Assembly: GCA_963682175.1 (NCBI GenBank)
Contig: OY821777.1
Coordinates: 7,395,501-7,459,500, forward strand
Reading direction: 5' to 3'
DNA: 64,000 nt
Source: Triglochin maritima
Taxonomy: Eukaryota; Streptophyta; Magnoliopsida; Alismatales; Juncaginaceae
The notes beneath the pieces are model-generated. The model saw only the letters and a program-made list of their open reading frames with translations, did no database searches and was not told the origin of the DNA. Of this stretch, positions 1-64,000 are shown piece by piece. Every line of letters begins with the position of its first letter. The stretch's first letter is position 1. A program made the position numbers and the translations under genes.

Positions 1-470
1 CAGCGTTGTCAAGTCAAATTTTCTTAATTGGATAATCTCGGAAATGTGCTCTCAATTTGATTAATTCTGCTAGAAGTCTAGCAAATGCGATATTTCGAGT
101 TGATAAAAGGCAAACGTGTGACCATCGGGTTGATGCATCTATCAATACCATAAAATAACGAAATGGTCCACACGAATGAGTAATGGGTCCACAAATATCT
201 CCTTGGATTCACTCTAAAAATGTAGGCATTTCATTTTCAATTTTAATTGTGGAAGACCTTATTATCATTTTTCCAATGGAGCATGTTGCACATGAAAATT
301 CTTTGATGAAGGAATCTTCAAGTTCCTCATTGTGTGCCCACTTGAATTTTCAATAATCCTTCGCATCATTATGGCACCTGGGTGACCCAATCTGTCATGC
401 CAAGTTTCAAATATTGGATTGACTAACTTATAGTTAGTGATCATATTGATTCAATAGGATTTATGAATGT
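1..470 (-). mobile_element. Ty1/copia GAG-pre-integrase and integrase fragment (degraded)
   Basis: On the minus strand, conceptual translation gives a GAG-pre-integrase stretch with FETWHDRLGHPGAIMMRRI, then a CxxC (CATCSIGK). An integrase-like stretch follows with DICGPI, YFMVLIDASTRWSHVC and LLAELIKLRAHF. This order is typical of Ty1/copia pol. It carries at least one in-frame stop, after the CATCSIGK region, and runs off the start of the window. It is the downstream half of the element whose gag lies at 2587-4213; the two halves are separated by the LTR-like insertion at 477-2586. Not expected to be functional. Confidence 0.85.
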
Positions 471-476
471 GCTATA

Positions 477-2586
477 TGTAGGATTTCATGTTTAATTATA
501 CATATATATTTTCGAAATTTTTATGTATAATAAGGATCAATTACAATTTTCTTTGATTTATTTCATGCATGCATCGGTTTGTTTTAACATCTAGTTTCAA
601 AACTCTATTAAAACAAACAAGGGCTCCGAAATTCATACCTAGAAGTTCTCAAAAACTTCTTGAAGATTCGGAGACGTTGGGATGCTTCTCGCCGCGCCGG
701 ATGCCTCCGAGTGTTCACCGAAACCCTAAACAAGGTTGGAGAGAAAGGAGCTAGCCAATCGATCTCCAAACAAGCTTAGAATCTAGCTACAAACCCTTTC
801 CTTAGCCTCTGAGATTTCTCCTTCCAAAGACTTAGAAAACTAAGAGAATTTTCGTGGGTTTTAGTAGTGAATTAGGAGAGAAAATAATTTCTGAATTGTG
901 TGTCACAATTAGGGAGAATGAGGACCTATTTATAGGTTCCAATCTTACTCTTAATCATGGCTATTCTTAAGCCACAGTTTTATGACAATTTCTATCACAA
1001 ACTAATTTCATAATGCATTATATGCACCCACAAAACGTTTGACCAAATTTGGAGCTAATCCAACCATCGATCAAATTAATCTCTTAATAATCAAAGGCAG
1101 AAAATCGACCGCTGTTCGGTTTACCGAGTCCCACTCGGTTAACCGAATTTGTCACGATCGTTTAACCGAGTACGTGACGGATGACCGAATCTTAAGGAGA
1201 AAAATTCTCCTTAACCGATCGGACTAATTCTCGTCCAAGACCGAGTGCTATTCGGTTAACCGAAAATATCGGAACTTGACATTGTTCGGTCGACCGTTTC
1301 TTGTTCGGTACACCGTACCAAAGTTCCAGGCACTTTGGTCAAGTTCGGTCAATCAATTACGATTATCCGTTCCACGTTCGGTTGACCGATCCATAGATCC
1401 TTCGGTCGACCGAACCATAACGGATTACCGAACTTCTACCCGATTTTGCCTATTTCAAATTTTGGATTTATTTCCAACAAAATTTGAACTTAAGGGGGTT
1501 TTTGCAAATTCACAACTTATGCAATGTATTATCCTATGCAACAATAAATTATTGCACCCCATAATATATGCATCTCATATGAATTTATCATGACTCTAAT
1601 TATGTTTATATACAACATAATTGATTTTACTTGTTCACCACATGTGTCATATTTTCTATGAGAAACCCGACACATCATATGAACCAAAAATCAAGCTTCT
1701 TGTTTCACGGTTTTTGCGGTGTGACCTATGGGAGGATCTAAACTAAGTTGGCAGTGATATTAAGAGCATAATATCACAAGCTATAAGCGGTATCTAGCTA
1801 CACATTATAGCTTCCAATTAGTTAGATGTCTTAATTTCACTCGAACCAAAACCCGATCCATTTAGTGATGGAGTGCACCACTTGTGTCCGTCCCTTGCCT
1901 CATGATATTAAGAATACACACAAAGTAGTATTGTGTCATCTTCGTATTAGTATTCATTTCTTGATCTCTTTAAGCTAGTTATAAATATGTGACTTAACTC
2001 AAATCACATTGTGCACATTATAACTTTGCTTTATCAATGGGCCCACTAATATCATCACTCAATTAAGAGGGGCAATAATAATCTTTTGACTAACTATCTT
2101 CTCCAACGAAAGTTATACTTAACCAACCAATGCCTTTACACTACACTGATCGATAGTTCAAGACACTGATCTAATTAAGTATTCCTTAAGCGATCAGATA
2201 TAAGTCTCATATTAAAGGACCAAAGACACAGTAAAATATTAATGACACAGAAACACATTTCTATAATATTTTACTTATTAGGTCTATTCAGTATACAAAA
2301 GTAATATTTTCCTCTTTTGCATACCCGTGTTGTCACTCACTTGTAGAGCTACAATGATCTATGACCAACACGACAATCTTAACTCGGTAATTAATGTTCC
2401 ATGTTAATTACCATGATTGCGAATATCTTTTGTTTTATGTAAACCAATATCTTTTAGATCTCTACGGTTAAGGACCAAGAGCCTATTCCTTAACACTTCT
2501 AAAAGACGAATAACATAAACAAGGAACAAAATGATTTCTAATTCAATTCATAATAATTGACATTTAAAAGTAAAACTTTTAGAACA
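477..2586 (-). mobile_element. LTR-like insertion splitting the copia pol (element C)
   Basis: About 2.1 kb of noncoding DNA interrupts the copia polyprotein between its protease/pre-integrase part (2587-2842) and the HDRLGHPG part (before 470). Read on the minus strand it starts TGTTCTAAAAG and ends AAATCCTACA, the TG..CA ends expected of an LTR. It holds no coding domain. I could not find a matching 5 bp target duplication: the flank is CATTC on one side and has no equal on the other. It may therefore be a solo LTR with a decayed target, a LARD-like remnant, or a recombination product. It contains a loose array of TTCGG...CCGAA palindromes at 1111-1430. Confidence 0.55.
1111..1430. repeat. 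Short palindrome array, TTCGG-NN-CCGAA type (element C)
   Basis: Short dyad sequences recur here: CGGTTTACCG, CGGTTAACCG, CGGATGACCG, CGGTTAACCG, CGGTCGACCG, CGGTACACCG and CGGTTGACCG. Centres (by hand) are about 1121, 1140, 1163, 1182, 1257, 1291, 1310, 1350, 1383, 1407 and 1425. The 18-24 bp pairing is visible, but the longer period is less regular than in the other arrays. Several cores are TTAA or TTGA where the other arrays have TCGA. Confidence 0.8.
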
Positions 2587-4213
2587 CATTCCCTTCACTA
2601 TATAACCTAGAAGAGAGAGCTTGCATTTTTTCCAACACAATTTTCTGGCCAGACACATTAGATGTAAAGTTGAGATACTCAATATTATCTTCGTTCACTG
2701 TCTCAATGTGATAACCATTAAGACGTATATCCTTAAAACTTAGTAGATTTCTTCTGGATCTACTAGAGTATAGAACATCACTTATTATTAGATTTGTATT
2801 GTTAGATAAAAAAACACAAGCTCTTCCGGAGCCTTCAAACAAATTGCTAGTGCCAGAAATTGTGTTGACATTTGTTTTTGCTAAACGTAATTGAGAAAAT
2901 TATTTTTGTACTTTTCAAGATGGTGTTTATTGTTCCACTGTCTACTAGACATTGGTCTCCATCATTTGGTATAGCATTACTCATATCTTTGTCTTTCTAC
3001 ATGAAACAAAAGAAAAATATAATAAATTTGATTTTATCGTAGTAGTATATTATATAAGTTGGAGTTAAAAGACTTAAATATTGATAAAGTCGAAAGTAAA
3101 TATTCAAGGTTCAAGCATTATATATATAGGAAGATAAAAGACCAAAATTCTAGGTGAACGGAAATCAAACAATAAGAAAAACTACATATTATGGTGGACA
3201 TTTCCATTATCGGTAAATGTTTCGGTATTTTCATCATTTAGAAGAAAATCAGAAACATCCAAGTGTGTATCTATGAGCATTCCATGTTGATTATTCTCAA
3301 TAAAGTTCATTTCAGCACTTTCTCTCTTCTTGAGTGATGCTTGATAGAGCTCAACAAGATGTTTGGGCGTACGACATATACGCGACCAATGATTTGTCAT
3401 TGCTACATTTGAAGCAAGCATTTTCAGATTTCCTTTGAGGATGTTGCATTCCGTTTCCCTTAGCATTTATCCCATTATTATTTGCTTTGAAATTATGACC
3501 ACCACGTCCACGACCACGCCCTTGGTGTTGCCCACGTCCACGCACACGTTTGTGGTTAAATGATGTCGCATTCGCTTCAGGGAATGACTCACGTTTGTGT
3601 CCATGATTAGCCTCATTCACTTCGGGGAATGGAACAGAACCGGTGGGTCGAGATTGATGATTTTTCATCAAGAGTTCATTGTTTTGCTCGACAACTAAAA
3701 GACATGATATTAGTTCAGAATATATCTTAAAACCACGCTCTCGATATTGCTGCTGCAGGAGCATATTCGAGGCATGAAATGTAGAGAATGTTTTCTCTAA
3801 CATATCATTATCAGTAATTGTTTCTCCACATAATTTAAGTTCGGATGTGATCCGAAATATTGCTGAATTATACTCGTTTACAGATTTAAAATCTTGTAAT
3901 CTCAAATGTATACATTCATAGCGAGCTTTTGGGAGAATCATTTGTTTTTGGTGACCATACATTTCTTTCAGATTTTCCATAGTTCTAACAAATCTTTCAC
4001 CGTTAAATATTCAGCTTTTAGGCCCTCATGAAGATGATGTCGGAGAAAAATCATTGCTTTGGCACGCTCCTGCGGGGAGGCCTTATTTGCTTCTTTGATT
4101 ATTTCTCCAAGATTGTTTGCTGTGAGATGAATCTCAGCATCGAGGGTCCAAGGGAGATAATTCTTTCCCGAAATATCAAGGGCAGCAAATTCAAGCTTGA
4201 TGAGGTTTGCCAT
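2587..4213 (-). mobile_element. Ty1/copia gag and protease/pre-integrase region, frameshifted
   Basis: The likely gag start is the ATG at 4211-4213 (MANLIKLEFAALDISGKNYL), giving a UBN2-type gag with YLPWTLDAEIHL. The frame breaks near 3970 and resumes as the gag stretch with ARYECIHLRLQDFKSVNEYN and SELISCLLVVEQNNELLMKN, followed by an Arg/Gly-rich tract (RGRGQHQGRGRGRGG). The CCHC knuckle is split between two frames (CFKC in one, NHWSRICRTPKH in the other). A later block, FEGSGRACVFL...RRNLLSFKDIRLNGYHIET, belongs to the protease/pre-integrase region. Several frameshifts make this a dead copy. Confidence 0.88.
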
Positions 4214-4939
4214 GATAATAGCTTCAATAAAACAAATAATTAAAAAATACACCATACCATTAAGACCGAAAGGTGAACATTATTAGCATAAACTTATACC
4301 TATAATATTCATAATTTTTTTTACCATCTCCGGCAACGAAAAGAAAAGAAATAATTCTTATTCCTTCTCTGAAAGACTACAACCAAATCATTAGTTACCA
4401 ACAAACTCATTTTTTAGCCATTTATTTATTGGCTTTATTTTCTATGCACCATTCTTTTTCATATTGGTTTTAGCGAGGAAAAACAACCAACGTGAGGTAA
4501 TGATTTTCAAAAGGAAAAAAAACGAACAAACCAAATATGAATGCATATATGTTGGATTTCCTTCTTTTTATTATTATTATCATTAAGTCTCCAAGTGTGT
4601 TTTTATAAGATCCTAATGGAGTGGTTAAGAACGTAATTGGTAAATTAGATAACTAAAACGGTGTAAGTAAATTATCATATGATAAACATAATTGGTAGAA
4701 AATTCATCTATAATTATTTATAATAATATGTCACGTCTTACAATTATTTACTTATGAGATGAACAAATATAATAATAAAAAATAGAAAATCTGCATGAAC
4801 AAATATATTCAAAGTAACGTATGTGAATTTGTCGTATCGAGAACTTGTGATTAATACACACAAACTTACACACGTAGTCAACATATTGTTAAGTCTACTA
4901 GTTTGTTACCTTGGGCGTGTTTGAAGACTCTAATCGATA
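4214..4939 (-). other. Untranslated leader of the copia element
   Basis: This AT-rich noncoding stretch lies between the copia gag start and its primer-binding site. No coding or structural feature was recognised beyond its place as the internal 5' leader of the element. Confidence 0.5.
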
Positions 4940-4958
4940 GAGTTTCGTGCTGATAACG
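4940..4958 (-). promoter_or_regulatory. Putative copia primer-binding site
   Basis: Read on the minus strand, CGTTATCAGCACGAAACT follows immediately after the LTR end ...TTTTACAACA. The TTATCAGCACG core resembles primer-binding sites of plant Ty1/copia elements. Its position between LTR and gag fits. The tRNA identity was not tested. Confidence 0.6.
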
Positions 4959-5098
4959 TGTTGTAAAATAAACAAACCAAAGATGAAAAATTAAAGGAGA
5001 GAGAGATATGTATTTCTTCCATTGTCACCAAATATGTACAATAGTCCCATATATATAAGATGAGGATGCAGTAGAAGTTATAACCAAAATAAATTACA
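4959..5098 (-). mobile_element. Putative copia 5' LTR
   Basis: On the minus strand the segment starts TGTAATTTATTTTGG and ends TTTATTTTACAACA, directly followed by the primer-binding site. It contains a TATA-like stretch (CTTATATATATGGG) in the position expected for an LTR promoter. The TG..CA ends support the call, but 140 bp is short and the outer border could lie further right. No partner LTR is in the window. Confidence 0.5.
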
Positions 5099-5327
5099 TC
5101 ATATTAATAAGAATAAAACCTACTTAAAAAATTAAAAGCTAAAAATTATCTCGACGAATCCAGATTTGCTTCCCAAACGTCATATTTCCACTACAGATTT
5201 ACAAACTTTTCGGAATTCAGACATACAAAGCGAGGAAAAGAATATTGTTTCTTCCGAGGAAAAGGAGTAATCTCTTCTCGCATCTTCTTCGTTTTTCTCC
5301 GCCACCCGAAGAGAGAGAAGGAGAAGA

Positions 5328-8300
5328 ATGGCGGCGACTGTAGCGGTGACGTCATCCTCCTCTTCCTCCTCCCACTTGAAGCCCCACCGCCCTCTTCCCT
5401 TCCGGGGTCTCGGAACCTGGACGCGTTCCCGGTCCCTGTTCATGCGCCGACGCCTCCTCACAACCCCGGTACCACCTCAAACCCTTTTTGTGTTCCGACC
5501 GTCGACAAGGCAGAGGCTTTTCGACGGCTTTTCGGTTTTGTGATGTTTTTTTCTTCTTCCGAATTTTGGTGTTTTCGGGTGAGAAAGTTGACGTCGTTTG
5601 GCAAAGATGCTTTGGAAAATGGAAAGAAAAAGTCAGGAGGTATTGAAAGGGAAAAGAGAAAGGAGAGCGGAATTATTTTAAATTTGTTTTTTACTCGGAC
5701 CTAAACAATGAGTTGCGGTCTCGACGAAATTACCGTGGAACTTGAATATGCTGCTTGGTTGGGATGTTGATACGGCTAGGATAAGCATTAGCATACGTGT
5801 ATATATAACGATGGTTGTTGGTTTAGTGATTATATATTATTCGGCTTTGACTAGAATTTTTCAAGGTACAACTCAGCATTCCGTTGAATTTCAACGATTT
5901 GTGATTCATGTTGATGGTAGTTCACTCATAACAAAAGCACGTTCATTATAATTTATAATGGAGCATGGTGTTCTAACATTAGTCATTTCGTCTAGTCGTT
6001 TATATTGTATCCCTAATATGTAAGACTAGTAGTACGCAATGCAAGTTGGCTTAGACAATTCTAATTTAGCTAGTGTTTGCCATGGTATTCAGAATAGGAC
6101 TATTTTTTATATTCAATCTAGGGACCATGCGGTTTGTTTGAGTGAAGTACTCTGGAGGATTGCTGACTAAACAAGATCAGTGGGACACTAAATCTTGGCC
6201 TTGTCATGCCATACTTTTCCTCGATTAGCTTCACTTTATCATCCTTGGGTAATTTTTCAGCAAGAGAGTCTTTTGACCTCGTCCCCCTTTTTTGACAATG
6301 ATTTGGACTTCAGATAAGAAGCCTGTGGGGCTGAAATATTGACTTGATCTTGCCATCCATAGGCTCTACAATCAATGGCGGAACCATAAATTTAATTTTT
6401 TTTGGGGGATATAACAATGTAAAAAAATAGTAGACATTTTTTTTGGGGGACTGCTCCAACGGCGATATAGTGGGTCCCTCTTTAGTTGCTGTATATTGAT
6501 TTTTATTTCCATGTTGCGAATATTGTACTATTTATTTGATTTCTAGTATTTTTTGTTGCTTATTATTTTCTTGGTTTTAAAATACTATTCACAGAATTGT
6601 ACGATGGCAAAGCCCTTGCAATTTGTTAATGAAAAAGTCTATCCTGAAATCCCAAATACAATAATGCCTAGCCCCAGCTTTCCGAAATCACAAGAGAGTG
6701 CAAGGAAATCAGATGTAAGGATACGATTGTTCTCAGGCACAGCAAACCCTTTTCTTTCACAGGTATTTCTCCCCTTTTAGCCTACCCCAACTAGTTTGGC
6801 ATTAAAGGCTTTGCTGTTTTTGTATTTCCCCCTTTTCTGATTTTCCATGTGTTTCCTGTTATAAAATCAGTGGTTGACTTGGAAGTTGTAAAGAATACAA
6901 TTTTTTGGAGCCAACCATTATGATAATTACAAGCATTGAAATATCAAAAGATTAAAACAATGGTCAATATGAGTGTGAATCTAACTTTCCCCCCTAAATA
7001 ATGTTGGTAACTTCTGGATCAAGAAAATGGTTGAAAGCAAGTATCAAGAAGATATTTATGTTGGAAAATTATGGTTTTCTTAAATTATAAGTAGTCATAT
7101 GAGACAATAATCCAAATCTTATCAATATATTTGCATGTGATATTCGAATGCTATTACAATCACATAATCTTTGATTTTGTTCTTTCAAAAATTGTTGTCT
7201 TTCATGGGTTCTTTTTTCCAGTTTACCGTCAAGCCTTTGTGTAAAGAAAAATAGTATATAAAAGAACGAAAAACGATGCCCTTTGATCCATTATTTGAGT
7301 TCGTACACCTTAATCTTGAGCTCTAAAACTTGAGTGAACTACCTTATTCCTTATGAGCTCTTTATTTAATGGAGATACACCTGTCGGCATATCTTCAACA
7401 AAAACTAAGTGCTGTAACACTATCGCAGTATCCTAGATTCCTAGTTACTCTTAGTATTTTGTTTCTTCAGTATCTGCTAATTAAATTGTTTCCATCACCG
7501 TGCATTATATGCTGTCTCAACTCTTAACGATGTCTTCTATTTGTATTTACATACTGATATTATCGTGGAAAATGGTTTGAAGAGTACAGGTTCAATCCTT
7601 TCTATTGGGCTAATTGTTACGTATTTTTAACTTCTGTATATGTCGGTGCTATAATCATGTGATTCATCGAGTAGTTAGGGCGTCTTACTGGTTTTTATTG
7701 ACTTCTTTTTACTGGTGATGGTGGTTCAAAGGAAATTGCACACTATATGGGTTTGGATCTTGGAAGCATCAACATTAAACGATTTGCTGATGGAGAAATA
7801 TATGTACAACTGCAAGAGAGTGTAAGAGGCTGTGATGTTTTCCTGATTCAGCCAACATGTCCTCCAGCAAATGAAAATCTCATGGAGCTACTGGTTATGA
7901 CTGATGCATGTCGAAGGGCTTCTGCAAAAACTATTACAGCTGTCATACCTTACTTCGGGTATGCTAGAGCTGACAGAAAGGTAGCTTCGTCTATTTCTAT
8001 TTCTGTTCATATCAAAACTAGGTCATAGTAAATCTAAAGATGTCACATCAATTCCCTTGTTTTCAGATAGAAATATACAGTTGTTAGGTTTATATACCAG
8101 TATCTTTTGTATAGGCTTGTATATATAAATTTTGGACGAAAGAGCTATACGATGCTTCTTCAATCGGTGGCATCATTGTAGACCATCTGACATTCTGAAC
8201 TGCATGTGTTCAGAGTCAAGGACGGGAATCAATTGCTGCTAAGCTGGTTGCAAATCTCATCACTGAAGCAGGTGCCAATCGCGTTCTTGCATGTGATTTA

Positions 8301-10328
8301 CATTCTGGACAGGCTATGGGATACTTTGACATATTTGTGGACCATGTTTATGGACAGGTTGTTAATGTGAACTCCTTATGTAATTTTTCTTCTTGTTTCT
8401 TAATTCTCATGCATCTCGATCTGGGGACATGTAGGCTTAATACGGTCATAGAGAAGGATCAAAATCTTTGTTCGACGCACTTTGATCATTTAAGTTATCT
8501 GGCATTTGTTCTTCATACCACCCATAAGGAGAGTGCTTGCAGACTGTGTTAGCAGAGCATGCTGGTTTTATGCTTTTGTAACATGCATGTTGGTTTTTCC
8601 TATTCCTAAATTCCGATCTGTTGCACTTCATATACTCCATAGATGCTTTTTCCACCACCTCTTACTAGCATACGTACACTAAAGTTCCATTTTGTGCTGT
8701 ATCCTTGTTGATGCACTGGGTTACTCTTGTTACCTTCAATAAATCAACAAATTCATAGTTACTCTGTTTACCTTCTAAACCTCATGCATGCAGCCTGTAA
8801 TTCTGGATTATCTGGCCAGCAAGATGATTACCCCAGGTGAACTGGTTGTTGTTTCTCCGGATGTTGGAGGTGTTGCTCGTGCCCGTGGTTTTGCAAAGAA
8901 ATTGTCTGATGCACCTTTAGCCATTGTTGACAAACGACGACAGGGGCATAATATTTCTGAGGTAGATGCTTTTCATTGACTCTTGTTTTGTTTGAATCTT
9001 TAAATGTTGCCTCACCGTGGTCTTAAACTTGAAAAATTATAGTATTGTCTAGCAGACGCTTTAGTGCATCTCGTAGGATGAATCTCCTTTTAACTCACCA
9101 AAAAGTCCTAGACTCTGTTGACAATGAATAGCCTTTAAATATGAATTATTTGATGGCGTCTTAAATACCTTTTTATTCGAGTTTATTTGTGAGTTGTACT
9201 GATAATATCAGTTTCTCAATCTGTTTATTGAAAGTTGATTGTTTACTTTCCAATTTGAACATGTTGACATTGCAGAATATACCATTTCATCTTCATTTAA
9301 AACTACATTTGGGGAATGGTTTTTGCAGGTTATGAATCTTATAGGAGATGTAAAAGGAAAAGTTGCTGTGATTGTGGATGACATGATTGACACTGCTGGT
9401 AAATATGCTATCACTTTTGCCTGGAGCTTCCATAAATTTATAGGTATTACTAAATGTCTTTAATCCGAATCAAGTAACTAACTAGGAAATAAAATCCAGG
9501 AACTATATCTAATGCTGCAGCTTTATTACATAAAGAGGGAGCAAGGGAGGTTTATGCATGTTGTACACATGCTGTCTTCAGGTTTGACTTGCTCCTTTAT
9601 AACTTGTAACAATATAGGAAACCTCTATCTTATCAACAGTAACCGAACAATTAGGATTAGGAACAAGGTCAAACACATCCTGTTTTATTATGGGCCTTAA
9701 AGAATCAGTTTTACTTTTCATTGACCACCTTGAGCATTGAGATAAACCTTTTCTATCATGTCATCGTAACGATTTAAGAATTCAAAAGATCCTTTCATGC
9801 CGCAAGACCATAATGAAATCTTTGCATTACGTGCTTTTGGTTTTGGGTTCACTGACTGCCAGACATTTTGAAAGAAAAATCAACTTGAAAATTTCAGTTA
9901 TACTTCCTATTTCTTCTCTGTTACTAGAAGTTCACTCTTAATACATTTCATTTTACCTTGTTATTCTTTTACAAGCTAGCCACTTAAAAATTACAGCAGC
10001 AATTGGTTAAATGACCGCTGATACCACTTGAGGGCTGTCTTTAAGAAACTTTCTGGCAAGATGATCTCTTGCTCCTTGATTTATATCTTGGTCATAATAT
10101 TATTGTGTATTAGTTATTTAGTTAATAGTTATTTTATCTTCTTGCAGCCCTCCTGCCATTGAAAGGTTATCAGGAGGCCTTTTTCAGGAGGTAATAGTAA
10201 CCAATACGATTCCAATAGCAGAACAAAACTACTTTCCTGAACTGACAGTACTCTCGGTGTCCAATCTTCTTGCTGAAACTATCTGGCGCGTTCATGGAGA
10301 TGGCTCAGTGAGTAGCATATTTCAATGA
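5328..10328 (+). CDS. PRS: Ribose-phosphate pyrophosphokinase (PRPP synthetase), probably plastid-targeted
   Basis: Makes phosphoribosyl pyrophosphate from ribose 5-phosphate and ATP for nucleotide, His and Trp synthesis. Proposed exons: 5328-5468, 6595-6762, 7732-7980, 8214-8357, 8794-8961, 9329-9398, 9500-9581, 10148-10328, all in compatible phase and giving 400 aa. The first 47 residues are Ser/Arg-rich and fit a chloroplast transit peptide. The body shows [63 protein letters not shown] and the PRPP-binding loop [12 protein letters not shown]. It ends [15 protein letters not shown], like plant class I PRS (PRS1/2/5 type). The exon 1 donor (CCG|GTACCA) is the least certain junction. Phe replaces the usual Pro in DIxVDH (exon 4). 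Intron 2 carries a SINE tail. Its 3' end faces the lectin-kinase pseudogene. Confidence 0.93.
6780..6822 (+). mobile_element. SINE 3' tail (Au-like) in PRS intron 2
   Basis: The stretch GCCTACCCCAACTAGTTTGG then cATTAAAGGCTTTGCTG matches the conserved 3' end of plant Au-type SINEs as I know it. No tRNA-like 5' body was recognised upstream, so this is a 5'-truncated copy. It starts 17 bp after the exon 2 donor. A second tail is at 32981-33024. Confidence 0.6.
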
Positions 10329-10781
10329 TACTATGAATGTGCTTATTTTTCATGTAAGGTCAATTTTGATCTAATTATTTTATAATCGTTACCTGAACTT
10401 GGGACGTGATTACTTTGTTTATACAATCAGGCCTAATTTATATGTTTGGTCTATTATGATGTCAGGCAGTCAGGGTGATAATCACCCCTATTGTACAATA
10501 ATATAATATATCTCTTTCTTGTTCCTCTTTAGTTGATTTACTTGTGGAATCTTTTTCTGCGACTGCACTTTATCTTTAACACTAAATGGAGACATTTAAA
10601 CCAAATGAACTCTAGTTTTACAAGCTTTGCTGAGGTATTAAGTTTAAAGATCACCAAAAGTTAGACTACTTTAGCTAATTTCGACATGATATTGGATTAT
10701 CATATAGGAACAAATACAATGTGAGAGCTATTGTGGTTCAACTCAATTCACTGCAGAAAGAAATAGACGGCAGCAACTAGT
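10329..10781. other. Spacer between convergent PRS and lectin-kinase pseudogene
   Basis: About 450 bp holding the presumed 3' ends of two tail-to-tail genes. AT-rich, with no further coding signal recognised. Confidence 0.6.
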
Positions 10782-13183
10782 TTAGTTTATCGAGCTTAGA
10801 AAGGAAGAAGGGTCAGGAGGGACCGGTACTTCAACTCCACCTTCTAACATCTGCGCCACCTTCTTCATTTAAGGTCGCAGCATAGGTTCCTCTTGAATCT
10901 TGACAAATCTTTCTAACCTCCTTATATCTGCTATCGCTTCTGTGTCATGCTTCGTCAGTTCATCCAACCTCCCCATTCTGTAGCAATCACAAGCCCAATC
11001 TGTTAATATTGCTTCTTGTCCTTCCCCGTGACTATTCTCGACATTTTTACGACAACAAATAATCTCCAATAGCATTACACCGAAGCTGTAGACATCTACT
11101 TTTGTTGAAATTTCTGTTGTCTTGAACCATTCTGGTGCCACATATCCCTTTGTTCCCCTAATACCTGTATTTGTCTTGGTCTGGTCAGTCCTCATGAGTT
11201 TTGCCAACCCAAAGTCAGAGACCTTTGGTGTAAAGCAATCATCTATAAGCACATTCTGTGGCTTTATGTCACAGTGAATGATCTGTTTCTCACATTCTTC
11301 GTGCAAGTAGCGCACACCCTTGGTAATACCATACACAATTTCAGTCCTTCGATTCCAGTTGGGTTTTAAAGAAGTTCGTCAATGAGCCATTGCTCATGAA
11401 CTCATACACCAGAAGTCGATTTTCCCCCTCGTTACAGTACCCAAGTAGCCGAACAAGATTCTTGTGATGGGTTTGGGCTATATGACTTTTACTTCGTTCA
11501 TAAATTCTTTCTCAGCTTCTTCAATGTTGATTAGCTTTTTGACTGCAACTTGAATACTAGTGTTCCATAGGAAGATCCCCTTGTATACAATGCCAAATGC
11601 ACCTCTGCCTAGTTCCTCTTTAAAACCTCGAGTGGCCTTCTCAAGCTCATTGTATGTAAAAGAGCGAAGGCTGGTACCTAACATGCTTAAATCGTGGTGC
11701 TGGAGATTTTGGTTTTTTACCATTCTACGACGAGAGCAGCAGATTAGAAACAGACCTGCCATGAGAAAGTTTACTAGAACAGAGCCTCCAAGCAGCAACG
11801 AGCCAGTGAGGACCAGCACCTTATTGTTTTTTTTTTAAACACTTGAACAGCTGGTGGCAGCGTTGTGTTAGTGGTACTTGTGTTCTCTCTTAGTACTTTA
11901 AGTAAAGCCTTTCCTTGATCGACCTTTCTTCCATTTGTAAGTGGTAATTTCTTCTTCCAACAATCTCCATTCCTGTAAATGGCAACAGCACAGAAACAAT
12001 CTTTCAAGCACTCAGCGGTACAACCATTTTCAGTGAGGCCAGTCAGATGCTCGTAGTCGGCCTTTGGCCAGTCTGCACTCATAAACGGTATCATTTCATA
12101 CTGGCTACCCAAGCTTGTTCCATTTACCTCACTTTTTTGCGTGGGAAATTCTGGTATGCATCCTTTATCTTTTCTTGATGGATCCATGAATGTATATCTT
12201 GGAAGGCAGCTACATTTTGGCATATTTTCTTCTATTGTGCAATAAGCATTGTAGCCGCAGGCTCCACTGCCTGCATCGCTTGTTACTACCATGCAGATAT
12301 TTGGTGGAACTTGATCCACAATTATCCACCTTTCCCTGTTTGATCCATCGAATGAAAATATATATAGGCGAAATACTCCATCTGGATCAAGTGTTGCCCT
12401 TTGGTAGGTGCCATTTTTTAGGACTGGTCCGGACATGATGTTCTCCTGTGATTTACCATCACCTACAGCCAGGTCCACACCACCAGATTTACCAAAAAGT
12501 AGGAATGAGCCATTCCCGACGGTATCAGTGCTCCAATAAGGATCATACTGTGTTGAGGTTGGGACAGCAATAGAGTAGAGCACAAGATTCCCATCTTGTT
12601 GCATGGCAAGCTTGAATCTACCATCAGACTAGTCAGTCTCTGTTAATCGAGCAATAAGATTGATTCCTTTGCTTAGCTGTTGCATTGGCAACATTGTGTC
12701 ACTTGGGTTTTCAAAGCTTTGCCACTGGAAATTATTGGAGCCTGCTGATGCCAGCACAAAGTTACCATTATCCAGCATTGCTGCATGTGTTGTGCCCATG
12801 CTGCTATTGTCGTTTTCGGTCCTCCAGACTTCTGTGTCGTTGTGATCACGGAGCCGCAGCTGCCCACCAGGTGTAACTTCCACCTTTGAGCCTGTTCCGA
12901 TAAGAGCGTTTGGAATAGGCTTTGCAAACCAAACGGTTTTGTCTGCAATCTTGTCGAACCAAATCCCCAGGATGAACTGGTTGCTTTTGGGTTGCACGGG
13001 GAGGAAGCCGAAGGCAAAATCACCTGAGAGGGAGACCCATGAAGAGTCCCTTTCTCCTGCAGTAAGTGACGAGCCTAAGTTTATATTTTGAGCTTTTGTA
13101 AAGTGTGGGAGCATCATTGCTCCCATAACCATCAAGAACATGTGTGGAAATGGGAAAGTAGCTGTAGAGGCCATGTTTCTCAA
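10782..13183 (-). pseudogene. G-type lectin S-receptor-like Ser/Thr kinase (LECRK type), pseudogene
   Basis: An intronless receptor kinase. Order: signal peptide (MRNMASTATFPFPHMFLMVM), bulb-type lectin domain (QNINLGSSLTAGERDSSWVS, WQSFENPSDTMLPMQQ), Cys-rich/EGF-like region (CGYNAYC, CSCLPRY), PAN-like region, transmembrane helix near 11780, and a kinase with [34 protein letters not shown] and [10 protein letters not shown]. Lesions: in-frame TAG at 12629-12631; a frameshift in a run of ten T on the plus strand (11827-11836) before the membrane helix; a frame break after NEVKVI (about 11478); a further one-base shift after NGSLTNFF (about 11360); loss of about five residues before [12 protein letters not shown] at 10869-10871; then residual MKKVAQMLEG to a final stop at 10782. 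The homopolymer shift alone could be an assembly error, but the set of lesions argues for a dead gene. Confidence 0.9.
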
Positions 13184-14807
13184 CTAGAGCTGATAAAAAA
13201 AAATCTCAAGTAGAGATGGTTTCTATTTAAGATCATTTGTTATAACTTATAAGGTACCAAACCCATGTTTACTAGGACATTAACTACCAAGCCTCGCTCA
13301 TCTTGACTTGGACGTCTTCTCTAGTCTAAAACGACGACTGGTTTTCATGCTCCTGGTCCCATGCATGTCGGGCTCGACCAGGTCCTTTGTCATCACGAGC
13401 GACAAAAGAAGGCACCTGGTCATTTGTAGTCTTCTTGTCTTTGTCCCTATACATTAGGCAAGTACTATTTGTCTATGTTTTTGTGGAAAGCAAACACAAT
13501 TGGTTGAATCGGGGTGGTTTAGACCACAAAATTTTACGTGTTGAAAAGTCATCTCTAGGCAAGAATCTGTTTTTTCTGCATACTTTTTTCTTCTGGAATT
13601 AAGACTTGAGCAGACTTGAAGTTTAGGTTGAAGAAGACATACAATAATGTCTGAAAAAGAGGAAGCTTCTCCAAGTAGACTAGTGGAGAAGAGAGATGCA
13701 TTGCTGATTGTGATGCTAATGACGTGATTATGACTGCTAATCAATAATCACAGTTTTTGTATCAAATATTGTTCTGCCAGCATTTTCTGGTATAACACCA
13801 TGCGTTCCTCATCTTTGTTCCATGAGGTGTTGTCATAGGAGTTATTATCGTGCCGTCTCCAGTTCTTCACCATGTTATGTCATAGGAGTTATAGTCCCCA
13901 CCTTAGGCATTATGTTAGATATTTGCTAATGTCCTCTGTTTCATCTTTAAGATTGAAGGATAGTAAGCTATTGCCTTGATAATCTGACACTCCGGGACTG
14001 TGTTGACCCGAAAATAGTAGTTCTGATCTTAATGAACCATCAATGGATTGGGCATGAGTGTTGTATTGCAGTGTTAAGGTGCAGTATCTGGTTTGAAGCT
14101 CTATGGAACTATTTTCTCATCATAGGCAAGCAACTCCTTTGCACACCTACCGTCGGAAAAGAAAACAAGCACATCAAGTCTGACCCCAAATCGATCTCCT
14201 GTCCATCTTTCAAGTTAATGTTTAGAAAACTAGGCCTGACCGGCTAGTTCAAAGGTGTGAGGCCATGACCCAGTGGTAAAAACTATTGAACCCTCTAAAA
14301 ACCCCCGCATGTGTAATAAACCATCCAACGTCGAATCAAACTGGTTAATTGATGAAACCATAGCAAAGTGGTCTCATTAAAACTATATTTATTTTTTTCA
14401 TATGAGGATAACCACATGTTTTACCATCAAGTATTTAGACCGGGGTAACAGGCCGGCCCGGCCTAGGGTATGCTTATCATGTCGTGCGCCAGGCTCGAAT
14501 TTCTTGCTCTACTTTATTGTTGTCCCAACCTCAACACAATATGATTCACATCAAATCTTCTCATTTCTTCTAATATTCCTTTTTAAATTTCTTAATCTTT
14601 CGTTATTGGGGAATTAGATTAAGATTGCATTGGTTTGGTATTGCCTATTTGCCTTACTCGGAAAGCACTGGTTCAGACGACGTTTCAGTTGATATCTTCG
14701 ACAGTGTTTGAATATTCTCTTCCGGAATCTACACGCTGATTATTGTGAAAAAGTTGGGAAGGAGACGGTTTGCAATCGAATTACGGAAGCCAAGTTATAT
14801 GAAGATT
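13184..14807. other. Intergenic region upstream of the lectin-kinase pseudogene
   Basis: No gene recognised. The part next to 13183 would be the former promoter of the receptor kinase. A GC-rich patch (GGCCGGCCCGGCC, about 14450-14465) precedes a small lectin-kinase-like fragment at 14505-14553. Confidence 0.6.
14505..14553 (+). pseudogene. Small fragment of lectin-kinase sequence, opposite strand
   Basis: The plus strand here reads TTGCTCTACTTTATTGTTGT then CCCAACCTCAACACAATATG. It is nearly the same as the minus-strand coding sequence near 12540-12590 of the pseudogene, which encodes LVLYSIAVPTSTQYDP; this copy encodes LLYFIVVPTSTQYDS. Only about 45-50 bp is shared. It suggests a captured or filler fragment in reverse orientation about 2 kb from its likely source. 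Confidence 0.7.
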
Positions 14808-14812
14808 CATTC

Positions 14813-16676
14813 TGTAATAATCTTAACCTAAAACACCCTAATTAAACTAAACTAAACCTAATTAACCTTAATTAAGCTTGAATAGTAAAGCATGAGGTGG
14901 AAGAATTGGATAAGATTTGGATTTTGCTATAAATAGAGATGCTAGGTTAAGAAAAACGTTTTCTTCATAATTTGGTTTCTTCAGAGAGTGAGAGAGGTGA
15001 ATTTGGAGAAGAAGAAGGAAAGAAGGAGAAGGAGAGGAAGTGAAGGAGAAGAGTTGGGTTGAGTTTGCCAAAGCTTGGGAGGCTTCCACAAACGTCAATA
15101 AGGTATGTCAAATCTTCAATATAACTCACTTAAGCCTTGTGAGTGTTGGGGATCGACGTTGGTGTCGAATTCCCCGTCGGATTGCAACCTGTTCAGAGGT
15201 CGAAGACGACGATCGGTCGACCGGTGCCTGTGGGCAGTCGACTGATCCTATTATTATATTGATTTGCACCCGCGAACGACCGAACGATGTCGTAGGACGG
15301 TCGACCGTTATGCCAGATTTGTGCGGGAAAAAGGGGTTGACGTTGTTATCGGTCGAACGGGTCCACTTAGCCGGTCGACCGAAACAATGAGAATAGGTCG
15401 GTTAGGGATTTTGACTTATTAAACGGTCGAACATCCTTAACCTGGTTCGACCGATCTATTCGATGCTAAGTCTGTTGGGAGCTTTGACCATCAAAACGGT
15501 CGACCGCTCTTTAACTTTCGGTCGACTGACTGAGCATTTTAATTAAGCAGTAGAGTGTCTTTGATCTTTCAGTCGCACAGTATCTCTGTTCCGGTCGACC
15601 GAATATGACTTGGGCAAAATGCTGAGATCCCTGTTATCGGTTGAACAACCCCTTGGTTCGACCGGTCGGATATATAAATATTATAAATATTGTATAGCGT
15701 AGATCATCCAAACGGTCGACCGCTAGATGACTTTTGTTCGACCGATGGGTCGGTAATTCGGTTGGTGTGGTTCGACCGATACACTTGTTTGTACAGTACA
15801 GAGTACTGTGCGGAGGACCGGTCGACCGGTGTGCTTGTAGCGGTCGACCGATCTGCCGCAGGTTGGTGGATTTATCCACACGCGAGCCGTCGAGTATAGG
15901 TCGACTACCGGCTCCGAGGCGACGGTCGATTACCGGCCTTGAGAGCGACGGATTTCACCTTCGACGAGGGCGTATTATTGTTGGCCTCTCACATCGAGCG
16001 GGGTGTGAGAGATGAGTGCCGTAAACCTTGGGATGTTTGATGAGGTTTGTCGGTAGGCCGAGGATGTTCCGGCAGGGTGCGCGTCGGGCGGCTCTTGGGG
16101 GAGCAACGGCTGTCGTCTGACCCGAGTTGTGTATTCGGCGACCTGACTCGCTCCTGGGGTGGCAGCGTAGTGCCAGAGTTCCTTTCTGCACTCTTGGGGA
16201 GCAGTGGTGCCGACTGACCCTTGTGAGGCAGCGGTTGACTGACTTGACCCTCGTGGTGGCAGGAGTGGTTCAGAGTATTATTGTGGACCCGAGGCTGATG
16301 ATCATGTGCATTGCATTGCATTGTCTTTAATTCCATTTTGTATTTTAGGAGGTTTGGTATACGGGGTTCCTTCAGGGAACTCAGGCATGTTTCAATTGTT
16401 TTCATTTCAGGTAGCGAGTTGCATTAGAGTCGAGGTGGTGACTGAGGAGAGTGCCCCCGGGATCTGATCATGTAGTTGTCAGTCTCTTCCTTTTTTAAGT
16501 GATTACATATTGTATAGTTTTTGTTGTAATCACAGTCAGTTTGTATATTTGACTTCCACGTGGATTTTTTATATTATATATATATATATGTTGGTTGTTT
16601 CCCGTGACGTGTCATTGTTGACCGTTGACTATCTTTTATATGGTTTAAATTTTGCGTTGTTGTCGGGGACGTTACA
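14813..16676 (+). mobile_element. Solo LTR, family A (Ty3/gypsy-type), TSD CATTC
   Basis: A 1864 bp segment starting TGTAATAATCTTAACC and ending TCGGGGACGTTACA, flanked by the perfect 5 bp duplication CATTC (14808-14812 and 16677-16681). No internal coding domain lies within or beside it, so it is a solo LTR. It holds a TATA-like stretch near 15668-15690, a purine-rich GAGAAG tract near 14985-15050 and the palindrome array at 15214-15850. A homologous solo LTR lies inverted at 23805-25778, and a diverged copy at 55615-58714 is followed by a gypsy gag. Short ORFs inside are incidental. Confidence 0.92.
15214..15850. repeat. Paired palindrome array CGGTCGACCG (family A solo LTR 1)
   Basis: About twenty copies of CGGTCGACCG or near variants (GGTCGAAC, GTTCGACC, GTCGACTG). 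Centres by hand: 15218.5, 239.5, 281.5, 302.5, 354.5, 376.5, 428.5, 448.5, 501.5, 523.5, 574.5, 596.5, 642.5, 659.5, 717.5, 739.5, 773.5, 823.5, 845.5. Most neighbours are 20-22 or 51-53 bp apart. Little between the palindromes is conserved from unit to unit. Confidence 0.92.
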
Positions 16677-16681
16677 CATTC

Positions 16682-17740
16682 AGTACCTTCGATTGGTGGA
16701 GAACTCTATGAATGGGGGAACCAAATTAACAACAGGCCTTTCGCTCCGGAAATTCCCTTTGTTGGTCTGTATCATAGGAAAATATAATGTCTTTCAAACT
16801 AGTCAGCTTCGTTCCATATCTTTTTTTTCCTTCTTTTCAAGATGCAGAACGATACACATGAGGTGACACCTCTATCTGAATATAATATGTTCGTGCATGT
16901 TTGACTGTTTCCGCTAATTTGGTTGGTTGGTCGAAGTTGATTACTCATAGAATGATAGAAAGAAGTGTCTTAACAAAAGTAAAAGTGGAAGCAAAATATG
17001 GTAGTTGCCATATACTTGATGAAGACTATTATATCAAGTACTGATTACTTACAACTGCCACTACTTAGTGATGGTGAGTAGTTACTGTTGGTGCTACTTG
17101 TAGATATTTAGTATTGGATTAACTAAGATCAAGATTTGTATCCCAACATTGTGGAATATATGTCGAGAAAAAGTTTCTCTTATGGATGTACGAGATTTGG
17201 TTTTGGAATGGAGTTAAGGAACGAAGAGTAGGGGTTTCTTGCCTAGTGTATATATTATTTCATTCCAAACCATATGTTAGACCATGGGTTGCACACATAT
17301 TTGGATCCGATACGGAACGGATGAGTTACAATCGGTAGATCTTGTGACTTGTAACAGGACTAGATATCGAACCAAACAACTATCCCCAACAAATTTTCAA
17401 ACAATGGAATCAAAAAATCGACAAAATTAAAGCCACTCTCTTTCAGTTCCTTTTGGCGAAACATTTTATTTCACCATTTTTGTTAAGACCCAAAGAATGT
17501 TGTTTGCAGAAAAGATTGCAGTCCACATGTCTCGAACCTCAACTAAGTTTAAATGATTAAGGGGTAATATTTTGTAGAGGAGAAAAATGTGTTGTGATTA
17601 AAAAGTGAAATAGTGTTGGAAAGATAAGAAAGTGGATTGCAGAGAGAGAAAACTGATATGGATGAGAAAGAAAGATGATGTGGAAAAGAAATAAAGTTCA
17701 TGATCAGGTTGACTTTGGTCATGGTTACGGATGATCTATG
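16682..17740. other. Intergenic region between two solo LTRs
   Basis: No gene, RNA or repeat recognised. AT-rich DNA from the 3' target duplication of the family A LTR to the start of the LTR-like element at 17741. Confidence 0.6.
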
Positions 17741-18513
17741 TGTTGGATTATTGAGTTTGGGTTAGACCCATGAATAACTCAATTGAGTAAATTCAATGTT
17801 GAGTTGAAGATGATAACTATTGTCTCATGTCCATGTGTTAACCTCACTTTTAGTTCCACATCGGTAAATCTAAAAAGTTGGAGGGGGTTAATAAACATCC
17901 TTTTCACTTGACCTTTTTGTAGGTGGAAAGAGAGGATGAGAGAATTCTCCACACACGCGTGCTCGACTGTCTGGTCCGGGGTGAGGCGTGGCGTGGCGTG
18001 ACAACAAGGTTTTTAGGGAAAATTAGAGACTTTAGCCTCAAGTTGATGAGTGTATCTTTTTGGGCATGTTAATTGTTTTTTGCAATTAAGTCCTAAACGG
18101 TTACAAAATTATATATATATATATATATATCAGTTGGTTTCTTCCATGATACACACGTTTTTATTCTTATCATCTCTACGAAAAACCGTCACTTTCCGAC
18201 GATTTTCGATATTCAAATTCAGAGTTCTTCTGCGATCGATTCTTGGAGGTTCTGCGCTGTTCTCGTGGTCTGTCGACTCCGATGTGCGCCTGATCGACGG
18301 TGAGACCGTTCTACCCTGGGAGAAAATTGGCAGATCATCAAATGCACTGGTATGTGGATCAATATTTTCTCTGAGGCAAGTCGTCTTGTGACGACTCGGT
18401 CTTTAAAGTCGTCTCTGATCACTGTTCATTATTTTCTTGTTTTCCTATACATGTTTTTGTACGTTAATTTTATTCGGATTTTTACGGAATATTTATTCGA
18501 CACGTGTAACTCA
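17741..18513 (+). mobile_element. Probable solo LTR (different family, copia-like)
   Basis: The segment starts TGTTGGATTATTGAGTTTGG and contains the TTCCACATCGG motif common in plant copia LTRs near 17855. An A/T stretch and a GC-richer R/U5-like part (18230-18390) follow, and it ends GTGTAACTCA. The flanks are CTATG before and CTATA after, a 4/5 target-site match. No coding domain is present. The right border is uncertain. It carries no CGGTCGACCG array, unlike the other LTRs nearby. Confidence 0.5.
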
Positions 18514-20592
18514 CTATATTAGATGATTATATTTCTAATTATATCGACACTACAGTGGTTGAAGGTTTGACTTTGACCGGAAAGCAATGATTAATGATGC
18601 CAGCTTAGGTCCTCTGTTCAAGAGGAGCAAAGCCACCCTGTTCGTGCTGACTTGACCACCTCCAAACCTGCATCACATTTTAAAAAACTTTAGTGTCGGT
18701 TAATATTATTCCGACCACCCCCCGTCTTGTGAAGTGGTAGTTTTGTTTTTTTGAAGGATATTAGTGGGAGTTTATGATTTTAGTTTTTCCAAGCCAGCAG
18801 CTATCAATTGGTCTGCCCAGTAAGTTCAAAATTAAGATGTTTAATTAATGTTGAAACTTTTGCTCCGCGACTTTATTTCAATATAAATCACAAGGTTTTT
18901 CTTCTTCTATACTACAAGCTTTTGTTTTGATACAAAGGATTACATACCTCCAGAAAAACTCCTGGTTTGGTACTTTTCCCTTGAAACCCATGCGGTTCTA
19001 AGAACAATCAATTCCACGTTAAGTAAATTCTTATTGATTCTTCTGTACGAAATGAAAAGGAAGTGTGGTAGGTCTTCCAAACTGCTGCTGATCTTCGAAT
19101 TATCAGGCTTTCATACTTATTGTAGGGGAGTAAGAGAGTAGAAAATAAACAGATGGTCCTGTTGTACGTCGTTTTTAAATTTCTTTCTTGTGAGTCTTGC
19201 TGGCTTTTCAGATTTAGGTTGCAGTCATTTTATCCTAATTGTAACCAAGACAGGTGAGGGAGCACCTAACAACAGTCACCTTAACTTCTTATATTCATCT
19301 TTAAATTCATTCCTGCTTTGTTTTTCTTTGTGGTTGGAGTAGCGACTAGCGAGTAGGCTATCTGTCTTCGATTTCTTCCACCATGCAGTTTAGTTAAACT
19401 AACAATTTTATTGCATTGCTTTTCTTCATCCAAAAAGACAAACAAAATGATCAATAGAAGTTTCAGAATTCAGTTGCTGGACATTTGGGTATAACTTAAA
19501 ATAATAGACACTGTGCAAAAAAAAAAACTTTCTTTGAGGATATTTAATAGCTTAAATGGAAACAGGTGCTGTATAAATGTAAACAGATACTATGTAATGT
19601 TGGTGCAACTCACAGTTCCCTTTTCCTTTTGATAATCTCAGTTATCTTCTTAATGGCCTTCACCATTCAGTAATCAGTACCATGTTAAGAAAACCATAAA
19701 GTGGAGTCACAATCAAAGGAAAGACACCTATATCACCGTCCACTTATTCAAGTGGTCCAATGGCACTAAAGACATGATCAACTTATTCTGGTCATTCATA
19801 GCATAGATGTGCATTTTCAGTTGTGAACACATTGGAGGCAAAATAAACCGGTTACTTACATCCTACATTTGACGAGGAGTGCTTGTGTGTGACACAATGT
19901 GACATCCATGCACAATGCACCATTCAGGAAGTGAAGAATTATATACTTGGTTTTTATCCCCTTGAACGTTTGTTAGAAATAATCAAAGTAGAAGTAGGAC
20001 AAATTTTATTTTGGTAACTTCAATTATGATCGAAAATCGTTTTGATTTTTTTGAGAGCATCAATCTGGTATTGTAAAATATAAAATTTCAATCTAAAACC
20101 CCAACGACGGTCATGATCAATTGTCTAATGATCCCTTCTTCTAATGCCTTCCTTTGTTCTTCCTCCTCCGCTTCAGTCACCATTCTTGCCTCCTCCCTAA
20201 GGCGGCATTGTTCCTTCTCGTTCTCCACTATGTCTACTTCGTTATGAGCCTACATCTTTAGTTCTAGTGATGCAAAACATTCTTCAAAAACATGTTGCAT
20301 TTTTTATGGGAACATGTAGTAGGTAGTAGCATTACTAAATCCTTGTAGAAGTCCATCTCTTTTCGGAATTATATATTATCAGTCGGTTTGCACACTTGAG
20401 TTTAAATATAAATATATATAGGCGAAAACCAAGATCGAGCAAGAAGCTCTCACACACAAACAAGAAAGGGAAAAGTCAAGAGAGAGAAGAAAAGAGCGCT
20501 GCACACAAGAGGTGAAACCCTATCTTCGCAAGTTAGATTTCTCTTAGTGATAAGATATATATCATAGATAGGTTGGATTACAACTAGCTTTG
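18514..20592. other. Intergenic region; possible orphan promoter at its right end
   Basis: No gene recognised in about 2 kb. Near 20405-20425 there is a TATA-like stretch (ATATATATAGGCG) followed by an A/G-rich leader-like sequence (about 20430-20520). This resembles the 5' end of a transcription unit, but no downstream coding exon could be found; the next feature is a solo LTR. Confidence 0.45.
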
Positions 20593-20597
20593 CATAT

Positions 20598-21414
20598 TGT
20601 TGTTGTTTACCTTGAATATGTATTTAAAGTATTCGTGCAGAAAAACAGACGATCGGTCGACTGGAATGAGATGTTCGGTCGACCGGGTGTGTGTTGAATT
20701 GTCCAGCAAAAGTGTCTGTCCATTTTCGGTCGACCGGAATCTAGGATTCGATCGACCGAGCACATACGAGGAGCTGGGAGAAAAGTGCCTGTTGATTTTC
20801 GGTCGACCGGAACTTAAGTGATTCGGTCGACCGAGTATGCACTCACGCAATAAAGAAAAGTTACTGTCGTTTTTCGGTCGACCGGTACTTTAGTTGCGGT
20901 CGACCAGCAAAAGCTGGTTTGCGATACGGTTAAAGGATCGGTCGACCGAAGCACACGTTCGGTCGACCGAAGCACACGTTCGGTCGACCGTTTGGACCCA
21001 GTTCTGTCCACGTTTTGCATATTTCTCCACGCGATTTTGGTGCAATTAATACTTATTTAGGCCTACTATATAAAGGCAATTTCGTCCCCCTTTGCTTAAG
21101 GTTAATTCTTATTGTTTACTTTGCATTCTTGAGAGAAGAGAGAGAGCATCATTGTTGATTCGTTGGGAGAATTTGAGCTGGGTATCTTCGCCGGTTTGTT
21201 CGCGTCTCCTGTAAGCCTCTCTCTGTAATACGTTTCTCTATAGTGAATTTAGAGTTGTGTCGTCCGTGGTTTTTCCCGCATTGGGTTTCCACGTTAAATC
21301 TTGCGTGTTTTGTGTGGTTTGAATTTTGGATTTGCATTTGATCTCAATTATTAGTCAATTGAATTTGCTATTTCGATTCCGCTGCGTATTTGAGATTGGT
21401 TTTAATTCCTAACA
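20598..21414 (+). mobile_element. Solo LTR (copia-like), TSD CATAT
   Basis: An 817 bp segment starting TGTTGTTGTTTACC and ending GGTTTTAATTCCTAACA, flanked by a perfect CATAT duplication (20593-20597 and 21415-21419). TATA-like ACTATATAAAGGC lies near 21064. The 3' part includes TTCCGCTGCGTATTTG, a motif I associate with SIRE/Maximus-type copia LTR ends. It holds the cleanest palindrome array of the window (20654-20990) upstream of its TATA. No coding domain, so a solo LTR. Confidence 0.9.
20654..20990. repeat. Most regular paired palindrome array (73 bp period)
   Basis: Eleven palindromes of the CGGTCGACCG type. Centres: 20658.5, 680.5, 731.5, 753.5, 804.5, 828.5, 879.5, 901.5, 943.5, 964.5, 985.5. 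Spacings are 22, 51, 22, 51, 24, 51, 22, 42, 21, 21. The first four pairs repeat every 73-75 bp; the last three palindromes form a 21 bp tandem repeat (CGGTCGACCGAAGCACACGTT). The array lies in the U3-like part, ending about 75 bp before the LTR TATA-like box. Confidence 0.95.
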
Positions 21415-21515
21415 CATATAATCTGGGACTAATAATGCTGACTAAGCTCAATGCGAACCTATACATAACCATAGGCCCCGATAGGCTGCATTATTACATA
21501 CATCAGTCCATAATT

Positions 21516-21721
21516 TAGGGGTGAGCATAACCCGGTCCGAAACTTTTTGAAATTTCGGTTCCGATCCGGTCCGATTCGGACCGATCTGATTTTTTGTTTT
21601 AAAAATCCAGTTTTGGACCGATCCGGTCCGGTCATCGGTCCAAAGTCATCCGGTCCGGTCCAGTCTTCGGTCCGGACCTCGAAAAAATTCCGGTCCAGTC
21701 CAGACCAGATGCTCACCCCTA
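21516..21721. mobile_element. hAT-like MITE with perfect 8 bp TSD
   Basis: A 206 bp element with 12 bp perfect terminal inverted repeats (TAGGGGTGAGCA and TGCTCACCCCTA), flanked by the perfect 8 bp duplication CCATAATT (21508-21515 and 21722-21729). The 8 bp target and TAGGG start fit the hAT superfamily. The interior is rich in CGGTCCGG and TTCGGTCC motifs. No transposase is encoded, so it is non-autonomous. Confidence 0.92.
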
Positions 21722-21729
21722 CCATAATT

Positions 21730-23205
21730 AATACGACAAAATAACAAATGAGTACACGAAGAACTACAATTATAAAACTACAACTACAAAATAACAAATG
21801 AGTATCACCTGCTTGTAATTCTGACTTATGTGTTGACATTTGCCAATTAATTAGTAAATTTTGTCTTCGAAAAACAAATTAGTACATGAAATAAAATTAT
21901 CCAGGAGCAGACATGTGACTGGCCGGTCCATATGGCTTAACACCTTCGCTTAGTGTATTGCTTCTCCACAAGTTAAATTGAACACCATGGTTGCGTGTTA
22001 TGAGTTGATTTACCAATCGTTGAAACTACATTGTTTATTTTCTAGTTGTTTTACGCCATTCGTTTTTTAAAGGCATTAGTTCGGCGTGAACTGTCAAGGA
22101 CAACTGGACGAACATTAGGTACGGTCGATTATAATTTGGTTTCATAAGGTTATATTCTAATAAAGTCGTATTGTGTTTGAAGGTTTTAGAAGAGCAATCA
22201 AGCAAAACAAACCAATAGTTTTGGTTGCCCCATGCATATGTCACAAGAATGTCACTATGTATATGTCATTTTAAGCAACGTGTTTCAAATTTTCAACTAA
22301 ACATGTTTATCTTGTTACATCAATTACTATTATTGTATGTTTAGAGAATCAAGGTGCAGTTGGCTGAGGATAACCCAAGATTTTATAGATAGATATGATC
22401 GATACGCAAACTTGTATTTCAAGAAAGGTTTTCATAAATTTGTTTTCTTGACTAGCCTTCGCCTAGCTTAGTCAAAATAAAATAGTGCAGGACGCTATTA
22501 GTTTATTCCATTGCAAGCTTAGTCAGGTTAACAGGAAACTTAATTAGCGTATTAATCTTAGAAAGAGACAAATGTTGCAAAAGGACTGGAACGGCAGGAC
22601 GCGGAGGTGATGCCTCCAATCTTACAGTGACTTATAAAGCTGTCGTCAGTTAAGTTGCTGTCAGTCACCCGAACCTCCAAAACCATCACCATGACCAAAT
22701 TCATAATATAGTTTCCATAATAGATCAATGTATATGTCACGTTACATTAACATTGCTCAAAAGTCAAAAATATACCATTCTAATTTGATATAATTATATT
22801 AATTAAACTACGAAGATCCAAAATTTTAAGTTTTCACTCATTATAACATACAATGCATTTCATCTTTTGACCAACATAGTAACCTAATAACATACTCTAA
22901 GACGTATATTTTATGCCATGTAAAATATGTAATCTACTATAAGTCGAAGTGCACGAGGTTAATTGGTTCACCAACCCAAGATTTGCAGTGGTACCCATGC
23001 AAGTTTGGGTTACCCTGTTTGTTTGCTCTTTATGTATGAAATCGCTATGATTTGGTCATACGTCTTCTTTTGTAGTCTTGAGGTCGAAAGGGCTGTCTGT
23101 CACATAGGGAGGGGCACCCAATGATAGGGATATGACAACCTTTCACAGTGGTAACTTTCGTCAATAACTCCAAAACAAGGGGTATATTCCAATCTCGTTC
23201 CCGTT
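21730..23205. other. Intergenic region and promoter of the DUF761 gene
   Basis: No gene recognised. AT-rich; several short ORFs lack any family resemblance. The right end is the proximal promoter of the DUF761 gene. Confidence 0.6.
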
Positions 23206-23211
23206 TATAAA
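23206..23211 (+). promoter_or_regulatory. TATA box of the DUF761 gene
   Basis: TATAAA within CCCGTTTATAAAGGG, about 60 bp before the first in-frame ATG (23268). Transcription would start near 23235-23240, so 23268 would be the first AUG of the message. Confidence 0.65.
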
Positions 23212-23804
23212 GGGTTGCGCCTTGTCCGATTCCCCGACACGACACCTCAAAAACAAAAGACACATCTATGTTCCAAACCCTAATAGCTAGTATATATCTT
23301 CTCTCCACCTCCATGAAGAAGATTAAGAGCCTCGTGCAAAACCACATCCTTTCACATTTTAGTCATGTTGTCCAAGTCTTAGGCAAGGCCAAGTCCATGA
23401 TCATGGAGCTCATCAAGTCCAATAGAAAAGAACTCAACTTCTTCGACGTAATCAAAAGGCAGAATCAGAAGAAGAAGAAGACGAAGTTGTTTTGCGCATC
23501 GATGAGAATGTATTATACTTGGCCTTCTTCTCATGTCCTCCCGATGCCAGAGGATAAGAAGAGCATCGAAGAGTGCAATGGAGAAAGTCATGTATACTAC
23601 GACGCCACGTGGGATTCCATCATTTCTATGGAAGAAGGTGGTGGAGATGAGGTTGAACCCCAGCTCTCTGGATACTTGCAGTGGCTTGAAGAAAAGGTGG
23701 TGGAGGAGAGCGATGAGGCTTATGAGATCGATCGTCTAGCGGAAAACTTCATCGCGAAATGCCATGAGAAGTTTAGGTTGGAGAAGGAAGAGTCTTACAG
23801 GTTG

Positions 23805-25778
23805 TGTAACGTACCCGAAAACAGCGGAAAATTTAAACAATAACAAAGACCGTCAATGGTCAACACTGGGCACGTCACGGGAATAAACCAACATATATAT
23901 ATATATAAACTATATCAGGTACAGACCCACGTGGAAGTCAACTATACATACTATACCGACTGACTGGGATTACAACAAAAACTATACAACATGTAATCAC
24001 CTCAAAAAAAAGAAGACAACTACAGGATCCGATCTCGGGGGCACCGTCCTCGGTCACCACCTCAAACTCTAACCCTGCTCGCTACCTGAAATGCAAACAA
24101 CAAACATGCCTGAGTTCCCTGCAGGAACCCCGTATACCAAACCTCCTAAAATATAAAAAGGAATTAAAGACAATGCAATGCTATGCACATGATCATCCGC
24201 CTCGGGCCCACAATAATGCCCTCACCGCCTCCGCGGCACTGAACCACTCCTGTCACTAGGGTCAAGTCAGTCCACCGCTGCCTCACAAGGGTCAGTCGAC
24301 ACCACTGCTCCCCAAAACGTGCAGGAAGGAACCCCCGGTACACGCCGCACCCAAGGAGCGAGTCAGCCCGCCGAATACACAACTCGGGTCAGACGACAGC
24401 CACTGCTCCCCCAAGAGTCGCCTAGCGCGCACCCTGCCGGAACATCCTCGGCCTACCGCTAAACCCTCGCAAACAGCCCAAGGTTTACGGTACACATCCC
24501 TCACACCCCGCTCGGTAAGAGAGGAAAAAGGTACAACAATAATACGCCTTCGTCGAAGGTGAAATCCGTAGCTCTCAAAGCCGGTAATCGACCGTCGCCT
24601 CGGAGCCGGTAGTCGACCTGACATCGACGGATCGCGTGTGGATAAATCCACCAACCTGCGGTAGATCGGTCGACCGCTACAAGCACACCGGTCGACCGGT
24701 CCCCCACACAGTACACAGTACTGTACAAACAAATCTACCGGTCGAACCACGCCAACCGAATTACCGACCAATCGGTCGAACAAAAGTCATCTAGCGGTCG
24801 ACCGTTTGGAAGGTCTACGCTATACAATTTTATATAATATATATATCCGACCGGTCGAACCAAGGGGCCGTTCGACCGATAACAGGGATTTCAATAATTT
24901 GCTCAAGTCTCGTTCGGTCGACCGGAACTGAAATACAGTTCGACCGAATCAACACAAGCACTCTACCGCTTAATTAAATGCTCAGTCGGTCGACCGAGAG
25001 TTAAAGAGCGGTCGACCGTTTTGATGGTCAAAGCTCCCAACCGACTTAGCATCGAATGGATCGGTCGAACAAGGTAAGGACGTTCGACCGTTTAATAAGT
25101 CAAAATCCCCAACCGACCCATTCTCATCGTTATTCGGTCGACCGGCTAAGTGGTCCCGTTCGACCGATAACAGTAAAATCCCCTTTTTCCCGCACAATCT
25201 GGCATAACGGTCGACCGTCTAACGACATCGTTCGACCGTTCGCGGGTAAATATCAATATAATAATAGGATCGGTCGACTGCCCACAGGCACCGGTCGACC
25301 GATCGTCGTCTTCAACCTCTGAATTGGTTGAATTCCGACGGGGAATTCGACACCAACGTCGATCCCCAACACTCACAAGGCTTATGTGAGTTATAATGAA
25401 GATTTGGCATACCTTTTTGACGGTTGAAGAAGCCTCCCAAGCTTGAGTCACTTCACTCCTCTTCTTCTTCCTTCTTCTCCTTCTTCTCCTCTTCTTCTAC
25501 TTCACCTCCTTCTTCTTCTCCGACGTTCACCTCCTCTCACTCTCTGATAACAAGCAATGATGAAAGAAACGACCAAACCCTTATCTCTTAACAACATCAC
25601 CTTAAATAGCCAAATCCACCTACACCTCATCCAATCACACTTAACCTAAAACTCAACCAACCAAAGCCATCCACCTCAACCTCCACATGTCCAACACCTC
25701 CACTTCTCCATGCAGGATTAATTAGGGTTAATTAGGTTTAGGTTTAGTTAATTAAGATGTTTAGTTTAGGTTATTACA
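23805..25778 (-). mobile_element. Solo LTR, family A, inverted copy, TSD GGTTG
   Basis: A 1974 bp copy of the LTR at 14813-16676 in the opposite orientation. In plus orientation it starts TGTAACGTACCCG and ends TTAGGTTATTACA. The perfect duplication GGTTG flanks it (23800-23804 and 25779-25783). The conserved blocks match the first copy, for example ITHxSLVSVGDRRWCRIPRR if read as codons and DDRSTGACGQSTDPIIILI. This reflects DNA homology, not a protein. It disrupts the DUF761 coding end and holds the palindrome array at 24667-25301. Confidence 0.93.
24667..25301. repeat. Paired palindrome array (family A solo LTR 2)
   Basis: Centres of the CGGTCGACCG-type palindromes by hand: 24671.5, 693.5, 743.5, 777.5, 799.5, 856.5, 873.5, 919.5, 941.5, 991.5, 25013.5, 066.5, 085.5, 139.5, 161.5, 212.5, 233.5, 275.5, 296.5. 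Dominant spacings are 19-22 and 50-54 bp, as in the first copy. Many units are a full palindrome paired with a GTTCGACC or GGTCGAAC variant. Confidence 0.92.
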
Positions 25779-25813
25779 GGTTGTACCAGGAGATGCTTGC
25801 TAGAAGCATGTGA

Positions 25814-27480
25814 AATTAATTTATTGATTTGGTTGTTTATGGTTCATGGCGTATTAAGGTGGGGTTGGGAGAGGGAGAGTGAAAATTAAGATAAGGATTT
25901 GGATTATGATTTTTTTTTTCTTGTTCTTGTTTATTCCACCACATTTTCTTTACCTAGCTGCAAGAATAAGATTGGATCTCTTTCAAAAAAGAAAAAAAAG
26001 TTAATCGTCTGTTATCAACAGGGCTGTCTTACTATTGACGTATCCTTGCTAAAATTTCATTGTCATTAAGCTACTAATTAACGTCTTCTTTTTAGGGTGT
26101 TGATTAATGATCCATTTTTGTTATTTTTCCATTTTTATTATTTCCATATCAGCCTGAGATCAGAACCATCGGTTTGAAGGGATTTCAGGTTCTAAGAAGG
26201 TTCTGTGTCAGACTAAAAATGCAATACTGATCAAATTACGAAAAATTATAAGGTATATTAAGGTCAATTTAAATTTCTTAGAGTACACTGTAATGAATAT
26301 GTTCTTATATTTAAGCGTCTATATATGATGATCTTCTATGTTCTAGAAGAGTCGTCTTAGTTTTCGAAAGACTTATTCAACACAATGGTGCAGAGTGGAG
26401 AGATCTAGTTGGTGATAAAACTAGCTTAATTTACACGTGGCATTTGAAGTTAAGATATCATTTGTCATTATTAAGAAATGTCTTGAATATGATGCAAGGA
26501 AAACGAAACAATTGTGATATGGGCCTGCTTGCACCACATGAATGTTGACCAGGTCTGTAACTGGGGTCCACCTAGACTTGTTTGATTATTAGATCACGTC
26601 ATATAATAATTAGGAAGAAATAAAACATGAAATGCTTAATTAATATATAATTAACACGATTGAGCTATGAATTCCAACAATTTCAAGCTAAGTGAGTTTC
26701 AAAAGAGACATCCATCGTCCATATATGGATGTTCATGAATCAAAATGTTATTCACGCATTGACTAATTTGGCAATCTCTTTCTCTAGAGCACCAAGACGT
26801 CTACCAAAATTATTTCTTTTAATTACGTTTTGATTAGCCCTTCTTTATTTGGGAACTTCTAATCTCCCAAAACAACTATTTGAAGAATATATTTACATTG
26901 GTTCTAGTTAGGTTAAGTCACAAAGAACAAATTAAGCATGTTTTTTAGAAGCACTGCATGTGGATACCCAAAGGGCCGGCAGTATTTCCAAAGAAGATAC
27001 GATTGGGTTATTGACTTTTATCGAACCATATGATTGATGTTAATAGAATCTTCAAAGCTCCAAGCTTGATACAATTTATGCTTTTATTCACTATACTCTA
27101 CGGACTACTCTTGTGATTGATGTAAATACATATATGAACACTAAGGATAATCAACATGATAACGAAACACTAAAACACCAATTCATGTTACAGAAGGGCT
27201 TAATGGGATTTGTGGAAAACTTATGAGCGAAATTGCGTTGCATAATACGAACAAAACATGAGTAATTAAAACGGAAAAGGTGTAAAAAAAATTAACTTAA
27301 AAGATTGGTGTTAGTTACTTGTTTATAACTAATCACATAACATATTACATGTGTCCGCAAGTGCAAGTAATGGGTAAGGTAGTCGACCAAGTGAGCATTG
27401 CATTTGGGGTTGAGTTTTTCCTCACTAGTAACAGTGGATTGGTGGAGGAAGGGGGAATAGGGAAATGTTTTATGAACGCA
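25814..27480. other. Intergenic region downstream of the DUF761 gene
   Basis: No gene, RNA or clear repeat recognised. It contains the 3' untranslated and termination region of the DUF761 gene at its left, then AT-rich DNA. Confidence 0.6.
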
Positions 27481-27586
27481 GCGCGTCACGGACGCGTTCT
27501 ACGTGGACATCCATGTCAGTCCTTACGTGGCCAAAGCATGAATGTTTTTTTGTTTTTCTTCCTGATGTCCACTCAAATCACATTAA

Positions 27587-27666
27587 ATGCGTTTCAACTC
27601 AGCACGTTCTCTCTCTCCACCCAAATATGCATTTCAACTCAGCACGTTCTCTCTCTCCACCCAAAT
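27587..27666 (+). repeat. 40 bp tandem duplication
   Basis: Two adjacent, nearly identical 40 bp units starting ATGCGTTTCAACTCAGCACG and ATGCATTTCAACTCAGCACG, each continuing TTCTCTCTCTCCACCCAAAT. One base differs. Confidence 0.9.
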
Positions 27667-27817
27667 ACAAATATGATGACACTCTTTCTTTCTTCTTCAT
27701 TCTTTCTCTCCAGAATAAATCACTATTTCGAGCAAAATATTAGGTCGAAGAAGCGTCTGATGCCGACTCCCAGGATTCTTCACAACGTAAGCAGCGTGAA
27801 TGGGACGGTGCGAAGAC

Positions 27818-29327
27818 TGTAGGATCGTGTGGGTTATGGGTCCACTAATCACTTTTAATCTAATCCCTAATTTTCTACTTGATTAAGCAAACAAATGCGC
27901 AGCGGAATAAACAAACAAGTAGAGAAAGAAAGACAATGCAAACCACAAAAGACGCGTCGGTTTTTATAGAGGTTCGGCACCCCACCCGGGTCCTAGTCCT
28001 CTCTTGTAAGCTCCGCTCGACTCCACGAGCTCCGCCTACGTCTTCACTAACCACTCCCCGTTCCGGGCCGGGAGAGAACACCTTTACACCACAAGCAACG
28101 CGAACAACCCTCGCTTGCTTGAATTCTTCCTCTCACAATCCGAGAGGGACACTTCGGGCTTTCACCGAAGTCCTTGCTTCTTTTGACAACACTTGTAACT
28201 GAGTGGGATTCACTCTCTAATTGAGCACACTTTGAGTAGGATGAGTATATGATCAAATGTGTGAAGTTTAGGCTTAAAGAGTGTAGAATTGGGAGCTTTG
28301 AGGATTGAGGTTTCTCTCTAATGTATTGGGACAATTGGAGTTGGAGAGTTGTGTTAACAACAAGTCTTGATCCTCTATTTATAAGCTCCTAAGGTATTCT
28401 AGCCGTTGGGAATAGATTTGATTGGGTTTTGTGCAAGATACACAAAGCAGAAAATCGGGCTGCAAATCTGTCCAGAACCGGTCGACCGAAACTAGTAAAC
28501 CGGTCGACCGTTAACTTGATTTCAAAGAGAACGGTCGAACAAAAGAATATTCGGTCGGACAAACGAGCTAGAACTTAACTCTACTTAAGTGAATCGGTCG
28601 AACCAAAGAATGGGGCGGTCGACCGAGAAGGGGATTCGGTTGAGACAAAGGTCAATCGGTCGAACGAGAAATGTGTCGACCGATAGCAGGGAATTTGGTT
28701 TCTGAAAATATGTTCAACCGGTCGACCGAAACAAGGTCTTCGTTCGACCGGTTACCGAATGTATTTTGGGGTTAAGTTTTGTTTTATACGAATACGACCG
28801 TTATAGGAATACGACAAGAAAAACGGTCATATTAAAATCCAGGATCGGTCGACCGAAAAGGTAGAACCGGTCGACCGGTAGAGTTCGGTAAAATCACTGT
28901 GGAGAGTCTGTTATAAACCGGTCGAACTGAGAACTGGTTCGGTCGACCGGTTCACACAGGAAATCTGGTTTTAAGTTTATAAGTGATTTCCGACTAAGGT
29001 TTGGGTGATCTAATGAAGTCCAAATAATGTGAAATTTCGTGTGTGACTTCTATAGGGAACCTATTGTGTATGTGATTGGTTTTTAACTCTTGTATGCTCA
29101 ATTTACACATGTTCCTAAGACTCAAAATAAAATCAAGATTACAAGTCTTCATTTAGCTTTATTACAAATCTTGACTTGATTTCCTTCCTTCCATGAGTCT
29201 TGATCACCTGTAGAGGTTAGCACATGCAATATATATGCAATGCAATATGTGTGCTACTCTACATCATCATAATTAAGATTAGGTTAATTAAATCATCAAA
29301 ACCTAGATTAAGGCCAAAAAGCCAACA
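27818..29327 (-). mobile_element. Solo LTR, family B (copia SIRE-like), TSD AAGAC
   Basis: A 1510 bp LTR on the minus strand, starting TGTTGGCTTTTTGGCCTTAA and ending ACGATCCTACA. It is flanked by the perfect duplication AAGAC (27813-27817 and 29328-29332). The TTTTGATGAT near its start and TTCCGCTGCGCATTTG near its end resemble SIRE/Maximus-type copia LTRs. A close relative is at 56100-57602. It carries the palindrome array at 28479-28949. No coding domain. Confidence 0.92.
28479..28949. repeat. Paired palindrome array (family B solo LTR)
   Basis: Centres by hand: 28483.5, 505.5, 536.5, 556.5, 599.5, 620.5, 641.5, 661.5, 677.5, 723.5, 745.5, 850.5, 872.5, 923.5, 944.5. Spacings are 22, 31, 20, 43, 21, 21, 20, 16, 46, 22, 105, 22, 51, 21. 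The pair spacing of 20-22 bp is kept; the inter-pair distance is more variable than in 20654-20990. Confidence 0.92.
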
Positions 29328-29585
29328 AAGACTTCCCGATGTTCTACATAAACAGGAAATCTGAGATGCTATTTTTTTCCTAAACGTAATTCTTGTGGGG
29401 TAAAATATACAGTGTGAGGTTTGTTGAGTTTGTGCGGGGGTGGCAGGGGGCGGCAGCCCCTGCAGGGGACGTGAGTCCCCCCCGCAAAGCGAGCGGACAG
29501 AGGGAGCGCGCTTTGCAGACGTTTTTTTTGTTTCGACATCATATTATTGCATTCCATATATTGATTCGTTTATTCCGACAATAAT

Positions 29586-30207
29586 GAAGCCATATATTAT
29601 TCCGGACTGCAAATACACTTATTCCGGACTGCAAATACACTTATTCCGATTCCGGACAGCAAATACACTTATTCCGGACAGCAAATCTACTTATTCCGGA
29701 CAAGCTTTATGTTCCGTTTCTGGACACACTTTATTCTAAAACCGGACAACAAATACACTTATTCCGGACAACAAATACACTTATTCCGGACAAACTTTCT
29801 GTTCCGTTTCTGGACACACTTTCTTCTTATTCTGGTCAACTACACTTATTCCGGACTGCAAATACACTTATTCCGGACAGCAAATACACTTATTCCGGAC
29901 AAGAAATCAACTTATTCCGGACAAACTTTATGTTCCGTTTCTGGACACACTTTATTCTTAAACCGGACAACAAATACACTTAGTCCGGACAACAAATACA
30001 CTTATTCCGGACAGCAAATACACTTATTCCGGACAAACTTTCTGTTCCGTTTCTGGACACACTTTCTTCTTATTCTGGACAACTACACTTATTCCGGACT
30101 GCAAATACACTTATTCCGGACAAGAAATCAACTTATTCCGGACAAACTTTATGTTCCGTTTCTGGACACACTTTATTCTTAAACCGGACAACAAATACAC
30201 TTATTCC
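29586..30207 (+). repeat. 22 bp minisatellite with a 221 bp higher-order unit
   Basis: About 17 copies of a unit of about 22 bp, AATACACTTATTCCGGACAGC and variants, interspersed with a longer variant (TTTATGTTCCGTTTCTGGAC). The TATGTTCCG blocks recur at 29711, 29932 and 30153, exactly 221 bp apart; CTGTTCCG blocks lie at 29801 and 30043. The long open frames across it come from the repeat and should not be called genes. Confidence 0.93.
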
Positions 30208-30456
30208 AACGTAAAACTTAAAAACAAATATTTTATTATGATAAGTGTGAGCTCTGCACGAATAATGACACTGCACGATGTCCTAGGGTCTGCACACTGT
30301 CTTATCTGTGTATTGGGAAATGAATCGTTTAACTTAAAGAACCGGCGTTTTTTAAAAAGACCAAAACGCGCGAAGAGAAATTTCGCTGACTGGACGCTGA
30401 CTCAAAGAAAAATATCTGAGCTGTACAGATCCACGTAAGGCGCGTCCGTGACGCGC

Positions 30457-31683
30457 GTCCGTCTATCACGGCTCATTAATTAAACACGTAAGAGCGGGAG
30501 TAATTAGTAAAGAGGAAACATCAAGAGTTCTCTTTTTACGCAACTCTTTTCTTTATTATTCTTTGTCGGAATCTTATCTGGCTTTTGATGCGTGAAATTG
30601 AAACTTTGGCACAACTCTGTCGGGTTCCTTGATTTTGCTTTTATGCTTTTAATGAAAAGAAAAAGGAGAGAAAATCATACGATCGTTTCTTTCATTTTGG
30701 CCATCTTTCTGATGACAAATAGAAAAATATATCCTCGTCAGCATCTTTCTTAACTTAATTATAAATAAACAATTCTGGAAGGATATTTTATGCTCCATAA
30801 ATTATCATGAGTTTACAACGTGGTGTTGTGACGCTATTGGTTATCGTCGCCGGTGAGGAAATATGAGAGGCAGGACAGATCAGAGAGGAAGAGAGCTAGG
30901 GAGAGAAGGTAGCTTCTTGTAAAGTTTTACTCATTTATGTATATGATTTTGAGAAATGTACCACTCCCATGCAATATTCTGTGGGGATTTTGACACATTA
31001 GACTATATACCAACCCCAATAAGATTAATGTTGCGTTTTTATTTGCTACTATGTTAAAGCACAAATTACAAGAGCATATTCCTTAAATTATTTACAGGAA
31101 TTAGCCGATAAGAATGACCGAAGTCTTTTGTAATTTTTCTTTATACTCATTCCACTGTAGGTCGATGTTTTTCTTTGGAAATACTTCCAATCTTACATGC
31201 ATATATATATATTAAAATTTGTGAGAAATTTGGACCGACAAATTGACTCAAATCATCATCAAGACTGAGCCCAACCAGTTAGTTGATTAGCCCAATAAGC
31301 GTATGATGAAAAAGGAACCAAATAAAGACTCATGCGTAAGTACATCCGAGCACAATACTTGAGAGTTGAGACTTGGTGATGAGTTGATACTCAATGCCAT
31401 ATCAAAATGGTTAGGGGGCACCAAATGTCGAGCCAACAGTACCATGATCGAGTCCAACATGAGGCTAAGTATCAAGCTAGGTGGCTAAGACAAATTTTAG
31501 TGACATCAATAAAAATAACGATATAACGACGACAGAAACGAAAATATGATATTTTGCAGTGATATGAAAGCAAAAAATCCTATATTATTTGTCCATTTTA
31601 AATCTGATCAAACATTGGGACGCTCCGTACCATTCACTCGAGAGCCGCAGCGAAGGAAGCTAACCCCGCTTTCCCAACTCCAC
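30457..31683. other. Intergenic region and promoter of the NAK-type kinase gene
   Basis: No gene recognised. Its right end is the proximal promoter of the kinase gene; CTCTATTTAT-type or other repeats were not evident. Confidence 0.6.
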
Positions 31684-31690
31684 TATAAAA
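31684..31690 (+). promoter_or_regulatory. TATA box of the NAK-type kinase gene
   Basis: TATAAAA in CTCCACTATAAAAGCCAC, about 720 bp before the start codon. A 5' UTR intron is likely: a donor-like CACG|GTGACG near 31875 and an acceptor-like TTTTCAG near 32338 would bring the leader close to the ATG at 32412. Confidence 0.6.
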
Positions 31691-32411
31691 GCCACATCCA
31701 CTTACACGAACAAAACGTGGGCGAAAGGCGAAGAAGCGTCCATCAATCCCAACTCTCCCTTCCCATCTCCTCCCCCACAAAGCCCCACCTTTCCACCCGA
31801 TCGCCGCGGATCTCCGCTTCCGTCCGATCGCCGACGCGCAGATCCGATCCGATCACTTAGATCCGTTCGCACGGTGACGCATTCCACTCTCTCCCACTCG
31901 TTTGTCGTTCTCGTGTCCGCCCTTCGATTTGCGTTAGGAAGATTGTTGATTTGCTGCGGGATATTTGTGTTTGTGGACTTGGAATTGTTTGTTGTAGAGC
32001 GGACGCTCGTTCGTCTATTCGTTTGGATGGAAATGGAAGTTAGAAGCATAGGATCTTGCTTTTGTATGGTTTTGATGCATACATCGCATTGTTTAAGATT
32101 GGAGTTTCTATGTAACTTAGCAGTGTGAATGTTGCATTTAGCGTCTCCACTTGTTGATCTTGACGTAGTTCTTGCACATTCAAAGATTATTTCAGTTTTC
32201 ACTGTAGTTGGATATTCTCATTAATGTTTTTTTGTTGTCGATTAATGCTAGGTATTCGAGAGCGCAGTCCGTAACTTATGTAAACTGCCTTTTGAGGTGA
32301 ATTTTGTACTAACCCTACGCAAAAAAATAGATTTTCAGGGTTTTTTTACCTGGTAGATTGGATTCGTGTGATTGGTTGCTCGTCAAGTATTTGGGTTGAA
32401 GTACTTGAGTC

Positions 32412-35400
32412 ATGTGGAGATTTAAGCCTTTTATGCCGAAAGAAAATGCTGGTCTTGAGGGCCGGACCATTGACGTTGGTAATCTGAAAGTACATGTACG
32501 TAATGCAATAGCCGAAGGTGGATTCTCCTGTGTTTACCTTGCTCGTGATGCTGTACATCAATCGAAGCAGTATGCATTGAAACACATGATATGTAATGAC
32601 AAAGAGTCTCTCAGTGTGGTTATGAAGGAGATTTCTGTGATGAAGAGGCTGAAAGGACACCCCAATGTTGTAGTACTTGCTGCAAGTGATATTTTTGATA
32701 TGGGAAGGACGAAGGAGGCTATAATTGTGATGGATTTCTGTGAAAAATCATTAGTCAGTGTGCTTGAAAGCAGAGGGGCTACGTATTATGAGGAGAAGCA
32801 GGTTCTTCTTATTTTTAGAGACGTCTGCAATGCGGTATTTGCAATGCATTGCCAGTCACCACCAGTTGCTCATAGGTATCATCTTTCAAAAACATATCTG
32901 ATATCTGATGTTTAACCAACATCTTTATTTATTAATGTAAGTACTATATGAACCGTGACTCTTGATGAGTTTCATTTCTGGCCTACACAACTAGTTTGGG
33001 ATTAAAGGATTTGTTGTTGTTGTGATAATACACTCACACCTTTGTACTTAGCTTATCTTAGAAATCCAATAGAAGGCAAATGTTAACTTGCTTTCTTTTT
33101 CTAAACTAAACATTATATTATATTCAAATTTTGTTAAAGTTCCTTACTACTAAGTATTGAGGCCTACAAATTAACTCCCAATCTGCTAACAATAACTTTC
33201 TGTGGTAACAGTAACTTATTTATCTTCCTTCGTACAACTGGTAGTTCATGTTCAGTTTCAGGGTTGATTCTTATTTAGGAATCTGGAATTTTTATTCTTC
33301 CTTCTATATTATTTTCAAGATGACATATAATGTGATATCCCTTAATATGCCTTTGCCTTTTATTGGCTTCTGACTACTTGAGTCTGTTGACAACTGTCTG
33401 AATTATATTTCCATAGAGACTTGAAAGCCGAAAATGTTCTACTTGGATCCGATGGAGCATGGAAATTGTGTGATTTTGGTAGCACTTCAACCAACCACAA
33501 GCGTTTTGACAAGCCTGGAGAGATGGGCATTGAAGAGGACAACATCAGGAAACATACAACACCTGCATATAGGGCTCCTGAGGTCCAAAAATTATGTTTT
33601 AATTGACTATTATTAACTGATCTCTTTCATGATTACATTTTGTCTTCTTTAAATATTTGTCATTGATCTCATGCCTTCCTATGTTAAGTGCAGATGTGGG
33701 ATCTGCTGAGAAGAGACATCATCAGTGAAAAAGTAGATATCTGGGTAAGACCGCTTAATGATATATCCCCAACATATTTCTACTAAGAACACTTCAATGT
33801 TAGTGATCTAGGATCTGAGACCTCTTTAGACACTTTGATGGTATGGTATGCACAAGTCACAGTTGAAAGGTTGTATGTGTGGATCTGGCTTCAGGAAGAA
33901 TGGAAGCAAATTTCATCGTTAGGAGGATAGTGAATCCCTCTAATTATTTGCAGTTTCAATATATAACAGAACACCAGACGGTTCCAAACTTATCATACCG
34001 TAGCTTTGACCTTGTAAGCTGTAATATCTATCCGTTTTTTCTGTTCTAAAACATGACATATATGGAACATGCAATTGTGATTGCACACGACTAATTAAAA
34101 AAAATCCCTACCACTTATATCGTAACATACTCTTTCACCTAGATGCTGATATTACTTAGTAAGGTGACTAGTGCAACTGAAATATGGTAGTGCATGACTC
34201 AAGATAAAATTAAATTGTACACCAACATTTAGAATGCATGTCAAGTAAGGTTTATGCAGGTTGCTGTGTGAGTTTAGATAGCTCCGTAAAGACCTCTTAG
34301 ATCTTCAATTGCATTCGTATTTCCTGAAGTGTAATATTGATTATTTTCAAAGATTTGAGTATAAATTTTTTGTTACTTTTGTGCAGGCTCTTGGTTGTCT
34401 TCTCTACCGGATTTGCTACTTCAAATCTGCTTTTGATGGTGAATCAAAGTTGCAAGTCCTGAATGGGAACTACCGTATCCCGGAGATGCCAAAATACAAT
34501 TCTTCCATCACAGATTTGATCAAAGATATGCTCCAAATTTCTCCTGATTCCAGACCAGATATAACCCAGGCAAGGGCTTTGCTTGATTGACCATTCATCT
34601 CCATGAAACTAGGTTGGTTTCTGATTGTTGCATATGCAATAATCATCAGTCTTGAGAATGTTTCTTAATGCTAATGTTGATAACCTTGTGCAGGTATGGT
34701 TCCAGGTTAATCTATTACTTCCTCTGGACTTGCAGAAGGAGACACCTAATGGATCTTTTTCGAGGACAACTACTGACATTCACATGCCTGCAATAAATAC
34801 TTATGATGAAGGTGAGATCTTCAGTTTCCATCTGAAATTTGATAAGAACATATTTCCTTGTAAATCCTTAATTCAAGGCATTACCTTCCAACACACATCA
34901 AGATTTCGAGGGGTATTTGCGAATACGAGTCACATGGATAAGTTTTGGCACTGCATTTTTTTATAAAAATTATACCACTTTATTCTGATTCACTTGAAGC
35001 TGTCCATTATGAACCTTAGTTACTACAAAGATGTCGCCGGTGACGTCCCAAAGAATCGCTCCATATTCATCATCTACAAGAGGACAAGTCCGGAGTATGT
35101 CAGCAAGATATGTGGAGGAACGACCTAGAACGTCACTGCGTGATTCAAAGACAACTGGTGATGGTCCACTAGGCATGTTCTGGACTACTCATCATCAATC
35201 AAGTACGCTGGTTACGGAGAATAATATTCCAAAATCTGATAAAGAGTTACCAAGTCAAAGTGTTTCAAAGCACAATGAGCAGAAAATTGGAAAGAGATCT
35301 AGTCCGTCAAGGGAAAAGATAGCCAAAGAGCCTCCTAGGACAGTTAGGGGGGATTCCGTAATAAAATCTGATGACGTCCCGAGTGCAGACTTTGAGATTA

Positions 35401-36231
35401 GATTTGAAAGTGGTAGGGGTATAGGAAAAACAAAGATTTCATATGCTGGTAATCAGAAAACTGCAGTATTAAATTCTGAGAATAGAACTTCATTTCCAAA
35501 TGAGACATTTAATACTTTTGTTGCTGAGTTTGACCCAAGTAAACTCAGTACTAATAGTGGATCTAGAAAGGACTTACAGGGTGAATTGGAGAGTTTGAAG
35601 AAACAGCTAAAGCAATCTAATTTCGAAAAGGTTGATATGACATCAAAATTTGAAAAATTATCTGCCATTTGCCGCTCTCAGAGACAGGAGATTCAGGAAC
35701 TAAAACGTTCCCTTGCTGCGTTGAACCAGCCACCATCAAATAAGGTTAATCTAAAGAGCCAGAGTACTCGCAGTGGACAATCTTCTTTTCAGGTATCTCT
35801 TGTGATGCTTCAGAGCCAATCAAATATACTTTTGCATTATTAGTTTTATATCCTATTACCTTATATTTTCATGACCATTCCGTTTTCTGTTTGTTCCACA
35901 GCAAAGGGAAAAAATTGAAGGATCCCTTTTAGAATTGCAGAAAGGAGTGTTTGCAAATGCCTCTGTATCAAGAGGCAAGGATTCCAGAGCCTGGCAGCCT
36001 TTTGCCAAGGAGTCAAAACCAGTTAGAACTAGTGATTGCCGCCAAACTAAATCAAACTCTGCTAGCATTGCAACTGGATCATGGAGCTTCGACCAGGATG
36101 GTTTCACAGCTGCAGTGTCATCCTCTCAGACATCTAGAACATCTTTTCAGAGCAGAAGTTCTCAACAATACAGTAGTTCCAATGTAAAGAAGGTACAGAC
36201 TACTCAGCCTGCTGGATGGGCTGGTTTTTAG
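32412..36231 (+). CDS. AAK1/NAK-family Ser/Thr protein kinase (At2g32850-like)
   Basis: A Numb-associated/AP2-associated kinase family member; animal relatives phosphorylate endocytic adaptors, and the plant role is less clear. Exons: 32412-32875, 33417-33582, 33694-33744, 34387-34569, 34694-34811, 35020-35792, 35902-36231, giving 694 aa. The N-terminus MWRFKPFMPKENAGLEGRTI is as in plant homologues. Kinase motifs, residues about 25-295: glycine loop AEGGFSCVYLA, YALKHM, catalytic HRDLKAENVLL, DFGS, TTPAYRAPEMW and VDIWALGCLLYRICYFKSAF. The C-terminal half is Ser-rich and low-complexity, with a coiled-coil-like stretch (GELESLKKQLKQSNFEKVDM, SQRQEIQELKRSLAALNQ), and ends QPAGWAGF. Intron 4 uses a GC donor (CAG|GCAAGG); ignoring it puts a false stop after ITQARALLD. 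The exon 6 acceptor was chosen for phase. Intron 1 carries a SINE tail. Confidence 0.93.
32981..33024 (+). mobile_element. SINE 3' tail (Au-like) in kinase intron 1
   Basis: GCCTACACAACTAGTTTGGG then ATTAAAGGATTTGTTGTTGTTGTG has the conserved 3' end and TTG-repeat tail of Au-type SINEs. As with the copy at 6780-6822, no 5' body was recognised. Confidence 0.65.
34570..34693 (+). other. GC-AG intron in the NAK-type kinase gene
   Basis: The exon ends ACCCAG and the intron begins GCAAGG, the consensus for U2-type GC donors. It ends CTTGTGCAG, and the next exon reads VWFQVNLLLP. The protein context (PDITQ|VWFQVN) agrees with plant homologues, so the non-canonical donor is favoured over read-through to the TGA at 34588-34590. 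Confidence 0.85.
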
Positions 36232-37611
36232 TGAGATGATAAATATTAGTTGCCATATACAGAAAGAGCGTTAAGGTAACCGAGCATTAGAGCCGAGGCT
36301 TGAATGAGCTGTGCATCACCATAAATGGTTGGTTATTCTCATGCCTTCTGCTGATTACGTCTACACAGGTTTGACCGTTTGAGCCAGTGAAGAGCCTGAG
36401 CGTGAGGAATAGTTTAAAGATCGTCCATGAGCTGCTCATGATGGTCATCTTGTTTCGGTAGTATATGCTGCTGGCTGCTGCTGCTGCTTGTTTGCTGAAT
36501 TTGGGCTGCTTCCTAAATTTTGCTTTCATACTAGCAATACAGATGTGTAATATTAACATAATGTTGAATTGTTGATACTTGTAAGCTAGTGTTCCTAATA
36601 CATTTTCACCCATAATAATCCGTAAGCAACATGTCTTGTGCTTCGCAGGCTGCAGCTTCATCTTTTATAGCCAGACAATCTCCTTTTATGATGAGAGACT
36701 TGTTTTATGGTTCCTTTTTCTTGATATGGCTATATGAAATCAACTTGCTGTTGAGATTCGGCAAACCATGTACTGTTATGAATATATGATCTCAATTGAC
36801 TTTAATGAGAGCGGATTCTCATGTAAACACCTGGAATCAGTTGTTCATATCTGGAAACAGGAGTACATAATTTTTTTACAGTTATGTCTCACCACAATTT
36901 CAAGGTGATTTGCGACTTTTAGATATAGATAACATAGAATAAGCACTTCTTTTTGTTAACAAAAAGGGCACACGAAGTTTGTGGCACACTCGACAAAGGG
37001 TATAAACACCCAAACTTGCAGTGTCCTACCGAGCTCAGTACAAAACAAAAGATCCAAAAGAAAATTAGGAACCAAACAATATCTCATGACCGAAGACACA
37101 CAGAAGTACAAATATTTGCCTTGGGGGCTAATAAAAAAAAAGAAAAAAATATATCAGACTTGGCCCTTGGGGATCAGATCACACAAAATCTACAGTAACC
37201 ACAATCACAAATAAGAAAAGCCCAATGAACAAGTTAATCTCCCAAATTCCAGTTCATTAATTCCCAAATCCCAAGCCCAAAACGGAAACACCCAATTCCG
37301 AAGTACAACTCCAAACCGAACCAGTTAGACACTCACGTGTCGAAAACAACATTGACTCTTTCCTTTTTCTCCCTCACAAATTCTCCAATTATTTTTTTCC
37401 CTCCCTTCCCCTTCTCCCCATCAAAATCCCAATTCTCCAACCCGATCACGCTCCAATTCGCTCCTTCTCCTTTCCATCTCCTTCCAGATTACGCGACGTG
37501 GAAGAAATCTCCCCTACATCGCCTTCTTCTTCTTCTTCTCCCCAGAAGCCTTGTTGTGGATCTCCGGAGGCTGAATTGGGAGAAAGCTGAGATTTTGAAG
37601 AGGATTCCGCC
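36232..37611. other. Spacer between the kinase gene and the EMSY-like gene
   Basis: Contains the kinase 3' UTR (left), AT-rich spacer, and the promoter and 5' UTR of the EMSY-like gene. The presumed leader has a CT-rich run at about 37516-37545. No separate gene recognised. Confidence 0.6.
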
Positions 37612-40600
37612 ATGGAGTATAACCCCTCCGATAGTAGCGGTTAGTTGTGGTGTTTCTCGTGGATGCGCGTTGATTTGGTCGTTTCGGAGGTGGTTTGTGG
37701 TTTAGGGTTTCGGGCATTTGCTTGGACTTCGGTTTTTTTGGGTGGTTTTGGAGATGGTTTTGGGGTGGATCGGAGAGATGGGGTTGGGAGTGGAGTGGAG
37801 GGTTTAGTGTTGGATGCCCCTATTTTAGGGTTTTGTGTGGGTTTGCTGGTTTCGTTTTCTGATTTGGACTGGAATTTGTGATCTTTGCTTCAATGCTTCT
37901 GCTTTGTTTTTTTTTGTTGGGGATTAGGGTTGTATGTAGATTTTTGTTGTTGTTCAGCAATCAGCATTGTGATGAGAAATATAGGATCAGATGCCCTGAG
38001 CATCTCGTTTTTTTTATGCTAGAAATTTTGTTTGGGGCATTTATGTTGCACAGTACTCACTGAATTACCACTAACTGGGAGTTAACCAAATTGAGTACTT
38101 CCTTTTAACAGTCATTAAGTGTGAACTTGTAACTTCTGTTCTTCCATAAGGGTGCGTCCATTTAAGTTGGATAGTACTTAAAATTTGAAATTTATAGACG
38201 TCAATCACAATTTGGAATTATCATTTCAATTATCATTTATGAGTGGTTATTTGTGATTATCATTTCAATACGCAATTTTTAATCACCAGAGTTGGAGTTC
38301 TGATGATTTCATGCATGATGTTTTATATCAAGCGTGAAGTTTCAGCGGCTTGGCGTTTGTGATGTGTCCTTTGATTGAAGGTCCTTACAAGTAGTTATGT
38401 TTTTTACCTTTTCCTATTACATGGAAACCTTCAGATTTATCATAAAGTGCTCTTATCAGGACATGCTTCATATTGCCTTTCCTGCAGAAATTAACTTTTG
38501 TTGCCTCTAAACTTGATGAATGCGAACTGAAATGTTTTTTTCTGCCTCTTCTTATCTGCCGAAAGGAAACATTTAGACAGCTTTAAATGTTTTCGACAAA
38601 CCAATCAACTTGTAGCATACTGTTCTGCTACAGCAGCTACACTGTTCCTAGGAAGAGACACTTGTGTAGTAACACTTTACAAAATGCTGGGAGTTTCTTG
38701 GTGGAGTTGACAGCAAGCTGCAAAGATGCAGTGGAATGTAGATAGTTCTTGTGATCTCTGTAGTCTCCATGATTTAAGATCAATTTTACATTTTAGATTG
38801 GTTGTCGTTCGTTCTTTTGCAATTTGGCATTTGTTTATGTTAGTTGAAGCTTTACTCATTTATCTTTATATAAAAATTCAATTTTGGGAATTGTTTGAAC
38901 TTTGAACTCATCATATTAAAGTATTAACAACTACAGGGACAGATGATGATCTCCCACCTACTCATCACAATCGAGGGATGGCAGGGCAAATCAGTGGCAA
39001 TGGAAGAACTGCTGTGATGGGTGGTCTAACGTACCCAAGGGTACATAATGACATGGAAACCCAAATTCATCGAATTGAACAAGAAGCGTACAGTTCGGTT
39101 CTTCGAGCATTCAAGGCTCAGTCAGATGCTATTACCTGGGTATGTACATTGTTATTTCAATATTCTCATTAGACTATATTTGTAGTCTTTGTCATAAGAA
39201 ATTTTCTTATCTCTAATTGTTTAAAAAATACAGGAAAAAGAAAGCTTAATAACTGAGCTTAGGAAAGAGCTCCGAGTGTCGGATGAGGAGCATAGAGAAC
39301 TTCTTGCCAAGGTCAATGCAGATGATGTGATTCGGAGCATAAGGTATCTTGTTGTCAAAATCCTCTTCGTTGTTCTTGAATGTTTCTTGTCATAACTATT
39401 TGATCGTTTTATTAGAGACTGGAGAAAAGCAGGTGGTGTCCAATCTGGCTTGCTCAATGTGCAACCTGTGCACGACACGGTTCCTAGGCATCCTAGCCCT
39501 ACAGTTTCAGCATCTCGCAAGAAACAAAGGACAGTCCAATCAGTACCACCAATGTCTTCAGGTTTGCCATCACCTGCATTACAGTCTCAGGCTATTGCCA
39601 CTCCTGTGCAACCAACATCATCTGCTATGAAACGTGGAGCTCCACCAGAAGGGGCCAGAGGCAAAAAACATAAACCAGTATGTATTTTTGTTGATTATTT
39701 TGCAATTTTTCTAGTCTGTAAAGTAGACTGATACAGCAGTTCTGAGTTAATTAAGAGTCTGCCGTTTTCAGGGCCAGACTCTTCATCGTGTATCTTCAAC
39801 AAAATCTGTGCAGTATTCTTCAGCTGGTCCAAATGAGAGAGGCCAATCAGCAAACCAAAGTACCTCTGCTCTCGTTCCTGCTGACCCTTCAAAAGCAGCA
39901 AATCCCTTAATTGGAAGAAGAGTCATGACAAGGTGGCCAGAAGATAACAATTTTTATGAAGCTGTCATTACAGATTATAACCTTGATGAGGTTTGTTACT
40001 CCCATTGTATTATGCTTCTCAATGGACAATGGTGTAGTTGAAGAAGCTATTTAAATGTCATCCTTACCCTCTTATTAAACTGTCAGGGTCTACATGCACT
40101 TGTTTATGACATGAACACCAAACACGAGACATGGGAATGGGTTAATCTGAAAGAGGTTAGTGTACAAAATCCTTTCTTTGCTGCAGCATCAATCCAAGTA
40201 TTTATGTGCTTTAGCTACTTTCTCACATTGGTTGAGTATTCTCAATTTCTCAGTCATTGCTATGTTGATGAATAATTTCTTGGCATTTATTTCTGTACTT
40301 ATGACAGGTATATGTTTTATGTGACCTTTTGGATTGTTTAGACTATTGTCTACTTAGAATTTTCTCTATTATAGTTAGGGATCCAAAGTGTTCTTGAAAA
40401 TGTGAGGTGGAATATCTTTTAAATAAAAACATAAAAGCTTCTTTTGTTGTTTATCTTTTAATTTTTTTGTGCTTTAAGTATTTCTCTTTGAAATTTAGTT
40501 TCTCGGTGATTTATATAACTCTAGATGAGATAGTCAAAACTTAGGTTGGTTAGTTCATTTGATAACCTAATTGGTGGTGAGCCAAGTTGTTACTTTCTAG

Positions 40601-42649
40601 CAGAGTTTGGTGGGGCCAAACTCATTTGAAGTCAACCTTAATTAAAATGCCTATCTAGACAACTTCAACAAAGACACTCTCTATTACCTATGCTGACCAC
40701 CTTGAATTCATTTGCGTACCTTGCAGTTATGTTGTCCTCTTTAGCATTCTGTATGGACTATGGAATGAATGGGGTGTGTTTCTTGCTATGTCTCTTGATA
40801 TAGTTATGACAAGATTAGCATTTTACCTGATAAAAAATGCCTTCATGGTTTCTACAACATGATCAGTTTTGGTGCTATAAATTTCACTTCTGTAACAGAG
40901 TAAAATATCTTGGTGGTCTTGTATTTACTTGTTCTTTTTTGTCTTTCTATTACGCTTCATCTGACATAACATGTACTTTGTAATCTAATTGGGTGGAGAG
41001 GACGTCGTCCTTTTCCTTGATTTCTTGGTTGAATGGGTGCTCAGTAGATAGTCCACCCAGCTGTTCTATTTATGGCTATGTAATGTGAATACGCCAACCA
41101 ATGACCTTGTTGGATTGTGGTTATGATATTGCATAACTGCGAAAGTCAGTTGTTTTCTTCTAGCACTGTAAATTTTGTTCCTTGTTTGAAATTTCTACAA
41201 TTTTTTATAGGATATACTTTTGAAGCCTTACTGCTCCCATCACAAATAGGATATGCGTCATGAAACCAAATTGAGTTTCTTCTGAATGACATTGCTTTCA
41301 TTATTTCTTTTTTTTAATACAAATGACGGGACTCAAAAACCAGAACTTAGCAAGCATTTCTTATGTTTTTATTATCCTCAACATTTTGTTTCCAAATTTA
41401 CAAACAAGTACCTTCAAGTGGCTATTCAGTGGTTTTTAAACATCAAGTCGTCACAGTTATATCTGACTATATCCATTGCTGAAATACTGTCATTTGCCAA
41501 TGATTAAAACTGATGTATCGGTTTGGCACTTTAAGGACTTCTTTTCATATCTAACTAGCGAAAAGCTATTTCATACCTTTTAATTCCATCTGCTATTATG
41601 ACTACAAGTATCCTTTTTGTTTTAATGCTTTGTTATGAATGATAGATTTCTCCAAGTGACATCCGATGGGATGGAGAAGATCCCGGCGTCTCTCGTCAAG
41701 TGAGCCTTGGTGGACCTGGTCGTGGAGTTAAGAAGCCTGCAGGGCAAGTTGGTCCATTTGCAGGTGCTGGTTCAGAAAGAGATAACCCGAGGAGTCATCT
41801 CAGAAAAGATATTCCTCCATCGCTAAATGGAAGGCGAAAGAAGCGCCCTGATAATATTGAGATACTTAACACAGAAGTATTGATTAAGGAGGTCTGTTCA
41901 TGAATATTTTAATCACATGGAATAATTTCAAGTGTTTTGATACTGTTATTCAACATTTTCCCCTTTCTTTCGTATAATGATGCCTACCAGGTTGAACGGG
42001 TCTTCAGCTCAAGGCACCCTGATCCACGTGAAGTTGAGAAAGCGAAGGGGCTGTTGAAAGTACGAAGCTTCTAGATGAAAGACATCCTGTCTTTATTATT
42101 TTCAATGCATGTATGGGATCCTTATGAACTTTTTTGCAGGATCATGAACAATCTCTCATTAATGCTCTTGCAAAACTTGCTGACATGTCTGATGGTATAA
42201 CTGGTAAGTCTACTTGAAGAGTCATTTCAACGATCTGATTCTTGCGATGGCTTTCTGATAAGCATAGAAAATTGTTATGTGTACCAAGTGTTTTTTCCCT
42301 CTTGCGGGTTCTTTTAGTCAGAGGATATGACAAATCTTAGAAATTATCATGATAAAAGAAAATACAGTATAAGTTGCGATTATGGGGTCTGAAATTTCGT
42401 TCCACTTTACAAGAAGGGAACACAAGTTCATCCCCTTTCCCTTTTTAGTGATTACTCGCCGTCCCCTGTAGGACAAGCTGATTGCTGATAATCCCTTCTC
42501 CAATAGTCACTGTTATTCATCTTTATCCTTATTTTCTTCGAATTATCTGGAAAAAAACAGATCTTTGTTATCTACACTTGTTATGAATCATGAAGATCTT
42601 AACTACGATTTCATCTCCATTGACAGAAGAAAGGGAGCATCATTTCTAA
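37612..42649 (+). CDS. EML: EMSY-like protein with ENT and Agenet domains
   Basis: A nuclear plant-specific family; the Agenet/Tudor-like domain is thought to read histone marks, and some members act in immunity and seed development. Exons: 37612-37639, 38937-39139, 39234-39343, 39416-39677, 39772-39990, 40087-40155, 41646-41891, 41991-42059, 42140-42203, 42627-42649, giving 430 aa. The N-terminus is [20 protein letters not shown]. The ENT domain, about residues 49-114, includes [20 protein letters not shown] and [21 protein letters not shown] Ser/Pro-rich linker with [15 protein letters not shown] follows. The Agenet domain, about 245-305, has [20 protein letters not shown] and [16 protein letters not shown] conserved C-terminal helix includes [20 protein letters not shown] and [19 protein letters not shown]. 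It stops soon after, at EEREHHF, shorter than family members I know; the last exon is the least certain. Confidence 0.92.
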
Positions 42650-43854
42650 GGCTGAAATGGAATGTAGAAGAATGCATAGGCATTTCAATTTGAATATTGG
42701 AAGATTGAATCTCAAGAGGATGTTGAAGATGATGTTTGAACTATCAGGCCCTTCGTAAACACAGTTGATAATTCGATGCATCTTTTCTTTTGTTGCTAAC
42801 AGGACAGAATTACTGGGGTTTAATTGTGAAGGAAAGTGTAGCTCTTCTCGTATTTCAGTTTTATTAACCAGTAGAGCCTCTGAGTTTGAATCTGAGATTC
42901 CTGTACATTTCTTAGGTGGTAAAATTCTGTAACCTGTAAATTTATTTTAACGACCTGTTATTAGGTGTAGTAGCTTAAATATTAATTTATTTCTCTCTTA
43001 GTTCTTAGCGCCGGCGGAAGTTGTATATATTGAAAGGGTGGAGTTTTGTTTTGTCAGACCAATAGAAAGTACTAATCTTCATGGTTTCTTGAATTTTTAT
43101 CTCCCTTACGATTTTAAATGTCTACGGCAAGTTTCTAATTTTTAGCTATCAATGAGCACCACCATCAAGCTAATGTTGAGCAAAGTTGCACAAGCTTCTA
43201 AGTTTAAACCAACACTAGTCTTGATATAACCTTTTTGCACTTAGTTTTGGCACACCAGCCAGAGTTTGTGGTTTGTGGGTCTTGAGTCTTGACCACTCAT
43301 TCATCAATTGCGATTTTCCTTTTTTATCAATCCATGATGACATAATATCTTTGTCTTTAGAGGTTAAACACTAATTACTGGCATGAGCGTTATCCTTGTA
43401 TTAGTTTGGTGTAAAGAAGATTAGATGGGCAAACCTTAAAAGATCGATAAATTTTAGTATTTTACTTTGATATATGGCTGATACTAAGGATGAAATCTAA
43501 AGATCGGTTGATTTAAATTTTTAATTGTGGTATTCCAAAGTGATCGAATCACGATAGTTCTCAAGAGCCAAGGTACCACCGTCGCATGATAAACAATGTT
43601 ACTTCAGAAATGGACAAATATTCTGAAAGACGAGCACATATCTTTTCAATTCGTGCATGCGAACTATTCGCTCAAGTACGTAATGTATAGGATCTTGGTT
43701 TATTTGCAGAGCTTTTTTATTGGGACACGACTTGTAGTAGAATACACTGACACAACGCCATGGACCTTACCTATATTACGGATACATCATATAGTTGCTA
43801 GTACAAACGCATATAGCAAAGCTCTTTCACCGATCATAGTTATCATGCAACTCA
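42650..43854. other. Spacer between convergent EMSY-like and glycine-rich genes
   Basis: Holds the 3' UTRs of the flanking convergent genes. No other gene or repeat recognised. Confidence 0.6.
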
Positions 43855-45624
43855 TTACACCTCTGGCTCTTCCCGTGCACGACCACCACGATAGCCACCT
43901 CGACCGCCACCATAGCCACCATGACCTCCACCGTAACCTCCATGACCGTAGCCACCATGACCATACCCTCCGTGACCAAAGTAGCCTTGCTCTTCCATTT
44001 GCTTGCCACTATGGCCGCCGTGGTAGCCCCCATGCCCGTGCCCACCATGACCATGGTAGCCTTGCTCCTCTACGCCACCATGGTAGCCACCGTGACCGCC
44101 ATGATGTCCATGACCATATCCTCCATGATAGCCCTCTTCTTCCACTTTATCCTCTGAAGCTAAACAACCATAATATATATACTTACAAAAACAAAATCCA
44201 CATATATATCTTTCAACTGATGTACACGAAATAGTAATAAGCTACATGAATGTGCGCTTGAAATAGAGTGAATTTGTTTGAAAAAAAAGGCTAACCTTTT
44301 TTTAGTATTATAAAATGAAAAACCAGTTACATTCTTTAAGTTGTAGGCGAAAAAATAGTTAGGTGGAGTATTTTGTTTGTTAATTATGTGGTTATGTACA
44401 TAGTTTAAATGATAAAAGGTAAAAATTATATATTAAAGCCTCAATGGAAGAGCCGCATTCAGAAATTATATACGATAACAAGAGTTAGCGCACCGATTTC
44501 AAGCTATATATGAAAATTGGATACGCACACTTATGGAAATACAATCATATAATTTGAAATGATAACTGCTCATAGACCCAGGTAACGGGTCAGGCCGGCC
44601 CGACACGCAGGCACGACACGCCAGGCTAGTTCACCCGAGCTGGCACAGGCCAGCCGTGCCGTGCCGGCCCGACACGACCAGTTACCCAAGTCTAGCTGCT
44701 CATAACAAAAAAAATAGTAGTGTCACAAAAGGTTTAAAAATAATTATATCATATTTGGTAAAAAAATTGAAACTGAGATATTCAAATTAGTCTTACACCA
44801 AAAGGGTGATAGTCACATCTAAAAAAAATTGAAACTGAAATACCAGTTACCCAGGTGTAGCTGCTCTAAAGTTTAGTCTCATATTACATAATATGATAAT
44901 ATTGAGGTGAGATATAGTGACATGAGTCCATTACTACACTTATTTACCGACTTAAGTTTTGTGACAATAGATAAGTAGTGTGGATCGGTAGGCTTATGAG
45001 TGATGGACCGGGACCCAACTTGATGTGGGTTTGTGGACGAGACGTTACGAATAGTATACGAGCCTGAATCAACCGGAATTGTGGGAACTAAGTACTACAC
45101 CAAAAGAGTGATAGTCACATCTAGAATCTCACAACCTCTGGTGACTCACTAGCTTGACCCTGACGAGGACGTCAAGTGTTTAAGTGTGGTAGATTGTAAC
45201 ACCCCAAAGTATAGTACAACGTTGCCTGATATGAGAATGTTGGGATGTGATATAGTGACATGAGTACACTACTATATCACTTACCAACTTAAGTTGACAA
45301 TAAGTGAGTGTTATGAGTTAGTGAGCTCATGGGTGACGGACCGTGACCTGGGCTCGGTGCGAGTTCGGAGACGGGACGTTACACAAACACTAACAAAATT
45401 TCTACATTCTCCGTGTATGCATGAGTTAATTTATTTTCAAGAATAAATGGGTATAGCATACCCATCCATGGTTGATAATTCACTGATTCAGGGAGGTCTT
45501 TTTTTCCAGGGAGATGGTTTTCTTCAGGGACGCCTCTTGCTGAGACCTCCGAAGTGATGAGAACCACAGCTGCAAAAAAAGAGCACAACAACACAACCAC
45601 AGACTTGGAGCAACCCATCTCCAC
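43855..45624 (-). CDS. Secreted glycine/histidine/tyrosine-rich protein (GRP)
   Basis: Two exons: 45462-45624 and 43855-44153 (phase 1 junction, WMG|GTATGC donor and CTTCAG|AGGATAAAG acceptor), giving 153 aa. Residues 1 to about 29 are a signal peptide (MEMGCSKSVVVLLCSFFAAV, then VLITSEVSARG). The mature part begins with a charged segment (EENHLPGKKDLPESVN), then EDKVEEEGYHGG and many GGYGHG, GYHGG and GHGG repeats, ending RGGYRGGRAREEPEV. This architecture matches plant cell-wall or apoplastic glycine-rich proteins (GRP3/nodulin-related type). The start could be the second Met, two codons later. The His/Tyr content could bind metal or crosslink, but that is inference. The 1.3 kb intron holds a MITE and LTR-like repeats. 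Confidence 0.85.
44573..44694. mobile_element. Small hAT-like MITE in the GRP intron
   Basis: A 122 bp GC-rich element with imperfect terminal inverted repeats (TAGACCCAGGTAACGGGTC and the inverse of GACCAGTTACCCAAGTCTA). The flanks are ACTGCTCA (44565-44572) and GCTGCTCA (44695-44702), an 8 bp target duplication with one mismatch. The interior contains GGCCGGCCCGACACG-type motifs in both orientations, so the strand can fold back. A related right-end fragment is near 44843-44866. Confidence 0.7.
44895..45383. repeat. Two diverged copies of a TGTAACACCCC...GACGTTACA repeat
   Basis: The segment 45195-45383 (189 bp) starts TGTAACACCCCAAAGTATAG and ends GAGACGGGACGTTACA. A diverged copy of its right three-quarters lies at about 44905-45055 (GAGATATAGTGACATGAGTC ... 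GGACGAGACGTTACG). The TG..CA ends and GACGTTACA terminus resemble the family A LTR end. No matching target duplication was found. Likely LTR-derived or TRIM-like. Short direct repeats (ACACCAAAAGxGTGATAGTC at 44793 and 45098) lie nearby. Confidence 0.6.
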
Positions 45625-45677
45625 AATTCTATTATATGCACCTTGTTTTGGTGGTGGAGTCTATGGACTCGAACTCC

Positions 45678-45685
45678 TATTTATA
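45678..45685 (-). promoter_or_regulatory. TATA box of the glycine-rich protein gene
   Basis: TATAAATA on the minus strand (in GGTATCTATAAATAGGAG), about 55 bp before the start codon at 45624. Confidence 0.7.
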
Positions 45686-48654
45686 GATACCAGAGACGTG
45701 CATGGGAGGCTTTGTTGCACTACTTTGTCTTGCGTCCCATATGCTTTAACGATTTCGTCGTGAGAATTTCAACTTGGATGTGGAAATTATTCTTCTAAAG
45801 TAACAACTTTTATCATTACGATCGTTTTTTTTTGCTCCAAATTCCCACCCTTTTAATCCTTTATGTGTAGGATGAGGCATTTAGTTTACTGGTCGCTTTC
45901 ACCAGCTAGTAATGCGGATGAGATTTAACCGAGATTGAAATCCCACATAGATTTTGTTGGACTTGTTAATGTGGAAATCTAGGAAAGACATCGGAAAACA
46001 ATGTTCACTAACCACACTTTGTATTATTAAATTATATTTATCCGTTGCGATGGTATATTCGTCCGTCATGTTCTCTCCTAGCTTTAGACTTCCAACATTC
46101 TCCTTAATCCATCACACACGCCCACAGTCATCACTTATCAATCTACAAATTCGGAAATAAGGTTCTAGACAACGAAGATTAGTATAGTACTATCTCCGAG
46201 GTTTTGTGTCGGATACTAAATTTATAGCACCATTTGAATGAACAGTTTGTTCCAAGTAAATAGTGTCAAATTGGCTAAAAAAGGAGCTGCTCATTACCAA
46301 ACATGAAACAAGCATTACAACTTGAAATGTTGTCCCCACAAATCTTGAGAAGGAAGAAAAGGTACGATTAATATATACAAGAATAAAGCATCACTTACTA
46401 GTTCAAAATTAAAAGAAAGTGATAGATTATTGGTACTTTTGTTTGCACTACCAAGTAGAAATTTACTTTTACAAGATCATAAATTTTATTTACAGAAAAA
46501 AATGGAAATACTTCGAGTACACGTACACTCTTAATCACATTAACCAAACAATAAATACTATTCAAAATACAAACCAGTCAACTATTAAAATTATCCACAA
46601 GAATCACTCAGTAAGGAATAAGATGTCCCAAAAAAGTTAGATATTTTCATTCGAATCAGAAGTGCGATTGCCTTTTTCCTTCCAATAAAGATTATCAAAC
46701 TAAACATTTACGCTCTTACGTATTCGGCCTTGCTGATAATCCCTCTGATATCCTTTTACGACAGATTGGACTGGGCCTTAGTTTACCGTCAGAAAAATAT
46801 TTTAATTGGATTTGTTTGGGCTGGGCTCGGCTGTATAGAGGCCCATAAAGTCAATGGATTGAGCTTGGGTTGATTTGTTTAGTTTAAATTCGAATCGGAA
46901 CCACAGGTTAGTCCTTTGATTAATAATTCATAAGTTGTCTTGACTCCACTTAGCTGTCTTGTGCTAAGATGCATCCCATTATGCATATGTGATTCATAAC
47001 CTAAGATCAGCGTGACGTCATTATGGTGACGTATTTAAGATCGTGGGTGCTTAAAATGTCACAAGTCCCAACCGTTGCCAGCTCGGCAAAGAGGACGAGA
47101 GGATCACAACTTATTTAGATTCTATATAATAATTATACAACAATTCTAGTTTTGATCACGATATAACATCCAAATTCAGCTCAAAAGAGAGAAGCAATTT
47201 TAATGTAAATATTAGAATAAGGAGAAAATGAGGAGTTATCTAACGAAGAAATTAAATATCCCAATACTCTCCAGAACGTGTAGGTGTAGCAGCAGCTGGT
47301 TAGAAGCATATGAGCGAAGTGTCTCTTGTTACTTCAAATCTGACTTCTGCGAGGAAACAAATGTTTGCTGCTCTTCCCAAGAGATAAGATGTTGGGACTC
47401 TAATTATATCCTCAAGTTTGGAGTGGCTCAACTATCCCAAAAATAAAGGTAAGTCTAGATGATTTTCCAATTACAATTTTTTTACCAATATGCATGTGGG
47501 AAATGCAAAAGAGAGAGAAGATCTATGAAGTCAGCTGTGACCTTCTTGGAATCTTGGCTACCGTGGAGGTTTTAAAAACAGTGACAATTGATTTACTTTT
47601 ACTAGTCAAAAATTTAATCAGTATTTTCCAAAAATGTTTCAATGCTTTCGGTACATTCCAACAAAAGATTGTACTATTTATATCCTTTAATTTCCAATTT
47701 ACATTAATAGTAACCCCTTTAGCTTAAACTTTTTTTATATTTCAACTATTCTACTAATCCAATCTCATTTTAAATCTCAACCTCCAAACATTAGAATAAG
47801 ACGGTTCATATTCGATTTCTGGTTTTGACTATCCCTTTAACTTAAATTTGAGTTAACCTTTAACATTGAAATAATGTCTTACCGTGGCTAGATTTATAAA
47901 TCTTAAATATAAGATAACTCCAAGTTATGACGAGGGGATTGAGAGAAGGGCAGCGGAAGAGTCCAAGAATGCTTCAAATTGAAGTAACATTTTAATTGAA
48001 GTCAAATGCAAGATTAGGTTGGGGTTGGGGTCTACAAGAAAACTTGGCATGATTAGTCTATGATCTTGTATAATTAACGTAACCTTTATTAGATCAACAA
48101 AGAGAGAAAAAAATACGCGAAACACTTAGGCGAGGTCACAAATGGTGCTTATGAATATTGTGGAGGGGGAAACAGGAACTACAAGGATCAATCATGTTTA
48201 TCGGATATTATTGGGGAATATTCAATTTCAATTGAGATAGTATCAATCATTTTCTTTTCAATAGGAAGAAAAATCTACAATCCTAATTACAACTTCCAAT
48301 CCAATTAGTTATGATTAGACCCCAAAAAAAAAAGAAATATGTGTGCAAATTTTGTAACCCAAACCAATGTAAAACGAAATTCCATGAGCTCAAACAGGCA
48401 AAACCATATACTAGAATATTCCTTACGTCTACAATTATGTACAGTGTAAACAAACATGTCATAGAAATGCACAGATACCCCCACAAGAGGGGAAAACACC
48501 TAATTGCCCCAAATCCAACATGAAATCTACACCACCACCAACATAACTACTAACTAGCCATCCTCATGTGAACCTAAATAACAAGAGAAACAAGAGAGAG
48601 AAAAAGGGTTGACCGATCTTCAACCTCCAAATTGCACAAACAATTAAACTAGAA
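45686..48654. other. Intergenic region between GRP and VQ genes
   Basis: About 3 kb without a recognised gene. Left end is the GRP promoter; right end the VQ gene 3' region. Short ORFs at 47228-47446 and 48311-48523 show no family features. No clear transposon ends were seen. Confidence 0.55.
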
Positions 48655-49107
48655 TCAACTCTTCTCCGGCAGTTCACCAGATAAGTCACTTATAGTACTA
48701 GAAGTAGAACTGGAAGGGAGTTGAGGGCATTGCTGGAAAATGCTCTGAAAGAAGACATCTATGTCACCAACATCACCCAAACACATTGATCCATAATCTT
48801 CTTCTTTAATCCATTCCTCCAGCCCAAAACTACCTTCTCCAAGCTCAATTTTGGTGGGCGAAGATGGACCCACTTTTTTGGTATTTATCCGAGATACGTT
48901 TTTCGTCTTTGCGTTTTTCCCCGTGAGGCTCTGGACAAGCTCTCGGAAGTTGATGGCGTCAATCTTTATGATCTCCGGTGCTACAACATGCACAATTCTA
49001 ATCTTTTGCTTCTCCTTTGTTATTGCGTGCGAGTCTCCAGCAATTGAGAGGGCTCGAGGGACCGAAGAGGATGCATTTTCTTGGAATGCAAATGATTTGG
49101 ACATCAT
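48655..49107 (-). CDS. VQ-motif protein (VQ17/VQ25-like)
   Basis: A 150 aa plant transcriptional cofactor; VQ proteins typically bind WRKY factors and tune stress or developmental transcription in the nucleus or plastid. The VQ motif is FRELVQSLTG at residues 54-63, preceded by KIRIVHVVAPEIIKIDAIN, a context typical of the VQ17/VQ25 group. The C-terminus is acidic and Ser-rich with aromatic residues (SFGLEEWIKEEDYGSMCLG, DIDVFFQSIFQQCPQLPSSS). The start was placed at MMSKSFAFQENASSS (49105-49107); the longer frame to 49311 is upstream leader with translated UTR. Intronless, as is usual for this family. A TATA-like box lies 131 bp upstream. Confidence 0.92.
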   Translation of the reverse strand: MMSKSFAFQENASSSVPRALSIAGDSHAITKEKQKIRIVHVVAPEIIKIDAINFRELVQSLTGKNAKTKNVSRINTKKVGPSSPTKIELGEGSFGLEEWIKEEDYGSMCLGDVGDIDVFFQSIFQQCPQLPSSSTSSTISDLSGELPEKS

Positions 49108-49237
49108 GAATTCTTTCTTTATAGGGGATAGATAGATAGATAGGAGAGAGAAAGATAGAGATTGATCAAAATTAATGGTTGAAGGAGAAGGTGGTGTTGG
49201 TGGTGAAGTGCATATGGGAGAGTAGGGAGGTGTGAGA

Positions 49238-49245
49238 TATAAATA
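49238..49245 (-). promoter_or_regulatory. TATA-like box of the VQ gene
   Basis: TATTTATA on the minus strand (in CACTATTTATATCTCAC), about 131 bp upstream of the chosen start codon. This supports transcription start after it, and so a start codon at 49107 rather than 49311. Confidence 0.6.
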
Positions 49246-51744
49246 GTGGTGATGGGTAATTGTGAATAGAATAGATAGATGCAACTGGGAGTTCCTACCA
49301 CTTTCCCACATGCTTCTTCAAGACAAAATTACAACAAAAGGAAAAAGGTAAGAAAAGGCGTTCCTTGTAAACAAATGGGTATCTTCTCCGTCGGGTGATG
49401 CGTGCATCTCCCTTAAATATACATATATTAATTATGGATGCAAGACTTTTAACCTTCATGTGTCCACACTTGCAAATGATATCAATTTCCTTGTCCCTGA
49501 CCCCACCAAAGAAAAATCTATGTCAATCTTCTTTGAATTTTGGTTAAGCACAGGATAAGTTATATTGATGGATCACATCAATAGTTGCAAATGGGAAAAT
49601 TCAAAACATGCATGTGTTCTTAGCTTGGATCTTCGAGTTTAGACTGCCTTTAATGAGTGGTCTTTTTCGGGCGCCTGAAAAGTCTTCCCTTGATGGGGGG
49701 TGGATTTTCAGGCGGGTATCCGTCCGGGTGCCCAATCCGGGGGGTCACGTGGCCTCCTCCGGATTGTGTGATTTTTTGTTTTTAAAAATATTTTAAAAAT
49801 TATTTAAATTTTTTTTTTCAAAAAAACATATACAGAAATATATTTTTTATTTGCTTATATATTTTTTAAATTTTGGTATTTTTTGTGTTTTATTTAGAAT
49901 TGATCCTAAATGAGGTGGATGAGAGAGAATGCAGTCGATTTAGTTATTTTTTGGGTGTGGTTAAAAAACTTTTAGGAAGATTAATTTGAGACGGTCACTC
50001 TAACATAGAATGCATATCTAATAGAGAAAATCAGGGGCTGTTATTCTTATATACAGCTGGTCATTTAATTGACTCTCACATGCTGTTGTCAGTTGTCACT
50101 TCACTGCCTGATATCCTTTCCTTGGCTGGCGTAGCTTTTCATAATTTTATGGGAAGTACTAATTGCCTTCGTTAAAAGAAATCATGGATGGTAACAAGTT
50201 TGTGTCTTGTCACTTTTGTTTCTGTCTCCCAATCAATAATAAAATTAGCACGTTTGATTTGATGACACCGTGTCTTTTGTATTTTAACTTGGTCAGCTTT
50301 TAAGATTATAGGGTATATAATTTGACCTTAGAAGATATGTGCCTGTGTGGGAATATCATTCCATTAAGGGAGTGTTTGGTTGGGGGTATCTGAAATGGAA
50401 TGGAATGAATTTCGTTCAATTTTAGTGTTTGGTTTGTTTATTTTGGGTCCAGAATTTGAATCCATTCCAGTCCATACTTAGGAATTAGAACCTTACCTAC
50501 CTACTATAGAATAAAAATCCATTCCAGCATGGTATGAGATTCTCATTCCATTCCATTTCATCCCAGCCAACTAAACTAAGTTGTTGAATCAATGCCGCTA
50601 TCAATTTTCAAGAAAAATGTCTGTAGTAGGGAATTAGAGCCCCCAAACTAACTTGTATATGAATTATGAAAAGTTTGTTGGAAATTTTGAAATCTGATTT
50701 TCCAATTTAAAAATTCATGTATAATATGGCTTCCTCTTCTTCCTTTCAATCCCCTAGAAGTAATGGAAAACTTCACATGAAGGAGGGAAGGTGAGTTCCC
50801 CAATTAGCTTCCGACAAATAACCAATCACACACATTCCCGAATACAATGGTGAAAGAGTAATTAGCTCATCATCATTTAGGATTTTTAACCGATAAAAGT
50901 ATTCCACTACATCATTTGGTGAAGGGAATCGCTAGTCTTTTCTAACATCGTCAAAATTTTATATCTGTTCGGCAACACAATAAAAAATCAACTGCGCCCA
51001 TTAGTTGTTGTGGACGAACTTTCATTAGATATTAATTTCAACATCAATAACAAAGAAAATTAATTATTGAGCTCCAATAATAATCAAAAATTAAGAACCG
51101 TAAAACTATTTAGTATTCATTGGAAGTACTACATTCCATTGAAAATAAGGTGTTAGCGGACCGCCAAGAAATTTCATGACATAAAAAACTACACGCACCC
51201 CTGCCGGCTGCCATGAGCCAATGATTTTTAAAAAAAAAATTATTTTGATAAGGTTGGATTGATGTTTACTTTGCCAATTTGGGATCTTTCAATCATCAAG
51301 CGGACATAGTGGCGAACGTATATTATTGTCTTCCAATCACTCTATCTAATAGATATCGTACCATTTAAATCACTTGTTTATCTATTCCGAGCAAACTACC
51401 GAGATACCATTAATTATTCCGAGCAAACTACTCTGACATTTGTGATGTTTGCAATTTCTCTTCGGACGTAAAAAAAGACATCCAAACAATTTTAATACAC
51501 ATCAGTGTTTGGGTTGTATGCTTGAATTTTGCTCACAAAATGTACAACCGGAAGAAACAGAATACTTGTAACTTCTCAACGTCTGGGAATTTTCCCGAGA
51601 CCCTACTAGACGTTACAATCCAAATTCCTTCCAAAACCATGTGTTTCACTTAGGCGTTGATCGCATGTTGTGTGAACCAGACAACCTTAGAAGTTAGAAA
51701 GAAGATTCCAAATTCCTTTTCCAATTCACCAAATCGTTACCATA
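49246..51744. other. Intergenic region with a MITE-like fold-back
   Basis: No gene recognised. A GC-rich patch with GGGCGCCTGAAAAG and TCAGGCGGG lies at 49668-49760, followed by poly-A/T DNA. A fold-back element is at 50368-50577. Direct copies of ATTCCGAGCAAACTAC occur near 51387 and 51417. Confidence 0.55.
50368..50577. mobile_element. MITE-like fold-back element
   Basis: The ends are inverted copies: GGGAGTGTTTGGTTGGGG at the left, CCCAGCCAACTAAAC at the right, with an identical 17 bp inner arm (GAAATGGAATGGAATGA at 50392-50408 and its inverse at 50543-50559). The GTTTGGTT end and nearby TAA are reminiscent of PIF/Harbinger MITEs, but the target duplication is unclear. Confidence 0.5.
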
Positions 51745-53146
51745 GTAAAAGTTAGATGTAACAAAACTTGGACTCTTGTCCCTCTTAAATCCGGAGTCAA
51801 ACCTGTAGGATAGGATGTAAATGGATTTATAAAATTAAATATAATAGTAATAGAACTATAGAGATATATAAGACTCGTCTTGTAGCAAAAGACTACACTC
51901 AAACTTATGGGTTAGACTACTTAGAAACCTTCGCTCATGTAGCTAAGATGAACACAGTTCGTGTTCTCCTATCTATAGTCATAAACAAAGGATGATCTTT
52001 CAAATGGATGTTAAAAAACACTTTTCTCCAAGGGAACCTTGAAGAAGAAGTTTACATGACACCTCCTCCGGGCATCAATTCAACTCCCAATCAAGTATGT
52101 AAGTTGCACAAATCAATCTACGGATTGAAACAATCACCTCGCGCATGGTATGCCAAGCTAAACCTATCTTTTTAAAAAGCTCCGCAGATGCTTCTATGTT
52201 TATTAAACACTATAATAACATCACTACTATAGTTTTAGTCTACGTTGATGACATTATTATCACAGGATATTGTGATAAAGAAATAACTCTGGTTAAAAGA
52301 TACCTAAAATCAAAATTTGACATAAAGGACCTTGGTTTCTTAAAATATTTTCTAGGAATAGAATTTGCTTATTCAAAAAGGAGGTTGTTTTTATCTCAAA
52401 GAAAATATATTCTTGACTTGCTACATGAAACTGGTAAGTTAGGATCCAAACCGGCCAACACCCCTATTGAGACAAATCGCAAGGTTGGTCCAACAGAAGG
52501 TGAACCAATTAAGGACATCGGTCAATTTCAAAGACTAGTTGGAAAACTCATCTATCTCATTGTTACTAGGCCAGATATCACCTATGTCGTAACCACTGTT
52601 AGTCAATTCATGCATGCTCCACACACACATCACCTAGATATAATTGATCATATTATGTGTTATCTCAAGAAAACTCCAGGACAAAGACTATAGATGAGAC
52701 AAAATAATTCTAATACCATAATTGATTACTCGGATGCAGATTGGGCCAGAAGTCATGATCGAAAATCCACTACGGGCTTCTACACATTCGTAGGAGGCAA
52801 CCTTGTAACTTGGAGAAACAAAAAACAAAATGTTGTGGCTAGATCAAGCGCTGAAGTTGAATACCGTGCTATGACCTCAACTACAAGTGAACTCATATGG
52901 CTCAAGCAACTTTTCAAAGACATGAAACAACCATACACCGATCCAATGCAAATTTTCTGTGACAACAACGCCGCGCGCCACATAGCATCAAATCCAGTCT
53001 TCCATGAAATGACTAAACATATCGAGGTTGATTGTCACTTCATCCGTGAGAAGATCCAATCAAAAGATATAGAAGTTCCTTACATTCCAAGCAAAGAACA
53101 ACTTGCTGACATTTTTACCAAAGGGTTGGATCACAAACAGTTTTAA
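51745..53146 (+). mobile_element. Ty1/copia reverse transcriptase-RNase H remnant
   Basis: A degraded pol end. Reverse transcriptase blocks in order: [70 protein letters not shown], then YVDDIIITG (the catalytic YVDD box) and FDIKDLGFLKYFLGIE. RNase H blocks: YSDADWARSHDRKSTTGF, ARSSAEVEYRAM and the CDNNAA stretch. The final part, PSKEQLADIFTKGL, ends the polyprotein at 53146. Frameshifts near 51810 and 52170 and stops (TGA near 51994, TAG near 52691) kill it. Gag, protease, integrase and the 5' LTR are absent. Confidence 0.9.
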
Positions 53147-53192
53147 CAAATCCTACTCAAGTTGGGATCATTTAATCTCTTCCAGACCCAAC

Positions 53193-53203
53193 TTGAGGGG
53201 ACG
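53193..53203 (+). promoter_or_regulatory. Polypurine tract of the copia remnant
   Basis: TTGAGGGGACG sits immediately before the TGTTGAAAATA start of the 3' LTR and about 45 bp after the pol stop, the usual place for the plus-strand primer. Confidence 0.65.
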
Positions 53204-53456
53204 TGTTGAAAATATATCGCAAATATAGCAAACTAACCAAAATTGGCTCAGAGGATCTCATCATAGCCGTTACACTAATCAAGACAATCTCCTCCTCAAC
53301 TACATCACTCAAGATCAAGCACACATCACTCAACTCCAAAGTTGGAAAGTCTCTAATGGATCTATTTCAACCAATTTATCTTGTACACTATATATTCACA
53401 CAAGTGTAAGAAATATTATCAATCAATAACAAAATAAAATCTTCCATACCCGCACA
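53204..53456 (+). mobile_element. Copia 3' LTR (probable extent)
   Basis: Starts TGTTGAAAATATATCGC directly after the polypurine tract. It contains a TATA-like CACTATATATTC near 53387 and is taken to end CATACCCGCACA. The right border is inferred only from a CA end; no matching target duplication could be used because the 5' side is lost. Confidence 0.5.
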
Positions 53457-55614
53457 AATTTAATAGTCTTTACCCACAACTTTAGTAGAACTGTTTATCC
53501 GAAACATCTATTCTCTCTTCTTCCACACACCTTCAAATATTACGTGTGTGTATTTCGTGAAAGACAGAGCCGTGACTATAATAGTAGATGAGAAAATAGT
53601 CAATTTTGTAATGTAAATGTGCAGCTCAACTGCTTCCAACCCCCTTCGTTAAACCTAAACTTAATAATCTATATAAGTATATATTTAAGATCTTCGAATG
53701 CTACCAGACAAGTTGAAGAGATATACATGGCATAGGATAATTTTATTTTTTTGAAAGCTACATGGCGTAGGTCGTAGGATAATGATCAAGATAGAAATAT
53801 GCCATTATCTTGGAATGGGGCCAAAATAACGTCAGTGTTACCAGCACATACTTCAAAAAGAAAGCTTTTGCCAGCAGATGATCTTTCATTTCGACCCTTT
53901 GTTTTCGTGTTAAAATATATATTCTACTAATGACGGCAAAATTGGGACGTAAGCCCTAAAATTTCCGTTTCGTTTTTGCCATGTGCTAAGATATAACGCT
54001 GTGTATCGTTCGTCGAAGTGGAGGTATAATATATAGTCTTAACTGGCGGATTTAGGTTAATAAATGCATGTGCAACTAAATAAATATCTCTCCACTTTAA
54101 GTGCTTACATATGCACAAGAATAATATTATATATATGCATAATATATGTTTTTATGATAAAAAATTGCACTAGTGGGGATGCACTAGGGTTTTATTTTTC
54201 AAAACTGAATCCTCTCGCCTTTTTTGTTATACAACCGTTGTATGGCGGGTTCGATCCTCAAATCACATTTACCACAGTACCATGCATGTGTGAGTTTTCA
54301 GGTATATATCCATATTTCATATCCCAAAATTAGTGATTCATATAATATGATACGGTATTTTGACGAATATTTCTGAAAGTACAACGAAATCGGAAAGTTA
54401 ATGTTCATTTGATGACATCGCATTACAATTAATACAACAATATATATCATATTATTAATTAAAAAAGGTTCTTACAAATAAAACAAGCATACATCAAATG
54501 CTATCATTTTTTGTTGCTGAAACTTATCAGAATTATAATTGCTTTCAGGAAGAGAGAGTTGCAATTAGTGCCTTTTCCTCTTTTTTTCCCCTATAGACTA
54601 CATTTGCTAGCAGGTGGACATAATACCTGTAAAAAAATTACAAGAAAGGAAACAGAATGAATATGCACATACTTGACCAAGCTGCTCTTTGAGTCTTCAG
54701 CCTCAATGGGACCACAAGATATGCCTTAAAGACAACCTGTGCTGAAATCTCTTTATAAATCCAGGTGGGAGTTGAATATTAAATTGGAACATGCAAGTGT
54801 GCAACATGGTGTAGGTTTGAAGTTTTAAAACACAATGATTTGCGTCGGAGGGGGTGACCTCATAAGCATCACTAGGAAAGTAGGAATCTTGTACACCAAA
54901 TGTCAAATCATTAATGATATGTTTAATTCGTGTCTTTGGATTGTAATAGAAATATATCCTTAGAACTCCATCCAATTGTTTTGGACATGATTGAGTTGGC
55001 TGATAATCTTCGTGCTAAAAACACCTCATGATTGACTTAAAATTCTAGGTATTATATAACATTTATTCTAGGAAATGGTTTACAGCGTCCATAGTGGAGT
55101 CCCCAATTTTGCCACGTTTTTTGGCATTTGCCCTCCTAAATTCCTATTTTAACGTGCAAGCAAGTTATTAAATTTATTTTAATAATGAGACAACACTTTC
55201 TAATTTTCTTCTTCTTCGAACCTGCTAATACTTTGTTGTTTGATGTCTTTGTGCCATGCAAAACTGTAGTAACTATTTAATACTGCAACTTTATTGATTT
55301 TCTCATCTCAATTGAATGTTAGTAACTTGTCTTCTGGTTTTCTCATCTCCTCTGTTATCCACCTCTTCCCCTTACCACGCATATTTCCCCTCCCTAAACC
55401 ATTTCGTTTTCAGTTTTCTAGATCGTCCAATGTTTCGTAATGGAAGATTTAGTATTTCTTTCCATAAATTTTCTAGTCCATTTTTGTTTACATTCGGCAT
55501 TTCTGTTTATCAGATATTTGAGTTTTCGTCGCGTCTACAATTTTTAATTGTTGTTTTCATTTCTTGATGTCAGATTTGAATGGCCCCTGCTGAATTTTTC
55601 GATAGTCTTTCTGT
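53457..55614. other. Intergenic region between copia and gypsy remnants
   Basis: No recognised gene. A 90-codon minus-strand ORF at 54703-54975 (DGVLRIYFYYNPKTRIKHII) has protein-like composition but no family that I recognise; it could be a fragment of an unknown gene. The rest is AT-rich. Confidence 0.5.
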
Positions 55615-56065
55615 TGTATCCTAACCATTGATTAACGGTTAATGGTATTTAGGTGATGGCTTGGAGAGGTTTTGAGATGGACGTTTGAGATCAATTTTGA
55701 GAAGTATGAGGTATAATCTCTCTCTCTCACACACACACTCACACACTCTCATCTCTCTCTCGCCTCCTCTCTCAACCCATTTCTCTTCCGGTTTGAGGCG
55801 CCGACGACGTGGGGTGACCGGCGAGCACGAGTGTTGCAGTTGGAGTTGCCGGAGGTGCAAAGATCGTCGCTTGTGTGAGGAGTTCGTCGGAAAATAAGAG
55901 CGGGTGCGAGGAGACGCTCGTCGTGGGTCTTCAAAGGCTTCTTCAAACCTTAAATGTATGTCAAACTTGCTTTTACGCTCACCTAAGTTTCGTGTGAGTG
56001 TTGGAGCGGTTGACGGTAGACCAAAAGGCTCGTTGGACTTCTGTTCAGCAGTTTTTCTGTTGTGT

Positions 56066-56096
56066 TCGGTCGACCGAATGGTGTTTCGGCCGACCA
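56066..56096. repeat. Two palindromes left of the nested LTR (gypsy LTR)
   Basis: CGGTCGACCG (centre 56071.5) and CGGCCGACC (centre 56091.5), 20 bp apart. They are the start of the host LTR array, which continues at 57603 after the nested LTR. Confidence 0.85.
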
Positions 56097-56099
56097 TTG

Positions 56100-57602
56100 T
56101 GTTGGCTTTTTGGCCTTAATCTATGTTTTGATGATTTAATCAGCCTAATCTTAATTGTAATCATATAGAGTAGCACACATATTGCATTGCATATATATTG
56201 CTTTGTGCAAATCTCTACAAGTGATCAAGACTCAAGAAACAAAAGAAATCAAGCTAAGACATGTAATCAAGCTCATTTGAAAACATATAATTTGCATTTC
56301 TTTGAGTCTTATAAACATTGTGTAAATTGAGCATACTTGAGCTAAAACCTACTCAAACACACACTAGGTTCCTTATAGAAGTCACACACAAAATTTCATA
56401 TAATTTGGACTTTAATAGATCACCCAACACCCAAACTTAGACCAGAAAATACTAAACACCTAACCTGAACTGTCTGCCCACATTCAGTCGACCGAAACAG
56501 ACCGTTCGGTCGACCGAGTGATCATTAATCATGTTAAGTGTTTTACTGTCCAGTTTCGGTCGACCGTGTATACCTTTTCGGTCAACCGTGTAAACTTATT
56601 TATCTGACCGTTTGTTTTGTCGTATTATATCCAACGGTTGTATTTGTATTATTTCCATATACACCAAAATACATTTAGTGTATCGGTCAACCGAGGACCT
56701 TGTTCGGTCGACCAAACTTAAGATGTCTCGACAAACCAAAAGTGCATGTCGGTTTTCGATTGACTGTATTCCTTGTTTTGGTCGACCGAATATGATCTTG
56801 TTTGTCAACCCCGTTGAGCCTGTTAGAAATCGGTCGACCAAATCTATCTCGGTGTTTGACAGATCACTTAAGTGTACCTAAGTCATAGCCTTTGGCGGTC
56901 GACCGTTCCTTAACCGGTCGACCGAACCTTGGTCAAAGTTGCCAACAGTCAACCGTTCTGTCCGATTCGGTCAACCGAACTTTATCAGAATTAGGTCCTG
57001 TCAGTTGTTGGTTTATGTATCTTACACAATCTTTACCCATTTCATCCCCAACAGCTATTACTATTTAGGAGCTTATAAATAGAGTTGTAAAACACATTTT
57101 AACACAACTCTCCTACTCCATATTGTCCCCTACATTAGAGAAAAAGCTTCATACACTCAAAAGTTTCCATATTAAGTAATCAATTACATATCTTACTCAA
57201 GTGTACTCAAGATTAGAGAGTGTTGTTCCACTCATTCATTATCAAAGAAGCAAGGGCCTTGGTGAAAGCACAAGACAAGAGTATAGACTTCGGTGAGAGC
57301 TTGATGTGTCTCTCTCGGATTGTGAGCGGAGGAGCCAAGCTCGCGAAGGGTTGTTCGCGAGCTTGAAGATTGTAAATGTGTTCTCTCTCAACCCGGAACG
57401 AGGAGTGGTTAGTGAAGTCGTAAGCGGAGTTCTGTGATCCGAGCGGAGCTTGCAAGAGAGGACTAGGACCCGGGTGGGATGCCGAACCTTTGTAAAATCA
57501 CCCGTCTCCATTGTGGTTTGCATTATTTCCTTTCCTTTACCTTTCTTGCTTGTTTATTTGTTTTAATTCCGCTGCACATCCTTGATTGATTACTCCTTGC
57601 AC
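56100..57602 (+). mobile_element. Nested LTR, family B (copia SIRE-like)
   Basis: Starts TGTTGGCTTTTTGGCCTTAA, the same start as the solo LTR at 27818-29327, and follows it closely (GTAGCACACATATTGCATTG in both). It ends near CTCCTTGCA after TTCCGCTGCACATC. The length, about 1503 bp, agrees with the 1510 bp of the other copy, though the last 60 bp differ. It lies inside the gypsy LTR palindrome array. Flanks CATTG and CCGGTTG do not form a clean target duplication. No internal coding region, so a solo LTR nested in an LTR. Confidence 0.82.
56485..56977. repeat. Paired palindrome array (nested family B LTR)
   Basis: Centres by hand: 56489.5, 511.5, 561.5, 583.5, 688.5, 709.5, 761.5 (degenerate), 783.5, 835.5, 900.5, 919.5, 950.5, 972.5. 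Spacings are 22, 50, 22, 105, 21, 52, 22, 52, 65, 19, 31, 22. Several cores are TCAA rather than TCGA. Confidence 0.9.
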
Positions 57603-58040
57603 CGGTTGAATGATGCTTCATGTGGTCGACCGGTCAAGTATGCTAGGCAAGCTCTGGGTGTGTTTGGTCGAACGGGTCCCTTTTGTCGTTCGATCGAAGC
57701 ACTATTTTAAGTCGGATGGGGGTGTAGACAAGAAAACAGTCGACACCCTGAGATCTCATTCGACCGATGACTTATATTTAACTTCAAGTTTGTTCGACCA
57801 ATTGTTGTTTTAGTCGACCGGTATAGTTTGGTTCGATCTTGAGTTTACTGGTGGCTTTTGGTCGAACGGGTCCCTTTTGTCGTTCGACCGATGAGGTGTT
57901 GAATTTAATATTAATTGTGGCGTAGACCATCCAAACGGTCGACCGTCAGAGACCTTCTGCTCGACCGATCGCGGAGACGGTCGAATGCCTGCACGCTCTA
58001 AGGAGGAACTGGTCGACCAGATGGCTTGTTCGGTCGACCA
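57603..58040. repeat. Paired palindrome array, second part (gypsy LTR)
   Basis: Centres by hand: 57607.5, 627.5, 669.5, 691.5, 741.5, 761.5, 795.5, 814.5, 863.5, 885.5, 940.5, 962.5, 982.5, 58014.5, 035.5. Pairs are 19-22 bp apart and most gaps between pairs are 42-55 bp. Confidence 0.9.
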
Positions 58041-58186
58041 TTTTTGCACAGTTTGGTATATTTTTTATGTTTGTTTTGATCGGCTAGAGGGCAACGGGCT
58101 CACCCGCCCTTTTGGGGCAACAGACGGACAAGTAGGCCTAATAACGTTCAGTTGTGGCTCTACGGAGTGGATTGTATTGTTGTCGT

Positions 58187-58380
58187 CGTGGCTCCTGGAA
58201 ATGAGGCAAAGTCATGGCTCCGGCGAATGAGGCATGTATACGTCGTCTTGACTTCGACAATTGATGCAAAATGCATGGCTCCAGTAACATTGAGGCAAAA
58301 CCGTGGCTTCGGTAACATCGAGGGAACACCGTGGCTCCGATAACATTGAGGCAAACTGTGTCTCCGGTGAAAGAGGCAAT
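58187..58380 (+). repeat. Degenerate minisatellite in the gypsy LTR
   Basis: Six imperfect units of about 26-30 bp built on CGTGGCTCCGGTAACATTGA followed by GGCAAA: near 58187, 58213, 58273, 58301, 58330 and 58356. The solo family A LTRs have GC-richer, different sequence at this place (around 16130-16270). Confidence 0.75.
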
Positions 58381-58717
58381 TTGTGGTGTTTTAATGTTGG
58401 GCTTATGCCATTTGCAGTTGTTGTATTTGTTCATTCATGTGTTAGGTTTGACATACGAGGTTTCCTTATGGAAACTCAGGCATAATTTCATGTTTATTTT
58501 TCAGTCCGGTTTTGGCATTAAGAGGGTGGTGACTGCGAAGGAGAGCACTGAGACCGGATCCTGCTTTGATGAGCTTTTGAAGTAATCACCCTTTTGTAAA
58601 CTCTGTTACATATATATATATAATATGTTGGTGTATCTGTTTTCTTGTGTCTTATCGTAATGTCCTCGAGTCGATTGTATATTTTTTTAAAATCCGTTGT
58701 TTGATGACGTTGCAAAA

Positions 58718-58730
58718 TGGTATTCGAGTG
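58718..58730 (+). promoter_or_regulatory. Putative gypsy primer-binding site
   Basis: TGGTATTCGAGTG, three bases after the LTR end, resembles the initiator-tRNA-Met site TGGTATCAGAGC that many plant retrotransposons use. Confidence 0.6.
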
Positions 58731-58814
58731 TCTTCGTCCAAAGAAACCACCATTAGAGTTGTATAAAGCATGCATGCATTGTCTTTTGACTCCTACTTTT
58801 ATGTCTCTTGTGTA

Positions 58815-59880
58815 GATGACACCGAGACGTGTGAGACCTCCTCCCCGGGATCGTAGCACCAGTTATGAGGTTGGTAGGGGTAGACAAGGAGGACTGGAGG
58901 ACGCTCCATGACACTATGGGCAGGCTGGGCGAGTTTCTAGAATGCCAGTTTGCCCAGGCTGAGCATGGAGGAGTAGGTGTGGTGTTTGAGCGGTTCATGC
59001 GTCAACATCCCCCATCTTTCGATGGTCGTGGCAACCCTGAGATAGCGGAGGACTAGGTCTTCAAGATCCAGAAGATTTTTTGGGCGATAGGATGTCCTTC
59101 TGAGAGGAATGTGGATCTGGCCACCTATGTTTTGGAAGACGGAGCAGTCGACTGGTGGAGGTCTACTTCAGTTGTGGTTTTCGAGGACAGTGAGGAGTTG
59201 AGCTGGGAGGAATATTTTGCGGAGTTCAAGCAGCAATACTTTCCACAACACGCCCGTGACTGGAAGATGGAGGAGTTTCTAGCTTTAGAGCAGATGGACA
59301 TGACTCTGGCAGCCTACATTAGTAGATTACACGCTTTAGAGCGTTATTGCCCAGAGATATATGTGATACAGGAGCAGAGAGCTCGGAAGTTTGTGCAGGG
59401 TCTGAGGCCGCAGTTTAGGACTCGAGTTACCATGAGCATGCCGTAGAGTTTAGCTGACATCGTCAAGTTTGCGACCGTTATGAACCAGGATAGCCAGGAG
59501 ATCATTAAGGAGGCTAAGAGGTCGCAGGTGAAGGTCAGAGTGCATCCAGGGGGCAATCTTCAAGGAATCCGAGCAAGAGGCCCCGGATTGACGGAGGTGG
59601 AGCACCGCAGTTTTGGCAGTGCAGGCAGTGTGGTGGAGTTCATCTCGGGCGCGGGTGCGTGCCCCGTTCAGGTGCTTGTCATGGTTGTGGCCAGCTGGGT
59701 CACTTTATCCGTTCTTGCCCGAGTAGGCTAGGCGTGCCTAATATTCGACCGGGATCATCCACAGCTGGTGGAGCTGGATCGAGTCGATTAGTTGCACCCT
59801 CTTAGCAGGGGAAGAGAGTCGGACGTGTTTTCACCATCCAGGCGGACGAGGCTAGGGATGTCAGCACGGTGGTGGAAGGT
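58815..59880 (+). mobile_element. Ty3/gypsy gag with CCHC knuckle, truncated element
   Basis: After an ATG at 58815 (MTPRRVRPPPRDRS) a frame break leads into a Retrotrans_gag-type domain: HPPSFDGRGNPEIAED, AVDWWRSTSVVV, SWEEYFAEFKQQYFPQHARD, EFLALEQMDMTLAAYISRLH and ARKFVQGLRPQFRTRVTM. A further frameshift near 59570 leads to CRQCGGVHLGRGC and the CX2CX4HX4C knuckle CHGCGQLGHFIRSC. In-frame stops are at 59054-59056 and 59444-59446. Homology fades just after the start of the protease region (VVEGTLYVDD, about 59880). Reverse transcriptase, integrase and the 3' LTR are missing. Confidence 0.9.
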
Positions 59881-61284
59881 ACATTGTATGTTGATGATTT
59901 GGTAGCTAAAAATATCACAATAATAAGTCTGTACATAATAAGTTTTGTGATATTTTGTACGTTGGACTTATCGTGGAAGGTACGTTGTGTGTCTGTCTAT
60001 AATAAGTTTTGTATCTGTCTAGATTAAATTGTGTGTCTATTAGAATAAATTGCATTAGGAAAATGTTACAAGCGGAAACTAAATGTTGCACTGGAAATCT
60101 AATGTTACATTGAAATGTCACGTACAATTCTCAGTTAGAAAAGGAAGCATTTTATTTTAATTCTTCTCCCGGTTTTTTTTCATGCAAGTTTGGATGTTGT
60201 GCTCGGAAATTAAGTACAGGCATGTGTTTGGTGATGATGTGCTTGGAAAGTAGCATGTCTGCTGATCATGGAATTGTCAATCTTTATTGGTGATTATTGA
60301 CGTTGTTTTTGTTTAAAAGTTGTTAGGTAGTAAGATAATTTTAAATTCAAATGTATGTATATAATATGTTTCATACCCGACGCGCGAAGAAAACTAATCA
60401 CCACCCGCCCATGATCTCACATCTCAGAGGCACAGCTGGAGAAAGACTACAGAATGCCATCGTTACCGTACATGCATCTTAATACTGGTACATACATATA
60501 CTAAAAAACTAGTTCATGTAGCGCATTTGCAGTTAATCGTATCATTTTAAGATTAAGTTGACATGTGTATGCTAGATTTTAGCTTTTATGAATCGACCAT
60601 TTTTTGTGTCGTGGCATTACCTCCAAGATCGATCCAATTAACATTTCTAGGCTTCTAAAAAATATATTTTTAGATTCAACCGAGAAATCAATCTAATGGG
60701 CTACACCTAGAAATCGGACTAAAGCAACGTGTACTGATTTATCAAAATAATTTTAGTTGGGTTGGGTCATAACAAGAATCCAACACAACTTTGTTTGGAT
60801 CTAATGAGCTGCTCAAGTAAATTTCGATTAGGTCGGGTTCGATTTTAACCGAATTGGAATGAAATATTGGCGGTATGGATCTACAGCAACAGCAGATGGA
60901 TACATCCAACTTTTAGTAATTTAAAGGAGTACACAAGAAAAACCACAAAACATGGGAGAATTAACATGTGCAATTACAGTTGGAAGCACACGCCAGCAAA
61001 AATAAATAAATAGAAAACTACTTGAGTACATGTTTGAAAATGAACAAAAGCAAGAAACTTTTGAGTTGTCATCGGATCAGGAACTACTAACAAACAACAA
61101 ACAAAAACAAAATAACAACATGCAATTGCGGGTATCATTTAAACTCACAACAATTATGGAATGCAATTTCTCCTACTTAAATTTGACAAAAGTCTATAAT
61201 TTAATCATAAAATCTTTTTTACAGAAAATGAACTCTTTATAAATGCAAAGCAACATAAACGGAAAGTAATAAAAATCACACATG
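59881..61284. other. Intergenic region downstream of the gypsy fragment
   Basis: No gene recognised. The motif GTGGAAGGTACxTTGTxTGT at the gag/protease break (59872) is repeated at 59972, which may mark a junction. The right end is the 3' region of the C2H2 gene. Confidence 0.55.
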
Positions 61285-62583
61285 TCAATCTGTATTGATC
61301 AAACTTGATCTTTCCTTTTGATCTCCTTCCCTTTCAGTACACGTACGAAACTCACTCGTTATGGACTCGTCGCTCGAGCTTCGCTTCTCCTTCCCGACAG
61401 TTGCCTTCTTGAGAGAATCCATCTTCCCAACCTCTGTTGTTGTCCTATCCAAAGCTTTTGATTTCTCTTTGCTTGCTTCCATTTCAGGACCAGGAGAAGG
61501 AATAGCTTCCACTACAGCATTTTCTTGATTTTGCACTTGTTGCTCTACCACTTTATCTTCATCATCATCTTTCACTTCAGCATCTTCTTCACCAACAACA
61601 ATAACCTTCGTATTCTTCTGCTGCTTCTCACAATCTTGGTTGTTCGTTGTTGTTGGATGGAATTCAACATTCGAAGAACATGTCTTTGGTCTCTTGGATG
61701 AGTCGGCAACCGTCTCCATGAGCCGTTCCCTTGACCTCTTCGACTTGCTGTGGGAGCTCATGTGGCCACCGAATGCTTGAGCATTTGGGAACTCCATGGA
61801 ACATTTATTACACTTAAAAATCCTCCAATCAATGTGATCCCTTATTGCTTGAAGATTAGATTGACCCACTCGATCAATATCGGTCTGAGGAGAAGAAATA
61901 TTCAACATTTTCTCGTACACATATCGGTAATTTGAACTCGAGGAAGGGTGTCGAGTTTGTGATCCATAGGGTTGGAAAACATAAGGGTTTGCCATGGAAT
62001 TATAAGGAAAACAAGGATGTGGAACCGGCATCATACCTGGATCCCTCGACAAGTTAAAATTGGATGGTAGTTGTGGAGAAATGGGGACAAAATAGTTTGG
62101 GATTACCGCATTCCCGAGAGGAGGAAATAGGCCATAACTAGGCTTAGGGAACCCAGGCACCATCATATTGTGACGTGATGAAGAGATCAACTGATGATTT
62201 ATGTTTGGGAAACCATTCATGGGTCTATTCCCCTCACCAAGGTGACCGCGGGCGATGTTAGGAAAAATGAAGGGAGGAGGTCTAACACTAGAAGAGGGGT
62301 GATGTTTTGGTTGGTATGAAGAGTAGGAGTTTATGACACTGGTCGGCTCTAGGAGAGAAATAGGTAAGCTTCCACTTGAGAGATACCTTGGAGTTTGTTG
62401 TGGCTTCCACTCCGGTTTAAAGAACTTGTCCGGATGCACAACATATGGTGGAGGCATGAGGTATGGGTCTACATATTTCTTGGTTTGCTCACTTGGTTCT
62501 TCTCGTGCAATGCCCTTGCCTTTGTGCTCCTTAGTGATGCACTCTGGACAAGGGTTTGAGGTCTCTCCCTTCTTTTCAGCCAT
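61285..62583 (-). CDS. Single C2H2 zinc-finger protein
   Basis: A 432 aa intronless ORF. The one zinc finger, FKCNKCSMEFPNAQAFGGHM then SSH at residues 256-278 (C258, C261, H274, H278), carries QAFGGH, the plant-type QALGGH helix variant, pointing to a sequence-specific DNA-binding or regulatory protein in the nucleus. A basic stretch KSKRSRERLMETVADSSKRP (residues 280-299) is a likely nuclear localisation signal. The N-terminal half is Pro/Ser/Tyr-rich and low-complexity. The C-terminus is acidic (EEDAEVKDDDEDKVVEQQ). The start was placed at MAEKKGETSNPCPECITKEH (62581-62583); the longer frame to 62811 passes through a Phe-rich stretch that is a CT-rich leader. A TTTAAAAG box is about 120 bp upstream. 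The specific orthologue is not recognised. Confidence 0.85.
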   Translation of the reverse strand: MAEKKGETSNPCPECITKEHKGKGIAREEPSEQTKKYVDPYLMPPPYVVHPDKFFKPEWKPQQTPRYLSSGSLPISLLEPTSVINSYSSYQPKHHPSSSVRPPPFIFPNIARGHLGEGNRPMNGFPNINHQLISSSRHNMMVPGFPKPSYGLFPPLGNAVIPNYFVPISPQLPSNFNLSRDPGMMPVPHPCFPYNSMANPYVFQPYGSQTRHPSSSSNYRYVYEKMLNISSPQTDIDRVGQSNLQAIRDHIDWRIFKCNKCSMEFPNAQAFGGHMSSHSKSKRSRERLMETVADSSKRPKTCSSNVEFHPTTTNNQDCEKQQKNTKVIVVGEEDAEVKDDDEDKVVEQQVQNQENAVVEAIPSPGPEMEASKEKSKALDRTTTEVGKMDSLKKATVGKEKRSSSDESITSEFRTCTEREGDQKERSSLINTD

Positions 62584-64000
62584 AAAGAAGAAGAAGAAGA
62601 AGAAAAAACACCAAAAAGAGAAGATAGGATAGAAAGAAGATCGATAGAGGAAGGATTTGGGATTCACCTTAAGAAAATGGAGGGCATGAGCTGGTGGGCT
62701 TTTAAATGTAGAAAGAGAGTGAAAGAGCGGGACCGTGTGTTGTGCTGTTAATGATTTGGGAGGGAAAAGGGGTGACACGTGTGATGAGTGCAGAAATTTT
62801 AGGGTTTGCATGCATATCCTACGTCAAAACGGCACGTGAGATTTAAAATATATTAGACTCAATATATTACTATGTTAATGAGAACTAGAAATCTAAAATC
62901 CGATTTTATTCTTCTTTATATATATATATTTATTTAGTATGTGCCAACGAGGAGTCATCATAAAACAACCTGAAATTTTATAGGGAAACTTCTTCTCACT
63001 AATTGTGACCTTATCATCCCCTTCTGTATTAATCCTCTATAAATGATAAGTTACTAAGTTCATTGCCCGCAATGAGAAGGCATTTAGTAACTTACAACAT
63101 TTAGCTACCAAAATCATAAAAGGCATACCTTCTGCTGTAAGGCATTATCTGAAATTCGTTAGACCCACAAAAAGTGAAAAGTCAACCCTCACCAAACACC
63201 TGCAAGATAAGCCAATAAAACTTCAAAGACATCGTAAGCGTGCTACATAGAAGAATGGATCGCACATGAAGAGAAGCATGACAACAAGATTTTACAAGGG
63301 AAACCTCTATCAGCATTATACGGGGGAAAATGTCGGCAACAAACTAAAGAGTTGTCATATTAGGAAAAGGTATTATAGAAGTGGACAACTAAACATTGTC
63401 TTCCAAGAAAATCGAAGGTATCGACAAGACTTGCCCCTCGGACAACTAGCAGAAAATTCAACTTGCAGCAAAAAGATGAACATAAACGTACGGGTTAATA
63501 TGTAAAACATAACCCAGATTCGCAACTCAGAATGATGCAAATGTATATCAATAGATGTGGCCGGGACCATTAAGAAAAGTAGGCCCACTATACAAGTATA
63601 CAACGTTATGCTTCTATATTTGATATCTGATAAGTGATAACACCATTCCCAAAGCCCAAAGTAATTAAAACTTATTCAAATTAATTAGATAAATGACCGA
63701 TTGATCGCAATCCAGTGAAGCAGCTGGTTGCATCTTAAGTGGTTTTCAAGAAAAGAAAAACAAATCCAAGAGGACTATATATCACTTCTTGATTTTGTTT
63801 CATGAATACAATTTGGCCAACAAGATTTCTTTCTTTTCCAAGATGATCGTTACCGCTGGATGTTCCTGTTTGGGACGTTAAAAGCAAATATATTTTTGCA
63901 GTCAGGTATGTATGTATGTGTATGTAAGTTCATCCATCCAACCCGGACCATGCAGTATTATACATTTTGCTCCTTAAATATAGTCTAGAATAATGTATGG
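62584..64000. other. Promoter of the C2H2 gene and intergenic region to window end
   Basis: The first 250 bp is the leader and proximal promoter of the C2H2 gene. The rest is AT-rich with no gene recognised; a short TATG repeat (about 63905-63930) is present. Confidence 0.55.

What the first reader, a model, noticed from the sequence alone, without database searches (positions are those of the whole stretch)
20654..20990. Phased pairs of CGGTCGACCG palindromes with a 73 bp period
Eleven near-perfect dyads have centre spacings 22, 51, 22, 51, 24, 51, 22, 42, 21, 21. Pairs lie two helical turns apart and repeat every 73-75 bp, and almost all spacings are near multiples of 10.5 bp (2, 4 or 5 turns), so the dyads face the same side of the helix. 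Sequence between palindromes is poorly conserved. This looks like an array of binding sites for a dimeric protein, or a structural array; 73 bp is also half a nucleosome core, which may be coincidence. The array sits just upstream of the LTR TATA-like box. I know of no described element with this architecture.
Basis: partly seen in the sequence, partly recalled or inferred. Interest (0 to 1): 0.9.

Follow-up and report, generated by a model that had tools for sequence, protein, structure and literature searches.

The report
Helically phased palindromes in plant retrotransposons
In this plant genome, which holds 359,535 copies of one ten-letter palindrome, long terminal repeats of both great retrotransposon superfamilies carry it in arrays whose spacings keep to whole turns of the DNA helix, and these arrays likely serve as docking platforms for a shared host DNA-binding protein that would switch the elements on.

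Summary
The eleven dyads and their spacings are real. They lie in a complete solo LTR, 20598-21414, with target-site duplication CATAT, 76 bp upstream of a TATA-like box. The motif is not undescribed: Bousios et al. 2010 (PMC2829016) list CGGTCGACCG as the LTR repeated motif of a Vitis Sirevirus. New here: (1) Helical phasing holds beyond this LTR: with one array per family the best period from 6 to 16 bp is 10.5 bp, again on another contig and in copia and gypsy arrays taken apart. (2) The genome has 359,535 exact copies against 90 for the reversed control. (3) Arrays sit in Sirevirus-type copia, in classic copia (the family of this LTR) and in Ty3/gypsy LTRs, although the motif was described as Sirevirus-specific. 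(4) The commonest non-CpG variant sits on the inner half of close pairs (29 vs 8; window 17 vs 1), and hairpin tests on the larger sets are at chance. This favours cooperative protein binding on one DNA face. The protein and any enhancer activity are untested.

The parts
20593..20597 (.). Left target-site duplication CATAT
20598..21414 (+). Complete solo LTR (family F1, 817 bp, TGTTG...TAACA) that holds the array
   Evidence: left end matches the LTR start after a polypurine tract in L027
20654..20990 (+). Array A3: eleven CGGTCGACCG dyads in phased pairs
21067..21073 (+). TATA-like box (cTATATAAAG), 76 bp after the last dyad
21377..21389 (+). TTCCGCTGCRYAT near the LTR 3' end; its only other window matches are near the 3' ends of the A5 and A6 LTRs
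   Evidence: 3 matches, 0.17 expected
21415..21419 (.). Right target-site duplication CATAT
14813..16676 (+). Solo LTR of gypsy-like family F2 with array A2 (15214-15850), duplication CATTC
23805..25778 (-). Solo LTR of family F2 with array A4 (24659-25301), duplication CAACC in LTR orientation
27818..29327 (-). Solo LTR of Sirevirus-type family F3 with array A5 (28479-28949), duplication GTCTT
56100..57584 (+). LTR of family F3 with array A6 (56485-56977), nested in the A7 LTR; right end not resolved
56007..56096 (+). Array A7, first part, in a Ty3/gypsy LTR
57623..58040 (+). Array A7, second part, after the nested F3 LTR
59057..59443 (+). Ty3/gypsy gag piece downstream of the A7 LTR
   Evidence: Retrotrans_gag 2.7e-15; Ty3_capsid 1.1e-6, just below its cut-off
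1117..1412 (-). Array A1, more degenerate; LTR ends not resolved

Best explanation
The array is the upstream repeat block of an 817-bp solo LTR, its dyads come in pairs and keep to whole helical turns, and it likely works as a cooperative docking platform for a dimeric host DNA-binding protein that would drive transcription from the TATA-like box 76 bp downstream. Each CGGTCGACCG would bind one dimer; two dimers about two turns apart would form a 32-bp module; modules repeated a whole number of turns apart would line up on one face of the DNA. Shown: the motif, the 10.5-bp phasing, the pair as a unit (the commonest non-CpG variant lies on the inner half-site), gains and losses of 72, 44 and 21 bp between two copies of this family, and the same code in copia and gypsy LTRs. 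Inferred: that a protein binds, that it comes from the host, and that it activates. Families relying on one host factor would converge on, or exchange, this module, which would explain about 360,000 copies in one genome.
For: Phasing: best period 10.5 bp with one array per family, on a second contig, and apart in 10 gypsy and 9 copia arrays (relatives not collapsed). Copy number 359,535 vs 90 for the reversed pattern; 86,109 exact pairs 19-23 bp apart vs 0. Pair polarity: G3->T variant inner 29, outer 8 in 99 unique close pairs of the C9 sample; 17 and 1 in 39 of the window; reversed in far neighbours, 6 and 28, 0 and 19. No compensation in the sample: both partners carry the inner variant in 2 pairs, 2.1 expected. 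Module indels of 72, 44 and 21 bp between A3 and its L027 relative. Dyads kept better than spacers: 94.9 vs 88.4% between A2 and A4. Position before a TATA-like box in F1 and F3, as published for Sirevirus motifs.
Against: No binding protein is known; Bousios 2010 found no common factor. In gypsy LTR A2 the clearest TATA-like site lies upstream of the array, others inside it, so one position relative to the promoter does not hold for all. The dyad-over-spacer difference in F1 is not significant (95.0 vs 87.8%, p = 0.066), and dyads were picked by their match in the reference copy. Small indels of 2 and 3 bp also occur. Units and families share ancestry, so independent events are fewer than the counts. 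Inside the window, the scan's best period was 15.9 bp for all adjacent spacings and 6.0 for those of 26 bp or more without A3.
Confidence: 0.6

Rival explanations
1. The dyads act in RNA: neighbouring copies pair into hairpins that feed small-RNA production or serve the element's transcript, and selection keeps the stems.
For: Strong predicted folds: z -9.65 for A3, -7.70 for A2. Maize Sirevirus palindromes are small-RNA hotspots (PMC10760457 and PMC5311732, passages). In the window, partner shuffling across all arrays gave p = 0.0006 and within families p = 0.04; spacer self-pairing p = 0.042 and flank pairing p = 0.0013 over 49 pairs; both-inner variants 4 against 1.8 expected.
Against: Shuffling within arrays p = 0.16, orientation flips p = 0.16. 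In larger deduplicated sets (43 and 37 pairs) spacers do not strengthen hairpins (combined Z between -0.73 and 0.51). No compensation in the C9 sample. Helical phasing at 10.5 bp is not required by a hairpin. Flank pairing follows in part from the single dyad's own flanks.
Confidence: 0.15
2. An ordinary tandem repeat: slippage or unequal exchange multiplies a 21- or 73-bp unit and the phasing is a by-product of unit length.
For: A3 units share part of their spacers (63 of 123); copies differ by whole units.
Against: Families combine different spacings (about 21, 42, 52, 63, 73, 95, 106) that share the phase; gypsy and copia arrays show it separately; dyads outlast spacers between A2 and A4.
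Confidence: 0.13
3. A host silencing or methylation factor reads the CpG-rich dyads.
For: CpG observed/expected 1.33-1.92 in the arrays against 0.76 for the window. CpG transitions are 45 of 92 single-base variants, as methylation would give.
Against: Elements keep and multiply the sites; sites of pure harm to the element should be lost. This is argument, not a test.
Confidence: 0.1

Closest known systems
Sirevirus LTR repeated motif (RM), Bousios et al. 2010, PMC2829016; the Vitis RM is CGGTCGACCG
   Same: Identical decamer; 8 or more copies clustered in the upper half of the LTR before a TATA box; CpG-rich; function unknown.
   Different: Described as Sirevirus-specific and absent from classic copia elements; here in classic copia and Ty3/gypsy LTRs too. 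The sections I read (6, 7, 9, 10, 12, 13, 19) do not mention helical phase, pairing or half-site polarity.
Palindromes of maize Sireviruses Ji and Opie as small-RNA hotspots (Bousios 2016, seen only through passages of PMC5311732 and PMC10760457)
   Same: Palindrome-rich regulatory part of the LTR.
   Different: Other motif (CACCGGACNNNGTCCGGTG); read there mainly as RNA secondary structure. The 2016 paper itself is not held.
Plastic 5' CpG islands of Del (Ty3/gypsy) LTRs, Cruz et al. 2014, PMC4029996 (passages)
   Same: Variable CpG-rich block in gypsy LTRs.
   Different: Not found there in the eudicot Del group; the text has no word beginning 'palindrom'.

Membership tests
Sirevirus (family F1, to which this LTR belongs, through its relative in L027) | Palindromic CGG-CCG motif cluster upstream of TATA in the LTR | tested here: met
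Sirevirus (family F1) | Long linker between pol and 3' LTR (0.52-3.96 kb; classic average 0.078 kb) | tested here: not met
   About 82 bp in L027 by my reading; yardstick
Sirevirus (family F1) | AGGGGGAG polypurine tract, several copies, terminal one followed by AT/TG | tested here: not met
   Terminal tract is AGGTGGAG then AT/TG; no cluster of AGGGGGAG before the LTR
Sirevirus (family F1) | 5' LTR junction CA/A(T or G)TGG + TATCAGAGC | tested here: inconclusive
   CAACTGGTATCAGAGC, one base off
Sirevirus (family F3, arrays A5 and A6, through L035) | Several AGGGGGAG tracts before the 3' LTR, terminal AT/TG | tested here: met
   Five tracts at 7228-7562, LTR from 7571; AGGGGGAGAT/TG; copia gag between the LTRs
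Sirevirus (family F3) | 5' LTR junction CA/ATTGG + TATCAGAGC | tested here: inconclusive
   CATTTGGTATCAGAGT, two bases off
Ty1/copia (F1, and L034) | Copia-type gag and reverse transcriptase with the array-bearing LTR | tested here: met
   L027: Retrotran_gag_2 2e-35, SH3_retrovirus 1.3e-22, RVT_2 9.9e-69; L034: Retrotran_gag_2 1.3e-14 between LTRs 99.5% identical
Ty3/gypsy (A7; L029 family) | Gypsy-type coding domains next to the array-bearing LTR | tested here: met
   Retrotrans_gag 2.7e-15 after the A7 LTR; Integrase_H2C2 1.6e-18 and SH3_Tf2-1 4.9e-28 before the array in L029
Transcription-factor enhancer array | Sites in one helical phase | tested here: met
Transcription-factor enhancer array | Protein binding and effect on transcription | not testable with these tools
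   needs binding and reporter data

The most novel reading that the evidence does not exclude
One host DNA-binding protein has imposed a common, helix-phased cis-code (paired CGGTCGACCG dyads in modules of whole turns) on LTRs of Sireviruses, classic copia and Ty3/gypsy elements alike, so that unrelated retrotransposons compete for the same activator and have seeded about 360,000 ready-made sites across one plant genome.
Probability: 0.45. Interest if true: 0.85.

Novelty: new variant of a known kind. Interest (0 to 1): 0.72.

Why it matters
Sirevirus palindromes have been in print since 2010 without a function, and the later papers I saw treat them mainly as RNA structure and small-RNA targets. 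Helical phasing and half-site polarity point instead to a protein on one face of the DNA, which a simple spacing assay can test. Sharing across superfamilies suggests that the factor comes from the host. If so, these LTRs would be a genome-wide source of phased regulatory sites next to genes.

Tried and rejected
Hairpin covariation within close pairs looked significant when partners were shuffled across all arrays (p = 0.0006) and weakly within families (p = 0.04); it did not hold within arrays (p = 0.16) or under orientation flips (p = 0.16). The imbalance is half-site polarity. A second motif (CTGT) before the first dyad was not above chance: top 4-mer p = 0.17. Spacer likeness between gypsy F2 and copia arrays: a few nominal p values (down to 0.004) among 84 comparisons, not taken as real. 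The 12 viral-contig loci with paired dyads have GC 0.53-0.69 and 2-11 dyads each and look like coincidences; an F3 LTR probe found none there. L013 could not be typed by Pfam; that it is plant DNA is my judgement. Host species not identified: relatives of two window proteins are weak. Genome-wide counts for other spacing bins could not be had. Papers: PMC2829016 outline and sections 6, 7, 9, 10, 12, 13, 19 (section 11 as a passage); PMC10760457, PMC5311732, PMC2820488, PMC12016029, PMC6712407, PMC4029996 and PMC11656987 as passages; the rest as listings; Bousios 2016 not held. Searches behind the statement that I found no paper on helical phase of such arrays: 20 of 34 listed; 20 of 72; 15 of 331.

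Full report
What is there. The stated dyads and spacings are exact. They occupy positions 57-393 of an 817-bp solo LTR, 20598-21414, flanked by the duplication CATAT and running from TGTTG to TAACA. A TATA-like box, cTATATAAAG, begins 76 bp after the last dyad. The left LTR boundary is confirmed by a relative in L027, whose LTR begins with the same 20 bases directly after a polypurine tract.

Wider occurrence. The window has seven arrays. Three more solo LTRs with perfect 5-bp duplications hold A2, A4 and A5. A6 is an LTR nested in the gypsy LTR that holds A7; its right end, and both ends around A1, are unresolved. In the whole genome (1,063,122,952 bases) the exact decamer occurs 359,535 times, against 90 for the pattern read backwards. 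Exact pairs 19-23 bp apart number 86,109, against 0. Twenty 10-kb stretches taken at fixed steps along part of the window's contig hold 121 exact sites; 9 of the 20 have none even at one mismatch.

Phasing. In those 200 kb, 172 adjacent spacings (up to one mismatch, up to 200 bp) fall at 18-25 (80 of them), 32-34, 38-43, 47-57, 62-66, 72-77 and beyond, with none at 26-31, 35-37, 44-46 or 58-61. I grouped 24 arrays (17 sample, 7 window) into 10 families by blastn and took one per family. The best period between 6 and 16 bp was 10.5 for adjacent spacings (91, |R| 0.52, null maximum 0.34) and for all pairs up to 220 bp (363, |R| 0.33, null maximum 0.17). Adjacent spacings of at least 26 bp alone (47) give p = 0.0002. 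The first 100 exact sites listed on contig C1, in 11 distinct arrays of three or more, repeat the result: 10.5 bp for 205 pairs, |R| 0.48, null maximum 0.20. Ten gypsy and nine copia arrays, relatives not collapsed, each peak at 10.5 bp. Inside the window alone the evidence is weaker: adjacent spacings of at least 26 bp without A3 give p = 0.028, and the best period in some subsets lies elsewhere, 15.9 or 6.0 bp. Units and families share ancestry, so independent events are fewer than these counts.

The pair is a unit. Among 92 single-base variants, beside 161 exact dyads, 45 are CpG transitions and 27 are one change, G3->T. That change falls on the half-site facing its near partner: 29 inner and 8 outer in 99 unique close pairs of the sample, 17 and 1 in 39 of the window. 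Between far neighbours the bias reverses, 6 and 28, 0 and 19. Both partners carry it together in 2 sample pairs (2.1 expected) and 4 window pairs (1.8 expected). Spacers do not strengthen a hairpin in 43 and 37 deduplicated pairs. Against this, 49 window pairs showed slightly raised spacer self-pairing (p = 0.042) and flank pairing (p = 0.0013). Two dimers or a tetramer with weaker inner contacts would give the polarity; a selected hairpin predicts compensation, which is not established.

Which elements. The F1 relative in L027 has copia gag, SH3 and reverse-transcriptase pieces in order, then about 82 bp from the pol end to the LTR by my reading: a classic copia by the yardstick of Bousios et al. 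2010. F3, with A5 and A6, is Sirevirus-type: L035 has five AGGGGGAG tracts before its 3' LTR and copia gag between its LTRs. L034 is another copia with arrays in both LTRs. The A7 LTR precedes a gypsy gag, and in L029 the array follows a gypsy integrase. F2 (A2, A4) is tied to A7 by matching spacers (17 of 20), not by its own coding part. A3 and A6 spacers match (16 of 20, p below 0.001), while gypsy and copia spacers show nothing that survives 84 comparisons. Copia families may share an array by descent or exchange; sharing with gypsy is convergent or too old to see.

How it changes. A3 and its L027 relative differ by indels of 72, 44 and 21 bp inside the array and by small ones of 2 and 3 bp, so modules come and go in near-whole turns. 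Dyads are better kept than spacers between A2 and A4 (94.9 vs 88.4%); between A3 and L027 the difference is not significant (95.0 vs 87.8%, p = 0.066).

Mechanism and limits. I read the array as a docking platform for a dimeric host protein acting on the nearby promoter. Binding, host origin and activation are inferred. In gypsy LTR A2 the clearest TATA-like site is upstream of the array, so action there would be independent of position, or different. RNA folding is strong, as palindromes alone would give.

Outside the genome. Contig L013, filed under an Acidobacteriota genome but plant-like in my judgement, has dyads at 21, 53, 21, 73 and 21 bp; the search pattern fixed the first two spacings, the other three are free.

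Known and new. The motif, its clusters, CpG richness and place before TATA are published for Sireviruses, with exactly this sequence in a Vitis element, and no common binding factor was found. I found no paper on helical phasing of such arrays, or on this decamer in gypsy LTRs, in the searches, in an open-licence library that lacks Bousios 2016.

Noticed in passing
L013:2479-2677 (JAFAOU010000159.1): Contig filed under an Acidobacteriota genome carries a plant-like phased dyad array (21, 53, 21, 73, 21 bp), probably contamination.
   Followed up: partly
window 29597-30207: Nested tandem repeat with 22-, 90-, 131- and 221-bp periods around TTATTCCGGACA.
   Followed up: no
window 21520-21720: Short stretch of CCGGTCC / GGACCGG repeats just after the solo LTR, with strong predicted folding (21581-21710).
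   Followed up: no
window 10869-13183 (-): Pieces of a lectin receptor kinase: protein kinase and B_lectin domains.
   Followed up: no
window 52103-52690 (+): Copia reverse-transcriptase fragment (RVT_2, 4.3e-17) with no array near it.
   Followed up: no
L023:1562-9622: Young element: direct repeats of 821 bp 99.8% identical around a 1077-residue open frame; no dyads at one mismatch.
   Followed up: no
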